Below, one piece after another: positions 1 through 64,000 of a stretch of 64,000 nt of DNA. The translations under genes were made by a program, and so were the position numbers. The DNA is from Alcaligenes faecalis. GTDB taxonomy: Bacteria > Pseudomonadota > Gammaproteobacteria > Burkholderiales > Burkholderiaceae_B. Location: the NCBI RefSeq assembly GCF_005311025.1, contig NZ_CP031747.1:3819870-3883869 (forward strand). The letters run 5' to 3'. The notes beneath the pieces are model-generated. The model was not told where the DNA came from and made no database searches. It was given only the letters and a program-made list of their open reading frames with translations. Position 1 is the stretch's first letter; each line of letters starts with the position of its first letter.

Positions 1-1331
1 CGATTGCTGCTTTCGAGGCACTCCCCCTGCTGATTGCAGACCTCCCACACTTCCGGCTCCGGGCCGGCTCGCAAGGACACCTGCTCTGGCAGGCATTGAA
101 TCAAGGGGTGATCCAGCAGATAGGCAACCAGTGCGCCGGGATTCACCACCATGCCTTGCGGAAAATACAGGCCACCGCCTTGCAGCGGCACCCCAGCCAA
201 GGCCGAGCCCTGCTCACGATCCAGCCATTGCACCCAATCCTGGTCCAAGGCCAAACGCTCCAGCGCCTGCTGAATTTCGGCATCACTATTGCCCGCCTGC
301 CCAAACACCAAGGTTCCAACTCGACGCGGGCGAGCCGCTTCCGGCAAGTCTTTCCAGCCCTGCCAGGCATGCAGAACAGCATTACGGCTCAAGCGGGCCA
401 AGGGGGCATCATCCAGGGCGAACACGGGGGAGATGGCAGCCAGACGGTGACCTTGATGCGTTGCATCCAGGCCCTGGCTCAGTGCCGGATCACAAACCAG
501 AACGGGCACACCTTTGCGGGCCAACTCCCAGGCACAGGCCGCCCCCGCCAAACCGGCACCAATCACTACCGCCCGCCCTTGCTGTGGTGGCAAATTGCTG
601 CGTCGTCCCAGGTGGGGACGCAAGCGAGCGCGAATGGTGCACCACTTACCCCCGGCACCGGGGACTTTTTCCACTTCAAAACCTACCGAGGCCAGATCAC
701 GTCGCACCTGCCCGGCACAGCACCAGGAAGCCGCTGTCGCCCCCGGCGCAGCCAGACGCACCAGTTGCCCCAGGACCGACCTCGACCACATGGAAGGATT
801 GCCACGGGGCGCAAAGCCATCCAGGTAAAACGCGTCCGCATGGCAGTGCAGCTCGCGCATCATGGTTTCGGCTTGCCCAAAGGCCAAGGTCAGTGTGACT
901 TGTCCCCTATCCAGCTCCAGCCTGTGTATGCCCGGCACCAGTATGGGCCAGGCTGCCAGCAGTTCCTGGGCTTGGGTCTGCAACTCCTCGGGCAAGCGGG
1001 CGTACAGAATCGCCAAATCTGACTGGCGGAAAGGATGGGCCTCAACCGACACGAAATGCAGCCGCTGGCTGCGCTCCGGGTCCTGACGCCAGGCCTGCCA
1101 GGTAGCCAGAAAGCTGGCCCCCAGTCCAAAGCCGGTTTCACAAATCGTAAACTGGGATCGCCCCCGCCAACGCTCGGGCAGACCATTACCGTGCAGAAAC
1201 ACCCGTCGTGCCTGCCCCAAAGGGCCATCTGCCGGGTGATAGCTATCCTGATACACCGCGCTGACGGGCACGCCATGCTCGTTGAACTCCAGAACGGCCG
1301 GGACCAGGGGCTCAAACGCAGAGGCAGCCAT
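1..1331 (-). CDS. mnmC: MnmC, bifunctional tRNA wobble-uridine modification enzyme (3' end outside window)
   Basis: Last steps of mnm5s2U formation at tRNA wobble position 34: the FAD domain removes the carboxymethyl group and the SAM domain then methylates. The frame reads leftwards from an ATG at 1331 and is open to the window edge, so about 443 residues are visible and the C-terminus is missing; the family is usually 600-670 residues. The N-terminus has the methyltransferase-domain pattern with FGLGASFLATW near residue 65. An FAD-binding dinucleotide motif, VVIGAGLAGAACAWELA, lies near position 550, marking the oxidoreductase half. It is divergent from suhB. The order methyltransferase then oxidase matches the fused MnmC seen in proteobacteria. 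Function is assigned from these two domains; the start has no strong Shine-Dalgarno. Confidence 0.9.
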   Translation of the reverse strand, partial: MAASAFEPLVPAVLEFNEHGVPVSAVYQDSYHPADGPLGQARRVFLHGNGLPERWRGRSQFTICETGFGLGASFLATWQAWRQDPERSQRLHFVSVEAHPFRQSDLAILYARLPEELQTQAQELLAAWPILVPGIHRLELDRGQVTLTLAFGQAETMMRELHCHADAFYLDGFAPRGNPSMWSRSVLGQLVRLAAPGATAASWCCAGQVRRDLASVGFEVEKVPGAGGKWCTIRARLRPHLGRRSNLPPQQGRAVVIGAGLAGAACAWELARKGVPVLVCDPALSQGLDATHQGHRLAAISPVFALDDAPLARLSRNAVLHAWQGWKDLPEAARPRRVGTLVFGQAGNSDAEIQQALERLALDQDWVQWLDREQGSALAGVPLQGGGLYFPQGMVVNPGALVAYLLDHPLIQCLPEQVSLRAGPEPEVWEVCNQQGECLESSN

Positions 1332-1418
1332 TAATTTTCCTGCCCATAACAACACTCACACACGCTCTAACCCCTTAAACTGGCCTTAATCAAACTGACA
1401 CCAACAAACACGTACAAT

Positions 1419-1449
1419 GAAAAGTCTCAGCTTCAGACTTTTCTTTTTT
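1419..1449 (+). terminator. Terminator-like hairpin in the suhB leader
   Basis: A perfect 9-bp inverted repeat (1419-1427 with 1435-1443, 7-base loop) is followed directly by six T. It ends 14 bases before the suhB ATG and follows a TACAAT hexamer at 1413-1418 that could be a -10 element. No upstream plus-strand gene needs terminating here, because mnmC diverges, so it may be an attenuator or a structured leader. A role is not proven. Confidence 0.5.
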
Positions 1450-1463
1450 AAAACCGGATTGCC

Positions 1464-2327
1464 ATGCCATTGTCACGTTTACCGCTCAGCGCCTGCCTGG
1501 ACGCTGCTGTTACCGCAGCCCATGCCGCCGCCGCTATTTTACAAGCCTATGCGTCGGACCGTAGCTCTCTGGTGATCAGAAACAAAATGCACAACGATCT
1601 GGTGTCGCAAGCCGATCATGAAGCCGAGCAGGCCTGCATCAGTGTGCTGATGGAGCGCACCCCGGACATTGATATCGTGGCCGAGGAAAGCGGCGGCGTG
1701 AATACAGGCCGTCCCACCTGGTATATCGACCCGCTGGATGGCACGACCAACTTCCTGCACGGCATTCCTCACTATGCCGTCTCAGTTGCCCTGATTGCCC
1801 CGGCCGGCACGCAAATGGATAACGGCGTTCTGGCTCAGGACACGCCGGTCATTGCCGTGGTCTACGACCCCAATCGCGAAGAGCTGTTTACCGCCATGTA
1901 CGGTGTGGGCGCCTGGTTAAATGGCAGCCGTATTCAGACATCCTCATCGAAAAAACTGGCGGACTCGGTATTGGCCACAGGCTTTCCCTTCCGCGACTTC
2001 TCTTTTTCCGACCAATACATGCCCAGCCTGAACGCCTCCATTACAGGCAGCCGTGGTGTGCGCCGCATGGGTGCCGCCGCGCTGGATCTAGCCTGGGTGG
2101 CTTGTGGCCGTTACGACGGTTACTGGGAAATGGGCCTGGCCCCTTGGGACGTTGCCGCTGGCACCTTGCTGGTGCGTGAAGCCAAGGGTGTGTGTCAGGA
2201 CCTGTATCAGGAAGAGCCCTGGCCCGTCAGCGGTCACGTCTACGCAGGCAATGCCCACATTGCCGATGAGTTGCTGGGCATGGTGCGTCCGTCGCTGACA
2301 CAGCGTCCGACCAAACCCAAGCCTTAA
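1464..2327 (+). CDS. suhB: Inositol-1-monophosphatase family protein, SuhB-like
   Basis: Mg2+-dependent phosphatase of the IMPase/FIG superfamily; in enterobacteria SuhB also works as a partner of the Nus antitermination complex on rRNA operons. The 287-residue protein carries the metal-binding EE pair (VAEESGG, about residue 75), the IDPLDGTTNFLHG motif (about 93-105) and the C-terminal WDVAAGTLLVREA motif. Length is slightly above the E. coli protein (267), owing partly to an insertion before VIAVVYDP. It stands alone, divergent from mnmC and convergent with fadD, with a shared terminator between. No strong ribosome binding site precedes the ATG. Assignment to the superfamily is firm; the antitermination role is inferred from the family. 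Confidence 0.88.
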   Translation: MPLSRLPLSACLDAAVTAAHAAAAILQAYASDRSSLVIRNKMHNDLVSQADHEAEQACISVLMERTPDIDIVAEESGGVNTGRPTWYIDPLDGTTNFLHGIPHYAVSVALIAPAGTQMDNGVLAQDTPVIAVVYDPNREELFTAMYGVGAWLNGSRIQTSSSKKLADSVLATGFPFRDFSFSDQYMPSLNASITGSRGVRRMGAAALDLAWVACGRYDGYWEMGLAPWDVAAGTLLVREAKGVCQDLYQEEPWPVSGHVYAGNAHIADELLGMVRPSLTQRPTKPKP

Positions 2328-2381
2328 CGCCTTATTCGGGGCCAGTTGCCAAACTTCCTGCTCCGATCTTCATCGCCCGAT

Positions 2382-2416
2382 AAAAAAGCGAGCCATTTAA
2401 AACGGCTCGCTTTTTT
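2382..2416. terminator. Bidirectional intrinsic terminator between suhB and fadD
   Basis: A-tract, stem GCGAGCC / GGCTCGC with a 9-base loop, then a T-tract. The A-run and T-run make it work on both strands, serving the convergent suhB and fadD genes. Confidence 0.85.
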
Positions 2417-2486
2417 CATACAGATCAGGTTGCAGGCCAGGTTTAGCAATTTGCTGAATAGTCGCCCCGTCCTCCAAACCTCCAAA

Positions 2487-4184
2487 TCAAGCCTGCGCTT
2501 CAGGCTTGGCTTGCTCATCCCGCAGGACGCGGCGCAAGATCTTGCCCACATTGCTCTTGGGCAGTTCATCACGGAACTCAATAATGCGGGGACGCTTGTA
2601 CGCCGTCAGACGCTCTTTGCACCATTGCTTGATATCGGCTTCAGTCAAGGACGGATTACGTTTGACGACGAACAGCTTGATGCTTTCACCACTGTGCTCG
2701 CTGGGCACCCCCACCGCCGCCACTTCCAGCACATCAGGATGCGCCGCCACCACGTCTTCAATTTCGTTCGGATAGACGTTAAAGCCCGACACCAGAATCA
2801 TGTCTTTCTTGCGATCCACCAGACGAATACGTCCCTGCTGATCCATGACACCAATATCACCCGTCTTCAAGAAACCATTGGGCGTAAAGACATTGGCGGT
2901 TTCCTCTGGCTGACTCCAGTAAGCCGACATAACCTGCGGCCCTTTGACGGCCAGCTCGCCTTGTTCGCCCATGGCAACCGGTTGCCCCTGTTCGTCCAGC
3001 AAGAGCACATCGGTTGAAGGCAAGGGAAATCCAATCGTGCCACTGTAATCGCGTGAATCCGTCGAGTTCACCGCCACCACCGGGGAGGTTTCCGACAGAC
3101 CATAGCCTTCAATCAAAGGGCAGCCCGTCACAGCCAGCCAACGCTCGGCCACGGCTTTTTGCAAGGCGGCACCACCGGCCAGACACAGTTTGAGCTGCGC
3201 AAACGGCAAGGTACGGAATTTTTCGTGATTCGCCAGCGCATTGAACAAGGTATTCACCGCTGGAACGACTTCAGGCGGATTGCGTTTCCAGGCCTTGTAA
3301 ACCGAATTGAGATCGCGCGGATTCATCACCAGCACCATATGCATACCTGCATACATGGCAAACAGACCGCAAACCGTCAGCGCAAAGATGTGATACAGCG
3401 GCAAGGCCACCATCATGGTGTAAGCCGGGCCTTTAAAGTCGCCCAAAGCGGGAAAGCCCACGGCCTCCACCTGCAAGACGTTTGCCATCAAATTGCGCTG
3501 GCTAAGCATGGCGCCTTTAGGACGGCCCGTTGTGCCGCCCGTGTATTGCAACAGCGCCAGATCATCCGGTTTGGCGGGCTGACGGCTCAGGCTCAATTTG
3601 CTGCCCTGCTCCAGCACGGCCTCCAGACTGTGCGAACCCGGCAAGGAATAAGACGGCACCATGCGTTTCAAATAACGCACGGCGAAATTCACCACGCTGC
3701 CCTTGAGCCCCATCAGATCACCCACGGTACTCAACACCACGTGGGCAGGCTTCACATTGTCAGGAACTTGCTGCAGCACATGCGCAAAGGTTTCCAGAAT
3801 CACAATCACCTGGGCCTGGCTATCGGCCAGTTGGAACTCTAGTTCGCGTTCGGTGTATTGCGGGTTGGTATTGACGCCCACCATGCCCGCCCGCATGGTG
3901 CCCAGCAGGCAAATCAGGAAGGGCAAACCATTGGGCAGCATCAGCATCACACGGCTGCCACGCTCCAGCCCCTGTGCCTGTAACCAGGCCGCGAAGGCAT
4001 CCGCGCTACGGTCCAGATGTTCATAGGAAATGTCATGCCCCATAAAGGTCAGCGCAGTCCTGTCCTTATGCTTTTTCATGGCGGCATCCAGACAATCGAT
4101 CAAGGTCTGCTCGGCACCTAACTGAATCTCATGGGGCACGGAGGCCGGATAATGCTCGAGCCAAGGTTTTTGCTGAGTATCCAA
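2487..4184 (-). CDS. fadD: Long-chain fatty acid-CoA ligase
   Basis: Activates fatty acids to acyl-CoA via an acyl-adenylate, the entry step of beta-oxidation, at the inner face of the cytoplasmic membrane. The 565 residues match E. coli FadD (561). Adenylate-forming superfamily motifs appear in order: the P-loop YTGGTTGRPKGAMLSQ (about 215-230), GYGLSETSP (about 363), KTGDIG and DRKKDMILVSGFNVYPNEIE in the C-terminal subdomain, and the catalytic lysine near the end in PKSNVGKILRR. The gene is monocistronic and divergent from the M20 amidohydrolase, with an AT-rich 80-bp region between that should hold both promoters. Chain-length preference cannot be read from sequence. Confidence 0.93.
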   Translation of the reverse strand: MDTQQKPWLEHYPASVPHEIQLGAEQTLIDCLDAAMKKHKDRTALTFMGHDISYEHLDRSADAFAAWLQAQGLERGSRVMLMLPNGLPFLICLLGTMRAGMVGVNTNPQYTERELEFQLADSQAQVIVILETFAHVLQQVPDNVKPAHVVLSTVGDLMGLKGSVVNFAVRYLKRMVPSYSLPGSHSLEAVLEQGSKLSLSRQPAKPDDLALLQYTGGTTGRPKGAMLSQRNLMANVLQVEAVGFPALGDFKGPAYTMMVALPLYHIFALTVCGLFAMYAGMHMVLVMNPRDLNSVYKAWKRNPPEVVPAVNTLFNALANHEKFRTLPFAQLKLCLAGGAALQKAVAERWLAVTGCPLIEGYGLSETSPVVAVNSTDSRDYSGTIGFPLPSTDVLLLDEQGQPVAMGEQGELAVKGPQVMSAYWSQPEETANVFTPNGFLKTGDIGVMDQQGRIRLVDRKKDMILVSGFNVYPNEIEDVVAAHPDVLEVAAVGVPSEHSGESIKLFVVKRNPSLTEADIKQWCKERLTAYKRPRIIEFRDELPKSNVGKILRRVLRDEQAKPEAQA

Positions 4185-4264
4185 GGGCTTGTCACCTAAT
4201 ACGTGTTTATTTATGGTTAACTCTACTCTACTTTATTGTTCAAACCCAAGGACAAGCCCGCATC

Positions 4265-5464
4265 ATGAAGCTGTTTGAACCCATTTCCGCCTGGTCGCAT
4301 GAAATTGCGGCTATCCGGCGCGATCTCCACACCTACCCCGAACTGGCTTTCGAGGAAACCCGGACGGCCGATCAAGTCGCATCCTGGCTGGAGAAATGGG
4401 ATATTCCGGTACATCGTGGCCTGGGCGTGACAGGCGTTGTCGGTATCCTGAAGGGTACGGGCGGCGAAGGTCCATCCGTGGGGCTACGCGCCGATATGGA
4501 CGCCCTGCCCATGCAGGAGCTGAACGAGTTCGAACACAAAAGCCGTCACGACGGCAAGATGCATGCCTGTGGACACGATGGACATACCGCCATGCTGCTG
4601 GGTGCAGCGCGCTACCTGTCCGAGCACCGTGATTTTGCGGGCACCATCTATCTGATTTTTCAGCCTGCCGAAGAAGGTTTTGGCGGCGCACGCGAAATGA
4701 TCAAGGATGGCTTGTTCACGCTATTCCCCATGCAAGCTGTTTTTGGCCTGCATAACTGGCCCGGCATGCCTGCCGGCACCTTCGGGGTTTTGCCAGGCGG
4801 CATGATGGCCTCCAGCAATACCTTTGAAATTCGCATTGAAGGCAAAGGCGCCCATGGAGGCATGCCTCATCTGGGCGTGGACCCCATCATGGCGGCCGTG
4901 CAACTGGCGCAAAGTCTGCAAACCATTGTCAGCCGCAATGTGGACCCCCTCGAACCCGTGGTGCTGAGCATTACCCAGATTCATGCCGGCTCTGCCGATA
5001 ACGTTATTCCCAACGAAGCAGTCATGCGCGGCACGGTACGCACCTTCTCCACCGAAGCCCTGGACCTGGTCGAGACCCGCATGCGCGAACTGTGCGAGCA
5101 AAGCTGTGCCGCCCAGGGTTGCAAGGCCGAGTTCGACTTTGACCGCCGCTACCCTCCCACCATCAATAATCCCGAGCAAGCGGCCTTTTGCGCGCAAGTC
5201 ATCAAGGAGCTAGTTGGCCCCGACAAGCTGCGTCAGGACATCCGCCCTTCCATGGGCGCCGAAGATTTCTCCTTCATGTTGCAAGAAGTCCCCGGCTGCT
5301 ATGTCTGGCTAGGCAATGGCGATGGCGACCACCGCAGCCAGGGCCACGGCATGGGTCCGTGCATGCTGCACAACGGCAGCTACGACTTCAACGACGCCCT
5401 GATTCCTATTGGTGCCAGCTATTGGGCCAAATTGGCTCTGGACTGGCTGGCACAACACCGTTGA
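4265..5464 (+). CDS. M20 family metal-dependent amidohydrolase (hippurate/N-acyl-amino-acid hydrolase type)
   Basis: Zinc-type amidohydrolase of the M20D group, which removes acyl groups from amino acids (hippurate, N-acetyl amino acids, indole conjugates). The 399 residues show the metal-site motifs HACGHDGHTAMLLGAA (about 100-115), the catalytic acid pair in PAEEGFGGAREM (about 135) and the late GAEDFSFM (about 336), with the dimerisation (lid) domain between. An AAGGA element sits upstream of the ATG at 4265. It is divergent from fadD and has no linked catabolic genes that would fix the substrate. Names such as HipO or AbgB would be a guess. Confidence 0.88.
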   Translation: MKLFEPISAWSHEIAAIRRDLHTYPELAFEETRTADQVASWLEKWDIPVHRGLGVTGVVGILKGTGGEGPSVGLRADMDALPMQELNEFEHKSRHDGKMHACGHDGHTAMLLGAARYLSEHRDFAGTIYLIFQPAEEGFGGAREMIKDGLFTLFPMQAVFGLHNWPGMPAGTFGVLPGGMMASSNTFEIRIEGKGAHGGMPHLGVDPIMAAVQLAQSLQTIVSRNVDPLEPVVLSITQIHAGSADNVIPNEAVMRGTVRTFSTEALDLVETRMRELCEQSCAAQGCKAEFDFDRRYPPTINNPEQAAFCAQVIKELVGPDKLRQDIRPSMGAEDFSFMLQEVPGCYVWLGNGDGDHRSQGHGMGPCMLHNGSYDFNDALIPIGASYWAKLALDWLAQHR

Positions 5465-5592
5465 TGCTTTAACAAATGTTTCATAGCGGGGCCAAAGCTT
5501 GCCGTTACAATGGCAGGTTCTATTGTTGACGGCGTGCGCTCCGCGCGACGGGCATCTGTCCCACCACCCTTTCTTCCAATACGGGAGTATTT

Positions 5593-5994
5593 GTGACTAC
5601 TTCAAGCAACATCTCTTCGCTCCCGGACGGAGCCCCCACCCTGCGCGTCATGCCCATGCCCACAGACGCCAATATTCACGGTGACGTGTTTGGTGGCTGG
5701 ATCATGTCCCAGGTGGACATTGCCGGAGCGATTCCTGCAACACGACGCGCCCAAGGCCGGGTTGCCACCATTTCCGTGAATGCCTTCACCTTCAAGCAGC
5801 CCGTGTTTGTGGGTGATTTGCTTAGTTTCTACACAGAAATCATCAAAACAGGCCGCACCTCCATTACGGTTTCGGTGGAAGTGTATGCAGAACGCAAACG
5901 CCTGCAACTTGAAACGGTCAAGGTAACGGAAGCCACGCTTACCTATGTGGCTACCGATGACGAGCGCCGCAGCCGCCCGCTGCCCCCTCTCTAA
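5593..5994 (+). CDS. Acyl-CoA thioesterase, YciA-like hotdog protein
   Basis: Hydrolyses acyl-CoA to free acid and CoA. The 133-residue protein is a single hotdog domain with the YciA/BACH signature: RVMPMPTDANIHGDVFGGW (about 17-35) carrying the catalytic Asp, then GRVATISVNAFTFKQPVFVGD. It starts with GTG at 5593, chosen because GGGAG lies about 6 bases upstream and the N-terminus then has family length. It ends 6 bases before the GTG of mgtE, so the two are probably co-transcribed, although no functional link is obvious. Confidence 0.88.
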   Translation: MTTSSNISSLPDGAPTLRVMPMPTDANIHGDVFGGWIMSQVDIAGAIPATRRAQGRVATISVNAFTFKQPVFVGDLLSFYTEIIKTGRTSITVSVEVYAERKRLQLETVKVTEATLTYVATDDERRSRPLPPL

Positions 5995-6000
5995 GTATTC

Positions 6001-7497
6001 GTGACAGGCAGGCCTATGCAGGAAAACCTGGTACCCCCTACTTCGCCCAGTGACACTCCCAAGCCGCGCCGTCTGGAGCCCGAGGATGCGCAGCAGGCAC
6101 TTTATCGCCTGAAAAACATCCTCAAGCGCCAGGAAGTGGTGGAATCGCTGGCCCAGCGCCAGTTCGAGGACGACGACCGCTCCAACCTGCTTGAGGGCTT
6201 GATCCATCGCCAGCATGAGAGCGAGATCAAGTCCATCCTGAACGATCTGCACCCAGCTGACATTGCCTTCATTCTGGAGTCCTTGCCCGAGCTGGAGCGT
6301 CAGGCCATCTGGCAATTGGTGGATGCCGAGCACGACGCCGACGTGCTGCTGGAAGTAGCGGACTGGGCACGTGAATCGCTGATTCGTTCCATGGACGCCG
6401 CGGACCTGATCGCGGCCGCCGGCAATATGGATGCCGACGAAATTGCCGATCTGGTCCCTGACCTGCCGCCCGATGTGGTGGCAGCCGTGCAGCGCGGCCT
6501 GACGGACGAGGAGCGTGCACAGCTGATCGAAGCCATGGGCTACCCCGAAGACACCGTGGGCGCCATCATGGACTTTGACATGGTGCGCGTGCGCGAGGAC
6601 GTCACCCTGGAAGTGGTCCTGCGTTACCTGCGACGTTTGCAGGAACTGCCCGACCACACTGACCAGATCTTTGTGGTGGATCGTGCCGACAAACTGCAAG
6701 GCACGCTGTCGCTGACCCGCATGCTGGTCAGCGAGCCTGAAACCCTGGTGTCCTCCGTCATGTCCACCGATTATCTGACTCTGAATCCACTGGATTCGGA
6801 CTCGGATGCAGCCGGGGCCTTTGAGCGTTATGACTTGGTGTCTGCTCCCGTGGTGGACGATATTGGCCGCCTGATTGGCCGAGTCACCATTGACGAAGTA
6901 GTGGACGTGCTGCAAGAGGACTCGGAAGAACAGGCCCTGTCTCGTGCCGGTCTGCAAGAGGACGATATTTTCTCGCCCATCCGTACGGCTATCCGCAACC
7001 GGGCCCCCTGGCTGCTGATCAATCTCTGTACGGCAGCAACGGCTTCCTTCATTGCCTCGCGCTTTGAGGATACCGTCAGCCACATCGTGATCCTGGCTTT
7101 CCTGATGTCGATTGTGGCCGGTATTGGTGGCAACTCCGGCAACCAGACCATGACCATGATCATTCGTGCCATTGCCACCGGCCGAGTCACAGGTTCCAAC
7201 GTCCTGCCATTGATCAAGCGCGAACTGCTGGTGACCTTTCTGGTTGGTGTTTGTGGCAGCGCGGTAACGGCATTCTTTGCCTGGTTTATCTCCGGCTCGA
7301 TCGCCATTGCTGCCGTGATGATGGCCGCCATGATCGGCAATATGTTGATTGGCGCGGCGCTGGGCGTGATGATCCCGATTCTGCGTGATCGCTTTGGCAA
7401 TGACCCGGCTGTGGGCTCCTCGGTATTGCTGACCTTTGCGACGGACTCGCTAGGTTTCTTGCTGTTCCTGGGACTGGCGACGGTGTTCTTGCTGTAA
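6001..7497 (+). CDS. mgtE: Magnesium transporter MgtE
   Basis: Mg2+-gated magnesium channel of the inner membrane. The 498 residues show the MgtE order: an acidic helical N domain (about 40-160), a pair of CBS domains (about 165-300, with VMSTDYLTLNPLDS), a plug helix and a C-terminal block of five membrane helices (about 330-498) including GIGGNSGNQTMTMIIRA, the pore signature. The first codon is GTG at 6001; an ATG at 6016 is an alternative that loses five residues. It follows the thioesterase by 6 bases and is closed by a strong terminator. Confidence 0.93.
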   Translation: MTGRPMQENLVPPTSPSDTPKPRRLEPEDAQQALYRLKNILKRQEVVESLAQRQFEDDDRSNLLEGLIHRQHESEIKSILNDLHPADIAFILESLPELERQAIWQLVDAEHDADVLLEVADWARESLIRSMDAADLIAAAGNMDADEIADLVPDLPPDVVAAVQRGLTDEERAQLIEAMGYPEDTVGAIMDFDMVRVREDVTLEVVLRYLRRLQELPDHTDQIFVVDRADKLQGTLSLTRMLVSEPETLVSSVMSTDYLTLNPLDSDSDAAGAFERYDLVSAPVVDDIGRLIGRVTIDEVVDVLQEDSEEQALSRAGLQEDDIFSPIRTAIRNRAPWLLINLCTAATASFIASRFEDTVSHIVILAFLMSIVAGIGGNSGNQTMTMIIRAIATGRVTGSNVLPLIKRELLVTFLVGVCGSAVTAFFAWFISGSIAIAAVMMAAMIGNMLIGAALGVMIPILRDRFGNDPAVGSSVLLTFATDSLGFLLFLGLATVFLL

Positions 7498-7516
7498 ATC
7501 GCCTGCGGGTATGATT

Positions 7517-7545
7517 AAAAAAAACCGGCTTCTGGCCGGTTTTTT
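7517..7545 (+). terminator. Intrinsic terminator after mgtE
   Basis: AAAACCGGC / GCCGGTTTTTT hairpin with a 5-base loop about 20 bases after the mgtE stop. The A-tract on the 5' side could also stop transcription from the minus strand. Confidence 0.88.
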
Positions 7546-7787
7546 GATTTCTGCATCAAAAGGAGTAAATCGCCTCTTTTAATCTTTTGGCCCCAGGGAA
7601 CCTGAAAATCCGAACACTGGAACACCTAAATATCGGGGCGTTGGCCCGTTGATCCGTTGGATTTCAGTATGTTTGCCTTATCTTGTTAAGCACAAGCTCT
7701 CTACCTTTTCCCGGGGAAAAACGTGGTAGCCAATCTCAGAAGTTGCTGCAAACTCAAACACGCGCACCAAACTGTCCTTCCAAACAA

Positions 7788-8681
7788 CTAAGATCGTGAG
7801 GACGACAGTCGGGCCTCTTCCAAGAACACTTCCAAACTCTCCTGTGTCCCCACGGCCTGAGCTCTTTGCAAAGACTCGGTCTGCGCTGTGTGCTCAAAAA
7901 AATCCAGTACGCCATTGGTCACTCGCGGCGCAATGCCTGCCAACTCCAGCTGACGACGCACTTGCAGAACCTCGTCACGGCGGCGCACGCCGTGCACCAG
8001 ATGGCTGCGCAGGCAGGACTCCATAAAGTCCTGCAAGCCCCGCTGATTCAAATCCTCCAGGACTTCATACAGCTCGGCCCGCAAACCCATGCGCTCGGCC
8101 AGCATCAAGTTTTCAATTCCCAAGGCCTCCAGCCCCTTGGTCATCAAACTGCGCAGCAGCTTCAAGCGCATTGCATCCCCCGCCTGTCCCGGCAAGATAC
8201 GCACAGAAGCGCCCTGAGCCTGCCAAAACGCCGCAGCCCTGCCTGCCCCTTGCCCTGCCGCCAACAAAGCCGTCTGAGCGCCTGTAGAGGGCACAGAGCC
8301 CATAATCGCCAGGTCAGCCAGCTCGATTCCGTGCTGTTGCGCCAAAACGTCCATGCTCTCCATGTCCTGGGGCTCGGCCGTACACAAATCCATGTACAGC
8401 GCTCTCACAGACAAATGCGGCATGACGGCCTTGGCCACTATGTATGCCTGTGTTCCCGTCACTGCCGACAACACGCCGTCAAGACTCCGCCAATCCGTAT
8501 CCGCCTGCAAGCACAGTTGCGCTCCCAATTGCTGCGCCAGTTCGCTGGCTGCGGCACTTTCCCGGCGCACTAGGATAAACGGCACCTGCACACCAGCCGA
8601 CTTCAAGGCAGCACCATAAAAACGCGCGACTTCGCCCGCCCCGATCAGGGCAATACGATGTAATAAGGGAGATGTTGTCAT
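7788..8681 (-). CDS. NAD(P)-binding DUF1932 family dehydrogenase
   Basis: Probable member of the 6-phosphogluconate/beta-hydroxyacid dehydrogenase superfamily. A Rossmann motif, IALIGAGEVARFYG, lies at residues 10-23, and the C-terminal half (about 165-260; LKLLRSLMTKGLEAL, then LVHGVRRRDEVLQV) has the all-helical DUF1932 pattern. I start at the ATG at 8681 (297 residues), which places the Rossmann motif at the usual distance from the N-terminus; the frame stays open to 8783 but the extra residues look non-family. No good ribosome binding site is visible. The substrate is unknown. It is flanked by terminators and is probably monocistronic. Confidence 0.75.
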   Translation of the reverse strand: MTTSPLLHRIALIGAGEVARFYGAALKSAGVQVPFILVRRESAAASELAQQLGAQLCLQADTDWRSLDGVLSAVTGTQAYIVAKAVMPHLSVRALYMDLCTAEPQDMESMDVLAQQHGIELADLAIMGSVPSTGAQTALLAAGQGAGRAAAFWQAQGASVRILPGQAGDAMRLKLLRSLMTKGLEALGIENLMLAERMGLRAELYEVLEDLNQRGLQDFMESCLRSHLVHGVRRRDEVLQVRRQLELAGIAPRVTNGVLDFFEHTAQTESLQRAQAVGTQESLEVFLEEARLSSSRS

Positions 8682-8821
8682 AGAAAAACACACAGAAGAA
8701 ACGATCAGCCGCAGCCGGTAGCACCAAGCTGCGTCCTGTAGCTTACAGGGAAAAACGGCCCTGCATGAGCGGGATATAACCATTCACAGATCAGTTCGCA
8801 GCAACAAAGCTGGCATCCAAG

Positions 8822-8855
8822 AAAAAACCCCATGCGCCAGGGGCTCATGGGGTTT
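8822..8855 (-). terminator. Intrinsic terminator of secA
   Basis: Read on the minus strand, a 10-bp stem AAACCCCATG / CATGGGGTTT is followed by a run of T. It lies about 40 bases after the secA stop. Confidence 0.85.
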
Positions 8856-8893
8856 GATCTCGCAGCCTGCAGGCTGGGCAGCTTGAGTCAGAA

Positions 8894-11620
8894 TCAGTTC
8901 AAGCGCCCATGGCACTGCTTGTATTTCTTGCCGCTGCCGCATGGGCAAGGATCGTTACGGCCCACGCGTGGCACTTCGCCCTTGGCCGCTTCGTCCAGAC
9001 CGGGATCTTCACCGCTCAAGGCAGCATCGTAGTCCGAATGATGGAAACGGACATTGGAGTTGGCAGGAACCTCAACCGCGGCTTCCTCGACCTGCTCCGG
9101 AGTCTGAATACGCACGGTCATCAGCACTTTGACCACTTCATCACGCACACGGTCCAGCATGTCGGAGAACAGCTCGAAAGCTTCGCGCTTGTATTCCTGT
9201 TTGGGGTCTTTCTGGGCATAACCGCGCAGATGAATCCCCTGACGCAGGTGATCCAGGGCCTGCAAATGGCCACGCCATTGCGTATCAATGGACTGCAAGA
9301 GTACAGAACGCTCGAAATTGCCCCAGTTAGGCTGACCAACCAGATCAATCTTGGCTTGCAGCAGGCGCTGGGATTCTTCGATAACGCGATCATGCAAGTC
9401 ATCGTCGGTCAGATTGGATTCTTTCTCCAGCATTTCAGCCAAAGGCAGCTCAATCTGGAAGGTGCTCTGCAAAGCGGTGGTCAGGCCGGGAATATCCCAT
9501 TGCTCTTCCATGGTGTCTTGCGGCACGTATTCACGGAACAGACGGCTGACGGCGGCTTCGCGCAGGCTGCTGATGGTGTCGGAAATATCAGCCGACTCCA
9601 GCACTTCATTACGCTGGGCGTAGATCACCTTGCGCTGATCGTTGGCCACGTCGTCATACTGCAGCAGCTGTTTACGAATATCGAAGTTGCGGGCCTCGAC
9701 CTTGCGCTGAGCGGATTCGATGGAACGAGTCACCATGCGGGCTTCGATAGGCTCGCCTTCAGGCAAACGCAGACGCTCCATGATGGCGCGCACACGATCA
9801 CCAGCGAAGATGCGCATCAGCGAATCTTCCAGCGACAGGTAGAAACGCGAGGAACCTGGGTCACCCTGACGACCGGCACGACCACGCAGCTGGTTGTCAA
9901 TACGGCGGGATTCGTGACGCTCGGTACCAATAATGCGCAAACCACCAGCCTGTTTGACCTGCTGGTTCAGGGGTTCCCAAGCAGCACGAATAGCCTGGAT
10001 CTTGGCTTCTTTTTGCTCGGCACTCAGGGACTCGTCTTCACGCACCTGAGAAATTGCACGTTCGATGCTGCCACCCAAGACAATGTCCGTACCACGACCG
10101 GCCATATTGGTGGCGATGGTCACGTGACCGGGCATACCAGCTTCAGCCACGATGTCGGCTTCACGGGCGTGTTGCTTGGCGTTCAGCACCTCGTGCTTGA
10201 CGCCAGCGGCATTCAAGCGTGTGGAGATCAGCTCGGAGTTTTCAATGCTGGTGGTACCCACCAGTACAGGCTGACCACGCTCGTGGCAGTCCTGAATGTC
10301 TTTCAGAATGGCATTGAACTTCTCGTCATCGGTTTTGAAGACCTGGTCGTTTTGGTCCTTACGGGCCAGCGGACGATTCGGTGGAATGATGACGGTTTCA
10401 AGACTATAGATTTCCTGGAACTCATAGGCTTCGGTATCGGCCGTACCCGTCATGCCCGACAGCTTGTCGTACATACGGAAGTAGTTCTGGAAAGTAATCG
10501 ACGCCAGCGTCTGGTTTTCGTTCTGAATGCGAACGCCTTCCTTGGCTTCCACAGCCTGGTGCAAGCCATCCGACCAGCGGCGACCAGCCATCAAACGGCC
10601 GGTAAATTCGTCCACAATCACCACTTCGCCGTCCTGGACCACGTATTGCTGATCGCGGAAGAACAGGTTGTGGGCGCGCAGGGCGACCATCAGGTGGTGC
10701 ATCAGGGAAATGTGGCGCGGTTCGTACAGCGACTCGCCTTCGGGAAGCAGACCGATTTCGGTCAGGATCTGCTCGGCACGTTCGTGACCGGCTTCGGAAA
10801 TATGAACCTGCTGGCCCTTTTCATCGACCCAGAAGTCGCCTTCGGGCTCGGGCTCGTGTGGACGAGGCTCTTGCGTCATGCGGGTCAGCATGGGCGGAAC
10901 CACGTTCATGCGCACGTACAGCTCGGTATTATCTTCGGCCTGGCCGGAGATGATCAGCGGTGTACGGGCTTCGTCGATCAGGATGGAGTCAACTTCGTCG
11001 ACAATCGCGTAGGACAAACCGCGCTGGCGGCGATCCTCGGCGCGGTATTCCATATTGTCGCGCAGGTAGTCAAAACCAAATTCGTTGTTGGTACCGTAGG
11101 TAATGTCAGCCTGATAGGCAGCAATCTTCTCGGCATTGTCTTGCTGGGGAACTACGACGCCCACGCTCAGGCCCAGGAAGTTGTACAGACGCCCCATCCA
11201 GTTCGCATCGCGTCGAGCCAGGTAATCGTTGACGGTCACCACGTGCACGCCTTTGCCGGACAGTGCATTCAAGTACACGGCCAAGGTCGCAGTCAGGGTT
11301 TTACCCTCACCCGTACGCATTTCGGAAATCTTGCCGTTGTGCAAGGCAATGGCACCGAGCATCTGCACGTCAAAGTGGCGCATGCCAAATACACGGACAC
11401 CCGCCTCGCGCACTACAGCAAAAGCCTCGGGCAGGAGCGAGTTAAGCGAGGCGCCATCCTGAACACGTTGGCGCAGCTCCTGCGTCTTGGCTGCCAAGGC
11501 CTCGTCACTCAGGCCCTGAATAGTAGGCTCAAGAGCATTAATCTGGGCGACCTGCTTACGGTACTGTTTGAGCAATCGGTCGTTACGACTGCCAATAAGC
11601 TTTTTCAGCAATGAAACCAT
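8894..11620 (-). CDS. secA: Preprotein translocase ATPase SecA
   Basis: Motor that drives preproteins through SecYEG at the cytoplasmic membrane. The 908 residues match the family (E. coli 901). Visible are the Walker A motif [17 protein letters not shown] (about 101-117), [20 protein letters not shown] (about 207-226) with the DEAD-type Walker B and the start of the preprotein cross-linking domain, [20 protein letters not shown] in the second ATPase half, and a C-terminal zinc-binding tail [14 protein letters not shown] that binds SecB and lipids. The M23 peptidase gene lies upstream in the same direction, 119 bases away, which is the usual neighbourhood in betaproteobacteria. Confidence 0.98.
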
Positions 11621-11739
11621 TCTTGTGTCGTCAATGTAGGCGAGGCCGCAAGGGCTTGAATCTGTGCCTCGAGCCTATCTCTGGTTAAAAGGGATGCGCA
11701 AGCAAACAATCAGTTTAACGCACATGCTGCAAGACGGAA

Positions 11740-12672
11740 CTACTTGTCCGAATCCAATTGCGCGATCTGCTGTTCTACATACTCACGCGCCGGCAGAAAA
11801 AGCTTGGGATCCAGGGCATGTCCGGCCATGCGCACTTCAAAGTGCAGGTGCGAGCCTGTGGACTGCCCGGTAGATCCGACACGGGCGATCAACTGCCCTT
11901 TTTCTACTACGTCGCCTAATTTAACAACGATTGATGAGGCATGGGCGTATCGCGTGCTCATGCCATTGCCGTGATTGATTTCCACCAGCTTGCCGTAGCC
12001 TGTCATATAGCGGGCTTCCGATACCACCCCACCGGATGCGGCATAGATAGGCGTCCCCTTGGGTGCTGGAAAGTCCAAACCTTCGTGCAAGGCATGACGG
12101 CCCGAAATCGGGTGACGACGCCAGCCAAAGGAGGAAGCCACCTCGTCATAATCCACCGGACGGTAATTGGGCAGACGGGCTTCGTTGCCGGTACGCTCGG
12201 TCAGCACGGAATCCAGCATCTGAAACCAGTCCTGTTGCTCGGACATCTGTTTGGCCAGATTATCCAGCTGCTCGCCCAGGCGGTCGGCGTTCCAGACCAG
12301 GTCGGCTCCATCCATGCTGTCCATGACGGCCAGATCCTGCACGGGCATGGCACCGGCCAGCTCCGGATCGGTGTACTCAATGCCGGCCGCCTTGGCCACG
12401 CGCTTGCTGACACCGTCCATCTCGATCAGTTTGGCCTGCAAACCGCCGACTTTTTCGGCCAGGCGGGTCACGTTGTCCTGCATGGCAGCGGCCTGGCTCT
12501 GGGCCATATCCGCGTCCAGCGACACGCCACCGCGTTCACCCCAGTGCGACTGCACCAGAGCTCCCGCCGCTGCGGAAACGCCCAGCGATACCAGAGCCAC
12601 CAGGGCGATCACCGTACGGCGCACCCCTTTGGCTTTGGCATCTAAGGACGTATAGTCTTTATGTTGATCCAC
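11740..12672 (-). CDS. Membrane-anchored M23 family peptidoglycan endopeptidase
   Basis: Periplasmic LytM-type metallopeptidase or an activator of amidases. The 310 residues begin with a cytoplasmic stretch and one membrane helix (about 20-42), then a helical linker rich in Q and E (about 55-165), then the M23 domain (about 180-300) with the zinc and catalytic motifs HEGLDFPAPKGTP and GSHLHFEVR. Both H-x3-D and HxH are intact, so catalysis is possible. The frame starts at GTG 12672; a GAGG lies about 12 bases upstream. The DUF721 gene starts in the opposite direction within about 20 bases, so the two share a very short control region. Exact substrate unknown. Confidence 0.86.
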   Translation of the reverse strand: MDQHKDYTSLDAKAKGVRRTVIALVALVSLGVSAAAGALVQSHWGERGGVSLDADMAQSQAAAMQDNVTRLAEKVGGLQAKLIEMDGVSKRVAKAAGIEYTDPELAGAMPVQDLAVMDSMDGADLVWNADRLGEQLDNLAKQMSEQQDWFQMLDSVLTERTGNEARLPNYRPVDYDEVASSFGWRRHPISGRHALHEGLDFPAPKGTPIYAASGGVVSEARYMTGYGKLVEINHGNGMSTRYAHASSIVVKLGDVVEKGQLIARVGSTGQSTGSHLHFEVRMAGHALDPKLFLPAREYVEQQIAQLDSDK

Positions 12673-12690
12673 TATCGTATAACCTCGAAC

Positions 12691-13173
12691 ATGACCTGGA
12701 AGCCCCCTTTTTCCTCATCCGCGCCAAAACGCAGTAGCGGGCAAAGCCACGCTTTGGGTTGGCTGGCCAGCGACCAGCAAGGTTCCCAGGTACTGGAAAT
12801 GGCCCGGCAGCTGATGGCGGCGCAGACCCATGTAAGCAAAGCCTTGCCACCTGCTTTGGGCAAGGCTTGTAAAGTAGCCCGTATAGACAGACAGCAATTG
12901 ACGCTGGCAGTTCCCAGCGCCGCACATGCGGCCAAGCTGCGTCAGCTGTTGCCCACTGTCACACGGCAGATGAATGCCGCTGGCTGGAACATTAGCGAGG
13001 CGCTGGTGCACGTGCAAGCCCATTTGTTTGCAGCTGTGACAGAAAAGCCCGCACGCCAGGTACAAGTCCTGGACGAACGGGCCTTGGAATCATTTGAAAA
13101 GCTGCATGACTCATTGCCGCAAGGTCCCTTGGCGCAAGCCATCGAACGCTTGTTGCGTCATCATCGCGGCTAA
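12691..13173 (+). CDS. DUF721 / DciA family protein
   Basis: DciA proteins are proposed loaders or partners of the replicative helicase DnaB in bacteria lacking DnaC. From the ATG at 12691 the protein has 160 residues: a variable N-terminus, then the DUF721 domain (about 25-110; LTLAVPSAAHAAKLRQLLP is its most recognisable strand-helix part), then a helical C-terminus ending in basic residues. The frame is open from 12661, which would overlap the divergent M23 gene; the ATG at 12691 avoids this. It is the only plus-strand gene between lpxC and secA, a position common in betaproteobacteria. The family call is fairly good; the role comes from the family. Confidence 0.72.
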   Translation: MTWKPPFSSSAPKRSSGQSHALGWLASDQQGSQVLEMARQLMAAQTHVSKALPPALGKACKVARIDRQQLTLAVPSAAHAAKLRQLLPTVTRQMNAAGWNISEALVHVQAHLFAAVTEKPARQVQVLDERALESFEKLHDSLPQGPLAQAIERLLRHHRG

Positions 13174-13206
13174 GCAAAGCACCAGGATCGGGCCCCTAAG
13201 CAAGTA

Positions 13207-14130
13207 TCAAGCGAATTTCCACTCGCTGGAAAAAGCGTGGGGTGCACTGGCAGCCGACTCGAAAGTCACCAGCTCCCAACTATCCTGGGCGGCCAGCAAG
13301 GCACGCGCCAGCTGGTTATTCAAACCATGGCCGGATTTGCACGCCACATAGCGTGCAATCAGGGGGTGGCCAATCAGGTACAAGTCGCCAATAGCATCGA
13401 GAATCTTGTGCTTGACGAACTCGTCCTCATAACGCAGACCGTCGCTGTTCAGGACGCGGTACTCGTCCATGACGATGGCATTGTCCAAACTGCCGCCACG
13501 GGCCAGACCGGCCGCACGCAAAGCTTCCACTTCGCTGGCGAACCCGAAGGTGCGCGCACGTGAAATAGTCTTCACGTACGAGTCATGCGCAAAATCCACC
13601 TCGGCAAAATTGGCCGTTGCATCAATGGCCGGGTGGTGAAAATCGATAGAAAACTGAAGGGCAAAGCCTTCGTAGGGCTCCAGACGGGCCCACTTGATGT
13701 CCTGCCCCTCGCCTTCAGAGACTTCGATGGGTTTGAGGACACGCAAAAACTTCTTGGCGGCTTCCTGCTCCTGCAAGCCCGCCGAACGCAACAAATACAC
13801 AAATGTGCCAGCGCTGCCATCCATGATGGGCACTTCTTCAGCCGTCAGGTCCACGTGCAGATTATCAATGCCCAGGCCAGCGATGGCCGACATCAAATGC
13901 TCGACGGTTGAAACCCGAACATTATCCTTGATCAGCACCGAAGCCATACGCGTACCACCGACCTTGTCTGCCTGTGCGGGCAAATCCACGATTTCGGGCA
14001 GATCGATACGGTGAAACACAATACCCGTGTCAGGCGCAGCAGGGCGCAGTGTCAGTTCGACACGACGACCAGAGTGCAAGCCGACTCCTTTGGTACTGAT
14101 GACATTCTTGATGGTGCGCTGACGAAGCAT
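13207..14130 (-). CDS. lpxC: UDP-3-O-acyl-N-acetylglucosamine deacetylase LpxC
   Basis: Zinc enzyme for the committed step of lipid A synthesis, in the cytosol. Starting at ATG 14130 gives 307 residues (E. coli 305); the frame is open further upstream but those residues are not family-like. Motifs: [18 protein letters not shown] near the N-terminus, VEHLMSA with the first zinc His (about 79), [25 protein letters not shown] carrying the second zinc His and the zinc Asp, and KSGHGLNN with the late catalytic His. It closes the dcw cluster, 210 bases after ftsZ, and probably has its own promoter. Confidence 0.97.
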
Positions 14131-14263
14131 GGCTGTTCTTGTATTTGTAAAGTGTTGTTCGCAAAGACTATTGTAACCGTAATACGGGTTATCCACTATA
14201 CGCTTTCTAAAAACATAAGCAATTGTCAAGCGTCAAACACCACGACACAACAAAGCACTTACG

Positions 14264-14340
14264 CCCCCTGAGCGCGAACGCCCAGGGGGAGTCGTGGGAG
14301 AAATCAAATTGGCGACTCGGGTAATCGCCGAACCTGATTT
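14264..14340 (-). terminator. Possible ftsZ terminator (two hairpins)
   Basis: Directly after the ftsZ stop there is an interrupted hairpin at 14301-14340 (outer AAATCA/TGATTT, inner GGCGA/TCGCC). It is followed by a GC-rich 7-bp stem at 14264-14270 and 14283-14289. Neither has a long T-run, so termination would be weak or partial. Confidence 0.35.
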
Positions 14341-15507
14341 TTAATCAGCCTGCTTGCGCAAGAACGCCGGAATGTCGAAGTGATCCATACCGGCAGTCTC
14401 CAGTGCACGCACCTGAGCCGAAGCCTGGCTGCGTGGATTGCGGATGACGGCAGGCACGTCGGCGTTGGCGTAATCCGCACCGATGACAGGCATGTTGTCC
14501 GTACCTGTACGTAACACTTCTTCGTTGTTTTGTACCAACTGTGGGCGCGCTTGCTTGCGACCCAGGCCGGTAGCCACAACGGTCACGCGCAGGCTGTCGC
14601 CCATGGACTCATCGTAAGCGGTACCAAAGATAACGGTGGCGTCTTCTGCAGCGTAGCCACGGATGGTGTCCATGATTTCGCGCGTTTCGCGCATCTTCAG
14701 GGACGACGAGGAGGTGATGTTCACCAGCATGCCGCGGGCACCGTGCAGGTCCACACCTTCCAGCAATGGGCAAGCGATGGCACGCTCAGCCGCTTCACGA
14801 GCGCGGTTCGAGCCGGAAGCCACAGCGGTACCCATCATGGCCTGGCCTTGCTCGCCCATGATGGTTTTCACGTCTTCGAAGTCGACGTTCACGTTACCTT
14901 CAACATTGATGATCTCGGCAATACCGGCGCAGGCATTGTGCAAGACATCGTCAGCTGCCTTGAAGCAATCGGACTGTGTTGCGTCCTCATCCATCAAGTC
15001 GTACAGGTTTTCATTCAATACAACGATCAGGGAGTGAACGTGCTTGCTCAGCTCCTCGATCCCTTCTTCGGCCATGCGCAGACGGCGATTGCCTTCAAAG
15101 GAGAAAGGTTTGGTGACGACACCCACGGTCAAAATGCCCAATTCCTTGGCCACTTCAGCCACAACGGGGCTGGCACCCGTACCGGTGCCACCGCCCATAC
15201 CGGCTGTAATAAACACCATGTTGGCGCCGTTCAATGCTGCGCGAATTTCTTCGCGAGCGGTTTCAGCGGCTGCACGGCCTTGGTCAGGCTTGGCACCGGC
15301 GCCCAAGCCGCTGCGGCCCAGACGAATCTGGATAGGTGCATCGCTGCTGGCCAGCGCCTGCGAATCGGTATTGGCGCAAATGAAATCAACGCCCTGAACA
15401 CCAGAGTTGATCATATGCGTCACAGCGTTACCGCCTGCGCCGCCCACGCCCACGACCTTGATGACCGTGCCGCTACCGCTGGTATCTAACATTTCAAAGT
15501 TCATCAT
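14341..15507 (-). CDS. ftsZ: Cell division protein FtsZ
   Basis: Tubulin-like GTPase that forms the Z ring. About 388 residues: GTP-binding domain with the tubulin signature GGGTGTGASP (about 105-114) and VKVVGVGGAGGNAV-type start, the T7 region NVDFEDVKTIM, then a variable linker and the conserved C-terminal tail DIPAFLRKQAD that binds FtsA and other partners. Two adjacent ATG codons (15507 and 15504) follow GGGAG; I use the first. It is preceded by 171 bases after ftsA, enough for a separate ftsZ promoter. Confidence 0.98.
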   Translation of the reverse strand: MMNFEMLDTSGSGTVIKVVGVGGAGGNAVTHMINSGVQGVDFICANTDSQALASSDAPIQIRLGRSGLGAGAKPDQGRAAAETAREEIRAALNGANMVFITAGMGGGTGTGASPVVAEVAKELGILTVGVVTKPFSFEGNRRLRMAEEGIEELSKHVHSLIVVLNENLYDLMDEDATQSDCFKAADDVLHNACAGIAEIINVEGNVNVDFEDVKTIMGEQGQAMMGTAVASGSNRAREAAERAIACPLLEGVDLHGARGMLVNITSSSSLKMRETREIMDTIRGYAAEDATVIFGTAYDESMGDSLRVTVVATGLGRKQARPQLVQNNEEVLRTGTDNMPVIGADYANADVPAVIRNPRSQASAQVRALETAGMDHFDIPAFLRKQAD

Positions 15508-15678
15508 GATTGACTCCCACTCAAACACTTAATTAGTCAAGTTTCTACGTACTTCCCCGATACAACTGAAATTTGGAATCAGCTCAAAACATCTGCCAAC
15601 CAAGGGGTTCGCACCCGGTTTGAACTGCCTCCTGGACCGCCCTTTCAGGCTGCCCGACCTGAGCGTCTTGCAACGCCC

Positions 15679-16905
15679 TTAATTCATGAACCATTCCTTC
15701 ATACGGGCCATCAGACCTTTGACGCTGCCTTTTTGCTGAGCCACCTTGCGGCCACGAGCGCTTTGCAGGCGTGCTTCGGTCAACAAGCCCATCACGGTCG
15801 AAAAACGTGGGTTGCGCATGACATCAGCCAAGCTACCTTCATAGCTGGGCACAGCAATACGCACAGGTTTCAGGAACACGTCCTCGGCCAGCTCCACGAT
15901 GCCCGGCAACATGGCCGTACCACCAGTCAACACCACGCCCGAGGACAGCAAGTCTTCGTAGCCCGATTCGCGCAGGCTTTGCTGCACAAAGGTAAACAGC
16001 TCTTCCACACGCGGCTCGATCACGGCACCCAGGGCCTGGCGCTTGACCTGTCGGTTGGGACGATCACCCAGACCGGGCACTTCAATCATTTCTTCCGGAT
16101 GGGCCAGCGATTGCTTGGCCACACCAAAACGCAGCTTGATCTCTTCCGCATCCGGCGTAGGGGTGCGCAACATGGCGGCAATGTCGCTGGTGATCTGGTC
16201 GCCCGCGATCGGGATCACGTCGGTATGACGAATCGCACCGCCGGTGTAGATGGCGATATCGGTCGTACCGCCACCGATGTCCACCAGCACCACGCCCAGC
16301 TCTTTCTCGTCCGCCGTCAGGCAAGACAGGCTGGAGGCCAGAGGCTGCAAAATCAGGTCCTGTACTTCCAGGCCACAACGACGCACACACTTGACGATGT
16401 TCTGCGCCGCGCTGACGGCACCGGTCACAATGTGTACCCGCACTTCCAGACGCAAACCGCTCATGCCTATGGGTTCGCGAATATCTTCTTGCGAATCCAC
16501 GATGAACTCCTGCGTGAGCACGTGCAGCACTTGCTGGTCGGTGGGGATATTCACGGCCTTGGCCGTTTCAATCACGCGTGCCACATCGGTCGCCGTGACT
16601 TCCTTGTCTTTCACCGCCACCATGCCGCTGGAGTTGAAGCTGGTGATGTGGCTGCCTGCAATTCCGGTGTAGACCTCACGGATCTTGCAATCGGCCATCA
16701 ACTCCGCCTCTTCCAAAGCGCGCTGGATGGAATTGACTGTCGTCTCGATATTGACGACCACCCCTTTGCGCATGCCCTGGGATTCATGCTGTCCCAGACC
16801 AAGCACTTCAAACCGGCCTTCCGGCAGCACTTCGGCCACCACCGCAACCACTTTGCTGGTGCCGATGTCCAATGCAACGATCAGGTCTTTGATGTCACGA
16901 GTCAT
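15679..16905 (-). CDS. ftsA: Cell division protein FtsA
   Basis: Actin-like ATPase that tethers FtsZ to the membrane and recruits the later division proteins. The 408 residues show the actin-fold phosphate loops VALDIGTSKVVAVVAEV (about 9-25) and DIGGGTTDIAIYTGG (about 200), the 1C subdomain between them, and a C-terminal amphipathic helix LMARMKEWFMN for membrane targeting. It starts 7 bases after the ftsQ stop, so translation is likely coupled. Confidence 0.97.
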   Translation of the reverse strand: MTRDIKDLIVALDIGTSKVVAVVAEVLPEGRFEVLGLGQHESQGMRKGVVVNIETTVNSIQRALEEAELMADCKIREVYTGIAGSHITSFNSSGMVAVKDKEVTATDVARVIETAKAVNIPTDQQVLHVLTQEFIVDSQEDIREPIGMSGLRLEVRVHIVTGAVSAAQNIVKCVRRCGLEVQDLILQPLASSLSCLTADEKELGVVLVDIGGGTTDIAIYTGGAIRHTDVIPIAGDQITSDIAAMLRTPTPDAEEIKLRFGVAKQSLAHPEEMIEVPGLGDRPNRQVKRQALGAVIEPRVEELFTFVQQSLRESGYEDLLSSGVVLTGGTAMLPGIVELAEDVFLKPVRIAVPSYEGSLADVMRNPRFSTVMGLLTEARLQSARGRKVAQQKGSVKGLMARMKEWFMN

Positions 16906-16912
16906 ATGTTCT

Positions 16913-17704
16913 TTACTTCACAGGGGTAGATGAAACCGGAGCCAGCGTTATCGCAAAGCCATTCGGGTAACGTAAGTCGGCACTTTGCAAAGCACGGTCG
17001 CCAAGCCGTTGCATCAAGGCAGGCCAAGCCTGCACAAATCGTTCAACACGTACCGCAAAGGGCAATGCACCTTTACGACCGTGCGGGTCGGCAATATCAG
17101 CAGCCGGGTCACGCCCCAGGCTTAGCTGCATGCCGTTGGACAACACTACATCCCAGGCGTAGCGCGGGCTCAGCGTCACTTCACTGACCTGTACATCCAG
17201 CGGCCCAAACCAGCGTGCCAGCTCGGCATACCGTTGCACCACCAGACGCTCCGAATTGGGAGGACCGCTTAGCTGGGGTAAATCCACATCATCAGGCACC
17301 ACGGCTTTATTGGCCGAAAATGATTCACCCCAGGTGTTGATCATTTCGTCTTCGTTCCAATAGGCCAGCGGCTGCTGTTCTTCAATCCGTACCGACAAGC
17401 TATTGGGCCAAACGCGGCGGATCTGCGCGCGACGTACCCAAGGAGCCGTTTCAATCAGAGCGCGGGACTTGTCCAGATCTACTGTGAAGAAGTTGCCTTG
17501 CAGGCGACCGGCAATCGTGGCTTTCACCCCTTCAGGAGTCACATAGGCCAGACGTTCGCCTTGCGAGGACTCGATCTGAATGCGTTCGATATTGAAGTAC
17601 GGACGACGCACAGCCCAAACCACAACACTGATCACCAATGCCGATACCGCTAGCAAAGCCAGCGTATTGGCGATCAGGTTGGTCAGACGTGCATCGGAAA
17701 ACAT
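16913..17704 (-). CDS. ftsQ: Cell division protein FtsQ
   Basis: Bitopic division protein that links early ring components with FtsL, FtsB and FtsI. The 263 residues have a short cytoplasmic N-terminus, one membrane helix (about 10-30; LALLAVSALVISVVVWAV), then a POTRA domain beginning FNIERIQIES and the FtsQ beta domain (NSLSVRIEEQQPLAYWN). An AGGGGAGCC-like site precedes the ATG at 17704. It lies 17 bases after ddl, in the standard order ddl-ftsQ-ftsA. Confidence 0.94.
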   Translation of the reverse strand: MFSDARLTNLIANTLALLAVSALVISVVVWAVRRPYFNIERIQIESSQGERLAYVTPEGVKATIAGRLQGNFFTVDLDKSRALIETAPWVRRAQIRRVWPNSLSVRIEEQQPLAYWNEDEMINTWGESFSANKAVVPDDVDLPQLSGPPNSERLVVQRYAELARWFGPLDVQVSEVTLSPRYAWDVVLSNGMQLSLGRDPAADIADPHGRKGALPFAVRVERFVQAWPALMQRLGDRALQSADLRYPNGFAITLAPVSSTPVK

Positions 17705-17721
17705 GAGTCAGGCTCCCCGTT

Positions 17722-18672
17722 CTATAGGCTGCGAGCAATGGCCTGCACCTTGCAGCGCGCCGTTGCCAAAATATTCACGCACAACTGGGCGTAGCTGGTG
17801 CCCTCTGCTTTGGCTGCCATGGGCACCAAAGAGTGGCTGGTCATGCCCGGAGAGGTATTCATCTCCAGCAGCCAGGGGCGGTTTTGCTCGTCCAGCATGA
17901 AATCGGCACGGCCCCAGCCTTCGCAGCCCAGTGCATTGAACGCACGGACGGACAGATCCTGGATATGTGCCGTCAACTCAGGCGACAGATCTGCAGGACA
18001 GAAGTACTGGGTTTCGTCCGAGTAATACTTGTGTTCGAAGTCGTAATTGCCTTGTGGGGCCACAATATCGATCACGGGCAAGGCACGTGCCTGGGCACCC
18101 ACGCCGATGATGGGTACAGTCAATTCGCGACCACGAATGAATTGCTCAGCCAGCACGACCGTGTCGTAATGCATGGCGGTTTCAAAGGCGGCAACAGCCT
18201 CCTCGGCGCGATCCACACGCACCACCCCCACGGTGGAACCTTCATGGGGCGGCTTCATGATCAGGGGCACACCCAGACGTTCAACCGCAGCGGCAACCTG
18301 GCTGACATGATCCAGCTGCGCAAAACCGGGAGTGGGCAAACCCAGGTGCTGCCAGATGTGCTTGGTCATGATCTTGTCCATGGCCAGGCCGGAGGCCATC
18401 ACACCGCTGCCGGTGTAAGGAATGCCCATCCACTCCAAAGCCCCCTGCAAGGTGCCGTCTTCGCCATAACGACCATGCAAAGCAATAAACACGCGGTCAA
18501 AACCGGCCTGAGCCAGTTCGGTCAGTCCTTTCTCGCCCATATCGAACAAATGCGCATCCACGCCCATGCTGCACAGCGCTTCATGCACGCCTGCGCCAGA
18601 CATCAAGGACACTTCACGTTCGGCGGACTTGCCGCCGTACAACACGCCGACCCGACCAAAATCCGCTGTCAT
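17722..18672 (-). CDS. ddl: D-alanine-D-alanine ligase
   Basis: ATP-grasp ligase that makes the D-Ala-D-Ala dipeptide added by MurF. The 316 residues carry [19 protein letters not shown] at the N-terminus, [38 protein letters not shown] for ATP binding, and the C-terminal [15 protein letters not shown] loop with magnesium-binding residues. Size and position in the dcw cluster point to the DdlB type. Its start overlaps the murC stop by four bases. Confidence 0.96.
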
Positions 18673-20075
18673 GCCATTTCTCCCAATTGAGCAGGGATCC
18701 GGCTGATGGACCCTGCACCCATTACCAACACCACATCGCCGTCACGGACAAAGTCCAGAACGGCTTGTGCCATATCGCTGATTTCGGCCACGAAAATGGG
18801 TTCGACCTTGCCGAGCACACGCACTGCGCGACTCAAGGCACGGCCATCGGCGGCCACAAGGGGAGCCTCACCGGCGGGATAGACCTCTCCAAGGAGGACC
18901 GCATCGGCCTGGCTAAGTACCTGCACGAAATCTTCAAAGCAATCACGGGTGCGTGTGTAGCGGTGCGGCTGGAATGCCAGCACGATGCGGCGATCAGGCC
19001 AAGCACCACGTGCGGCCGCCAAGGTAGCAGCCATCTCGACAGGATGGTGACCATAATCGTCAACAACAGTAAACGTGCCACCACCTTGCGCTTGGGAAAC
19101 CGGGAAGTCACCCACCATGGAGAAGCGGCGCCCCACGCCGGTGAACTCTTTCAGGCCACGGGCTATGACCTCGTCACTGACACCCAGCTCAGTGGCAACC
19201 GCAATGGCAGCCAAGGCATTGAGTACATTGTGCTTTCCGGGCAGATTCAGGCACACGGACAGCAGGGGAAGATCGCCTGTGGCCCCTTTGCGCTGCACAT
19301 CAAAACACATGGTGGCGCCACGGCTTTCGATGTTGATCGCGCGGACCTGGGCATCTGTATCAATGCCGTAAGTCGTGACAGGACGCGATACAAAAGGAAT
19401 GATTTCGCGCACATTCGCATCGTCGTTGCACACGATGGCGCTACCGTAAAACGGCAGGCGGTGCGTGAAGTCGATGAAGGCGCTTTTCAGTCGGGCAACG
19501 TCATGACCGTAGGTGTCCATATGGTCGACGTCGATATTGGTGATGATGGCCATCACCGGCAACAGGTTCAGGAAAGAAGCATCGGACTCATCCGCTTCCA
19601 CCACGATGTAATCGCCCTGCCCCAAGCGGGCATTGGCACCGGCCGAATTCAGGCGACCACCGATCACAAAGGTGGGGTCCAGATCAGCCGCGCCCAGCAG
19701 GCTCGCTACCAGGCTGGTGGTGGTGGTCTTGCCGTGCGTACCAGCCACGGCAATGCCGCGCTTCAAGCGCATCAGCTCGGCCAGCATCAGGGCACGTGGC
19801 ACCACCGGAATGCGGGCGGCACGCGCGGCCAGCACTTCGGGGTTGTCACCCGCAATGGCGGTGGAGGTGACGATAGCGCCCATGCCAGCGACGTTTTCGG
19901 CTTTATGACCGATCACGATACGAGCACCCAGCTGCTCCAGGCGTCGAGTCACCGCCGTTTCCTGAATATCCGAGCCACTGATGGCAAAGCCCAGGTTCAG
20001 CATGACTTCGGCAATGCCGCTCATGCCCGAGCCGCCAATCCCTACAAAATGAATATGTTGAATGCGGTGTTTCAT
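18669..20075 (-). CDS. murC: UDP-N-acetylmuramate-L-alanine ligase MurC
   Basis: First amino-acid ligase of peptidoglycan precursor synthesis, cytosolic. The start is ATG 20075, preceded by a strong GGAGG and overlapping the murG stop by four bases, giving 468 residues; the frame is open nine codons further up without family-like sequence. Motifs: [19 protein letters not shown] (UDP-binding N domain), [19 protein letters not shown] (P-loop, about 110-128), and [18 protein letters not shown] (C-terminal ligase domain). All are canonical. Confidence 0.97.
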
Positions 20076-21145
20076 CCCACCCTCCTTGCCGCCTGCTGAC
20101 ATGCTTCGGCAATCTGCTGCGTGGCATTCAACTGTGCATGTTCTTGCGCGTGGCTGGCCACACGACTTAACTCTTCACGGTTCAGTCCTTGCAACCACTG
20201 CGCAAGCCACTGAGCCGTCAACTCCGATTGTTTCTTGAGCCACGCACCCGAGCATTCGCTCAGGTAGCGGGCGTTGGCTGTCTGGTGATCGTCAATCGCG
20301 TGTGGCAGAGGCACGAACAGAGCCGCTACGCCGATTGCAGCCACTTCAGCTACCGTCATGGCACCGGCGCGACAAATCAGCACATCGGCCTCTTTCATGG
20401 CCTGCGCCATATCGCCAATAAAGGCCTTGCAGTCGGCCTGCACCTGATTGTCTGCGTAGCTTTGCTGCAAGCTTTCCAGATGCTGCTGGCCGGACTGATG
20501 GGTTAGATGCGGACGCTGCTCGGCAGGGATCAGCGCCATGGCCTCAGGCACCACTTTGTTCAGCGCGGCGGCCCCCAGGCTGCCGCCCACCACCAGAATG
20601 CGTAGCGGTCCGCTGCGTTTGGCATAACGCTCGGCAGCCGGACCTTGGCCTACGAAGGCATCGCGCACCGGGTTGCCCACAGTTACTGCACCAGGCAAGG
20701 CACCGGGGAAGCCGGTCAACACACTGGTCGCCATTTTGGCCAGGTAGCGATTCGCCGTACCGGCGACCGCATTTTGCTCGTGCACTACCAGCGGGCGGCG
20801 CGACACAAAAGACATCAGGCCACCGGGGAAAGCCACGTAGCCGCCCATACCCAGTACCACATCCGGCTTGGCTTCCTGCAGGCAGCGATGCGCCTGCCAG
20901 CAGGCACGGATCAAAGTAAAGGGTAAAGAGAGCAATGCCTTCACGCCTTTGCCTCGTAGCCCGGAAAATCGCAGAGGCAGTATTTTAATCCCATGCTGTG
21001 GGACCAAGCTACCTTCCATGCGCTCGGGATGACCCAGCCACAACACTTGCCAGCCGCGTTGCTGCATGGCTTCAGCCACGGCCAACCCGGGCATGATGTG
21101 CCCACCTGTACCGCCTGCCATGATCAGGATGGTTGGAGTGCTCAT
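20072..21145 (-). CDS. murG: MurG, lipid II-forming N-acetylglucosaminyltransferase
   Basis: Adds GlcNAc to lipid I at the inner face of the membrane. The 357 residues (E. coli 355) carry the first glycine loop [17 protein letters not shown] (about 11-27), [12 protein letters not shown] (about 100), the middle [16 protein letters not shown], and the UDP-GlcNAc motif [15 protein letters not shown]. It overlaps ftsW upstream and murC downstream by four bases each. Confidence 0.96.
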
Positions 21146-22335
21146 GTGCGCTTACCTCGCATCATTTGCCGATTCTCAAAATCCACCCGCAGCAACAAGG
21201 CAAAAGCCACCAGATTCATCACAATGCCCGAACCACCGTAACTGACCAAAGGCAAGGTCAGACCCTTGGTAGGCAACAAACCCAGCACCACACCAATATT
21301 GATAAAAGCCTGCACGCCGAACCACAGCGCCACACCTTGAGCGACGACACCGCTGAACAAGCGATCCATGGCGCAGGCCTGACGACCAATATTGAAGCTG
21401 CGCCATACGACAAAGCCAAAGGTCAGGATCAGGGCGGCCACGCCAACAAAGCCCAGCTCTTCACCAATTACCGCGACGATGAAGTCGGTGTGGGCTTCAG
21501 GCAGGTAATGCAGTTTTTCCACGCTGGAACCCAGACCCACGCCAAACCATTCGCCTCGGCCCAAAGCAATCAGCGAGTGCGACAACTGATAGGCACTGCC
21601 ATAAGCATTGTCAGGATTCCAGGGGTCCAGATACACGAACAAACGTTCACGACGCCAAGGCGAGAGCCAGATCAGCAAAAGGAAGCTGCTGACCATAATG
21701 CCCAGCAAGGCAGAGAACAACTTGCCGTTAATTCCGCCAATGAACAAAATGCCCACCGCAATGGCCACAATGACCATGAAGGCGCCCAAGTCAGGCTCCA
21801 TCAACAGCAACACACCAACCAGACCCAGGGCCACCGCCATAGGCAGGAAACCCCGAATAAAGGTATGCAGATGCTGCTGCTTGCGCACGGTGTAATCAGC
21901 GGCATACAGAACCATGGCTACTTTCATCAGCTCCGAAGGCTGGAAGTTGATGATGCCCAAAGGCAACCAGCGACGTGCACCGTTTACTTCACGGCCAATG
22001 CCGGGAACCAGCACCACCAGCAGCAAGAAAATAGCCAGAGCAAACAGAGGCACGGCCAACTTCTGCCACACACGCAGCGGCACGGTTGCGGTAAACATGG
22101 CCAGCACCACACCCACCACAATGAACAAGGCGTGGCGAATTACAAAGTAGTAACGACCGTAGCTTTCATAGCGCGGTCCGTCTGCCAAAGCGATCGAGGC
22201 CGAATACACCATCAGCAAACCAAACAGGGTCAGCATCAGTGTGGCGGCCAGCAAGGGGCGATCAAACGCAGGCAATGCCGTGCGTCCGGGACGTACGGCA
22301 TTGACACCCGAGGTCAGCTCAGCAAACAGACTCAT
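21142..22335 (-). CDS. ftsW: SEDS-family peptidoglycan glycosyltransferase FtsW
   Basis: Septal polymerase that uses lipid II together with FtsI. The 397 residues form about ten membrane helices. The family signatures are [18 protein letters not shown] (about 170), [20 protein letters not shown] with the long periplasmic loop, ARTD-type [16 protein letters not shown], and [20 protein letters not shown] near the C-terminus. Four-base overlaps join it to murD upstream and murG downstream. Confidence 0.96.
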
Positions 22336-23861
22336 GCCGGCTCTCCTCTATCCAGTGCCATCTCGGTCACGGCGGCGACAAAACACATGCCGCGATGGTG
22401 ATAGCTTTTGAACATATCCATGCTGGCGCAGGCCGGAGACAGCAAGACCACATCCCCCGAACGCGCCTGCTCGGCAGCAGCTTGCACAGCAGCTTCCAGA
22501 CCCTCGCAGAAACGATAACGGACATCATGAGCGTCCAGAACAGAGGCAATCAGCTTGGCGTCCTGCCCAATCAAAAACACTTCGGCCACATTCGAGGCAG
22601 CCGCAACGGCCAGCGGCTCAAAATCCTGGCCTTTGCCCAAACCACCGGCAATCAGCCAGACACGCTGATCAAACCCGCGCAAGGCGGCAACAGTCGCGCC
22701 GACATTAGTACCTTTGCTGTCATCCAGATATTGAACACCGTCCAGCACACGCACCAGTTCGACACGGTGCGGCTCCCCTTGATAGGTGCGCAGACCATTG
22801 AGCAACTCAGCCCAACCCAGACCAAGACAACGAGCCAGCAACAAGGCTGCTTGGGCATTCAAGGCGTTGTGACGCCCCTTGATCTGCAAAGCCTCAACCG
22901 GCATCAAGCGTTTCAAGCCACCTTTACCGCGCACGGCAGGCTCAGCCGGTGCATTACGTTTTTTCAGGCCTGTGGCCGGCAGCTCAAAATCGGTAGGCTC
23001 ATTGGTCACCAACCACTGCATGCCGCCATCCGTCAGCAAGCCCATATCGCCCAGCAAAGCGGGCTGGTCCAAACCGAAGCTGCGCACCGACTCTTGGCTG
23101 GCATCGGGAATCATGGCCATAACGGCTGGATCATCACGATTGACCAAGGCCACATCACACATGCTGTACATGCGCTGCTTGGACTCGACGTAAGCGTCCA
23201 TACCGCCGTGCCAGTCCAGATGATCCTGCGAAATATTCAGTACAACGCCAGCATCCGCCTGCAAGCTAAAAGTGCTATCCAGCTGGAAGCTGGACAACTC
23301 CAGCACCCAGACCTGAGGCAAGGCATTGTTTTCCAGAGCGTCGCACAGGGCGGTCAGCGCAGCAGGGCTGATATTGCCCACGGCCAGTGCAGAAACACCT
23401 GCCTGCTCCAGCAAGTGGCGCGTCATGGCCGTGACGGTAGTCTTGCCATTGGTGCCGGTAATGGCCACCACACGGCTTTCATGGCCTTGATCAGCCAGAT
23501 CTTTCAAGGCACGGGCAAATAGCTCGATCTCGCCAATGACTTCGATTCCACGATCTCGTGCCTGGGCTAAAAAGGCGGCCAGAGCAGGATCCAGGGGCGA
23601 CAAGCCGGGGCTGATCACCAGGGTCTGCACGTCGTTCAGGCTATCGGCCTGCAGGGCGTTTTGCCCCAGACGCGTATCCAGAGCCGAGCTGCTCAGGGCC
23701 TGAAGCTTGTCCAGACCCTGCACGTTTTCGCGCGTATCCGCCAAACGAATGCTGGCCCCCTGGGCCAAAGACCAGCGAGCCGCAGCAAAGCCTGTCTCGC
23801 CTAACCCCAGGATAAGCATGAGACCGTCTTTACGGATCGAAGGAAAACTCAACGCATTCAT
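22332..23861 (-). CDS. murD: UDP-N-acetylmuramoylalanine-D-glutamate ligase MurD
   Basis: Adds D-Glu to UDP-MurNAc-L-Ala. The 509 residues exceed E. coli MurD (438). The N domain has [14 protein letters not shown], the P-loop is [18 protein letters not shown] (about 135), and the C domain has [18 protein letters not shown] and [19 protein letters not shown]. The extra length includes a basic stretch around residues 290-330 ([20 protein letters not shown]) just before the [14 protein letters not shown] motif. A long form fits the Alcaligenaceae type. It overlaps mraY and ftsW by four bases. Confidence 0.95.
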
Positions 23862-25030
23862 CGCAATTTCAATGTAGACAGACCGACCATGACCAGCATC
23901 ATGGTGATGATCCAGAAGCGAACCACCACCTGTGTTTCTTTCCAGCCGCCAACTTCAAAATGATGGTGCAGCGGCGCCATACGGAACATTCGTCTGCCCT
24001 GCCCGTAGCGTTTCTTGGTGTACTTGAACCAGGTCACCTGCAGCATCACCGACAAGGTTTCCACCACAAACACGCCACCCATAATGAACAGCACGATTTC
24101 CTGGCGAACGATCACCGCGATCGTGCCCAGCGCACCGCCCAGGGCCAGCGCACCCACATCACCCATGAACACTTGGGCGGGATAGGCGTTGAACCACAAA
24201 AAGGCTAGACCCGCACCGGCTATGGCCGCACAGATCACCATCAACTCACCCGCGCCGGGGATATAGGGAAACAAGAGATATTTGGAGTAGTCGACCCGGC
24301 CAACCACGTAGGCAAAAATACCCAGGGCAGCGCCCACCAGCACGGTAGGCATGATGGCCAGACCGTCCAGGCCGTCCGTCAGGTTGACGGCGTTGCTGGA
24401 GCCAACAATCACTGCCCAGGTCAATACCACAAAGCCCAGCACACCCAGCGGGTAGCTGACGGACTTGAAGAACGGCACGATCAGGTCAGCCTGCGTAGGC
24501 AGGGGCATGGTGAAGCCGCTCAAGACCCACTCTTTGAACAAGGGCCACAGCTCAGTATTGGCAGGCACCGAAACGGCAAAGCTCAGGTACACGGCCGCAA
24601 CGATACCGATCAAGGCTTGCCAGAAAAACTTCTGACGCGAGGACATGCCTTCGGGGTCACGATTGACGACTTTCTTGTAGTCGTCTGCCCAACCAATCCA
24701 GCCAAAACCAAAAGTTACCAGCAGAACGACCCACACAAAACGGTTGGTCCAGTCTGCCCACAACAAGGTACTGATACCGATAGAAATCAGGATCAGGACA
24801 CCGCCCATGGTGGGGGTGCCGTTCTTTTGCAAATGCGATTCCGGGCCGTAAGCGCGTACCGCCTGACCAATCTTCAGTTCGGTCAGCTTGCGAATCACCC
24901 AGGGTCCTGCCAACAAGCCAATTGCCAGCGCAGTGGCGCTGGCCAAAATAGCACGCAGGGTGATGTACTCAAACACCCCAAAGGCGCGAATATGATCGTC
25001 CGATAGCCAACGTGCCAGTTCAAGAAGCAT
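23858..25030 (-). CDS. mraY: Phospho-N-acetylmuramoyl-pentapeptide transferase MraY
   Basis: Transfers the muropeptide to undecaprenyl phosphate, making lipid I. The start at ATG 25030 gives 390 residues, the family norm, and overlaps the murE/murF end by 11 bases; upstream residues in this frame lie inside murF and are not family-like. About ten membrane helices. Catalytic motifs: [18 protein letters not shown] (the Asp pair), [14 protein letters not shown], the [19 protein letters not shown] loop, and [14 protein letters not shown]. Confidence 0.97.
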
Positions 25031-27797
25031 GAGTGGCCCCTTCGTTATGAGAGAAGTGGTTTTCCAGGGCGGCAACCACACGCTCCATACGGGCGCTGCG
25101 CGAACCCTTGATCAACACATGGGATGGCTCCAGGGCCAGCAGATAAGCCACCATGTCTTCCAAAGTCTCGAATTGATGCGCACGCGCACCAAAAGCCTGG
25201 GCAGCATGGCTGGCATCGCCACCCAAGGTCAGCAATTCATCCATGCCACGCTCTTTGGCGTAAGCACCCACTTCAGCGTGCAATTCGGAGCTGTTATCAC
25301 CGATCTCGGCCATATTGCCCAGCACCAGCACCTTGCGGCCTTTCAGCTGTGCCAGCACATCAATGGCAGCACGTACCGAATCCGGGTTGGCGTTGTAGGT
25401 GTCGTCAATCAACTGGTAACCGGAAGACAGCTGCTTGGGCTGCATACGGCCCGTGACAGGACGGAAGCTTTCCAGACCCTGCACAATCGCGCTCAACGGC
25501 GCACCGGCGGCATGAGCGCAAGCGGCAGCGGCCAAGGCATTGCGCAGGTTGTGGATACCGGGGCTGTTCAAGGTCAGGGCAGCAGACTGGCCTGCCACAT
25601 GCAACACAAAACGGGTTTGAGCTGGCTCGACAAACATATCGGCCGCAAAGACCGTTTCCTGACCGCTCAGGCCAAAACGCAATACGGGACGCTGACCAGC
25701 CTGCTCAGCCCACATGGCGCTGAAGGCATCATCATCAGGAATCACCAGCGCACCATCTTGTGGCAGCGCGTCAATCACGGCACCGTTTTCACGAGCCACT
25801 GCTTCCACACTGTGCATGAACTCCTGGTGTTCACGCTGTGCGTTATTGATCAGGGCAATCGTGGGGCGAGCCATGGACGCCAGCACGGCAATCTCACCGG
25901 GGTGGTTCATGCCCATTTCCAGAACGGCGGCTTTGTGCTCGGAGCTCAAACGCAGGATGGACAGGGGTACGCCCAGATCGTTGTTCAAATTACCGCGAGT
26001 TGCCAGGCTTTCTGCTTCGCCCAACCAGGCGCGCAAGATCGCGGCAATCATTTCCTTGGTCGTGGTCTTGCCATTGCTGCCGGTCACGCCGATGACAGGG
26101 ATGTCAAAGCGCGAGCGCCACTCGGTCGCCAAGGTCATCAGCGCACGACGCGTATCGCCCAACACAATCTGAGGCAACTCGACTTCGGCATCACGCTGAG
26201 CCACGAGGGCCGCCACAGCACCCTGCTCTTTCGCTTTTTCCAGATAGCGATGACCATCGAACTGCTCGCCGCTCAGGGCCAGGAACACATCACCTTTGCT
26301 CAGGCTGCGGGAATCGGTGCTCAAACGCACGCCACGCAACCACAGCAAGGCGGCTTTGGCCCAGTCGGAATCATCAAACACAGAGCGCTCGCCCTGCACT
26401 TCCTGATAGGTTTCGTGCCCCTTACCGGCCAGCAAAACAATATCTTCAGGGCTGGCAGCCCAGATCGAAGACAGGATGGCGCGAGCCCGATCCATCTGCA
26501 CGGCCGGCGCCTCAGGCATACCAGCCACGATCTGACGAATGATTTCGGCAGGATCTTCAAAACGCGGGTTGTCGGTCGTGACCAGAACGCTGTCAGCCAG
26601 ACGGGCCGCCACTTCACCCATAATGGGGCGCTTGGCCGTGTCGCGGTTACCGCCGCAACCAAATACGCAAATCAGCTTGCCGCCACGTACGCTGGCCACT
26701 TCACGCAAGGCTTGCAGGGCGCGTTCCAGCGCATCGGCAGTATGAGCGTAATCCACCACGACCAAAGGCAAGGGCTGACGACCTGCGGTGCTCTTGGGCG
26801 TCACAATTTGCAAACGGCCAGGCACGGACTCCAGCTTGTCCATGATGCGCGCGATCTTGGACACGGGCCAGCCTACTTCTTGCAGCACACCGGCCACCAG
26901 CAAGAGGTTGGCCACGTTATGCTCACCCAGCAGGTGAGTCAGAATTTGGGCGGTGCCGTGAGCAGTCACCAGATTGAATACCTGACCATCGGCACCGGTG
27001 TGTACGTCCTGGGCCAACAAGTCCACTTCGGGCTGGCTCATGGAGTAGGAAATCACACGGGCAGCCAGACCGGCCTGCATCAATTCACGGCCCGTTTCAT
27101 CGTCTGCATTCACGACGGCGCTACGCAGACCAGGCCAGCTAAACAGGCGCAGCTTGGCCTGTTTGTATTCTTCCATGCTGTGGTGATAGTCCAGATGATC
27201 ATGCGTCAGATTGGTGAACCCGGCAATATCAATACGGACACCATCCAGACGGCCCTGTTCCAGACCAATCGACGACGCTTCCAGGGCCACGGCATTGCCG
27301 CCCTGGGCGCGAATAGCAGCCAGGCTACGGTGTACGGTCAGCACGTCCGGCGTGGTCAGGACGCCACCCAGATTGGAGCCATCGGGCAAGGTCACGCCCA
27401 GCGTACCGATCGTGCCGCAAGGCACTTGGGAATGATTCAAGGCCGACGCCACCCACTGCACAGTGGAGGTCTTGCCATTCGTGCCAGTCACCGCCACGAC
27501 AGTCATGGCTTCGGAAGGACGGCCCCACCATTCGTGAGCTACTTCACCCAGCAAGGCACCCAGATTGGGAACTTGCAAGACAGGCACACCGGGATCAACC
27601 GCCTGATCGCCCTGCTCGCGCACAATGGCCACTGCACCTTGCTGCACAGCCTGAACTTCGTACTCACGACCATCACCCTGATGGCCGCGGCAGGCAAAAA
27701 ACGCGTCACCCGCCTTGATCTGGCGGGAATCCAAACACAGATTAGCCGTGGGCGCTACATGCTGCGCCAGCCACTCCAATATTGCTGCGGCGTTCAT
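25020..27797 (-). CDS. murE/murF: Fused MurE-MurF: Mur-tripeptide synthetase plus D-Ala-D-Ala-adding enzyme
   Basis: One 925-residue frame carries two complete Mur ligases. Residues 1 to about 485 are Mur[15 protein letters not shown]-type P-loop near 105-120, and [14 protein letters not shown], the DNPR motif that recognises meso-diaminopimelate, so the stem peptide is predicted to carry DAP. From about 487 the MurF half begins ([17 protein letters not shown]), with its own P-loop [17 protein letters not shown] and [15 protein letters not shown]. There is no stop and almost no linker. The sizes (about 485 and 438) match the separate E. coli enzymes. The same fusion is known in Bordetella, so it is a lineage trait. 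Confidence 0.96.
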
Positions 27798-29533
27798 CGT
27801 ACATTCTCCGCACCGGGGCCAACGGCCACCAGCGAATCTATGGGCGCATCAGGCTGGACACCTAGGCGTCGCAAGCTCCGGGCCACAATTTCTGAAAAAA
27901 TCGGCGCGGCAATACGCCCGCCGTAATAATTGGAACTATGTGGTTCGTCGATCGTGACGGCCACCACAATGCGAGGGTCGGAGACAGGCGCGAAGCCGAC
28001 AAAAGAGCCGCGATACAAGGACTTGCTGTAGCGACCATCCACAATCTTGCGGGCCGTACCGCTCTTGCCAGCGACGCGATAGCCTTGCACCTGAGCCAGA
28101 CGGGCACCGGCGGGACCCGCCGCGGCTTCCAGCATGGCGCGAACTTCCGCGGCCACTTTAGGGGTGTAAACCTGAACGCTGGCGGGCTTGCCTTCGCGCT
28201 TGAGCAAAGTCATGGAAACCATGTCGCCATTACGCGCAAACGCCGTGTAGGCGTGGGCAATTTGCAGCAGGGAAACCGACAGGCCATAGCCATACGACAT
28301 GGTGGCGCGCTCGATGGGACGCCAACGCTCCCAGGGGCGCAGTCTCCCACTGGCAATACCGGGAAAATCGGCCTGCGGAGAACGGCCAAAACCCAGCTCG
28401 GTAAACTTGTTCCACATTTCCTGCGAAGTCAGGCGCTCGGAAATCATGGTCATGCCAATATTGCTGGACCGACGCAAAATACCGGCAGCATCCAGCATGC
28501 CATTGTTGCGACTAACGTCACTGATCACGCTACCTTGGTAGCGGTACTGACCATTGCCCGTGTTGAACTGGGTGGCGGTGGTAATGCGGTTGATATCCAG
28601 CGCCAGAGCCACGGTAAACGGCTTCATGATGGAACCGGGCTCAAAGGTGTCGGTCAAGGCACGGTTACGCAGGGCCGGACCCTTGCGATCATCCCGGTCG
28701 TTGGGGTTGTAGGTAGGCAAGTTCACCAGGGCCAGAATCTCCCCGGTTTTCACGTCCATCACCACGGCCGCAGCGGCATTGGCCTTGACGTCTTCCATGC
28801 CTTTTTTCAAGGCGGTGTACGCGTCGAACTGCAAGCCGGCATCAATGGACAAGTGTAAATCCTGACCGTGGGTAGGCGGGATGATGGCGCGTACGTCCTC
28901 CACCACACGTCCCAGACGGTCACGAATTACGCGACGTGAACCGGGCGTGCCGGACAAGGCAGAGTTGAAGGCAAGCTCAATGCCCTCGATGCCCTGGTCT
29001 TCAATATTCGTAAAGCCCACAATGTGCGCCATGACATCCCCTTCGGGATAGAAACGACGCATTTCTTCTTGTTGGTGGATACCAGGGATTTTCAGTTCAG
29101 CGATTTGAGCCGCCACATCCACATCCACCTGACGCTTGATGTAGACGAAGTTACGATCTTCAACGGACAGACGACGCTCGATATCGGACTGCCCCATACC
29201 AAGGAGCTTGGCCAACTGACCGATCTGCTCGGGTTTGGCATTCCGAGCATCATCAGGAATAGCCCAGATGGCTTTGACAGGCACACTGGAGGCCAGCACC
29301 ACAGAACCCGTACGATCAAAAACCTTGCCACGCATGGGCGGCAGCACCTGGGTGCGCTCGTAACGGCGCTCGCCCTGCTGCTGCAAGAATTCGGTAGACA
29401 GGCCTTGCAAGTACAAGGCCTTGACGATCAGGGCACCAAAGCCCAGAAATAAAAGAACCAGCACCAAACGCGAGCGCCAGAATGGAATCTGGACGCTCAG
29501 GACGGGATTTTCGTGATAGCCGAATCGTTTCAT
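27794..29533 (-). CDS. ftsI: Septal peptidoglycan transpeptidase FtsI (PBP3)
   Basis: Class B penicillin-binding protein of the divisome, partner of FtsW. The 579 residues: short cytoplasmic N-terminus, one membrane helix (about 21-42), the PBP dimer domain (about 60-230), then the transpeptidase domain with SIMK (serine nucleophile, in EPGSIMKPFTVALAL, about 300), SSN (RRSSNIGMTMI) and KSGT (RVAGKSGTARKIVDG). All three penicillin-binding motifs are intact. Overlaps ftsL and murE/murF by four bases. Confidence 0.97.
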   Translation of the reverse strand: MKRFGYHENPVLSVQIPFWRSRLVLVLLFLGFGALIVKALYLQGLSTEFLQQQGERRYERTQVLPPMRGKVFDRTGSVVLASSVPVKAIWAIPDDARNAKPEQIGQLAKLLGMGQSDIERRLSVEDRNFVYIKRQVDVDVAAQIAELKIPGIHQQEEMRRFYPEGDVMAHIVGFTNIEDQGIEGIELAFNSALSGTPGSRRVIRDRLGRVVEDVRAIIPPTHGQDLHLSIDAGLQFDAYTALKKGMEDVKANAAAAVVMDVKTGEILALVNLPTYNPNDRDDRKGPALRNRALTDTFEPGSIMKPFTVALALDINRITTATQFNTGNGQYRYQGSVISDVSRNNGMLDAAGILRRSSNIGMTMISERLTSQEMWNKFTELGFGRSPQADFPGIASGRLRPWERWRPIERATMSYGYGLSVSLLQIAHAYTAFARNGDMVSMTLLKREGKPASVQVYTPKVAAEVRAMLEAAAGPAGARLAQVQGYRVAGKSGTARKIVDGRYSKSLYRGSFVGFAPVSDPRIVVAVTIDEPHSSNYYGGRIAAPIFSEIVARSLRRLGVQPDAPIDSLVAVGPGAENVR

Positions 29534-29832
29534 GGCCGCCCTCCGGACTGCACCTGGGTCGAGCTCAGCTCACCCCCTTGCAAATAGAGAGTGCGCTCGG
29601 GAGAGCTCAACACCAGGCCCAATTCGTTGCGACCAATATCGTCCACGCGAGCGTTACGGGCCAGCTCGGCCCGTTCCAGTTGCAGACGACGCCAGTCCGT
29701 ATCCAGTTCACCGGCTTTGGTGGCCAGACGATCGGTTTGCACAAACAGCTCGCGCGCCTGATAGCGCGCCGTCACCAAAGAGATGGCCGAAAGCATCAAC
29801 ACCAAAGAGAGGGTGATGACCAGGCGCATCAT
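29530..29832 (-). CDS. ftsL: Cell division protein FtsL
   Basis: Small bitopic divisome protein that pairs with FtsB through a coiled coil. The 100 residues have a membrane helix at the very N-terminus (about 2-22) followed by a leucine- and charge-rich helix (about 25-65) containing LFVQTDRLATKAGELDTDWR. Weakly conserved in general, so the call relies mainly on the fixed position between rsmH and ftsI, on length and on topology. Four-base overlaps on both sides. Confidence 0.9.
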   Translation of the reverse strand: MMRLVITLSLVLMLSAISLVTARYQARELFVQTDRLATKAGELDTDWRRLQLERAELARNARVDDIGRNELGLVLSSPERTLYLQGGELSSTQVQSGGRP

Positions 29833-30899
29833 CGGCGGCCTCGCTTGCCGGCGGGCTGTCGGCTATAGGCGGCCTGTTGCAGCAGACGCTCGCTGGCGCT
29901 GCGCATCCAGTCCTGGGGGATGGGGGTGTCGGTGCGTTGCACCACACGTAATACCGCCGAGCGGGCTCGGGGGTTGTCGCTGGACTCCTCGTCGGTGGGC
30001 AAGATTCTGCCCAAAGACTGCACCAGAGGCTGGGGCAAGTCTTTTTCTAGGATAGGTAGACGTGACTGTTCCTGCGCGGGACGCGCAGCTGCGTTCATGA
30101 ACTGTTTGACCATGCGGTCCTCCAGTGAATGAAATGCAATCACCGCAAGCCTGCCCCGAGTCGCCAATCGACTCAGAATTGACGGAAGCGCGTGCGCGAG
30201 CTCTTCGAGCTCACGATTGAGGTAAATCCGTATAGCCTGGAAGGTCCTGGTTGCCGGATGTTGACCCTTTTCGCGCGTGCGGACGACACCGGCGACGAGC
30301 TCGGCGAGATCACGCGTTGTATGTAGCGGGCGGGATTGGCGGCGATCAACAATCGCCTTTGCAATCTGGAAAGCAAACCGTTCTTCGCCATATTCTGCAA
30401 TGACCTCCTTTAAAACTTCTACGCTGACCTCAGCCAGCCACTGTTCAGCGGTCAAACCACCGCTGGTATCCATGCGCATGTCCAACGGACCTTCGCGCAT
30501 AAAAGAGAAACCTCGTTCTGCGTCGTCGATTTGTGGCGAGGAAATGCCCAAATCCATCATGACGCCTTGCAATGGCCCCACATCCAGCTCGTCCAGAGCC
30601 TGGGCCAAATCACCAAAACCACTATGTACAACCGTCACACGGCTATCTTGTGCTGCCAGCTCCTGGGCCACGGCGATCGCTTGCGGATCCTTGTCGATCA
30701 CGATCAGGCGCCCCTGGGGACTCAAGTGCGACAACAACAGACGGCTGTGACCGCCACGACCAAAAGTGCAATCGACGTACACACCATCGGCCAAACCCTG
30801 GATTTCGGGGTTTTGCGCCCAGCGCCGGGCCTCAAAGGACGGATCCACGAGGGCCGCCACCGTAGGCTCCAGCAGCACGGATCGATGTACCAGCGTCAT
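29829..30899 (-). CDS. rsmH: 16S rRNA (cytosine-1402-N4)-methyltransferase RsmH
   Basis: SAM-dependent methylation of C1402 in the ribosomal P site. The 356 residues start with HRSVLLEPTVAALV, then the SAM loop YVDCTFGRGGHSRLLLSHL (about 42-60), IDKDPQAIAVAQEL, MMDLGISSPQIDDAERGFSF and the late RLAVIAFHSLEDRMVKQFM. It is about 40 residues longer than E. coli RsmH (313), with about 20 of the extra residues between the first motif and the SAM loop. It lies 7 bases after mraZ, as usual. Confidence 0.96.
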   Translation of the reverse strand: MTLVHRSVLLEPTVAALVDPSFEARRWAQNPEIQGLADGVYVDCTFGRGGHSRLLLSHLSPQGRLIVIDKDPQAIAVAQELAAQDSRVTVVHSGFGDLAQALDELDVGPLQGVMMDLGISSPQIDDAERGFSFMREGPLDMRMDTSGGLTAEQWLAEVSVEVLKEVIAEYGEERFAFQIAKAIVDRRQSRPLHTTRDLAELVAGVVRTREKGQHPATRTFQAIRIYLNRELEELAHALPSILSRLATRGRLAVIAFHSLEDRMVKQFMNAAARPAQEQSRLPILEKDLPQPLVQSLGRILPTDEESSDNPRARSAVLRVVQRTDTPIPQDWMRSASERLLQQAAYSRQPAGKRGRR

Positions 30900-30906
30900 G
30901 ACTTAC

Positions 30907-31335
30907 TCAGAAAGAAAAAGTGTCGAATACGTCTGTGGAGTTTTCAGCCAGATCCTGGGCCTGTCGGCGTTCCAGTTCCTGCGCATTCCACAACTCAAAA
31001 TGGGTGGCCATACCCAGCAGCATGGCGTCGCGCTCCAACCCCACTGCGGTGCGCAGTTCGGGAGCGATCAATATCCGACCAGCGGAGTCCAGATCAACGT
31101 CCTGAGCACTACCCAGCAGCAGGCGTTGCAAGAAACGGGCACTCATGGGGAAGCGGGCAATTTGTTCGCGCTTTTCTTCCCACACACTGCGCGGATACAC
31201 CAGCAAACAGCCGTCGGGATGGCGAGTGAGGGTCAAGCGGCCTTGTTCCTGCTGCAAAAGCGCGTCACGGTGCCGAGTCGGAATGGACATCCGACCCTTA
31301 GCATCCAGTGTGAGTGCGCTGCTGCCTTGGAACAC
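30907..31335 (-). CDS. mraZ: MraZ, transcriptional regulator of the dcw cluster
   Basis: DNA-binding repressor of its own cluster in E. coli; forms ring oligomers. The 142 residues contain two SpoVT/AbrB-like half-domains, beginning FQGSSALTLDAKGRMSIPTR (about 2-21) and repeated at VDLDSAGRILIAPELRTAVG (about 80-100), each with the DAKGR / DSAGR signature. The start is GTG at 31335. Directly upstream are four 10-bp direct repeats that fit the MraZ operator, so autoregulation is well supported. Confidence 0.96.
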   Translation of the reverse strand: MFQGSSALTLDAKGRMSIPTRHRDALLQQEQGRLTLTRHPDGCLLVYPRSVWEEKREQIARFPMSARFLQRLLLGSAQDVDLDSAGRILIAPELRTAVGLERDAMLLGMATHFELWNAQELERRQAQDLAENSTDVFDTFSF

Positions 31336-31339
31336 TATT

Positions 31340-31405
31340 TTCCCCCACTTTTTTACACTATTTCCTACTTTTCCCCACTCTACGGGGGAAAGCCTTTGCG
31401 GTCAA
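31340..31405 (-). promoter_or_regulatory. Promoter of the dcw cluster with four MraZ-type operator repeats
   Basis: On the minus strand, TTGACC (31405-31400) and TAGAGT (31382-31377) are separated by exactly 17 bases, a good sigma-70 promoter. From inside the -10 element four direct repeats follow with an exact 10-bp period (31379-31370, 31369-31360, 31359-31350, 31349-31340), consensus AGTGGGGAAA. This matches the known MraZ site design of TGGG-type repeats spaced by about one helical turn. Binding would block the -10 and the start site. Confidence 0.85.
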
Positions 31406-31626
31406 GGCAGTGGTTGCAATTTTTTCAATCACAACAAGCACTTAGCGCACTATCCTAGAAGTGGCTAAAAAAAAATACTGTGTGAAATCAAGAAATTGCA
31501 GGGCGCATTAAAAGTGAATTGTTATAAAAATGCGCGCAAGCGACTCTTGCCAAGGATTCAACATCCTTAACAATTGCTTTCAAATGTACGAAATCGGTGC
31601 AATTGATGGCGAACGCCGGGAGAAGT

Positions 31627-32033
31627 GTGAGACAGGCCTATAGGCCGGATTCTGTATGCCAGCGGGAACCCGCTGGCCGGCAATCATTCCTCTGGACCGA
31701 CCATTACTGGCCGGTTCTAGCTACCTACCCGCATACTGAGACGAGCCGCCTCTCGGGCTAAAAGCCTGCGTATGCCTATTTGGTATTGCTCCGGGTAGAG
31801 GTTACCGCGTTTCACCCCACAGCACTTTGCACCGAAGTACAAGAAAACACGGAAGTCGCCGTATCTGTGCCTGCTTGCGCAAGCCCTTGCTGTGGTCTCG
31901 TCTCTGTGGCCCTGGTCCTCGGCTCGTCTGGCGTGATGCCACACTTGCCGGACGGCTGTTAGCCGCTACCCTGCTCTATGGAGTCCGGACCTTCCTCGAT
32001 ACTTGCGTACCGCGACTGCCCAGCCTGCCTCAC
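31627..32033 (-). ncRNA. rnpB: RNase P RNA, bacterial type A
   Basis: Catalytic RNA that trims tRNA 5' leaders. On the minus strand the 5' end has GAGGAAGGTCCGGACTCC, the conserved CR-I region, and the middle has GGGGTGAAACGCGGTAACC. The 3' part has the GGTAGCTAGAACC-like segment and ACAGAATCCGGCCTATAGG, which is the conserved closing region pairing with the 5' end. Total length of about 405 nt fits type A RNAs. Ends are approximate. A TACAAT -10 lies just upstream. Confidence 0.95.
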
Positions 32034-32039
32034 AGATGC

Positions 32040-32045
32040 ATTGTA
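32040..32045 (-). promoter_or_regulatory. Putative -10 element of rnpB
   Basis: Minus-strand TACAAT sits about 7 bases before the inferred RNA 5' end. No good -35 hexamer is seen at 16-18 bases upstream. Confidence 0.45.
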
Positions 32046-32096
32046 ACCTGCGACAATAGAGAAATTCGCAGGACGCGCTGATTTATCTGGAGTCTT

Positions 32097-33911
32097 ATGT
32101 CCACCAATCTGATTTCCCTGACCGATGCCCAATTGGCATTCGGCCACCATGCTTTGCTGGACCATGCCGATCTGGTCATTCAAAGCAACGAACGTATCGG
32201 TCTGATCGGGCGCAATGGTGCTGGCAAATCGTCGCTTTTGAAAATTCTGGATCAACGTCAAGCTCCCGACGATGGTCAGGTCAAACGACTGGGCGGGCTG
32301 AAAGTAGCCACCGTCGAACAAGAACCGGAGCTGGATCCGAATCTGAGCATTTACGATTTGCTGTGTGGCGATTTCACCGAAGCCGAAGACTGGCAACGCC
32401 CTGCCCGCGTCAACGCCCTGATCGACAAGCTGGGCTTGAATCCGGATGCACTGGCTGGCAGCCTGTCGGGCGGACAGCGTAAACGCGTCGCTCTGGCCAA
32501 TGCCCTGGTGAACGAACCCGACCTGCTCTTGCTGGACGAACCCACCAACCACCTGGACTTTGACGGCATTCTTTGGCTGGAACAATTGCTGCTGGATTTC
32601 CGTGGCAGCGCGGTCATCATTACCCACGACCGCCGTTTCCTGGATGTGGTGGCAACGCGGATTGTCGAGCTGGATCGTGGCAAGTTGTTCAGTTTCCCCG
32701 GTAACTTCAGCCAATGGCAGGAACGCAAGGCTGAATACCTGGAAGCAGAGAAGCAACAAAATGCCAAATTCGACAAATTTCTGGCCCAGGAAGAAGTCTG
32801 GATTCGCAAAGGCGTGCAAGCCCGCCGCACCCGAGATGAAGGTCGTGTTCGCCGCCTGGAACAATTGCGCCGTGATCGTGCCGAGCGACGCGAGCGCTCG
32901 GGCGACGTCAAATTCGCCATTTCCGAAGGCCAGCGCTCCGGCAAGCTGGTCGCTGAACTGCAAGATGTCACACACGGCTACGACGACCGCATCCTGATCA
33001 AGGATTTCTCCACCGTGCTGATGCGCGGAGACCGTATTGGCCTGATCGGCCACAACGGCGCCGGCAAAACCACACTGCTACGCATCATGCTGGGTTTGCA
33101 AGAGCCTAATTCTGGCACTGTACGCCACGGTACCAAACTGAACATTGGCTACTTTGACCAGATGCGCAGTCGCCTGGACGAAAACGCCACTCTGGCGGAC
33201 ACCATCAGCCCCGGCAGTGAGTGGGTGGAAATTGGCAATCAGCGCAAGCACATCATGAGCTACCTGGAAGACTTCCTGTTCCCGGCAGCCCGCGCTCACT
33301 CCCCGGTACGCAGTCTGTCTGGCGGTGAACGTGCCCGACTGGCGCTGGCCCGCATGTTTGCCCAACCTACTAATGTATTAGTACTGGACGAACCGACCAA
33401 CGACCTGGATATCGAAACTCTGGAGCTGCTGGAAGACCTGATTCAGGATTACACGGGCACCGTGCTGCTGGTCAGCCACGACCGTACCTTCCTGGACAAC
33501 GTGGTCACCCAGGTGATTGCGGCCGAAGGCGACGGCCATTGGGGCGAGTATGTGGGTGGCTACGACGAGTGGCTGGCACAACGCCCGCAAGCCAAAGCCG
33601 AGACACCGGCAGCCAGCACTCCAACTCCCGCCGCCACTGAAAAGCCTGCTGCAGAGCGCAACAATAAGGCTAACAAGCCTGGCCGTCTGGCCCCGTGGGA
33701 AGAAAAGGAACTGGACGCGTTGCCCGAGAAGATTGCGGCTATAGAAAGCCAGCAAGCCGAACTGGCAGAACAGCTGAGCGCACCGGATCTGTATAAAGAT
33801 GGCTCTGCTCGAGCCGACGAGATCAACCAACAACTGGATCAGCTCAACACTGACCTGGAGCAGTTATTTGAGCGTTGGGAAAAGTTGGAAGAAAAGCGCT
33901 TGGCCAGCTAA
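32097..33911 (+). CDS. uup: ABC-F family ATPase Uup
   Basis: Soluble ABC-F protein without membrane part; Uup acts on ribosomes and branched DNA intermediates in E. coli. The 604 residues hold two ABC cassettes: Walker A GRNGAGKSSLLKILD (about 38-52) with signature LSGGQRKRVALANAL, and Walker A GHNGAGKTTLLRIML (about 320) with LSGGERARLALARMF. An Ala/Pro/Lys-rich linker (about 500-530) leads to a C-terminal coiled coil (about 540-604) typical of Uup, which separates it from EttA at 51474. It is divergent from rnpB. Confidence 0.93.
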   Translation: MSTNLISLTDAQLAFGHHALLDHADLVIQSNERIGLIGRNGAGKSSLLKILDQRQAPDDGQVKRLGGLKVATVEQEPELDPNLSIYDLLCGDFTEAEDWQRPARVNALIDKLGLNPDALAGSLSGGQRKRVALANALVNEPDLLLLDEPTNHLDFDGILWLEQLLLDFRGSAVIITHDRRFLDVVATRIVELDRGKLFSFPGNFSQWQERKAEYLEAEKQQNAKFDKFLAQEEVWIRKGVQARRTRDEGRVRRLEQLRRDRAERRERSGDVKFAISEGQRSGKLVAELQDVTHGYDDRILIKDFSTVLMRGDRIGLIGHNGAGKTTLLRIMLGLQEPNSGTVRHGTKLNIGYFDQMRSRLDENATLADTISPGSEWVEIGNQRKHIMSYLEDFLFPAARAHSPVRSLSGGERARLALARMFAQPTNVLVLDEPTNDLDIETLELLEDLIQDYTGTVLLVSHDRTFLDNVVTQVIAAEGDGHWGEYVGGYDEWLAQRPQAKAETPAASTPTPAATEKPAAERNNKANKPGRLAPWEEKELDALPEKIAAIESQQAELAEQLSAPDLYKDGSARADEINQQLDQLNTDLEQLFERWEKLEEKRLAS

Positions 33912-33926
33912 AGGGAGACAGAGGAA

Positions 33927-34235
33927 TCAGGGATTCAGCCCGGTAAAGCCGAACTGATCCTCCGGTTCCTCCTCAATCCGGGCAATGCGCTGACAGTCGA
34001 CCATGATCGGTTCGAGTACCGTGCAACAACACGGCAGAACCTCGCCTGGGCCGACATACGCTAAAGGCTGCTCTTTATAAGCAACCTTTCCATACACAAG
34101 AGGAATACGGCAGGAGCCGCAATAGCCGCTCCTGCATTGATACTCAACCTGATGGCCGGTTCGTTCCAAACCTTCCAACAAAGTTTCGCCGTCCCGCAAC
34201 TGAAAGTCATGATCAGTTGTCCGGACTTGACTCAT
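33927..34235 (-). CDS. yfaE: YfaE-like 2Fe-2S ferredoxin of class I ribonucleotide reductase
   Basis: Plant-type ferredoxin that helps maintain the diferric-tyrosyl cofactor of NrdB. The 102 residues show the cluster-binding pattern CRSGYCGSC (about 34-42) plus a later Cys in [11 protein letters not shown] (about 70). It overlaps the nrdB stop by four bases, so it is the third gene of the nrdA-nrdB-yfaE operon, the same order as in E. coli. It converges with uup, 15 bases away. Confidence 0.9.
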
Positions 34236-35368
34236 AACTCGATACCGTCGAAGTCGCCAGCCGACACGGCCGAGTCGATCTGACCGACCAGGTAAGAGCT
34301 CAGTTCCACCTCTTGAGGTGCCACCTGCACGGTGTCCGAGGACAGCCAGGTGTTGATCCAGGGAATGGGGTTGTGTTTGACGGACTCAAACGCAGGCTTC
34401 AGGCCCACAGCACCCATACGGATATTGGTGATGTATTCCACGTACTGTCCCAGAATGTCCTTGTTCAGACCAATCATGGAACCGTCGCGGAACAGGTAAT
34501 CCGCCCACTGTTTCTCCTGCTCGGCCGCGTCTTTGAACATATCAAAGCAGACCGGCTCCAGTTCGCGGGCAATCTGAGCGAACTCGGGATCATCGCTACC
34601 GGAACGCAGGATATTGATGATGTGTTGCGTACCAGTCAGGTGCAACGCTTCATCACGCGCAATCAAGCGAATGATCTTGGCATTACCTTCCATCAACTTG
34701 CGCTCGGCAAAAGCGAAGGAGCAGGCAAAGCTGACGTAAAAGCGGATGGCCTCAAGAATATTGACGCTCATCATGCACAGGTACAGCTTCTTCTTCAGCT
34801 CGTAGACGCTTAGCGTGCGGGTTTCACCGTTGATCTCATGCTCGCCCGCGCCCAGTTGGGCATACAGCATGGTGTCGCTGATCAGATCGTCGTAGTACGA
34901 AGAAATATCGGCCGCACGCAGCTGAATGTTTTCGTTACGCACGATGTCGTCAAAAATAACGGACGGATCATTGGCAATATTGCGAATGATGTGCGTATAC
35001 GAGCGCGAGTGAATCGTCTCGGAGAAAGCCCAGGTTTCAATCCAGGTTTCCAGCTCCGGAATCGATACCAGAGGCAGGAAGGCCACGTTGGGGCTGCGGC
35101 CCTGAATGGAATCCAGCAAGGTCTGATATTTCAGGTTGCTGATGAAAATATGCTTTTCGTGGTCAGGCAGGTTCTGGTAGTCGATCCGGTCCTGGGTGAT
35201 GTCCACTTCTTCCGGACGCCAGAAGAAGGACAACTGCTTTTCAATCAGCTTTTCAAAAATCGGATATTTTTGCTGGTCGTAGCGAGCCACGTTCACCGGC
35301 TGCCCAAAGAACATGGGTTCTTTGAGCTGGTCGTTATCCGTTTTAGAAAAAGTACTATAGGTAGTCAT
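34232..35368 (-). CDS. nrdB: Ribonucleoside-diphosphate reductase beta subunit NrdB
   Basis: Class Ia small subunit carrying the diiron-tyrosyl radical. The 378 residues (E. coli 376) include the metal-ligand helices around [16 protein letters not shown] and [17 protein letters not shown] with conserved Glu and His. The C-terminal peptide, which docks on NrdA, is also present. The gene follows nrdA by 18 bases and overlaps yfaE. Confidence 0.97.
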
Positions 35369-35386
35369 GATGCTATTTACCCTTGC

Positions 35387-37666
35387 TTAGATCTTGCACG
35401 CGCCGCCTGCGCAACCGTCATCCTCTACTTCGCCATGCGAATCATCGGCACCGTCGCGGGTGTTGTGGTAGTACAAGGTCTTCACACCGTATTTGTAGGC
35501 CAGCAGCAAGTCCTTGAGCAGTTGCTTCATCGGTACGCGACCACCCTCGAACCGCTGTGGGTCATAGTTGGTGTTCGCAGAGATCGACTGGTCAACGAAC
35601 TTCTGCATCACGCCAACCAACTTCAGGTAGTCGTCGTTTCCAGGCATTTGCCACAGCAACTCGTACTGATCCTTATATTTTTCAAATTCAGGCACCACCT
35701 GACGCAAGATGCCGTCCTTGGACTGCTTGACGGACACCAGGCCACGCGGAGGCTCAATACCATTGGTGGCATTGGCAATCTGGCTGGAGGTTTCCGAAGG
35801 CATCAAGGCGGTCAGGGTGGAGTTGCGCAGACCGTGCTTGACGATGTCAGCACGCAGGGCTTCCCAATCCAGGTGCAGCGGCTCGTTGCAAATACCGTCT
35901 ACATCTTTCTTGTAGGTGTCGGTAGGCAGCAGTCCCTTGGCATAGGTTGTTTCGTCAAAGGCGTCGCAAGGACCGTATTCACGCGACAACTGTACCGAAG
36001 CCTTCAACAGGTAGTACTGGATGGCTTCAAAGGTACGGTGGGTCAGGCCCAACGCTGCCGGGTCGGAGTAACGGGTGCCGTTCTTGGCCAGGTAGTAAGC
36101 GTAGTTGATGACGCCAACGCCCAGGGAGCGACGCTTGTTGGTTGCGTTCAGTGCAGCCTTGACCGGGTAGTCCTGATAGTCCAGCAAAGCATCCAGAGCG
36201 CGAACAATCAGTTCAGCCAGACCGTCCAGCTCGTCCAGGGACTCCAGAGCACCCAGATTGAAAGCCGACAGCGTGCACAGCGCGATTTCACCTTCGGGAT
36301 CGTTCAGATCGTTCAAAGGCTTGGTGGGCAGGGCAATTTCCATGCACAGGTTGGACTGGCGCACGGGAGCGCGGTCAGCCTGGAATGGGCTGTGCGTGTT
36401 GCAGTGGTCCACGTTCTGAATGTAGATACGGCCAGTGCTGGCACGCTCTTGCATCAGCAGGGAGAACAGCTCCACAGCAGGCAGGCTGCGCTTGCGGATG
36501 GCGGGATCTTGTTCGTACATCTCGTACAGACGCTCGAACTCGTCCTGGTCGGCAAAGAAGGCTTCGTACAGACCGGGCACGTCATGAGGCGAGAACAGCG
36601 TGATGTGGCTGCCCTTGATCAAGCGTTGGTACAGCAAGCGGTTGATCTGAACACCGTAGTCCAGGTGACGGATACGGTTTTCTTCCACACCACGGTTGTT
36701 CTTCAGAACCAGCAGTGTTTCCACTTCCAGGTGCCACATGGGGTAGAACAAGGTTGCCGCACCACCACGCACGCCGCCTTGCGAGCAGGACTTCACAGCG
36801 GCCTGGAACATCTTGAAGAAAGGCAGGCAGCCGGTGTGCTGAGCCTCACCACCGCGAATTTCGCTACCGACGGCGCGAATGCGACCACCGTTGATACCGA
36901 TACCGGCGCGCTGCGATACGTAACGGACAATGGCGCTGGTCGTGGCATTGATGCTGTCCAGGCTGTCGTCACATTCGATCAGCACGCAAGAGCTGAACTG
37001 ACGGGTGGGTGTGCGCACACCAGCCATGATGGGCGTGGGCAAGGAAATCTTGAATTGCGATACCGCGTCGTAAAAGCGCTTGATAAAGCCCAGGCGAGTG
37101 TCGGCAGGGTAACGGGCGAACAGGCACATGGCCACCAGCATGTACAGGAACTGGGGGCTTTCGTAAATGCGCTTGGTCACGCGGTTTTGAATCAGGTACT
37201 TGCCTTCCAGCTGCTTGACGGCACCGTAGGAGAAGTTCATGTCACGCCAGTGATCCAGATGAGCATCCAGCTCATCGAACTCGGCGCGCGTGTAGTCTTG
37301 CAGCAGATGCGGATCGTAGCGACCTTCCTTGGTTTGCAAGGTTACGTGATCGAACAGGCTTGGAGGTTCAAACTGACCAAAAGCGATTTTGCGCAGATGG
37401 AAAATCGCCAGACGGGCAGCCAGATATTGGTAGTCAGGCGTATCTTCGGAAATCAGATCCGCAGCCGACTTGATGATCGTTTCGTGGATGTCGCTAGTGC
37501 GAATGCCGTTATAGAACTGAATGTGAGAGCGCAGCTCTACTTGAGAGACGGACACATTACTCAGACCTTCAGCGGCCCAATCAACCACTCGGTGAATCTT
37601 GTCGAGGTTAATAGGTTCTGTACGGCCATCTCTTTTAGTGACCATTAACTGTTCGGTTGATTGCAT
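35387..37666 (-). CDS. nrdA: Ribonucleoside-diphosphate reductase alpha subunit NrdA
   Basis: Large subunit of class Ia reductase that makes dNDPs. The ATG at 37666 gives 759 residues (E. coli 761); the frame runs on to 37828 but crosses the NrdR boxes and has no family similarity. It has an N-terminal ATP cone (VTKRDGRTEPINLDKIHRVV), which in this family senses ATP/dATP, the active-site region with SNLCMEIALPT, and the C-terminal redox pair in GCAGGACKI. Shine-Dalgarno is weak. Expression is probably under NrdR. Confidence 0.96.
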   Translation of the reverse strand: MQSTEQLMVTKRDGRTEPINLDKIHRVVDWAAEGLSNVSVSQVELRSHIQFYNGIRTSDIHETIIKSAADLISEDTPDYQYLAARLAIFHLRKIAFGQFEPPSLFDHVTLQTKEGRYDPHLLQDYTRAEFDELDAHLDHWRDMNFSYGAVKQLEGKYLIQNRVTKRIYESPQFLYMLVAMCLFARYPADTRLGFIKRFYDAVSQFKISLPTPIMAGVRTPTRQFSSCVLIECDDSLDSINATTSAIVRYVSQRAGIGINGGRIRAVGSEIRGGEAQHTGCLPFFKMFQAAVKSCSQGGVRGGAATLFYPMWHLEVETLLVLKNNRGVEENRIRHLDYGVQINRLLYQRLIKGSHITLFSPHDVPGLYEAFFADQDEFERLYEMYEQDPAIRKRSLPAVELFSLLMQERASTGRIYIQNVDHCNTHSPFQADRAPVRQSNLCMEIALPTKPLNDLNDPEGEIALCTLSAFNLGALESLDELDGLAELIVRALDALLDYQDYPVKAALNATNKRRSLGVGVINYAYYLAKNGTRYSDPAALGLTHRTFEAIQYYLLKASVQLSREYGPCDAFDETTYAKGLLPTDTYKKDVDGICNEPLHLDWEALRADIVKHGLRNSTLTALMPSETSSQIANATNGIEPPRGLVSVKQSKDGILRQVVPEFEKYKDQYELLWQMPGNDDYLKLVGVMQKFVDQSISANTNYDPQRFEGGRVPMKQLLKDLLLAYKYGVKTLYYHNTRDGADDSHGEVEDDGCAGGACKI

Positions 37667-37735
37667 TTCAGTCTCGGAAATCGGTGAAGATTGACGGAAG
37701 ACGCGGCTTTTGCAGCCGCCAGCGTCAGTTGATGC

Positions 37736-37782
37736 ACACCATATATAGTGTGATATTGACGTCATTCTACTACATATAGCGG
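37736..37782 (-). promoter_or_regulatory. Two NrdR boxes upstream of nrdA
   Basis: Box 1 at 37736-37751, ACACCATATATAGTGT, is a near-perfect match to the NrdR consensus (ACACWATATATWGTGT). Box 2 at 37767-37782 matches 11 of 16 positions. They are 15 bases apart, the spacing usual for paired NrdR boxes on the same face of the helix. Confidence 0.88.
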
Positions 37783-37864
37783 ATTGAGCGAATAGCGGTT
37801 TTTGGACTGCAGAGCAGATTCGGCACATAAAAATGCAACCAAACTTTGCTCTGCTAACAATTTC

Positions 37865-39691
37865 CTATTGCGCCTGGAACTCTTGCACGCAGCGCAGCAA
37901 AGCCTCGCCATAGGCCTCTCTTTTGCGTACGCCTATGCCTGTAATTGGCTCCAGATCAGCCTCTGAACTAGGGCAACGAATAGCCACTTCGCGCAAAGTG
38001 GCATCATGGAAAATGACATAGGCCGGCACACCATGTTCGCGTGCGGTAGCCGCACGCCAGGCGCGCAAAGCCTCGAACCGCCTCTGCTGGTCGGGTTCCA
38101 GAGCAGGTCCGGCAGGCGCCTGACCTTTTACTCGGTGAGCAGCCGGTCCGCGTGTTACGGTTTCGCGCCGCAACATCAAGGTCCGCTCCCCTTTGAGCAC
38201 TTCACGGCTGGCCTCGGTCAGCAACAAGGTGCCGTAGCCTTCCGGATCAACGGTAACCAGACTGTGTGCCAGCAACTGGCGCAGCACCCCGCGCCAGGCT
38301 TGATCGGTCAAATCCTTGCCCACACCAAAGACGGTCAGCTTGTCGTGCTCATGCTCTTTGACACGATCCGTCAGCTTGCCCAGCAAAATGTCGATCAGGT
38401 GCCCGGCCCCGAAGCGCTGACCGCGCTCACGCCACAATCTATAGATGGTGGAGAGCATTTTCTGCGCCGCCACTGTGCCATCCCAGGCTTCTGGCGCTTC
38501 CAGGCAGGTGTCACAGTTACCGCAAGGTTCGATCTGCTGATCGAAATACGCTAACAAACGCTGACGACGGCAGGAAATGGTTTCGCACAGGCCCAACATG
38601 GCATCCAGCGCGTGACCCTGCTGGCGTCGGTGTGCCGCATCGCCTTGCGACTGGTTAATCATGCGGTGCAATTGCACCACGTCCTGCAGGCCATAGGCCA
38701 GCCAGGCCGTGGCCACTTCGCCATCGCGCCCTGCCCGCCCGGTTTCCTGGTAATACCCTTCCACCGATTTGGGCAGGTCAATGTGGGCCACAAAACGCAC
38801 ATCCGGCTTATTGACGCCCATGCCAAAAGCAATGGTCGCCACCATGACTACTCCTTCCTCGCGCAGAAAGCGGGCCTGATTGATGGCGCGCTGCTGCGCA
38901 TCCAACCCTGCATGGTAGGGCAAGGCATGAATACCGTTCTTGCACAGAAACTCGGCCGTGTCTTCCACGCGCGAGCGCGACAGACAATACACAATCCCCG
39001 CATCTCCGGAGTGCTCTTCCTGAATGAAGCTCAAGAGCTGCTTGCGCACCTCGTTCTTTTCAATGATGCGGTAGCAAATATTGGGACGATCAAAACTGGC
39101 AACAAAATGCCGGGCCTCTTCCAGCTTCAGGCGCTGGGCAATTTCTACCCGCGTCAACTGAGTGGCGGTAGCCGTCAAGGCAACCCGTGGCACACCTGGC
39201 CAACGCTGGGCCAGCAAATCCAACCCCAGATATTCAGGGCGAAAATCGTGCCCCCATTGCGATACGCAGTGGGCTTCGTCAATGGCAAACAGGGAAATCT
39301 GGCCGCGTGCCAGCAAATCCAGGCAGCGGTCTGTCAGCAAACGTTCGGGAGCCACATAGAGCAGATCCAACTGCCCCGTCAGAAATTCGCGCTCGACCTC
39401 GCGGGCGGTTTGCCAATCCTGGGTGGAATTCAGATACGCCGCGTTAACGCCCAACTCGTTGAGGGCGTCCACCTGATCCTGCATCAAGGCAATCAGGGGA
39501 GACACCACCACACCGGTGCCGGGTCTCACCAAAGCAGGAATCTGGTAACAGAGCGACTTGCCGCCGCCGGTGGGCATCAAGACCAGGGCGTCGCCGCCTT
39601 GGATCAGGGTCTCGATAATCTCGTGCTGAGAACCACGAAAACTGTCATAACCAAAAACTTCCTGAAGAACCTCAAGTGCTGACTGGGCCAT
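37865..39691 (-). CDS. recQ: ATP-dependent DNA helicase RecQ
   Basis: 3'-5' helicase in recombination and fork repair. The 608 residues (E. coli 609) show motif [17 protein letters not shown] (about 39-54), motif [21 protein letters not shown] with the aromatic-rich loop (about 134-152), and motif VI GRAGRDG. The RecQ zinc site is [13 protein letters not shown]...CGNCDTC, followed by a winged-helix and a C-terminal HRDC domain (about 525-608). It is the last gene of a tight minus-strand run, only 9 bases after the beta-barrel gene. Confidence 0.96.
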
Positions 39692-39700
39692 GCCGCCTGC

Positions 39701-40837
39701 TTAAAAAATCGGAATAGAAAAACGCAGCGCGATGTTCGACTGACGACTTTCCAGATGACGGCGAGCTTGCAAACCCACCCTAAGGTGGGGACTGTACCAG
39801 AACTGCTGCGTGACCCCAAGGTAGCGGTTCTCCCCCCCGGCAACTACCTGCTGCACCTCGTACTGAGTCTTCACTTCACCCCAGCGGCGCAGGGGCACGG
39901 ACAGACCGACAATCTGCCGACTGCTGGCCGCATCCACCTTCATGCCCTGGTAACGGCTCAAATCCAGAAAATTGTCCTGGTAGCGTTCACCCTGCCACTG
40001 CAGGTGCAAATCCTCCAGCACATCCAGGCCATAGGCTGCCTGATAACGCCAACCTTGCCCCACCGCATGGGAAGCTTTGGCCACGCTGGCCTGCCACACG
40101 CCAAAGTCCGGCGATCGATAGGTTGCACCCAGACCGGTCAGCCCAAAATCACGAGCGCTTTCCATCTGAGTATCAATACTGGTACGACTGGTGACATCGG
40201 TGCTGAGCATCAAGCTGCCGGCCGAAGAGCCATACACCAGATCCCCGTTATCCTGCTTGCCCGTCATATCCAGCGCGCCAACAGCCAGGGCATAACGCCA
40301 TGGCCCGGCCGGGCCCTGCTCGAACTGCTGAGTGATATTGATACCGCCCAGTTCCACGGGCCGCGCCCAGTCCGGTGCGGTAACCGTGTCATTGCCCAGG
40401 GTCAGCTGCAGCCCGTCTTCATTCACATAGCGCCAGTTGCGCTCGCCAAACTGCCAGACCTGGTCGGGCGCACTGCTCAACCAGCGGGCACTCCAAATTG
40501 GAGAGGACTGCTGACTATATTGGATGGAGCGCGCCAGACTGGCGGTGCTGGCACCGCTCAGACTGAAATCGGAAAATGTGTAATCCATGGAGGCCGCTGG
40601 ACTGAGCAAGTCCTGATCTCCTTGGCGATGCCACTGCGTAGCATCAAAAAATGGCTCCACAGGCGGGAGCTCCTGGGCCGGAATGGCCTGTGCCTCATCC
40701 ACGCCATACACGCGGGTAGCAGACAAATTCTCCAGCCCAACACGATTTTGAGCGGTGGCCAATGGAACAGCGAACAGCATGGCAAGACCGACCAACAGCC
40801 CGCCTGCCAAGCCTCGCTGGCAAGCTTTTGTACGCAT
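39701..40837 (-). CDS. Putative outer-membrane beta-barrel protein, usher-like, function unknown
   Basis: I cannot name this protein. The 378 residues start with a signal peptide (about 1-30, LVGLAMLFAVPLATA then Q). The rest has alternating polar and aromatic stretches typical of beta strands, and the chain ends in IPIF with a terminal Phe, as in barrels handled by the BAM complex. Segments such as WQGERYQDNFLDLSRYQG recall the barrel strands of fimbrial ushers, but it is far too short for an usher (about 800) and has no fimbrial neighbours. It sits 21 bases after the ClC gene and 9 bases before recQ. Confidence 0.6.
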   Translation of the reverse strand: MRTKACQRGLAGGLLVGLAMLFAVPLATAQNRVGLENLSATRVYGVDEAQAIPAQELPPVEPFFDATQWHRQGDQDLLSPAASMDYTFSDFSLSGASTASLARSIQYSQQSSPIWSARWLSSAPDQVWQFGERNWRYVNEDGLQLTLGNDTVTAPDWARPVELGGINITQQFEQGPAGPWRYALAVGALDMTGKQDNGDLVYGSSAGSLMLSTDVTSRTSIDTQMESARDFGLTGLGATYRSPDFGVWQASVAKASHAVGQGWRYQAAYGLDVLEDLHLQWQGERYQDNFLDLSRYQGMKVDAASSRQIVGLSVPLRRWGEVKTQYEVQQVVAGGENRYLGVTQQFWYSPHLRVGLQARRHLESRQSNIALRFSIPIF

Positions 40838-40858
40838 GATTTATGTCACAAAAAGAGT

Positions 40859-42631
40859 TTAGCGCCGGGCATCCAGCATCACTTCGCCGCTCGCATCCAG
40901 GGAGCGTTTGATGGCGGAGTATTTTTCCAGCACAGCAGACTTATAGACTACACCAATCAGACGACCCGAGCCGTCACCATTCAATACGGGCAGACGCTCT
41001 CCAGCAAAGCTCACAAAGTGTTCCTGAGCCTCGTCCAGACTCATGTTCGGGTAGAGCGTCTTGACGAAATCCATGCGCAGAATATCGCCCACCACACGCT
41101 CCTGGGCAGCGTTGTCGTCCAACAACATTCGAGTCAGGTCAGGCTGAGCAATCACACCTTGATAAACCTGCTCCTCGTTCACCACATACAAATAGCGCAC
41201 GGGGTAGTCCAGAAACATCTGCAAGGCATCGCGCATTTGAGTAGTGGTGCTGACGACGGTATCAGCTGGACGTACCAGCTCGGCCAAGGTGGTGTGACGC
41301 AACTTGTGGCGCAGCAAGGCATCGCGCTCGCGCACCAGGGTGACTTCATACATGGCGACCTCGGCCACACCACGGGACACAAAATAAGCCATGACACAGG
41401 CCACAATCAAGGGCAGCACCAACTGATAGCTCAATGTCATTTCAAACAACATCAGTATGGCCATGAAGGGAGCGCTGGTGGCGGCCCCCAGAAACGCGCC
41501 CATGCCCACCAGGGTGAACAAGTACAACGGTAAATCCAGACCCGGCAAGATCAGCAAAGTCAGTTGACCAAACAAGGTGCCAAAGGCCGCGCCCACAAAG
41601 ATGGCGGGGGTAAACACACCGCCGACAGCGCCCGAACCAACTGTCAGCCCTGTGGCCAGAACCTTGAACGCCAGGATAAGCAGCACGCTGTACCAGGCCC
41701 AGTCGCTGTGCAGCATGGAGGACACTACGCTAAAGCCATTACCGGCCACGCGCGGCATGACAATCAGCAAAAGTCCCAGCAGCAAACCACCCAAAGCCAA
41801 GCGCAAAGGCAAACCCAGGCCAGTACGCTTGAACAGGGTACGGAACAGATTCAACAACTTCAGGAAAGCGGGTGCAGCCAGACCAATCAGCACCCCCAGG
41901 ACCAGAAAGGGCAAGATGTCCCAACCTGCAACGGCCTGAACGTTCGTCATTTCGTAAGGGGCGTGATAACCACCCAGCATACGCATGGTCAGGTGAGCAC
42001 TGACAGCCGCCATCAACAGGGGGCCAAAGCTGCTCATGGTCATGGTGCCCAGCACAATCTCGGCCACAAACACGGCACCGGCGATCGGAGCGCCATAAGC
42101 GGCAGCTACACCGGCTGCGGCACCACAGGCCACCAGCAGGCGCAGACGGGCTTCACCAAACAAGGTGAAACGGCCAATCGCGGAAGCGGACAAGGAGGCC
42201 AGATGCACCATCGCCCCTTCGCGGCCAATCGAACCACCCGAGGCCACCGTCATCAAGGACGACAAGGATCGCAGCAGCCCCTGGCGAATGGACAAGCGGC
42301 CATCGCCAATGGCCACAGCTTCCATATAGTCAGAATTGCTTCCCGACGGCAGACGCCCTGCCAGCCATAGCAGGATACCGGCACACAAACCGCCCAAGGT
42401 GGGAAACAGGAGGCGCATGTACCAGGGCAGACTTTCCGTGACTGCGACGATCCCCCCGTGCTGACCCGTGACAACTTGCTGCACAAAGCGCATGCCCTGA
42501 TGAAAGGCCAAAGTCGCCAAGGCACCCAAAATACCAGCCAAGACCGCCCAGGCCAGCATGGCGGGCATATCAGACAACCACTTGAAACCCTGCAGACGCT
42601 TGCGCATCGACAGCACGGAATGGGCAATCAT
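40859..42631 (-). CDS. ClC-family chloride channel/transporter with C-terminal CBS pair
   Basis: Membrane anion protein. The first 445 residues or so hold the ClC helices; the selectivity-filter loops are GSNSDYM (98-104), GREGAMV (136-142, with gating Glu138) and GGVFTPAIFVG. Two CBS domains follow (about 455-590), linking activity to adenine nucleotides or another ligand. Aligned by eye with E. coli ClcA, the internal proton glutamate E203 is Ile192 (VAEIVLG) while the preceding Glu is kept. That pattern is typical of channel-type ClC proteins rather than 2Cl-/H+ exchangers. It starts 8 bases after the cydB-like stop; ATG 42607 is an alternative start. Confidence 0.88.
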   Translation of the reverse strand: MIAHSVLSMRKRLQGFKWLSDMPAMLAWAVLAGILGALATLAFHQGMRFVQQVVTGQHGGIVAVTESLPWYMRLLFPTLGGLCAGILLWLAGRLPSGSNSDYMEAVAIGDGRLSIRQGLLRSLSSLMTVASGGSIGREGAMVHLASLSASAIGRFTLFGEARLRLLVACGAAAGVAAAYGAPIAGAVFVAEIVLGTMTMSSFGPLLMAAVSAHLTMRMLGGYHAPYEMTNVQAVAGWDILPFLVLGVLIGLAAPAFLKLLNLFRTLFKRTGLGLPLRLALGGLLLGLLLIVMPRVAGNGFSVVSSMLHSDWAWYSVLLILAFKVLATGLTVGSGAVGGVFTPAIFVGAAFGTLFGQLTLLILPGLDLPLYLFTLVGMGAFLGAATSAPFMAILMLFEMTLSYQLVLPLIVACVMAYFVSRGVAEVAMYEVTLVRERDALLRHKLRHTTLAELVRPADTVVSTTTQMRDALQMFLDYPVRYLYVVNEEQVYQGVIAQPDLTRMLLDDNAAQERVVGDILRMDFVKTLYPNMSLDEAQEHFVSFAGERLPVLNGDGSGRLIGVVYKSAVLEKYSAIKRSLDASGEVMLDARR

Positions 42632-42639
42632 AAAAAAGG

Positions 42640-43689
42640 TCAGCCTTTAAAGCTGGGCGGCAAAGGTGGGCGGGACAATCCAAACATGCGCCAGTACACC
42701 CACACGTTGAAAATCAGCACGATGGGCAAGGTAATCACAATCGCCGACAGGATCAGGCTCAGGGCTGGCACCCCGGCAGCGGCGTCCCAGATCGTCATCT
42801 CGTCCAGGATCAGATAGGGGAAGAAGCTGAACGCCAGCCCGGCCATGATGGACACCATCACGAACAGGGTCAGCAAAAAGGGCAAGGTCGTGGTGCGATA
42901 GCTGCTGTTGATCATGCGCTGCAGGCTCATTTCAATCGACACAAAGCAGCTGAGAATCAAGGCCCACAGGAACAAGACCAAGCCCCAATACGGCCCGTCG
43001 CTCCATTTAAGCAGCACGCCGGCATTCACAAAGGCCAACACGACGGACACACCCACGGCACCGGCCGCAAACCAGCGTACCGAACGACGGCCCCAATTGA
43101 CTGCTCGGGCACGCAGCTCGCCTGCTTCACGCATGATGAGCCAGCTAGCACCTAGCAAGCAGTACGCGGCAATAGCGCAAAAGCCCATGAAGACAGAGAA
43201 CCAGATATAACCGGCATCGCTCTGAAAGCCCACTACGACCTGCGCCAGCAACACACCATGGGAGAACGCCGTCAACCAGGACCCCAGGGCAAAACCCATT
43301 TGCCAGCGGGACTGACGCTCTACCGGCGCGCGCAGTCGGAATTCGAAAGAGACGGAACGGGCAAAAACGCCCACGCCCAGCGCACATAACGGTCCGTACA
43401 GGCCGCCCATCACCGCCCCCCAGGCTTTGGGGAAAGCGCAGACAAACAAACCCAGGCCAAGAAACAGCCAGAACTCGTTGGCATCGCGCCAGGGGCTCAG
43501 CAATGACAGCATGCGGGGACGCAAGGAGTCCGGTGCCAGCAAGGACAGACAGCCCACGCCAATATCGAAGCCGTCCAGAACCGTCCCGGCCACAATAATC
43601 AAAAAGAACAGGGCCAGAAACGCCAGCGGCATCCAAAACGCCGGATCATGGGCGCCCAGGCCCAACGCATTTGCAAAAGAGTCAATCAT
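42640..43689 (-). CDS. Cytochrome bd oxidase subunit II-like protein (CydB family)
   Basis: Integral membrane partner of the CydA-like protein. The ATG at 43689 overlaps the upstream stop (ATGA), giving 349 residues with eight or nine membrane helices. CydB signatures are clear: GTVLDGFDIGVGCLSLL (about 36-52) near the first helix and TIWDAAAGVPALSLIL plus FNVWVYWRMFG near the C-terminus, as in E. coli CydB (WDATSSQ..., CYWKMFG). The call to the family is firm. Because its partner has lost the haem ligands, terminal oxidase activity is doubtful, so I avoid the symbol. Confidence 0.85.
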   Translation of the reverse strand: MIDSFANALGLGAHDPAFWMPLAFLALFFLIIVAGTVLDGFDIGVGCLSLLAPDSLRPRMLSLLSPWRDANEFWLFLGLGLFVCAFPKAWGAVMGGLYGPLCALGVGVFARSVSFEFRLRAPVERQSRWQMGFALGSWLTAFSHGVLLAQVVVGFQSDAGYIWFSVFMGFCAIAAYCLLGASWLIMREAGELRARAVNWGRRSVRWFAAGAVGVSVVLAFVNAGVLLKWSDGPYWGLVLFLWALILSCFVSIEMSLQRMINSSYRTTTLPFLLTLFVMVSIMAGLAFSFFPYLILDEMTIWDAAAGVPALSLILSAIVITLPIVLIFNVWVYWRMFGLSRPPLPPSFKG

Positions 43690-45026
43690 GCCCGCCCCCG
43701 ATGACGCGCGATCGGTACCACACCAAAACGAACGGCATGTCGCAACTTCTGGAAAAAACCAATCATGCACAAGATGTAGACCAGGCCGTAACTCAGCAAA
43801 CCCAGCCCGACGGTAAAGACGCTCTCGGTGCTTTGCACTTGCACGGCCTGAATATCGTTACCGACCAGATAAGGCAAAAAGCCCAACAAGACGTAGGCTG
43901 CGCCACCCAGCAACATGATCCAGCCCAACACCGAGGCGACCACCATGAGCTGACGTTCTCTATAAGAAAGAGAGTGCGGGTCCAGGCCATAACGGCGAGT
44001 GCGCAACAAGACCCACAGCAGCAGGAACAGCATCAAGGCTCCTGCCAGCACGGCTACACGGAAGGACCAGAAGGTCAGGGTGACGGGCGGCATGGCGTCG
44101 GAAAACTGATCCAGACCCATCAAAATGCCACTGTCATTACGCCCCAACCAGCGTCCACCTGCATGAGACCAGCGCAGCACACCCAGAACACTGTCCTGCA
44201 TGGCGGAGGGCGCCGCCACCAGAATCAAATCAGGCTGCGAGCCGCTTTCCCAGTACGCCGCCGCAGCCGCTGCCTTGGCAGGCTGATGCTCCGCAGTCAT
44301 GAAACCATTGCCTATCACAGCGAGGATCAGGGCCAGCCAAGCCACCCCGCCCAGAAACAAGGCACTGCGAAAGGCCAGACGCTCCTGGTCGGTAACCGGC
44401 TTTTGCATGGTCTGGGCGCAGGTTACACCCAACATGAAAAAGGCCACCGTCAGCAAACTGCCTGCAAACAAAAGACCGGCATACCAGGGCAAGGCGGGCG
44501 TGCTGAGCACATCCAGCCATTCCATCACCACATAATGGCCTTCAATCACATCGACACCCGTTGGCACCTGCATCCAGGCCACAATCGCCACCAGCCAGAA
44601 CGCCGTGACGGTAACGCCCAAAGCCACCATCAGCACCACCACGGTATGAACCAGATTGGACAGCATGCGCTGGGCAAACAGCATCACACCCAAAAAGCAG
44701 GATTTGAAAATGAACAAGGACAGCATGGAGGCGGCCAGCATGGGACCGATAACATCACCCACCTGCTCCATCAGGCCCGGCCAGACACTGCCAAACTGAA
44801 GCAGCACGGGCATGGACGCCGCAAAGCTTAAAATAAACGCCAGCGCAAACAGACGCACCCAAAAACGGTACGCCCCCATCCAGGCCGCGGCCTTGTTGCC
44901 AAAGGTTCTGATCTTGAAATACAGCAACACCCAGGCCAGTCCCAGCTCCAGGGCCAGAAACAGCAGCATGAAGCCCAGGCTAAGGAAAAACTGGGCATGA
45001 GACAGAGAAAGGGCGGAGTGCGTCAT
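43686..45026 (-). CDS. Divergent cytochrome bd subunit I homologue (CydA-like) lacking all haem ligands
   Basis: 446 residues, about nine membrane helices, short Q-loop. Family membership is shown by collinear matches to E. coli CydA: LSLSHAQFFLSL, LQFGSVWPGLMEQVGDVIGP, KSCFLGVMLF, VAWMQVPTGV, FFMLGVT, and FWSFRVAVLAGAL near 319-331. Yet, by eye alignment, the ligands are replaced: H19 (b595) by Met20, H186 (b558) by Leu185 with no His in 165-246, M393 (b558) by Ala325. E99 becomes Ser100, E107 Lys108, E257 Ala. R391 (Arg323) and perhaps K252 (Lys251) remain. The frame is intact and coupled to cydB-like. Probably not an oxidase; function unknown. Confidence 0.8.
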   Translation of the reverse strand: MTHSALSLSHAQFFLSLGFMLLFLALELGLAWVLLYFKIRTFGNKAAAWMGAYRFWVRLFALAFILSFAASMPVLLQFGSVWPGLMEQVGDVIGPMLAASMLSLFIFKSCFLGVMLFAQRMLSNLVHTVVVLMVALGVTVTAFWLVAIVAWMQVPTGVDVIEGHYVVMEWLDVLSTPALPWYAGLLFAGSLLTVAFFMLGVTCAQTMQKPVTDQERLAFRSALFLGGVAWLALILAVIGNGFMTAEHQPAKAAAAAAYWESGSQPDLILVAAPSAMQDSVLGVLRWSHAGGRWLGRNDSGILMGLDQFSDAMPPVTLTFWSFRVAVLAGALMLFLLLWVLLRTRRYGLDPHSLSYRERQLMVVASVLGWIMLLGGAAYVLLGFLPYLVGNDIQAVQVQSTESVFTVGLGLLSYGLVYILCMIGFFQKLRHAVRFGVVPIARHRGRA

Positions 45027-45111
45027 AATGAGCGCTAGTGTAGGGTGAATTGGCCTGCAAACGCCACCATACTACCCCAAGTTCTTCCCTGATTTTTTAG
45101 AACCCGTTCAT

Positions 45112-45125
45112 GGGGTAAATACCCC
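45112..45125. promoter_or_regulatory. Perfect 14-bp palindrome between the cydA-like gene and glnS
   Basis: GGGGTAAATACCCC (6-bp arms, 2-base centre) lies in the 161-base divergent region. A lone half-site, TACCCC, is at 45073-45078. Could be an operator for either gene; no known regulator consensus is recognised. Confidence 0.35.
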
Positions 45126-45187
45126 TCTAAAACAAGAACGTGGCAAAATGGCCGATTAGTCTGTCGGCTTCTTTATTTCAAACGTGT

Positions 45188-46945
45188 ATGACCTCTGACA
45201 CCACTCCCGCTCCCGTATCTAATTTTCTGCGCACGATCATCGACCAGGATCTGAGCGCTGGCCGTTACGCACAAAAATCCTGGGCCGGTCAGCCAGGCCC
45301 GGCCAGTACCCAGGAAGGGGCGGCTGTTGATGCCGCGCGTATCCGTACGCGCTTTCCCCCCGAGCCCAACGGCTATCTGCACATTGGGCACGCTAAAAGT
45401 ATCTGTTTGAACTTCGGACTGGCCAGCGACTACCAAGGTGCCTGCCACCTGCGCTTTGACGACACCAATCCTGAAAAAGAAGAACAGGAGTACGTGGACG
45501 CCATTATCGACATGGTGAAATGGCTGGGCTTTGACTGGACCTTCAATAAAGAAGAGAACCTGTACTTTGCCAGCGACTACTTCGACTATATGTACCAGTT
45601 CGCCGAAGCCCTGGTGAACGCGGGCCATGCCTACGTTGACGAGCAAAGCGCCGAAGAAATGCGTGCCAACCGTGGCACCCTGACTGAAAAAGGCGTGAAC
45701 TCGCCCTGGCGCGACCGCCCTGCCCAGGAGTCCATCAAGCTGCTGCGCGAAATGCGCGACGGCAAGCACCCCGATGGCAGCATGGCCCTGCGCGCCAAGA
45801 TCGATATGGGCTCGCCCAATATCAATATGCGCGACCCGGTCATGTACCGTATCCGCCATGCCGAACACCATCGCACAGGCGACAAATGGTGTATCTACCC
45901 CATGTACAGCTGGGCGCACCCTGTGGAAGACGCGCTCGAGCGCATCACCCACAGTCTGTGTACCCTGGAATTTGAAGACCAGCGTCCCTTCTATAACTGG
46001 ATTCTGGAACGCCTGGTCGAACTGGGTCAGTTGTCCGACCCGCTGCCCAAGCAGTACGAGTTCTCGCGTCTGAACCTGTCCTACGTGGTCACCAGCAAGC
46101 GCAAGTTGCGCCAGCTGGTTCAGGAAAATCACGTATCGGGCTGGGACGATCCGCGCATGCCTACCCTGGCCGGTTTGCGCCGCCGTGGTTACAGCGCCGG
46201 TGCCATCCGCCTGTTCACCGACCGCCTGGGTGTGTCCAAGGCAGCCCAACATGTGGACTACAGCCTGCTGGAACAAGCCCTGCGCGATGATCTGGACCCG
46301 GTGGCTGACCGTAGCGTTGCCATTCTGGACCCGATCGAACTGATCATTACCAATTACCCGGAAGGCCAAAGCGAGCTGTGTCACGCACCGCGCAATCCGC
46401 ACAATCCGGAAGCCGGCCAACGCGAGTTCCCCTTCTCCGGGCGCCTGTACATTGAACGCGAGGACTTCAAGGAAGAGCCGCCTAAAAAGTACTTCCGTCT
46501 GTTCCCCGGCAATACCGTGCGTCTGAAGTACGGCTATGTCGTGCGTTGCACCGGCTGCGTCAAGGACGAGCAAGGCAATGTCACCCAGGTTTTGGCGGAA
46601 TACCTGCCCGACACCAAGAGCGGCACGCCCGGCGCGGACTCGGTCAAGGTCAAGGGCAATATCACCTGGATCAGCGCCGAGCACGCGATTGCCGCCGAGA
46701 TTCGTCTGTACGACCGTCTCTTTGCCCACCCTCAGCCTGATGCAGCCGACCAGGACTTCCTGGAGCACATCAACCCGAACTCGCTGCGCGTGATTCAGGG
46801 GTGGCTGGAACCCGGCACCAAGGCTACGCCCGATGCCCGCTGGCAGTTTGAACGCCTGGGCTACTTTGTGGCGGACCGTGTAGACTCCACGCCAGAAAAA
46901 CCCGTTCTTAACCGTACTACGACTCTGAAAGACACTTGGGTCTAA
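45188..46945 (+). CDS. glnS: Glutaminyl-tRNA synthetase
   Basis: Class I aminoacyl-tRNA synthetase. The ATG at 45188 gives 585 residues; the frame is open 16 codons further up but those residues do not look like GlnRS. HIGH motif in [15 protein letters not shown] (about 57-71), substrate pocket [19 protein letters not shown], the KMSKS-equivalent [12 protein letters not shown] (about 302), and two C-terminal anticodon-binding beta barrels. minC follows 10 bases downstream, so the two are probably co-transcribed. Confidence 0.97.
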
Positions 46946-46955
46946 GGCTATTGAC

Positions 46956-47726
46956 GTGAACGATCAGACTCATGCCAAAGGGCCGCAGGCCCTGGATTTC
47001 AAAAGCGCCACGCTGTACGCCGTGCGGGTGGTGCTGCGTTCGGCTGACACGGCCGAGCAGTTAGCCGCTCTGTCTCAACGCATGAAAGACGCTGGCTCCT
47101 TCTTTGAGGACGAACCCGTCGTCATTGATGCCAGCGCTATTGATGCGCCGGTGGATTGGGCCACCCTGGTTGCCGCTTTGCGTGAGCACAAGCTGCACCC
47201 GGTGGGTATCATTGCCCACCCTGACCATGCCGATAACGCCATCGACAGCGGCTTGCCGCATGTGGAGTTGTCCAATCCGCCAGCCCGCCCCCAAACCCAG
47301 GCCGCACCGGACAAGGAAGTGCCCGTGTTGTCGCAAGCCGCCCAGCAAGAAGCACCCGCGGCGGTCGCCCCGCCACCGCCCGCTATTGCGCCGGCGGCGC
47401 TCATCATCAACCGTCAGCTGCGTTCCGGCCAGCGCATCTACGCGCGCCACACGGATCTGATCGTGATCGGGGCGGTCAGTCAGGGTGCAGAAGTGGTAGC
47501 CGATGGCAATATCCACGTCTACGGACCACTGCGCGGCAAGGCCATGGCTGGTGCCCGTGGCGATGCAAAAGCACGCATCTTCACCACCGAGCTGGACCCG
47601 GAACTGATTGCCATTGCCGGTGTGTATCGCATTATTGAAACGCGACTGGATGCACAGCTACGCAACAAGCCCGTTGTCGTCACGCTGGAAGAAGATACGC
47701 TCAGATTTGATCCTCTGAGCTCCTAG
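46956..47726 (+). CDS. minC: Septum site-determining protein MinC
   Basis: Inhibitor of FtsZ assembly that acts with MinD away from mid-cell. It starts with GTG at 46956. The 256 residues contain the N-terminal FtsZ-antagonist domain (about 14-110), a Pro/Ala-rich linker ([12 protein letters not shown]), and the C-terminal beta-helix (about 150-256) with [20 protein letters not shown] and [17 protein letters not shown], the MinD-binding face. It lies behind glnS and is separated from minD by a terminator and 223 bases. Confidence 0.94.
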
Positions 47727-47735
47727 CAGTACAAG

Positions 47736-47760
47736 GCGCCGGCTTTTGCCGGCGCTTTTT
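47736..47760 (+). terminator. Intrinsic terminator after minC
   Basis: GCGCCGGC / GCCGGCGC, an 8-bp stem with a TTTT loop and a following T-run, 10 bases after the minC stop. Confidence 0.9.
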
Positions 47761-47766
47761 ATAGAG

Positions 47767-47807
47767 GCTTGCACTGAGAGCCCGCATGAGAGCAAGCAAG
47801 TGCAAGC
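47767..47807. repeat. 9-bp inverted repeat between minC and minD
   Basis: GCTTGCACT at 47767-47775 pairs exactly with AGTGCAAGC at 47799-47807, with 23 bases between, rich in GCAAG. It lies beyond the minC terminator and upstream of minD, where it could form a hairpin or a protein site. Confidence 0.35.
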
Positions 47808-47949
47808 GCAACCGTGTAAGCTGACACGGAACAAAGCAATTGATATGTTTTGTTTCTAAGCAGTAGGCTAAGTGGCAGAACGGATGTCAAAATTAGGCCC
47901 GTTATGCTTTACGATTATGTGACTTGAAAAACAAAGGAATCCGATTGTC

Positions 47950-48765
47950 ATGGCGCGTATAGTTGTAGTGACCTCCGGCAAGGGTGGCGTGGGCAAAACC
48001 ACCACCAGTGCCAGTTTTGCATCTGGTCTTGCGATGCGCGGTCACAAGACCGTGGTCATCGACTTTGACGTCGGCTTGCGCAACCTGGACTTGATCATGG
48101 GTTGCGAGCGACGCGTGGTGTATGACTTCGTCAACGTGATCCAGGGCGAAGCCACATTGAACCAGGCCCTGATCCGTGACAAGCAGCTGGAAAATCTATT
48201 CATCCTGCCCGCTTCCCAGACGCGTGACAAAGACGCGCTGACCCGCGAAGGTGTGGAAAAAGTACTGGAAGAGCTCAAGGGCATGGGTTTTGAATACATT
48301 GTGTGCGACTCGCCCGCAGGTATCGAAACCGGCGCCTTGATGGCCTCCTACTTCGCAGATGATGCGCTGGTTGTGACCAACCCCGAAGTGTCCTCGGTTC
48401 GTGACTCGGACCGCATCCTGGGCATTCTGGCCGCCAAATCGCGACGTGGTGAACAGGGCAAAGAGCCCATCAAAGAATATTTGTTGTTGACCCGTTATAG
48501 CCCCAAACGCGTGTCGGACGGCGAGATGCTGTCCTTGCAAGACGTTGAAGATATCTTGCGCATCAAGCTGATTGGTGTCACCCCCGAGTCGGAAACCGTG
48601 CTGCAAGCATCCAACCAAGGAGTACCCGTTATCCATATCAAGGAAAGTGATGTGTCCCAGGCCTATCAGGACATCGTAGATCGTTACCTGGGTGGCGAAA
48701 AACCATTGCGTTTTGTGGATTACGAAAAGCCAGGTCTGTTCAAGCGCCTGTTCGGAGGAAAGTAA
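47950..48765 (+). CDS. minD: Septum site-determining ATPase MinD
   Basis: Membrane-cycling ATPase that recruits MinC and is released by MinE. The 271 residues (E. coli 270) show the deviant Walker [20 protein letters not shown] (about 10-28), [19 protein letters not shown], the switch region [12 protein letters not shown] (about 118), and a C-terminal amphipathic membrane helix, LFKRLFGGK. The AAAGGA upstream is a fair ribosome site. It is the first gene of a minD-minE unit with its own promoter region. Confidence 0.97.
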
Positions 48766-48766
48766 T

Positions 48767-49045
48767 ATGTCTTTCCTGTCCTTCCTGCTCGGTCACAAGA
48801 AAACGTCGGCAACAGTTGCCAAGGACCGTCTGCAACTGATCCTTATTAACGAACGTGGCCAAGGGGGTGTTGCCCCGGACTACTTGCCCCGCTTGCAAAA
48901 AGAGCTGGTCGAAGTGATCTCGCGCTACGTGAAGATTAATCCCGATGACATCAAGGTGAACCTTGATCGCCAGGACTCGCTGGAAGTGCTGGAAGTCAAA
49001 ATCGAAATGCCGCAAATTGATGCCAGCACGCTGGAAAACAAGTAA
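48767..49045 (+). CDS. minE: Cell division topological factor MinE
   Basis: Stimulates MinD ATPase and drives pole-to-pole or rotating patterns. The start at ATG 48767 follows a good GGAGG, one base after the minD stop; the 92 residues comprise a membrane-binding N-terminus MSFLSFLLG, the MinD-activating helix [15 protein letters not shown] (about 16-30) and the dimer domain ending KIEMPQIDA. All features are typical. Confidence 0.97.
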
Positions 49046-49076
49046 AGCGTCGCTGACAGAAAAACTTTGCTGCTTG

Positions 49077-49106
49077 AAATGGCCATCCCTTGCGGATGGC
49101 CATTTT
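49077..49106 (+). terminator. Intrinsic terminator after minE
   Basis: AAATGGCCATCC / GGATGGCCATTT stem with a short loop, ending in TTTT, about 30 bases after the minE stop. Confidence 0.85.
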
Positions 49107-49189
49107 CATGGCTGCTCCCTATACCAAAAGCGAGCCGCAAAACACCTGCAACGAGCAGCGCAATGCGGCTAGGCGGCTAATAGATCAGG

Positions 49190-49258
49190 TACAATTTTCC
49201 CTTGGTAATCGGCCCGTTCCGATTTTTCTTCGCGCCAGAGATGGCAAGTAGTGCCATC
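49190..49258 (+). promoter_or_regulatory. Structured leader of the Rieske oxygenase gene
   Basis: A TACAAT hexamer (49190-49195) may be the -10 of the following gene. Downstream are two hairpins: AATCGG/CCGATT (49207-49212, 49219-49224) followed by TTTTCTT, like a weak terminator, and GATGGCA/TGCCATC (49240-49246, 49252-49258). The ribosome site comes about 35 bases later. It could be an attenuator or simply a leader; no known riboswitch class is recognised. Confidence 0.35.
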
Positions 49259-49302
49259 GATGTCCCCTGAGGCCTGGCTTATTGACCCATGCGGAGGGAA
49301 TC

Positions 49303-50451
49303 ATGACCGAGCTCGGTCAGATGGCACGTCTTGTGCCCGCTCACCCCCAGCTTCCTGTTAGCGCCTATTTCGACCACGCTCTGTTCGAGCGCGAACAAGA
49401 GCGTATTTTTCAGCAGTCGGCCTTGTACGTCGGCAATGAAAAACTTGTTCCCGAACCCGGCGACTGGCGCACCTTGATCCAGGAAAACGCTGCCCGTACT
49501 CTGATACGCAGCCAACACGGCGTAGAACTGCTCTCGAACGTCTGCAGGCATCGTCAGGCCCTGATGCTTGGTGGCATGCCCGGCCAGCCCAATCAGGCCA
49601 ACCACGGCTCCCTGAGCAGCACAGGCGGCAATATTGTCTGCCCCCTGCACAACTGGACTTATAACGCGCAAGGCGACTTGCTGGCGGCTCCCCGTTTCAA
49701 GGACAAGCCCTGTCTGAACCTGGAACGCTACCCCTTGCGCGATTGCCATGGCCTGCTGTTTGAAGGCCCGCGCGATCCAGCCCAGGATATGGCCGCCTTG
49801 TTCAGCCGCCCTGAATTCGACTTTCAGGACTATGTGCTGGATCACGTCGAAATCCACCAGTGCAACTACAACTGGAAGACCTTTATCGAGGTCTATCTGG
49901 AGGACTATCACGTCGCCCCCTTCCACCCCGGTCTGGGTCAGTTCGTGACCTGTGATGACCTGGAGTGGGAGTTCAGCGACTGGTATAGCCTGCAACGAGT
50001 CGGCGTGCATCAGGCCCTGGCCAATCCAGGCTCACCTACCTATCGCCAATGGCATGACAATCTGCTGGCCTACCGCCAGGGCGAAGCACCGGATTTCGGT
50101 GCCGTCTGGGTAACCTACTTCCCCACCCACATGATCGAGATCTATCCGCATGTGCTGGTGCTCTCTACGCTGTACCCCAAGGGGCCGCAGGAAACCATGA
50201 ATGTGGTGGAGTTCTACTACCCGGAAGACATCGTGGCCTTCGAGCGTGACTTTGTGCAAGCACAACGCGCCGCCTATATGGAAACGGCCATAGAAGATGA
50301 TGAGATTGCCGAACGTATGGATGCCGGCCGCCGCGCCTTGATGGAGCGTGGGGTCTGCGAGGTAGGCCCCTACCAGTCACCGCTGGAAGACGGCATGAAG
50401 CACTTTCACGAATGGTATCGCTCCATGATGGACGAGCGGCACCACCCGTAA
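49303..50451 (+). CDS. Rieske non-haem iron oxygenase, alpha-subunit type
   Basis: Probable mono- or dioxygenase. Starting at ATG 49303, just after a strong GGAGGG, gives 382 residues. The Rieske domain has the 2Fe-2S ligands CRH (SNVCRHRQAL, about 87-90) and CPLHNWTYN (about 113-121). The catalytic domain holds DYHVAPFHPGL (about 202), the two-His iron motif, with Asp farther on. The size resembles the choline/carnitine/glycine-betaine monooxygenase branch as well as ring hydroxylases, so the substrate is open. No reductase or ferredoxin gene is adjacent; electron donors must come from elsewhere. Confidence 0.83.
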   Translation: MTELGQMARLVPAHPQLPVSAYFDHALFEREQERIFQQSALYVGNEKLVPEPGDWRTLIQENAARTLIRSQHGVELLSNVCRHRQALMLGGMPGQPNQANHGSLSSTGGNIVCPLHNWTYNAQGDLLAAPRFKDKPCLNLERYPLRDCHGLLFEGPRDPAQDMAALFSRPEFDFQDYVLDHVEIHQCNYNWKTFIEVYLEDYHVAPFHPGLGQFVTCDDLEWEFSDWYSLQRVGVHQALANPGSPTYRQWHDNLLAYRQGEAPDFGAVWVTYFPTHMIEIYPHVLVLSTLYPKGPQETMNVVEFYYPEDIVAFERDFVQAQRAAYMETAIEDDEIAERMDAGRRALMERGVCEVGPYQSPLEDGMKHFHEWYRSMMDERHHP

Positions 50452-50487
50452 GACATCACCGCAAGCCTGCTTACTGCCCTAAGCAAG

Positions 50488-50534
50488 AAAAAAGCCTCAA
50501 AGCCGGGAGGGATCTCCCAGGCTAAGAGGCTTTT
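50488..50534. terminator. Bidirectional terminator between the oxygenase and the lipoprotein gene
   Basis: Outer stem AAAAGCCTC / GAGGCTTTT with an inner GGGAG/CTCCC stem; A-run on the left and T-run on the right serve both converging genes. Confidence 0.8.
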
Positions 50535-50573
50535 AATCCGATGAGCGTTTCAGCTCAATCAGAGAATTTGAAT

Positions 50574-50801
50574 TTAGCGGTTCTTGCCGATCTGATCGCC
50601 GATCACGCCACCAATCGCTGCGCCACCGACCGTACCCAGAATGCCGCCGTCAGTAATCACTGCACCGGCAACACCACCCAGACCCGCGCCGGTTACGGCA
50701 CCCTTTTGACGTTTGCTCATACCATCCCAGGAAGAGCAGCCCGCCATCACGACGGCCAGAACCGTGGCCATACCCACTTTAGTGATAGTCGTCATTTTCA
50801 T
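50574..50801 (-). CDS. Small glycine-zipper lipoprotein (OsmB-like)
   Basis: 75 residues: signal peptide with lipobox VVMAGC (Cys at about 22), then a glycine-zipper segment (about 34-72; GAVTGAGLGGVAGAV, GGAAIGGVIGDQIG) that can insert in or lie on a membrane. Expected in the outer-membrane inner leaflet after lipidation; residues after Cys are SS, not Asp, so Lol export is predicted. GGAGG lies upstream. OsmB of E. coli has the same design and is stress-induced; regulation here is unknown. Confidence 0.82.
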   Translation of the reverse strand: MKMTTITKVGMATVLAVVMAGCSSWDGMSKRQKGAVTGAGLGGVAGAVITDGGILGTVGGAAIGGVIGDQIGKNR

Positions 50802-50926
50802 CCGTAAACCTCCGTGAAGTATCCGTGCTTAACACGGCATTAAAGTCTATCTTCACCCTACGGAGCCAATTAGTCCAGACCCTATTGTTAGGCAACGCAA
50901 CAGATGTAATTCAGCTTTTGTTCAGT

Positions 50927-51463
50927 TTATTTGATCAAAGCCAGAACCTGCTTGAATACAGGGTTAGCCGGCGTTTCCAGCCATTCAAACATGGCCATTT
51001 CGGCGCTAACGCGCTCCAATCCATGCATCGCCCAGCGATCCCAGGCGGCTTGTCGGGACTCGGGATGGCGTGAGCCTACGCAGTCCCCGACCAGCACAGG
51101 TTCATAACCGCGCTCCATCAAACCCAGGCCAGTTTGTAACACACACACGTGAGACTCTGTACCCAGTAACAAGACTCGTGTGCGCCCTACCGGCAAGGCA
51201 GGCAAAAAATCGGCTTCGCGCGTGGCATCGAAGTGGGTTTTATGCAGCACTTTATCAATATGTGGCAACAAAGAAGCATCGGTTGGGCCGATTTTCTCGG
51301 CCCAATGCTCGGTTGCCAGCACCGGCACCCCTAAAAGACGCGCCGCCTGTGCCAGCTTCCCGGCCCGTTCGACCAAGGCTTGGTGGTCTGCAATGGCGGG
51401 CAGGAGCCCCGTTTGCATATCCACAATCAGGACGAAAGACTGGTGAGCATTGAGCACAGGCAT
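50927..51463 (-). CDS. Isochorismatase-family cysteine hydrolase
   Basis: 178-residue single-domain hydrolase of the YcaC/nicotinamidase superfamily. Catalytic triad candidates: Asp in VLIVDMQTGLLP (about 15), Lys in LHKTHFDA (about 74), and nucleophile Cys in GTESHVCVLQT (about 106). It starts 10 bases after ettA on the same strand, so the two are likely co-transcribed, but no shared pathway is evident. Substrate cannot be deduced; YcaC-like octameric hydrolases are the nearest guess. Confidence 0.82.
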   Translation of the reverse strand: MPVLNAHQSFVLIVDMQTGLLPAIADHQALVERAGKLAQAARLLGVPVLATEHWAEKIGPTDASLLPHIDKVLHKTHFDATREADFLPALPVGRTRVLLLGTESHVCVLQTGLGLMERGYEPVLVGDCVGSRHPESRQAAWDRWAMHGLERVSAEMAMFEWLETPANPVFKQVLALIK

Positions 51464-51473
51464 GGCACTTTCC

Positions 51474-53147
51474 TTATTTCAGGGACTTGTAGCGGATACG
51501 ACGAGGTTTGGCAGCATCTTCGCCCAGACGTTTCTTCTTGTCTGCTTCGTATTCCTGATAGTTGCCATCAAAGAATACGACCTGCGAATCACCCTCAAAA
51601 GCCAGTATGTGGGTGGCGATACGGTCCAGGAACCAGCGATCGTGACTGATCACCATGACTGAGCCGGCAAACTCCAGCAGGGCATCTTCCAGGGCACGCA
51701 GGGTTTCCACGTCCAGGTCGTTGGATGGTTCGTCCAGCAGCAAGACGTTGCCGCCGGCGATCAGGGTCTTGGCCAGGTGCAGACGACCACGCTCCCCGCC
51801 AGACAGATTGCCCACGATCTTGTTCTGATCCGCGCCCTTGAAGTTGAAGCGGCCCAGGTACGCACGCGATGGCATTTCAAAGCGGCCCACGGTCAGCAGG
51901 TCTGCGCCATCGGCAATCGCGTCAAAGACGGTCTTTTCATTAGCCAGGGCATCGCGCGACTGGTCCACATAAGCCAGCTTGACGGTTTGGCCCAGTTTGA
52001 CCGTACCGGAATCAGGCTGCTCTTTACCGGCCAGCATGCGGAACAAGGTGGACTTACCGGCACCGTTAGGACCAATAATCCCGACGATGGCACCAGCTGG
52101 CACCTTGAAGCTCAAGTTGTCGATCAGCAGACGATCGCCATAGCCCTTGCTGACGTTTTCAAATTCAATAACTTCATTACCCAGACGTTCGGCCACAGGA
52201 ATGAAGATTTCCTGGGTCTCGTTGCGCTTCTGGTATTCGTGCGAGGACAGTTCCTCGAAACGGGCCAGACGGGCCTTGGCTTTGGCCTGACGTCCCTTGG
52301 GGTTCTGGCGCACCCACTCCAGCTCTTTCTTGATGGTGCGCTGACGAGCACTTTCCGACGCCTCTTCCTGCTTCAGACGGTCGTCTTTCTGCTCCAGCCA
52401 GGAGCTGTAGTTGCCCTTCCAGGGAATACCGTGGCCACGGTCCAGTTCCAGAATCCACTCGGCGGCGTTGTCCAGAAAGTAACGGTCGTGAGTGACTGCT
52501 ACTACAGTGCCGGGGAACTGGCGCAGGAACACTTCCAGCCAATCAACACTTTCCGCGTCCAGGTGGTTGGTGGGCTCATCCAGCAGCAACATATCAGGCT
52601 TGGACAGCAGCAACTGGCACAGGGCCACGCGGCGCTTTTCACCACCGGACAGGTTTGCAATGGAGGCATCCCAAGGTGGCAGACGCAGCGCATCGGCCGC
52701 GATTTCCATTTGGGTTTCGATGTCGTCCGCACCACTGGTCGCGGCGGCGGCAATAATGGATTCCAGTTCGGCCTGTTCGGCGGCCAGAGCGTCAAAATCT
52801 GCGTCGGGCTCGGCGTATTCGGCGTAGACCTGTTCCAGACGCTGACGCGCCTCGAACACCTGACCCAAACCGGCCTGCACGGCTTCGCGCACGCTGTGTT
52901 CGGGGTTCAGCTGAGGTTCTTGTGGCAGGTAACCGATCTTGATCCCCGCCATGGGGACGGCTTCGCCCTCGATCTCGGTATCTACCCCGGCCATGATCTT
53001 GAGCAAGGTGGATTTACCCGAGCCGTTCAGGCCCAGCACACCAATCTTGGCACCTGGAAAAAAAGACAAGGAGATATTGCGCAGAATCTGCCGCTTGGGC
53101 GGCACAATCTTGCCCACGCGGTTCATCGAATAAACGTATTGAGCCAT
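51474..53147 (-). CDS. ettA: Energy-dependent translational throttle protein EttA (ABC-F)
   Basis: Ribosome E-site ATPase that slows translation when ATP is low. The 557 residues (E. coli 555) start AQYVYSMNRVGKIVPPKRQ and contain Walker A GLNGSGKSTLLKIMAG (about 39-54) and GPNGAGKSTLFRMLAG (about 355). The signatures are LSGGEKRRVALCQLL and LSGGERGRLHLAKTL. The N-terminus and the basic PtIM linker (KKELEWVRQNPKGRQAKAKA) between the two cassettes are diagnostic for EttA rather than Uup. It diverges from the acidic-tailed gene. Confidence 0.96.
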   Translation of the reverse strand: MAQYVYSMNRVGKIVPPKRQILRNISLSFFPGAKIGVLGLNGSGKSTLLKIMAGVDTEIEGEAVPMAGIKIGYLPQEPQLNPEHSVREAVQAGLGQVFEARQRLEQVYAEYAEPDADFDALAAEQAELESIIAAAATSGADDIETQMEIAADALRLPPWDASIANLSGGEKRRVALCQLLLSKPDMLLLDEPTNHLDAESVDWLEVFLRQFPGTVVAVTHDRYFLDNAAEWILELDRGHGIPWKGNYSSWLEQKDDRLKQEEASESARQRTIKKELEWVRQNPKGRQAKAKARLARFEELSSHEYQKRNETQEIFIPVAERLGNEVIEFENVSKGYGDRLLIDNLSFKVPAGAIVGIIGPNGAGKSTLFRMLAGKEQPDSGTVKLGQTVKLAYVDQSRDALANEKTVFDAIADGADLLTVGRFEMPSRAYLGRFNFKGADQNKIVGNLSGGERGRLHLAKTLIAGGNVLLLDEPSNDLDVETLRALEDALLEFAGSVMVISHDRWFLDRIATHILAFEGDSQVVFFDGNYQEYEADKKKRLGEDAAKPRRIRYKSLK

Positions 53148-53309
53148 ATAAACCTAAAAAGGAAAAACAGGTCGTGTTCGGAAAACTGGGATTGTAGGCG
53201 TTTGGCGCCCGAAAGGTGCGCTTCTGTCAGGTTCAGAACAAAACACCCGGCCTGAGTGCAGGCCTGTCTCAGGTAATATACTCACTTTTGCTGACAATCC
53301 AAAAACGCC

Positions 53310-53810
53310 ATGCCCACACCTGACGCCCCTGAACTTGTATTTACCACCGAAGAGATCGAAACCCTGGGCCGCACCGCCGATGCGCTGAGTGCCTACCTGG
53401 GTCGTGCCGTCCTGGCCGAGATCGTGGGAGCGGAAGAAACCGGCTTTGAATGGGTCATCTTTGCCATGCCCCTGGACAAGAATGAAGACGAAAGCGAATT
53501 CACGATTGTGCAGGTAGGCGGCGAACAGGCCCGCATCGTGGGCAACCGCGGCGGCTTGGACCCCAAGGACACGGCGGTCTACGCCTGCCGTTACCTGTGG
53601 GCCATCCAGTTAAGTGATGCCGAGCCTGTGCGCTTTATCAAAGTGGACGAAGAAGGCGAGGAAGTCGCCTGGACCGAGACCCTGGAAGAATTGCTGCCCT
53701 TCGCCCTGAGCGAAGATGCCTTCGCCGTCGAGGATGAGACGGATGAAGACGACGAGGACGACGATGATGACAGCCCGGAACCGGGCGCGCACGGCCACAC
53801 CCTGCACTAA
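53310..53810 (+). CDS. Conserved-looking protein of unknown function with acidic C-terminal tail
   Basis: 166 residues with no recognised family. The first 125 residues look like a compact alpha/beta domain (strands WVIFAMPL, FTIVQVGG, ARIVGNRG; helices LGRTADALSAYLGRAVL, AVYACRYLWAIQL). The last 30 or so are almost all Asp/Glu (DETDEDDEDDDDDSPE) and end GHTLH. Soluble, no signal peptide. Codon use resembles the neighbours. The tail suggests binding to a basic partner or metal, but this is inference. It is divergent from ettA and ends 6 bases from the converging glycosyltransferase. Confidence 0.7.
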   Translation: MPTPDAPELVFTTEEIETLGRTADALSAYLGRAVLAEIVGAEETGFEWVIFAMPLDKNEDESEFTIVQVGGEQARIVGNRGGLDPKDTAVYACRYLWAIQLSDAEPVRFIKVDEEGEEVAWTETLEELLPFALSEDAFAVEDETDEDDEDDDDDSPEPGAHGHTLH

Positions 53811-53816
53811 TCGCGT

Positions 53817-54740
53817 TCAGGCCCGTCGCTTGTCCCGCAGATATAAAGCGACACCCACCGGCCACATCAAACCCACCAGCAGATAAGAGGCCAGGCCTTT
53901 CAAGCCATAACCTGCTGGTGGCTTGCGCCCACTGGCACGCAGGTGCAGCCCAAAGCGGGTGTAACGCGCGGCAGCCATCAAGAACGCCTTGGGTTCGTAG
54001 CGGAACCAGGGCAGACACTTCACCACCGTATCCTGCGCCAGCAACCACAAGCCCAGTGCATGTTGCTGGCTGGTTTTGCCTTGCACCGACAAGGAGTCCG
54101 GGCTGTCGTGGTAGACACGGAATACGGTGTTCACAAATCGGTTCTTGTAGCCCGCACGGGCAATCGCCCGCCACACCAGGCTTTCAGGCACAAAGCCGTC
54201 GATCTGATCGGGAAAGGGAAACTTGCGCAGTACGGCGGTACTCAAACAGCCGAACTTCTCGCCCCGCACGTGGTAGCGAAAACTCATGTCCAAAGAGCTG
54301 GCATCAAAAATATCCTGGGGAAACATATCCCCGACGACCTTGCCATCCGGTCGCACACACAGACCCGTAATGCCTGCATAAGCTGCCCGCTCTGATACAG
54401 GGATGTCGGCCCAGATCTGCGCCATATCGTAGAGCGCATTCACCAGCAGGGTGTCATCACTGTCCAAAGCAACGACCAGTTCACCCTGGGCCAGAGCCAC
54501 GCCGTGATTGAACGCCGCCTTCTTGTGACGATTTTCCTGCCAGGCATAATGAATCGGAAAGGAGGCTTGCTGTTGCCAGCCTTGCACCAGTTCCCATGTC
54601 CCATCTGTGGAACCATCGTCAATGACCACCCATTCAAAGTCCTGACAGGTTTGCTCGCACAAGGAACGATAAACGCGCTCCAAGGTGTGAGCGCGGTTAT
54701 AGCTAGGTGTCAGGACGGTGAACAAATGGCGCCATTCCAT
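53817..54740 (-). CDS. Family 2 glycosyltransferase
   Basis: 307 residues with a GT-A fold: FTVLTPSYNRAHTLERVYRS at the start (about 7-26), VIDDGSTDGTWELV (about 39-52), and the DxD-like metal site ALDSDDTLLVN (about 91-101). The C-terminus has a hydrophobic segment (LKGLASYLLVGLMWPVGVALYL), perhaps a membrane anchor. It stands alone, with no polysaccharide genes around it. The acceptor and sugar are unknown. Confidence 0.88.
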   Translation of the reverse strand: MEWRHLFTVLTPSYNRAHTLERVYRSLCEQTCQDFEWVVIDDGSTDGTWELVQGWQQQASFPIHYAWQENRHKKAAFNHGVALAQGELVVALDSDDTLLVNALYDMAQIWADIPVSERAAYAGITGLCVRPDGKVVGDMFPQDIFDASSLDMSFRYHVRGEKFGCLSTAVLRKFPFPDQIDGFVPESLVWRAIARAGYKNRFVNTVFRVYHDSPDSLSVQGKTSQQHALGLWLLAQDTVVKCLPWFRYEPKAFLMAAARYTRFGLHLRASGRKPPAGYGLKGLASYLLVGLMWPVGVALYLRDKRRA

Positions 54741-54894
54741 ACGCGGGTGTCCCCATAAACCACTGTTTTGATTATTGTTACGGGCAGCTACTTACATCTG
54801 CATCAGAATGACATCATCATAAAGCAAGCACGGCGCTGTGCAGCGCACTATCTGCAGGGCTCCAGACAAACCCGAAGCAAAATCAAACGCGCAC

Positions 54895-54927
54895 AAAAAA
54901 ACCACAGGCAAGCCTGTGGTTTTTTTG
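54895..54927. terminator. Bidirectional intrinsic terminator
   Basis: ACCACAGGC / GCCTGTGGT, a 9-bp stem with a 2-base loop, flanked by A and T runs. It ends the small basic ORF on the minus strand. Confidence 0.88.
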
Positions 54928-54991
54928 CTGCTGGGTGTGATTTCAAGCTGAAAAATCAGGTTTCTGCTTGTACACCGCTCAAGCCAGGCAC

Positions 54992-55120
54992 TTAGACGCG
55001 CTTGACCTTTTCCAGCATTTTGAAAACGCCCTTGGGTGCGCGCACAAACAGACGTTTGAATGCTTTACCCAGGCAACGACGCTCCAGCGTGTTGCGGCGA
55101 GTGCGTTTGATTTCCGCCAT
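54992..55120 (-). CDS. 42-residue basic protein, unknown
   Basis: From the ATG at 55120 the frame encodes MAEIKRTRRNTLERRCLG and so on to FKMLEKVKRV, with about 16 Lys/Arg in 42 residues. Support for it being real: a good GGAGAT site 6 bases before the ATG, a strong terminator about 65 bases after the stop, and no other gene in this gap. It looks like a nucleic-acid- or ribosome-binding peptide, but I recognise no family. It is divergent from uvrA. Confidence 0.6.
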   Translation of the reverse strand: MAEIKRTRRNTLERRCLGKAFKRLFVRAPKGVFKMLEKVKRV

Positions 55121-55345
55121 GGTGATCTCCGATCTTAATGTAAGCCCTGCCGGATGATCCCGACAAAAGCGCAATAGCTAACCAGAAATTCTACCGTAAT
55201 CCGCGTTAAGATACAAAGGCTAGAGTGTGCATCCCTGGCAACACCTTGCTGGCGTGTACCGCTCTCACTGGCGCATGGGGCCTGTTTGACAGGCCTTTTC
55301 GCTGCCGCTTCCCTACTCTGCCCTCTCCAGAAAGCCGACCTTGCC

Positions 55346-58300
55346 ATGAGCTCAGAAATTCGCATTTTTGGCGCCCGCCAGAACACTCTGAAAAACCTGA
55401 ATGTACGTATCAAAACGGGCGAGTTACTGGTTATTACCGGCGTTTCAGGTTCAGGCAAAAGTTCGCTGGCCTTTGACACTCTGTATGCAGAAGGCCAACG
55501 ACGCTATGTAGAAACCTTCTCCCCTTATGCGCGCCAGTTCCTGGACCGCATGGACAAGCCCCAGGTCGATCGCATTGAAGGCATTCTGCCCGCCATTGCC
55601 ATTGACCAGGTGAACCCGGTACGCAACTCGCGCAGCACCGTGGGCACCATGACGGAGCTGAACGATTACATCAAGCTGCTGTACGCCCGCTTGGGCGAGT
55701 TGTATTGCCGCCAGTGCGCCCAGCCTGTGCGCCGCGACAATGCCGACAGCATCGCCAAGCAGATTCGCAAGCTGGCAGAGGACCACGATGACCCACGCCT
55801 GGTTCTGACCTTTGCCGTCAAGGTTCCGGCCAACTTCACGCAGCAAGAAATTGAAACCTTGCTGCATCAGCAGGGCTACACCCGCCTGCACCACGAGGAA
55901 ACACAGACCGTCACGGCCAGCAGCAGCACGAAAAAGGGTAAAAGCAGCAAAGCCGCCCCCACGGAGCAAAAGCTTCTCTATGTGATTCAGGACCGCTTCC
56001 GTGCCAGCACGGTAGAGCCGGAACGTTTCATGGAAGCGATCGAAGCGGCCTTGCGCCACGGACAAGGCAAGTTGACGGTGTATGCCTCGGCCAGTGCCGA
56101 TGGCCCGGAAACCGCCTGGCGTTTCAGCCAGGGTCTGCACTGTGCCCAGTGCGATATTGAATACAGCCCCCCCGTAGCCAGCACCTTCTCCTTCAACTCG
56201 CCCCTGGGCGCGTGTGAATCCTGCCGTGGCTTTGGCCGCGTGATGGGTATTGATTACGGCCTGGTCGTTCCCGATCCCAGCAAAAGCCTGCTGGAAGGTG
56301 CGATCCGCCCTTGGCAGACAGCCAGCTACAAAGAATGTCAGGTCGAGATGGAGCGCTACGCTCCGGCAGCCGGTGTACGCCTGAGCGTGCCCTGGAAAGA
56401 CTTGAGCCAGGAAGAGCGCGACTGGGTGATTAACGGCACCCCGGACTGGAAAGGCGGCAATCAGGCCTGGAAAACCCAGTGGTACGGCGCGCAACGCTTT
56501 TTCGACTGGCTGGAGTCGCGCGCCTACAAGATGCACGTGCGTGTGCTGCTGTCCAAATACCGCAGCTACAACACCTGCCCGGCCTGCGCCGGCTCGCGTC
56601 TGAAACCCGAAGCCAGCTTGTGGCGTGCAGGCGATCAGGCGGCCCCCGCCGATTCCCGCTACCCACGTTTCATGCCCGTGCATTCAAACTGGCTGCGCGA
56701 GCAACTGGATGCCATGCCCGGCCTGAGCGTCCCGGACCTGATGCGTTTGCCTATCGAGCACGTACGCACATTTTTCCGTGGCCTGCACTTTGGCGATGCA
56801 CGCGATGCGGCCATTGATCTGCTCTTGAAAGAAACCCTGTCCCGCCTGGATTATCTGTGCGATGTGGGCCTGTCCTATTTGTCGCTGGACCGCCAAAGCC
56901 GCACCCTGTCTGGCGGTGAAGTGCAGCGTATCAACCTGACCACGGCACTGGGTACCTCGCTGGTAAACACCCTGTTCGTGCTGGACGAGCCCTCGATTGG
57001 CCTGCACCCACGCGATATGCACCGCATTATTGAAGTAATGCATCGTCTGCGCGGCAATGGCAACACCCTGGTGGTGGTCGAGCACGACCCGCAAGTGATG
57101 GTGGCCGCCGACCGTATTCTGGACATGGGCCCCGGCCCTGGCGAGCGTGGCGGTCAGATTCTGTTTGATGGTTCACCCCAAGCCTTGCGCGGTGCAGAAA
57201 CGCTGACAGGCCGCTACCTGAGTGGCGAGCTGAGCATCGAATCACCCCGCCCTATGCCTGTGGCCGATAACACCCCTCGCCTGCTGCTGGAAGACGTAAG
57301 CGCACACAATCTGCGTCATATCTCCGTGTCCATTCCGCTGGGCCGTCTGGTCTGCGTGACCGGTGTTTCCGGCTCGGGCAAATCCACGCTGATCCAGGAC
57401 GTGCTCTACCCAGCCATCCTGAAACAGCAAGGCAAGCCGACGGAAGCCCCTGGCCCTTACGGTGCCTTGCTGGGCGCCGAGCAAATTGCCGAAGTAGTGA
57501 TGGTGGACCAGACGCCTATCGGCAAAACGGCCCGCTCCAACCCGGCCAGTTATGTCGGTGCCTTTGACCCTATCCGCAAGCTGTTTGCCCAGGCCCCGCT
57601 ATCCAAAGAACGCAGTTACACGCCCGGCACCTTCAGCTTCAATAGTGGCGATGGCCGCTGCCCGACTTGCGGCGGTACGGGCTTTGAGCATATCGAAATG
57701 CAGTTCCTGTCGGACGTGTACCTGCGCTGCCCGGATTGCGATGGCAAGCGCTTCCGCCCCGAAGTGCTGGAAGTGCGTATCGAACACTTTGGTCGCAGCG
57801 CCTCGATTGACGAGGTGCTGGACATGACCGTGCATCAGGCCATGGAGTTCTTTGAAGGCCTGCGCGATGTGCAAACCGGCCTGGCACCCCTGGCCGATGT
57901 GGGCCTGGATTACCTGAAACTGGGCCAACCTGTGCCTACGCTCTCGGGCGGTGAGGCACAACGCTTGAAACTGGCGGCTTATCTGGCCCAGGCTTCGCGC
58001 ACCCGTCTAAGCCAGGTGAAGGTCGCCAAGAAAGGCAATCTGTTCCTGTTCGACGAGCCCACCACCGGCCTGCACTTTGACGATATTGCCCGCCTGATGC
58101 GCGCCTTCCGCAAGCTGCTGGCCGCTGGTCACAGCCTGCTGATTATTGAGCACAATCTGGACCTGATCCGCGCGGCGGACTGGATTATTGATCTGGGCCC
58201 CGAAGGCGGCGAACATGGCGGCCAATTGCTGGGCACGGGTACGCCTGGCGACATCATGGCGCTGGAGCAATCGCACACCGGCCATGCCCTGAAAGAATAC

Positions 58301-61048
58301 GAACAAGCCATTCTGGGTAAAGGCTCGGCTCTGTTCCAGGAACCCGAGGTAGATTACAAGGCCAGCTCGGGCGGCAGCAACGATGGCCAGATCGCCATCC
58401 TGAATGCACGCGAACACAACCTGAAGAACATCTCGGTGCACATTCCGCACAACACCTTCACCGTCGTGACGGGTGTCTCCGGTTCGGGCAAATCCACCCT
58501 GGCCTTCGACATTCTGTTTAACGAAGGTCAACGCCGTTACCTGGAATCCCTGAACGCCTACGCCCGCGCGATTGTGCAGCCCGCCGGTCAGCCCGATGTG
58601 GACGCAATCTACGGTATTCCACCTACCGTTGCCATTGAGCAGCGCACCAGCCGTGGGGGTCGCAAATCCACCGTGGCCACCATGACGGAAATCCACCATT
58701 TCCTGCGCTTGCTGTATGTGAAGCTGGCCACCCAATACTGCCCGGACTGCCATGTGCCTGTGGCCCCGCAAACGGCCGAGCAAATCGCCGCGCAATTGCT
58801 GCGTGATCACAAGGGTGAACATATTGGTTTGCTGGCTCCCCTGGTCACCGCTCGCAAGGGCTACTACACCGACCTGGCCAAATGGGCGCAGGGCAAGGGC
58901 TATACCCATTTGCGCGTGGATGGCGAGTTCATCCCCGTCAACCCTTGGCCGCGCCTGGACCGTTACAGCGAACACACGCTGGAACTGCCGGTGGCCGACC
59001 TGATTATTGACCCTCGCCACGAACTGCAACTGCGCCAAGCCATACGCGAGGCGCTGGAGCTGGGTCACGGCTCCTTCAGTGTGCTGGCTCCCCTGACGCC
59101 ATCGGGTTCCATGTCGCTGGAGCAACGCCGACAAGGTCAACCGCTGTCCACGGCCAGCCAGCAACACTTCTCCGTCAAGCGGGCTTGCCCTTGCTGCGGC
59201 ACCAGCTTCCCCGAGCCGGACCCGCGCATGTTCTCCTACAACTCCAAGCACGGCTGGTGCAAGGACTGCTTTGGTACGGGCTTGAAGCTGACCGGCTTCG
59301 ACCAGGAACAAACGGGCGAAGAAAACAGCTGGAATAACGGCTACGAAGGCGAAGCTGTGGAATGCCCAAGCTGTCACGGCCAACGCTTGAACCCGGTCTC
59401 TCTGGCTTTTGAATGGCGCGACCAATCCATTGCCAAGCTGGCCGGTTTGCCCGTGGATGAAGCGCAGACCTTTTTTGGCAGCCTGAACATGAGTGGCCGC
59501 GAGGCCGATATTGCGCGCGACATTCTGAACGAAATCCGCAGCCGTCTGGACTTCATGCACGAAGTGGGCCTGGGATATCTGGCGCTGGATCGTGCCGCCC
59601 CCACCTTGTCGGGTGGGGAAGCCCAGCGTATCCGTCTGGCGGCCCAGTTAGGCTCAAACCTGCAGGGCGTGTGCTATGTGCTGGATGAACCCACGATCGG
59701 TCTGCACCCGCGCGACAACCAGATTCTGCTGAACGCCATGGCGCGTCTGGAAGGCAACGGCAATACGCTGGTGGTTGTCGAGCACGATGAAGACACCATA
59801 CGCCGTGCCCAGCACATTATTGATATGGGCCCCGGTGCGGGCAAACGCGGCGGTGAAGTCATCGCGCAGGGCACACTGGCAGAAATCGAGGCCAACCCCA
59901 ATTCGCTGACTGGCCGCTATCTGCGCGAGCCGCTCAAGCACCCCATGCAGGCACGCCGTCCCGTCCAGGCCGATGCACCCATGCTGACGGTGCACGATGC
60001 CAGCCTGCATAACCTGAACAAGGTCCAGGCCGGTATTCCGCTGGGCAAGCTCAGTCTGGTGACGGGCGTGTCAGGCTCCGGCAAATCCACCTTTGCCCGC
60101 GATGTGCTGCTGGATAATTTGCAGCGCGTGGTCGGCAGCAAAGAAAAACCGGTGTGGCAGGGTTGTTCCAGCATCAGCGGCTGGGAAAGCCTGGACCGCG
60201 TGCTGGAAGTGGACCAGACCCCCATTGGCAAGACACCCCGCTCCTGCCCCGCCACCTATATCGGCTTCTGGGACGAGGTGCGCAAACTGTTTGCCAACAC
60301 CAGCGATGCCCGTCTGCGCGGCTGGAGCGCCTCACGCTTCTCCTTTAATACCGGCGATGGCCGTTGCCCCTTGTGCGAAGGCCAAGGCATGCGCACCCTG
60401 GAAATGAGCTTCCTGCCGGACGTGAAGGTGCCTTGTGACGCCTGCCACGGCCAGCGCTTCAACCCCGAAACACTGGCGGTGACCTGGCGCGACGTCTCCG
60501 CCGGTCAGCTTTTGCAAATGGATGTGGATGAGGCGGTTGAATACTTTGCCGCACATCCTAAAATATTGCGCCCCCTGCAGCTGATGCAAAGCGTAGGCCT
60601 GGGTTATCTGACCCTGGGCCAACCCTCCCCCACCCTGTCCGGTGGCGAGGCGCAGCGCGTCAAGCTGGTCAGCGAACTGGTCAAGGCTCGTCTGGACGAA
60701 GGTCTGACTCGCACAGGCCGCGCCTACAAGGCTCCGCACACCTTGTACGTGCTGGACGAACCCAGCGTAGGCCTATCCATGGCGGATGTGGAAAAGCTGA
60801 TTGTGGTGCTGCACCGACTGGTCGATGCCGGCCATACTGTGCTGGTGATTGAACATAATCTGGATTTGATTGCCGAAGCAGACTGGATTGTCGATCTGGG
60901 CCCCGAAGGCGGCTCGGGCGGCGGCAGGCTGGTGGTGCAAGGCACGCCGGATCAAGTACAAGCCAACCATGCCTCGCATACCGGCATGGCCCTGGCGGAA
61001 TTTTTAAAGGAACACGGCGCATGTATGGCCGATTTGAAGACAGACTAA
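55346..61048 (+). CDS. uvrA: Giant tandem UvrA-type excinuclease ATPase (two UvrA units in one chain)
   Basis: The ATG at 55346 gives 1900 residues, twice normal UvrA (about 940). Four Walker A loops (GVSGSGKS near residues 33, 672, 1042 and 1573) and four ABC signatures (LSGGE near 521, 865, 1421 and 1764) are present, plus UvrA zinc modules, e.g. CAQC...CESC and CPTC...CPDC in the first unit, CPCC...CKDC and CPLC...CDAC in the second. The second unit has the more canonical UvrB-binding region (GLLAPLVTARKGYYTDLAKW). In the first unit that region has a Ser/Lys-rich insert (SSSTKKGKSSKAAP). Similar double-length UvrA proteins exist in related bacteria, usually alongside a normal one elsewhere. 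pabB overlaps its end by 28 bases. Confidence 0.93.
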   Translation: MSSEIRIFGARQNTLKNLNVRIKTGELLVITGVSGSGKSSLAFDTLYAEGQRRYVETFSPYARQFLDRMDKPQVDRIEGILPAIAIDQVNPVRNSRSTVGTMTELNDYIKLLYARLGELYCRQCAQPVRRDNADSIAKQIRKLAEDHDDPRLVLTFAVKVPANFTQQEIETLLHQQGYTRLHHEETQTVTASSSTKKGKSSKAAPTEQKLLYVIQDRFRASTVEPERFMEAIEAALRHGQGKLTVYASASADGPETAWRFSQGLHCAQCDIEYSPPVASTFSFNSPLGACESCRGFGRVMGIDYGLVVPDPSKSLLEGAIRPWQTASYKECQVEMERYAPAAGVRLSVPWKDLSQEERDWVINGTPDWKGGNQAWKTQWYGAQRFFDWLESRAYKMHVRVLLSKYRSYNTCPACAGSRLKPEASLWRAGDQAAPADSRYPRFMPVHSNWLREQLDAMPGLSVPDLMRLPIEHVRTFFRGLHFGDARDAAIDLLLKETLSRLDYLCDVGLSYLSLDRQSRTLSGGEVQRINLTTALGTSLVNTLFVLDEPSIGLHPRDMHRIIEVMHRLRGNGNTLVVVEHDPQVMVAADRILDMGPGPGERGGQILFDGSPQALRGAETLTGRYLSGELSIESPRPMPVADNTPRLLLEDVSAHNLRHISVSIPLGRLVCVTGVSGSGKSTLIQDVLYPAILKQQGKPTEAPGPYGALLGAEQIAEVVMVDQTPIGKTARSNPASYVGAFDPIRKLFAQAPLSKERSYTPGTFSFNSGDGRCPTCGGTGFEHIEMQFLSDVYLRCPDCDGKRFRPEVLEVRIEHFGRSASIDEVLDMTVHQAMEFFEGLRDVQTGLAPLADVGLDYLKLGQPVPTLSGGEAQRLKLAAYLAQASRTRLSQVKVAKKGNLFLFDEPTTGLHFDDIARLMRAFRKLLAAGHSLLIIEHNLDLIRAADWIIDLGPEGGEHGGQLLGTGTPGDIMALEQSHTGHALKEYEQAILGKGSALFQEPEVDYKASSGGSNDGQIAILNAREHNLKNISVHIPHNTFTVVTGVSGSGKSTLAFDILFNEGQRRYLESLNAYARAIVQPAGQPDVDAIYGIPPTVAIEQRTSRGGRKSTVATMTEIHHFLRLLYVKLATQYCPDCHVPVAPQTAEQIAAQLLRDHKGEHIGLLAPLVTARKGYYTDLAKWAQGKGYTHLRVDGEFIPVNPWPRLDRYSEHTLELPVADLIIDPRHELQLRQAIREALELGHGSFSVLAPLTPSGSMSLEQRRQGQPLSTASQQHFSVKRACPCCGTSFPEPDPRMFSYNSKHGWCKDCFGTGLKLTGFDQEQTGEENSWNNGYEGEAVECPSCHGQRLNPVSLAFEWRDQSIAKLAGLPVDEAQTFFGSLNMSGREADIARDILNEIRSRLDFMHEVGLGYLALDRAAPTLSGGEAQRIRLAAQLGSNLQGVCYVLDEPTIGLHPRDNQILLNAMARLEGNGNTLVVVEHDEDTIRRAQHIIDMGPGAGKRGGEVIAQGTLAEIEANPNSLTGRYLREPLKHPMQARRPVQADAPMLTVHDASLHNLNKVQAGIPLGKLSLVTGVSGSGKSTFARDVLLDNLQRVVGSKEKPVWQGCSSISGWESLDRVLEVDQTPIGKTPRSCPATYIGFWDEVRKLFANTSDARLRGWSASRFSFNTGDGRCPLCEGQGMRTLEMSFLPDVKVPCDACHGQRFNPETLAVTWRDVSAGQLLQMDVDEAVEYFAAHPKILRPLQLMQSVGLGYLTLGQPSPTLSGGEAQRVKLVSELVKARLDEGLTRTGRAYKAPHTLYVLDEPSVGLSMADVEKLIVVLHRLVDAGHTVLVIEHNLDLIAEADWIVDLGPEGGSGGGRLVVQGTPDQVQANHASHTGMALAEFLKEHGACMADLKTD

Positions 61049-62133
61049 AAGGCTATGCGCTGGAAATGCAGGGCTACCTGGGCCATATCCAGGCTCGTAG
61101 CCCGGAAGACTTAAGTACTGCTTTTGAAAAAATCGAACAGGCTCGCCAAGCCGGCCACTGGGTGGCCCTGGCACTGGACTACGAACTGGCCGAGCTGTTC
61201 GAACCCCGTCTGTCTGCGCGTGATGCAGCGCCCCATGCGCCCCTGAATGCGCTGGTGTTTGAGCAGGCTCAGGAAGTGGCTTTATGGGATAGTCAGGCAA
61301 AGCCCGAATTGAAGGTCAGCCTTCAAATCAGTCAGAAAGACTATCGGGATGCGCTGGCCCAGGTTCAGCAAGGTTTGCAGGCCGGAGATTTCTACCAGAT
61401 CAACTACACCATGCCCCTGTGCATTCAATCCGGCATGGCACCGCGTGATCTCTATACCGCACTGGCCAGCCGCCACCCTGTAGCCTACGGTGCTTATCTG
61501 GATCTGGGTGATCGTCATATCCTGTCGCTGTCACCCGAGCTGTTTCTGGAAAAACGTGGCAACACTGTGCGGACCCGCCCCATGAAAGGCACCCGCCCGC
61601 GCGATACCGACCCTGTTCAAGATCAGAAAAACGCCCAGGAGCTGCAAAGCAGCCTGAAAGACCGGGCCGAAAACCTGATGATTGTGGATTTGCTACGCAA
61701 CGATCTGGGCCAGGTGGCCCGCACCGGCACCGTGCAAACCACCAGTCTGTTCGATGTAGAGCAATACGCTTCCGTCTGGACCATGACTTCCAGCATCCAG
61801 GCCGAGGTAGACCCGGACTGGAGCCTGCAGACCCTGCTACGCGCCCTGTTTCCCTGTGGTTCGATTACCGGCGCCCCCAAGCTGGCCGCCATGCAATGCA
61901 TACGCCAACTGGAAACGCAGCGACGCGGTATTTACTGCGGCTCGGTGGGGTATCTCAGCCCCCAGGGCGACTTGTCCCTGAATGTCAGCATCCGCAGTCT
62001 GGAGCTGAACAATCATGGTCAAGGAACATTTGGCGTGGGCGGTGGCATTGTGCTGGACTCGGACCCGGACCAGGAATGGTTGGAGTGTTTGTGGAAAGCA
62101 CGTGTCTTGCAGACCCCTGTAACACTGACTTAA
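61021..62133 (+). CDS. pabB: Aminodeoxychorismate synthase component I PabB
   Basis: Chorismate-using enzyme that, with glutamine amidotransferase PabA, makes 4-amino-4-deoxychorismate for folate. The 370 residues have the chorismate-binding core (about 105-365): YQINYTMPL, SPELFLEKRG, TRPMKGTRPRD with the catalytic Lys, and GSITGAPKLAAMQCIRQLE, then GSVGYLSPQGDLSLNVSIR. It is shorter than E. coli PabB (453) because the N-terminal domain is reduced. The start lies inside the uvrA end; pabC follows 10 bases later. Confidence 0.9.
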   Translation: MYGRFEDRLKGYALEMQGYLGHIQARSPEDLSTAFEKIEQARQAGHWVALALDYELAELFEPRLSARDAAPHAPLNALVFEQAQEVALWDSQAKPELKVSLQISQKDYRDALAQVQQGLQAGDFYQINYTMPLCIQSGMAPRDLYTALASRHPVAYGAYLDLGDRHILSLSPELFLEKRGNTVRTRPMKGTRPRDTDPVQDQKNAQELQSSLKDRAENLMIVDLLRNDLGQVARTGTVQTTSLFDVEQYASVWTMTSSIQAEVDPDWSLQTLLRALFPCGSITGAPKLAAMQCIRQLETQRRGIYCGSVGYLSPQGDLSLNVSIRSLELNNHGQGTFGVGGGIVLDSDPDQEWLECLWKARVLQTPVTLT

Positions 62134-62143
62134 AGGCAGCATC

Positions 62144-62794
62144 ATGAGCCAAAGCAAACCTGAATTGATAGAAACCTTGCGGGTAGATGCAGACGGCCAG
62201 ATCCCCCTGCTGGAACTGCATCTGGAGCGCGTGGCACGCAGCTGCACGGAACTGGGCTACGACTGGGATGCACAAACCTGGTTGCAGGCCATGCATACCG
62301 CGTTGGGCCAGGCCCCGGTCAACACACCCTTGCGACTGCGTATCTTGTGGGGTGCCGACGCCAGCGCCCAGGCACAGGCGAACGCACTGCCAGCACTGGA
62401 AGGCCCCTTACAGCTATGCCTGTCCCGCATACCCCTGCCCGCTCAGGACCCGCTGCTCTCGCACAAGACGACGCATCGCCCCTGGTATCAAGAGGCCAGC
62501 GCCCTGCTGGAAAAGCATCCCCAAATCTTTGATGTGATCTATCTGGATACACAGAACCGGGTTTGTGAAGGCAGCCGCAGCAATATTTATATTCAGGACG
62601 AACAGGGCCAGTGGTGGACACCGCCCGCCCAAGGCTGGCTCTTGCCCGGCGTGCAACGGCAGGCGCTTCTCAATAGCAAGCTGGTTCGTGAAACCGAGAT
62701 TTCCCTGGAGGATTTACTGAACGCCAAGGCAATCCGAGTCTCGAATGCCTTGCGTGGCTGGCAGGACGCCTTACTGGTTCAGTATCCGGTTTAA
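62144..62794 (+). CDS. pabC: 4-amino-4-deoxychorismate lyase PabC (class IV PLP enzyme)
   Basis: Releases pyruvate from aminodeoxychorismate to give p-aminobenzoate. The 216 residues are short but show the fold-IV PLP features: the lysine in SHKTTHRPWYQ (about 108), DVIYLDTQNRVCEGSRSNIY (about 130-149), and PGVQRQALL near the end, binding PLP phosphate. Next to pabB; in some related bacteria the two are fused. The 3' end overlaps the tcdA gene on the other strand by 24 bases. Confidence 0.88.
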   Translation: MSQSKPELIETLRVDADGQIPLLELHLERVARSCTELGYDWDAQTWLQAMHTALGQAPVNTPLRLRILWGADASAQAQANALPALEGPLQLCLSRIPLPAQDPLLSHKTTHRPWYQEASALLEKHPQIFDVIYLDTQNRVCEGSRSNIYIQDEQGQWWTPPAQGWLLPGVQRQALLNSKLVRETEISLEDLLNAKAIRVSNALRGWQDALLVQYPV

Positions 62795-63571
62795 GGCGTA
62801 GTCGGCGGCCTGCATGCCCATGCTGGCCGTCACAGTGACCCCGGAGCCATAACCCGCGCAGGCCAGTCCTTGCAGCGCACCGTCTTCGGCCTGGGTCCAG
62901 TTCTGTGGCAGACGCGTTTCCTGCTCGAACCACAGGCAATCCACTCCCATGCGAGGCACACGCTTCAAGGCGCGGCCCTGAGCATCGCTGCCACGCGCAA
63001 AGCCATGCTGCTTGCGCAGGATCTGGCGCAGCTTGCCCAACAAGGCATCATGGCGTGCTACCGACAAGTCTCCCCGGCGCAACGTCAGCGGATCGGTTTT
63101 GCCTCCTGCCCCGCCGCAGCTCAGCAGGGGCACCTTGCAGCGCCTGGCCTGCAAGATCAGAGCAATCTTGGCACTAGCCTGGTCAGTGCAATCCAGAAAC
63201 ACGTCGGGACGCTGCTCCATCAGGCTGGCCGCATTATCCTCGGTGACAAAATCTTCAATCAGCTGCAGCTGGCACTGAGGATTGATCTGCGCAATGCGCT
63301 GGGCCATGGCTTCAATCTTGGCCATGCCCAAGGTGCTGTCCAGAGCAGGCAGTTGGCGGTTGATATTCGATTCGGCAATATTATCCAGATCAATCAGGGT
63401 AATTCGGCCTACGGCCGAACGGGCCAGCGCTTCCACCGCCCAGGTTCCCACGCCCCCGATACCCGCCACCATCACATGGGCGGCCGCCAGACGCTCTCGC
63501 GCTCCGGCTCCATACAAACGATCCAAACCGCCGAAACGGCGTTCGGCATCCATGTTGTGCTGCTCTGTCAT
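62771..63571 (-). CDS. tcdA: tRNA threonylcarbamoyladenosine dehydratase TcdA
   Basis: E1-like enzyme that cyclises t6A at tRNA position 37, using ATP. The 266 residues (E. coli 268) show the nucleotide-binding motif VAGIGGVGTWAVEALARS (about 31-48), DLDNIAESNINRQLPAL (the E1-family Asp-Asn...Arg-Gln pattern), and DCTDQASAKIALILQARR. The C-terminus ends with a hydrophobic helix. Convergent overlap with pabC. Confidence 0.94.
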   Translation of the reverse strand: MTEQHNMDAERRFGGLDRLYGAGARERLAAAHVMVAGIGGVGTWAVEALARSAVGRITLIDLDNIAESNINRQLPALDSTLGMAKIEAMAQRIAQINPQCQLQLIEDFVTEDNAASLMEQRPDVFLDCTDQASAKIALILQARRCKVPLLSCGGAGGKTDPLTLRRGDLSVARHDALLGKLRQILRKQHGFARGSDAQGRALKRVPRMGVDCLWFEQETRLPQNWTQAEDGALQGLACAGYGSGVTVTASMGMQAADYALNRILNQ

Positions 63572-63823
63572 GCAATCTGTCCATCACCGGCCCATGCGGC
63601 CAAACCCGTTAATTCTACGTCTAATTGCCCCTGACCAGCCTGTGAAACGGGCCTTATGCCCTGGTGGCTTGACTGGGCCCTGCCAAATAGCAACACTCGT
63701 ATAAGCAAATTAGTATTTTTCCTTAGTTATCAGCAAGAAAGCCCGCTACAGTGGACTGTGCTTGCTCTACAATTGTCATAGGTTTCAAGCATCTGTGATT
63801 TTGGCTTACCACCCCTTTTTGCC

Positions 63824-64000
63824 GTGAACATCGATTCTATTTCCGCCTCGCCTTCCGCCGTACCCACACCGTGCAGCTTTCGTGTCCTGACTGACGAAGA
63901 GCGCAACGCCTCTTTGCGTCAATCCCTGGAAGAGGTGCAGTGGTGTGAAAAACAGGACCTGTGGGTCTATGGTTACGGCTCTCTGATCTGGCGTCCCGAT
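63824..64000 (+). CDS. chaC: ChaC-like gamma-glutamylcyclotransferase (N-terminal part, runs off the window)
   Basis: Fifty-nine codons from a GTG at 63824 to the window edge. After a Ser/Pro-rich start and LTDEERNASLRQSLEEV comes LWVYGYGSLIWRPD, the first strand and phosphate-binding turn of the ChaC family, which cleaves glutathione to 5-oxoproline and Cys-Gly. The catalytic Glu lies beyond the window. No clear Shine-Dalgarno is seen before the GTG, so the start is provisional. Confidence 0.8.
   Translation, partial: MNIDSISASPSAVPTPCSFRVLTDEERNASLRQSLEEVQWCEKQDLWVYGYGSLIWRPD

Follow-up and report, generated by a model that had tools for sequence, protein, structure and literature searches.

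A cytochrome bd-like gene pair of Alcaligenes faecalis and its relatives lacks nearly all haem ligands of CydA and is very probably not a terminal oxidase

In the CydA subunit of Escherichia coli cytochrome bd, haem b558 is held by H186 and M393, and H19, E99, and E445 serve as ligands of haems d and b595. The ligand roles are described in part in PMC5322542, and the available text of PMC13189123 proposes E107 as the terminal proton donor, gives the proton path as K53/K57/D105B/D58B/E107/E74, and places R391 in an inhibitor pocket. The CIO label, which we use for CioAB-type oxidases, rests on a short Q-loop as described in the available text of PMC5322542. The superfamily also contains members departing from the quinol oxidase pattern, and the OR-N type CydAA' is regarded as an O2-reducing pairing of two CydA paralogues (available text of PMC10839748). 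Tallies of terminal oxidases and predictions of low-oxygen respiration draw on cydAB genes. The cydAB3 pair of Bordetella bronchiseptica carries a homology-based annotation as a bd oxidase; the accessible part of the same report describes low cydAB3 transcripts and a single deletion that was wild-type-like in air and dispensable in mice (PMC11257404). The pair bp3224-3225 was described as a second bd oxidase that was not expressed in the laboratory (PMC12914433, available text), and these Bordetella oxidases were annotated by computation only (PMC13367067, available text).

The window analyzed in this study, a 64,000-nucleotide stretch of an Alcaligenes faecalis genome of 4,204,139 bases in one contig, carries a related gene pair on its minus strand. 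The A gene (43686..45026, minus strand) encodes a 446-residue CydA homologue. An earlier note on this DNA had described the gene, with no strand stated, as full-length and uninterrupted, which was borne out by the open reading frame, by the Pfam profile PF01654 (E 5e-75, residues 8-433, profile positions 1-415 of 418), and by sequence matches to solved cytochrome bd CydA chains (E down to 3.7e-25). The B gene (42640..43689, minus strand) encodes a 349-residue CydB homologue (PF02322, E 1.6e-57), with a 4-nt overlap between its ATG and the TGA that ends A. A longer, GTG-started B reading frame reaching 43770 on the minus strand is less likely because the orthologues begin near the ATG at 43689. 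The pair shares its Pfam families and the solved-chain match with E. coli bd-I CydAB(X); unlike that enzyme, it has replaced haem ligands, no long Q-loop, and no cydX after B in the window, where the next gene lies 8 nt past B and leaves no room for one. The partner of A is a PF02322 protein rather than a second CydA paralogue, and the pair differs from the OR-N type in being an A and B combination without ligands.

The gene 8 nt beyond B encodes a CLC channel (PF00654) and is followed in the window by a reading frame at 39701-40837, for which no Pfam match was found, and then by recQ. Divergently upstream of A lies a class I tRNA synthetase gene for Glu/Gln, which is taken as glnS, with minCDE farther out (named by eye). 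We aligned the intergenic region common to A and glnS (45027..45139, no strand assigned) across 15 loci, nine of which came from one genus sample. By eye, a -10-box-like CTA(A/C)ACTA was observed directly 5' of the A ATG in 14 of the 15 loci, the exception being L020, and a Shine-Dalgarno sequence before A was not evident in window 45027-45045 or in the 14 other loci. The lack of this sequence together with the motif adjoining the ATG suggests that the A transcript is leaderless. A simple pattern search identified no FNR-like boxes 5' of A in the 15 loci, and an Rfam scan of window 37000-49500 returned no match.

The residues of A were placed by MAFFT alignment against E. coli CydA, and codon coordinates (all minus strand) were obtained by arithmetic. 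The b558 ligands H186 and M393 are absent (L185, 44472..44474; A325, 44052..44054), as are the haem d and b595 ligands H19, E99, and E445 (M20, 44967..44969; S100, 44727..44729; L380, 43887..43889), and the proton donor E107 is replaced by K108 (44703..44705). Further replacements were observed at R9 (H10), E74 (L75), N148 (V149), and D239 (I238) and, near the C-terminus, at W441 (A376) and R448 (F383). K53 and K57 correspond to R54 and R58, R391 is kept as R323 (44058..44060), and, at the Q-loop sites, K252 is kept as K251 and E257 has become A256. The by-eye assignments of the earlier note for H19, H186, M393, E99, E107, and E257 were reproduced in the alignments, and its remark that no histidine lies within 165-246 agrees with the histidines of A (3, 10, 127, 164, 247, 288, 351, 430, and 442). 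A register error, which the note had also discounted, is unlikely because the second CydA of the same genome (L001, G000:C1:1350527) retains all ligands in the same alignment.

The replacements recur in orthologues, where the earlier note had proposed to look for them. Matches to A with E 1.8e-73 or better and at least 37% identity, some of them partial, were found in at least 93 of 151 genomes of the family, a count of matches within which ligands were read in the aligned subset; 29 of 41 relatives gave an A match, canonical CydA included. This family (f1), which includes Alcaligenes and Allopusillimonas, appears to be Alcaligenaceae. After duplicate entries of any locus, L076 (cut at a contig end), and L098 (broken) were excluded, 81 A and 80 B proteins were aligned, comprising 26 canonical, 52 window-type, and 3 odd members. 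Removing 7 near-copies left 45 non-redundant window-type A proteins, and counts over 44 omit L089, which has no extracted B. The results revealed that E99, E107, H186, N148, and E257 were lost in all 45. Survivors among 44 were few at H19 (2), M393 (3), E445 (1), and R448 (2) and more numerous at W441 and R9 (11 each). L020, from genome G016, retains H19, M393, W441, E445, and R448 together and may still bind haem; L075 retains H19 and W441, L074 retains W441 and R448, and L017 and L083 retain M393. Among the 51 columns invariant in 25 canonical CydA proteins, 19 were kept at 90% or more in the 44 members; these are mainly G, P, W, and F plus R391, with no named ligand among them. The count omits canonical L026, in which H19 is absent, the N-terminus reads differently, and PF01654 positions 1-45 lie on another contig.

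The nearest sequences outside the clade are of the CIO type (32-33% identity), which resemble the window pair in their short Q-loop and in forming an A and B pair but differ in their intact ligands: among the matches listed, all 20 fetched from other families keep H19, E99, E107, H186, M393, and E445, and three of the 20 carry single changes at N148 or K252. The A profile, run against 300 genomes from the order, scored 648-665 bits in six of them, all of the family, and no higher than 425.5 bits outside it; the B profile, run against 398 genomes from the phylum, scored 598 bits in its own genome and at most 307 elsewhere. A partial literature search recognized no haem-ligand-less CydA in print. 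In an IQ-TREE analysis that included 73 A proteins, one side of a 100/100 branch consisted of the 25 canonical rows, and the window-type sequences were thus separated from canonical CydA in the tree that the earlier note had called for. L020, L084, and L074/L075 adjoined the canonical branch (88/89, an open placement), and farther from it lay a group of eight rows, followed by the 34-row group of the window together with L107 and L054. The tree is unrooted, its root unproven, with L054 and L084 on long branches, and the label of the 45 rows required 3 changes because the odd rows are nested. A FastTree analysis of B rooted on E. coli placed the 71 non-canonical rows together with a support of 0.91. 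With the canonical rows assumed as outgroup, the A tree fits a course in which E99, E107, H186, N148, and E257 would have been lost early and the other sites later. Because CIO is nearest in sequence, we infer descent from a short-Q-loop, CIO-like oxidase, although in the unrooted tree the clade does not fall within CIO.

To evaluate selection, we determined dN/dS by the Nei-Gojobori method in 36 pairs from nine genomes of the genus. The median was 0.048 (maximum 0.126) for A and 0.011 (maximum 0.041) for B. Because the losses recur in orthologues and dN/dS is low, both subunits are under purifying selection and are not decaying. A pseudogene family on its way out could produce graded losses, shortened A forms, and a case such as G139, in which A is broken and B is open, but the low ratios speak against it, as do A frames that are open in the other extracted clade loci, bar contig-end cuts, and a glnS locus retained in 36 of 37 loci; we regard this explanation as extremely improbable. 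Ligand losses common to orthologues under purifying selection make it very probable that the window pair does not hold the three haems as bd oxidases do and is no terminal oxidase, as the earlier note had proposed for A.

The earlier note covered A alone, and B proved to be the better conserved half of the pair. Among the 1275 clade pairs drawn from 51 sequences, near-copies counted, 1270 showed a higher identity in B than in A (means 61.5% for B and 47.7% for A). Among canonical pairs, this was the case in 7 of 276 (means 39.2% for B and 47.1% for A), L028 and L030 being left out for their cut B. In five matched genomes, the ten clade pairs averaged 51% for A and 58% for B and the canonical pairs 78% and 66%; B exceeded A in 10 of 10 clade pairs versus 0 of 10 canonical pairs.

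Other residues, most of them charged, are conserved in the clade. R54, R58, and R323 of A are present in 45 of 45 members, and residue 108 (E. coli position 107) is Lys in 42 and Arg in 3. In B, D39, D42, D69, N71, R111, E116, R118, and R120 are present in 44 of 44. E116 (43342..43344, minus strand) occupies the position of E. coli D105, and R68 (43486..43488, minus strand), Arg in 44 of 44, stands where canonical CydB has W57 in 26 of 26; R205, at canonical L209, is likewise found in 44 of 44. The acidic sites D58 and E105 (E. coli numbering) are kept in 44 of 44 B proteins, with D58 changed in some loci with a short A. Position 107 of A and position 105 of B are paired as K/R with E in the 44 members and in most short-A loci. 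In L119-L121, one clade of three, the charges are reversed (A107 is E and B105 is R), an alignment that is less sure because of gaps near B105; the exceptions to the pairing are L123 (K, C) and L124 (Q, E).

These residues also bear on the possibility that one or more haems are still bound through other residues, for example Lys108, in an unusual redox enzyme. Lysine can ligate haem, and K/R107 and R391 are both present in 45 of 45 members; L020 keeps several ligands; and B offers a newly conserved Cys171 (43 of 44) and a conserved Met186 (44 of 44), so that Lys107 or Cys171 are conceivable ligands. Nevertheless, no newly conserved His, Met, or Cys was found in A at 90%, H127 and M115 being common in canonical CydA as well (25 of 26 and 18 of 26, respectively), position 107 is Glu in L119-L121, and R9, W441, and R448 are seldom kept. 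We therefore consider such binding rather improbable. For the suggestion of the earlier note that A might be a new redox protein, A supplies no newly conserved His, Met, or Cys, and what it can draw on is the Lys/Arg at 107 and the single new Cys (C171) in B. The ion-conducting scaffold also named in that note is a possibility.

To extend the sample, we examined 57 genomes of the family picked mainly for having no full-length A match, among which 42 showed a B-profile match; judged by score, many of these 42 were canonical or of the CIO type. In 17 loci, the gene 5' of B was read: A was full length in L108, broken in L109, 496 aa long in L122, and short in 14 (363-430 aa; genera g14, g39, g48, and g56). 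All 14 short forms lack most of window A residues 244-292, the Q-loop region. When the start codon closest to the expected position was chosen, A and B overlapped by 4 nt in 15 of the 17 loci and in every short form except L112 (a 66-nt gap) and L124 (8 nt). These findings weaken the quinone-linked role that the earlier note had considered, as E257 is lost throughout, position 252 among 44 members is K in 30 and R in 11, and the 14 loci dispense with most of the Q-loop.

We analyzed the neighborhood of the pair across genomes. glnS lies beside A in 36 of 37 clade loci, the remaining one (L088) ending at a contig edge, and in 0 of 5 canonical loci; in G022 (L054), glnS was not found within 16 kb. 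CLC as a functional partner was weakened, with the gene present in only 19 of the 37. recQ follows B directly in L082 and L092, and kinase-like and response regulator genes on the other strand follow B in L048, L052, and L087 (the L052 regulator identified by Pfam, the kinases by eye).

The variable surroundings bear on a haem-free structural or regulatory scaffold that would hold or regulate another membrane protein and move neither ions nor electrons. The kept structural G/P/W/F columns, the GVVPV stretch near the C-terminus of A (33 of 45 members and 8 of 14 short forms), and the stronger constraint on B are all consistent with a scaffold; no constant third gene is found nearby, CLC giving way elsewhere to recQ or to a regulator and kinase, although a distant partner would escape view. 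We regard the scaffold as plausible but not likely. A related proposal, that the pair serves as an accessory or assembly factor for a genuine cytochrome bd of the same cell, is very unlikely. Most genomes with the window type do show at least two CydA matches, the second usually canonical by score, but the pair is a complete A and B pair by itself, and in G014, G066, and G148 (99% complete drafts of 40-60 contigs) the sole PF01654 protein is of the window type, which weakened the role of assembly partner.

We further compared the clade with Bordetella CydAB3 (BB4012-4011; BP3224-3225). The extent of the published cydAB3 deletion puts the two start codons 1338 nt apart (PMC11257404, available text), and a spacing of 1331-1345 nt was found in 43 of 54 clade loci versus 2 of 26 canonical loci. 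The deletion length alone was ruled out as an identifier because two canonical loci share this spacing, and we therefore checked the neighboring genes. The ompR-family gene BP3222 shares an operon with BP3223, the kinase RisK (PMC5020355, available text); by number, both adjoin BP3224, as the kinase and regulator genes adjoin the pair in clade loci such as L052. By length and neighbors, rather than by its own sequence, CydAB3 is probably a member of the window pair's family. The two differ in that CydAB3 has been published as a terminal oxidase by annotation. That annotation by homology (PMC11257404, PMC13367067, in the text available) is what favors a terminal oxidase that works through an alternative site. 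Against this, the haem ligands named above are replaced, as is E107, the proton donor, and a B. bronchiseptica strain with cyd3 as its sole oxidase locus could not be generated, for which low expression is another possible reason: the authors cite low transcription, and the attempt failed likewise for cco, cio, ctaD2, and cyo2 alone (PMC11257404, available text). A working oxidase is very unlikely. One cydAB pair of the family is very probably no oxidase, and the Bordetella work counts what is probably the same pair as one.

On balance, we favor, as more probable than not, an explanation in which a cytochrome bd pair of the family ancestor would have lost its haem ligands stepwise and would have been retained as a membrane complex of two subunits that neither binds haem nor reduces oxygen. 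Its strong part, a pair that is haem-free and no oxidase, is very probable. At the A/B interface, the polar path that delivers protons to the haem d site in bd oxidases would persist in B (E. coli D29, D58, D/E105, and R100), and its inner end would have been recharged by K/R107 of A and R57 of B. The reversed charges of L119-L121 count in favor of this explanation, whereas L123 and L124 do not fit them. B, with its charged interface, may then have taken on a task outside redox chemistry, for example the regulated movement of ions or protons, and A would be its partner. That ion movement is the job of the pair is a tentative suggestion, possible though not likely. The fuller reading, in which an oxidase turned into a haem-free complex moving ions or solutes, with CydB, formerly the accessory subunit, as its working part and with living intermediates in one family from the ligand-bearing form of G016 to the forms without a Q-loop, is likewise possible though not likely. 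The family presents a graded natural series in which a redox enzyme would lose its cofactors while the supporting subunit becomes the most constrained part, a series that opens both CydB and the proton path to tests of roles outside catalysis.

Several odd forms were observed in addition. In G139, a 1.8 Mb draft (L098 / L109), a stop breaks A and B is open, possibly through a sequencing error. The 496-aa A of G055 (L084 / L122), at the glnS locus, carries a long C-terminal extension, and its B is diverged (37% identity with window B). At G111:C1:3891239-3892506, a canonical-like CydA lies in pieces, one of which has two internal TGA codons, beside an open CydB-like gene. In Bordetella, BP3224 is among the genes with homopolymer tracts, its tract being 9 versus 6 in BB4011 (PMC1891110, available text), and a stop or frameshift in cydB3 is reported for 7 of 14 B. 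pertussis strains (PMC11257404, available text).
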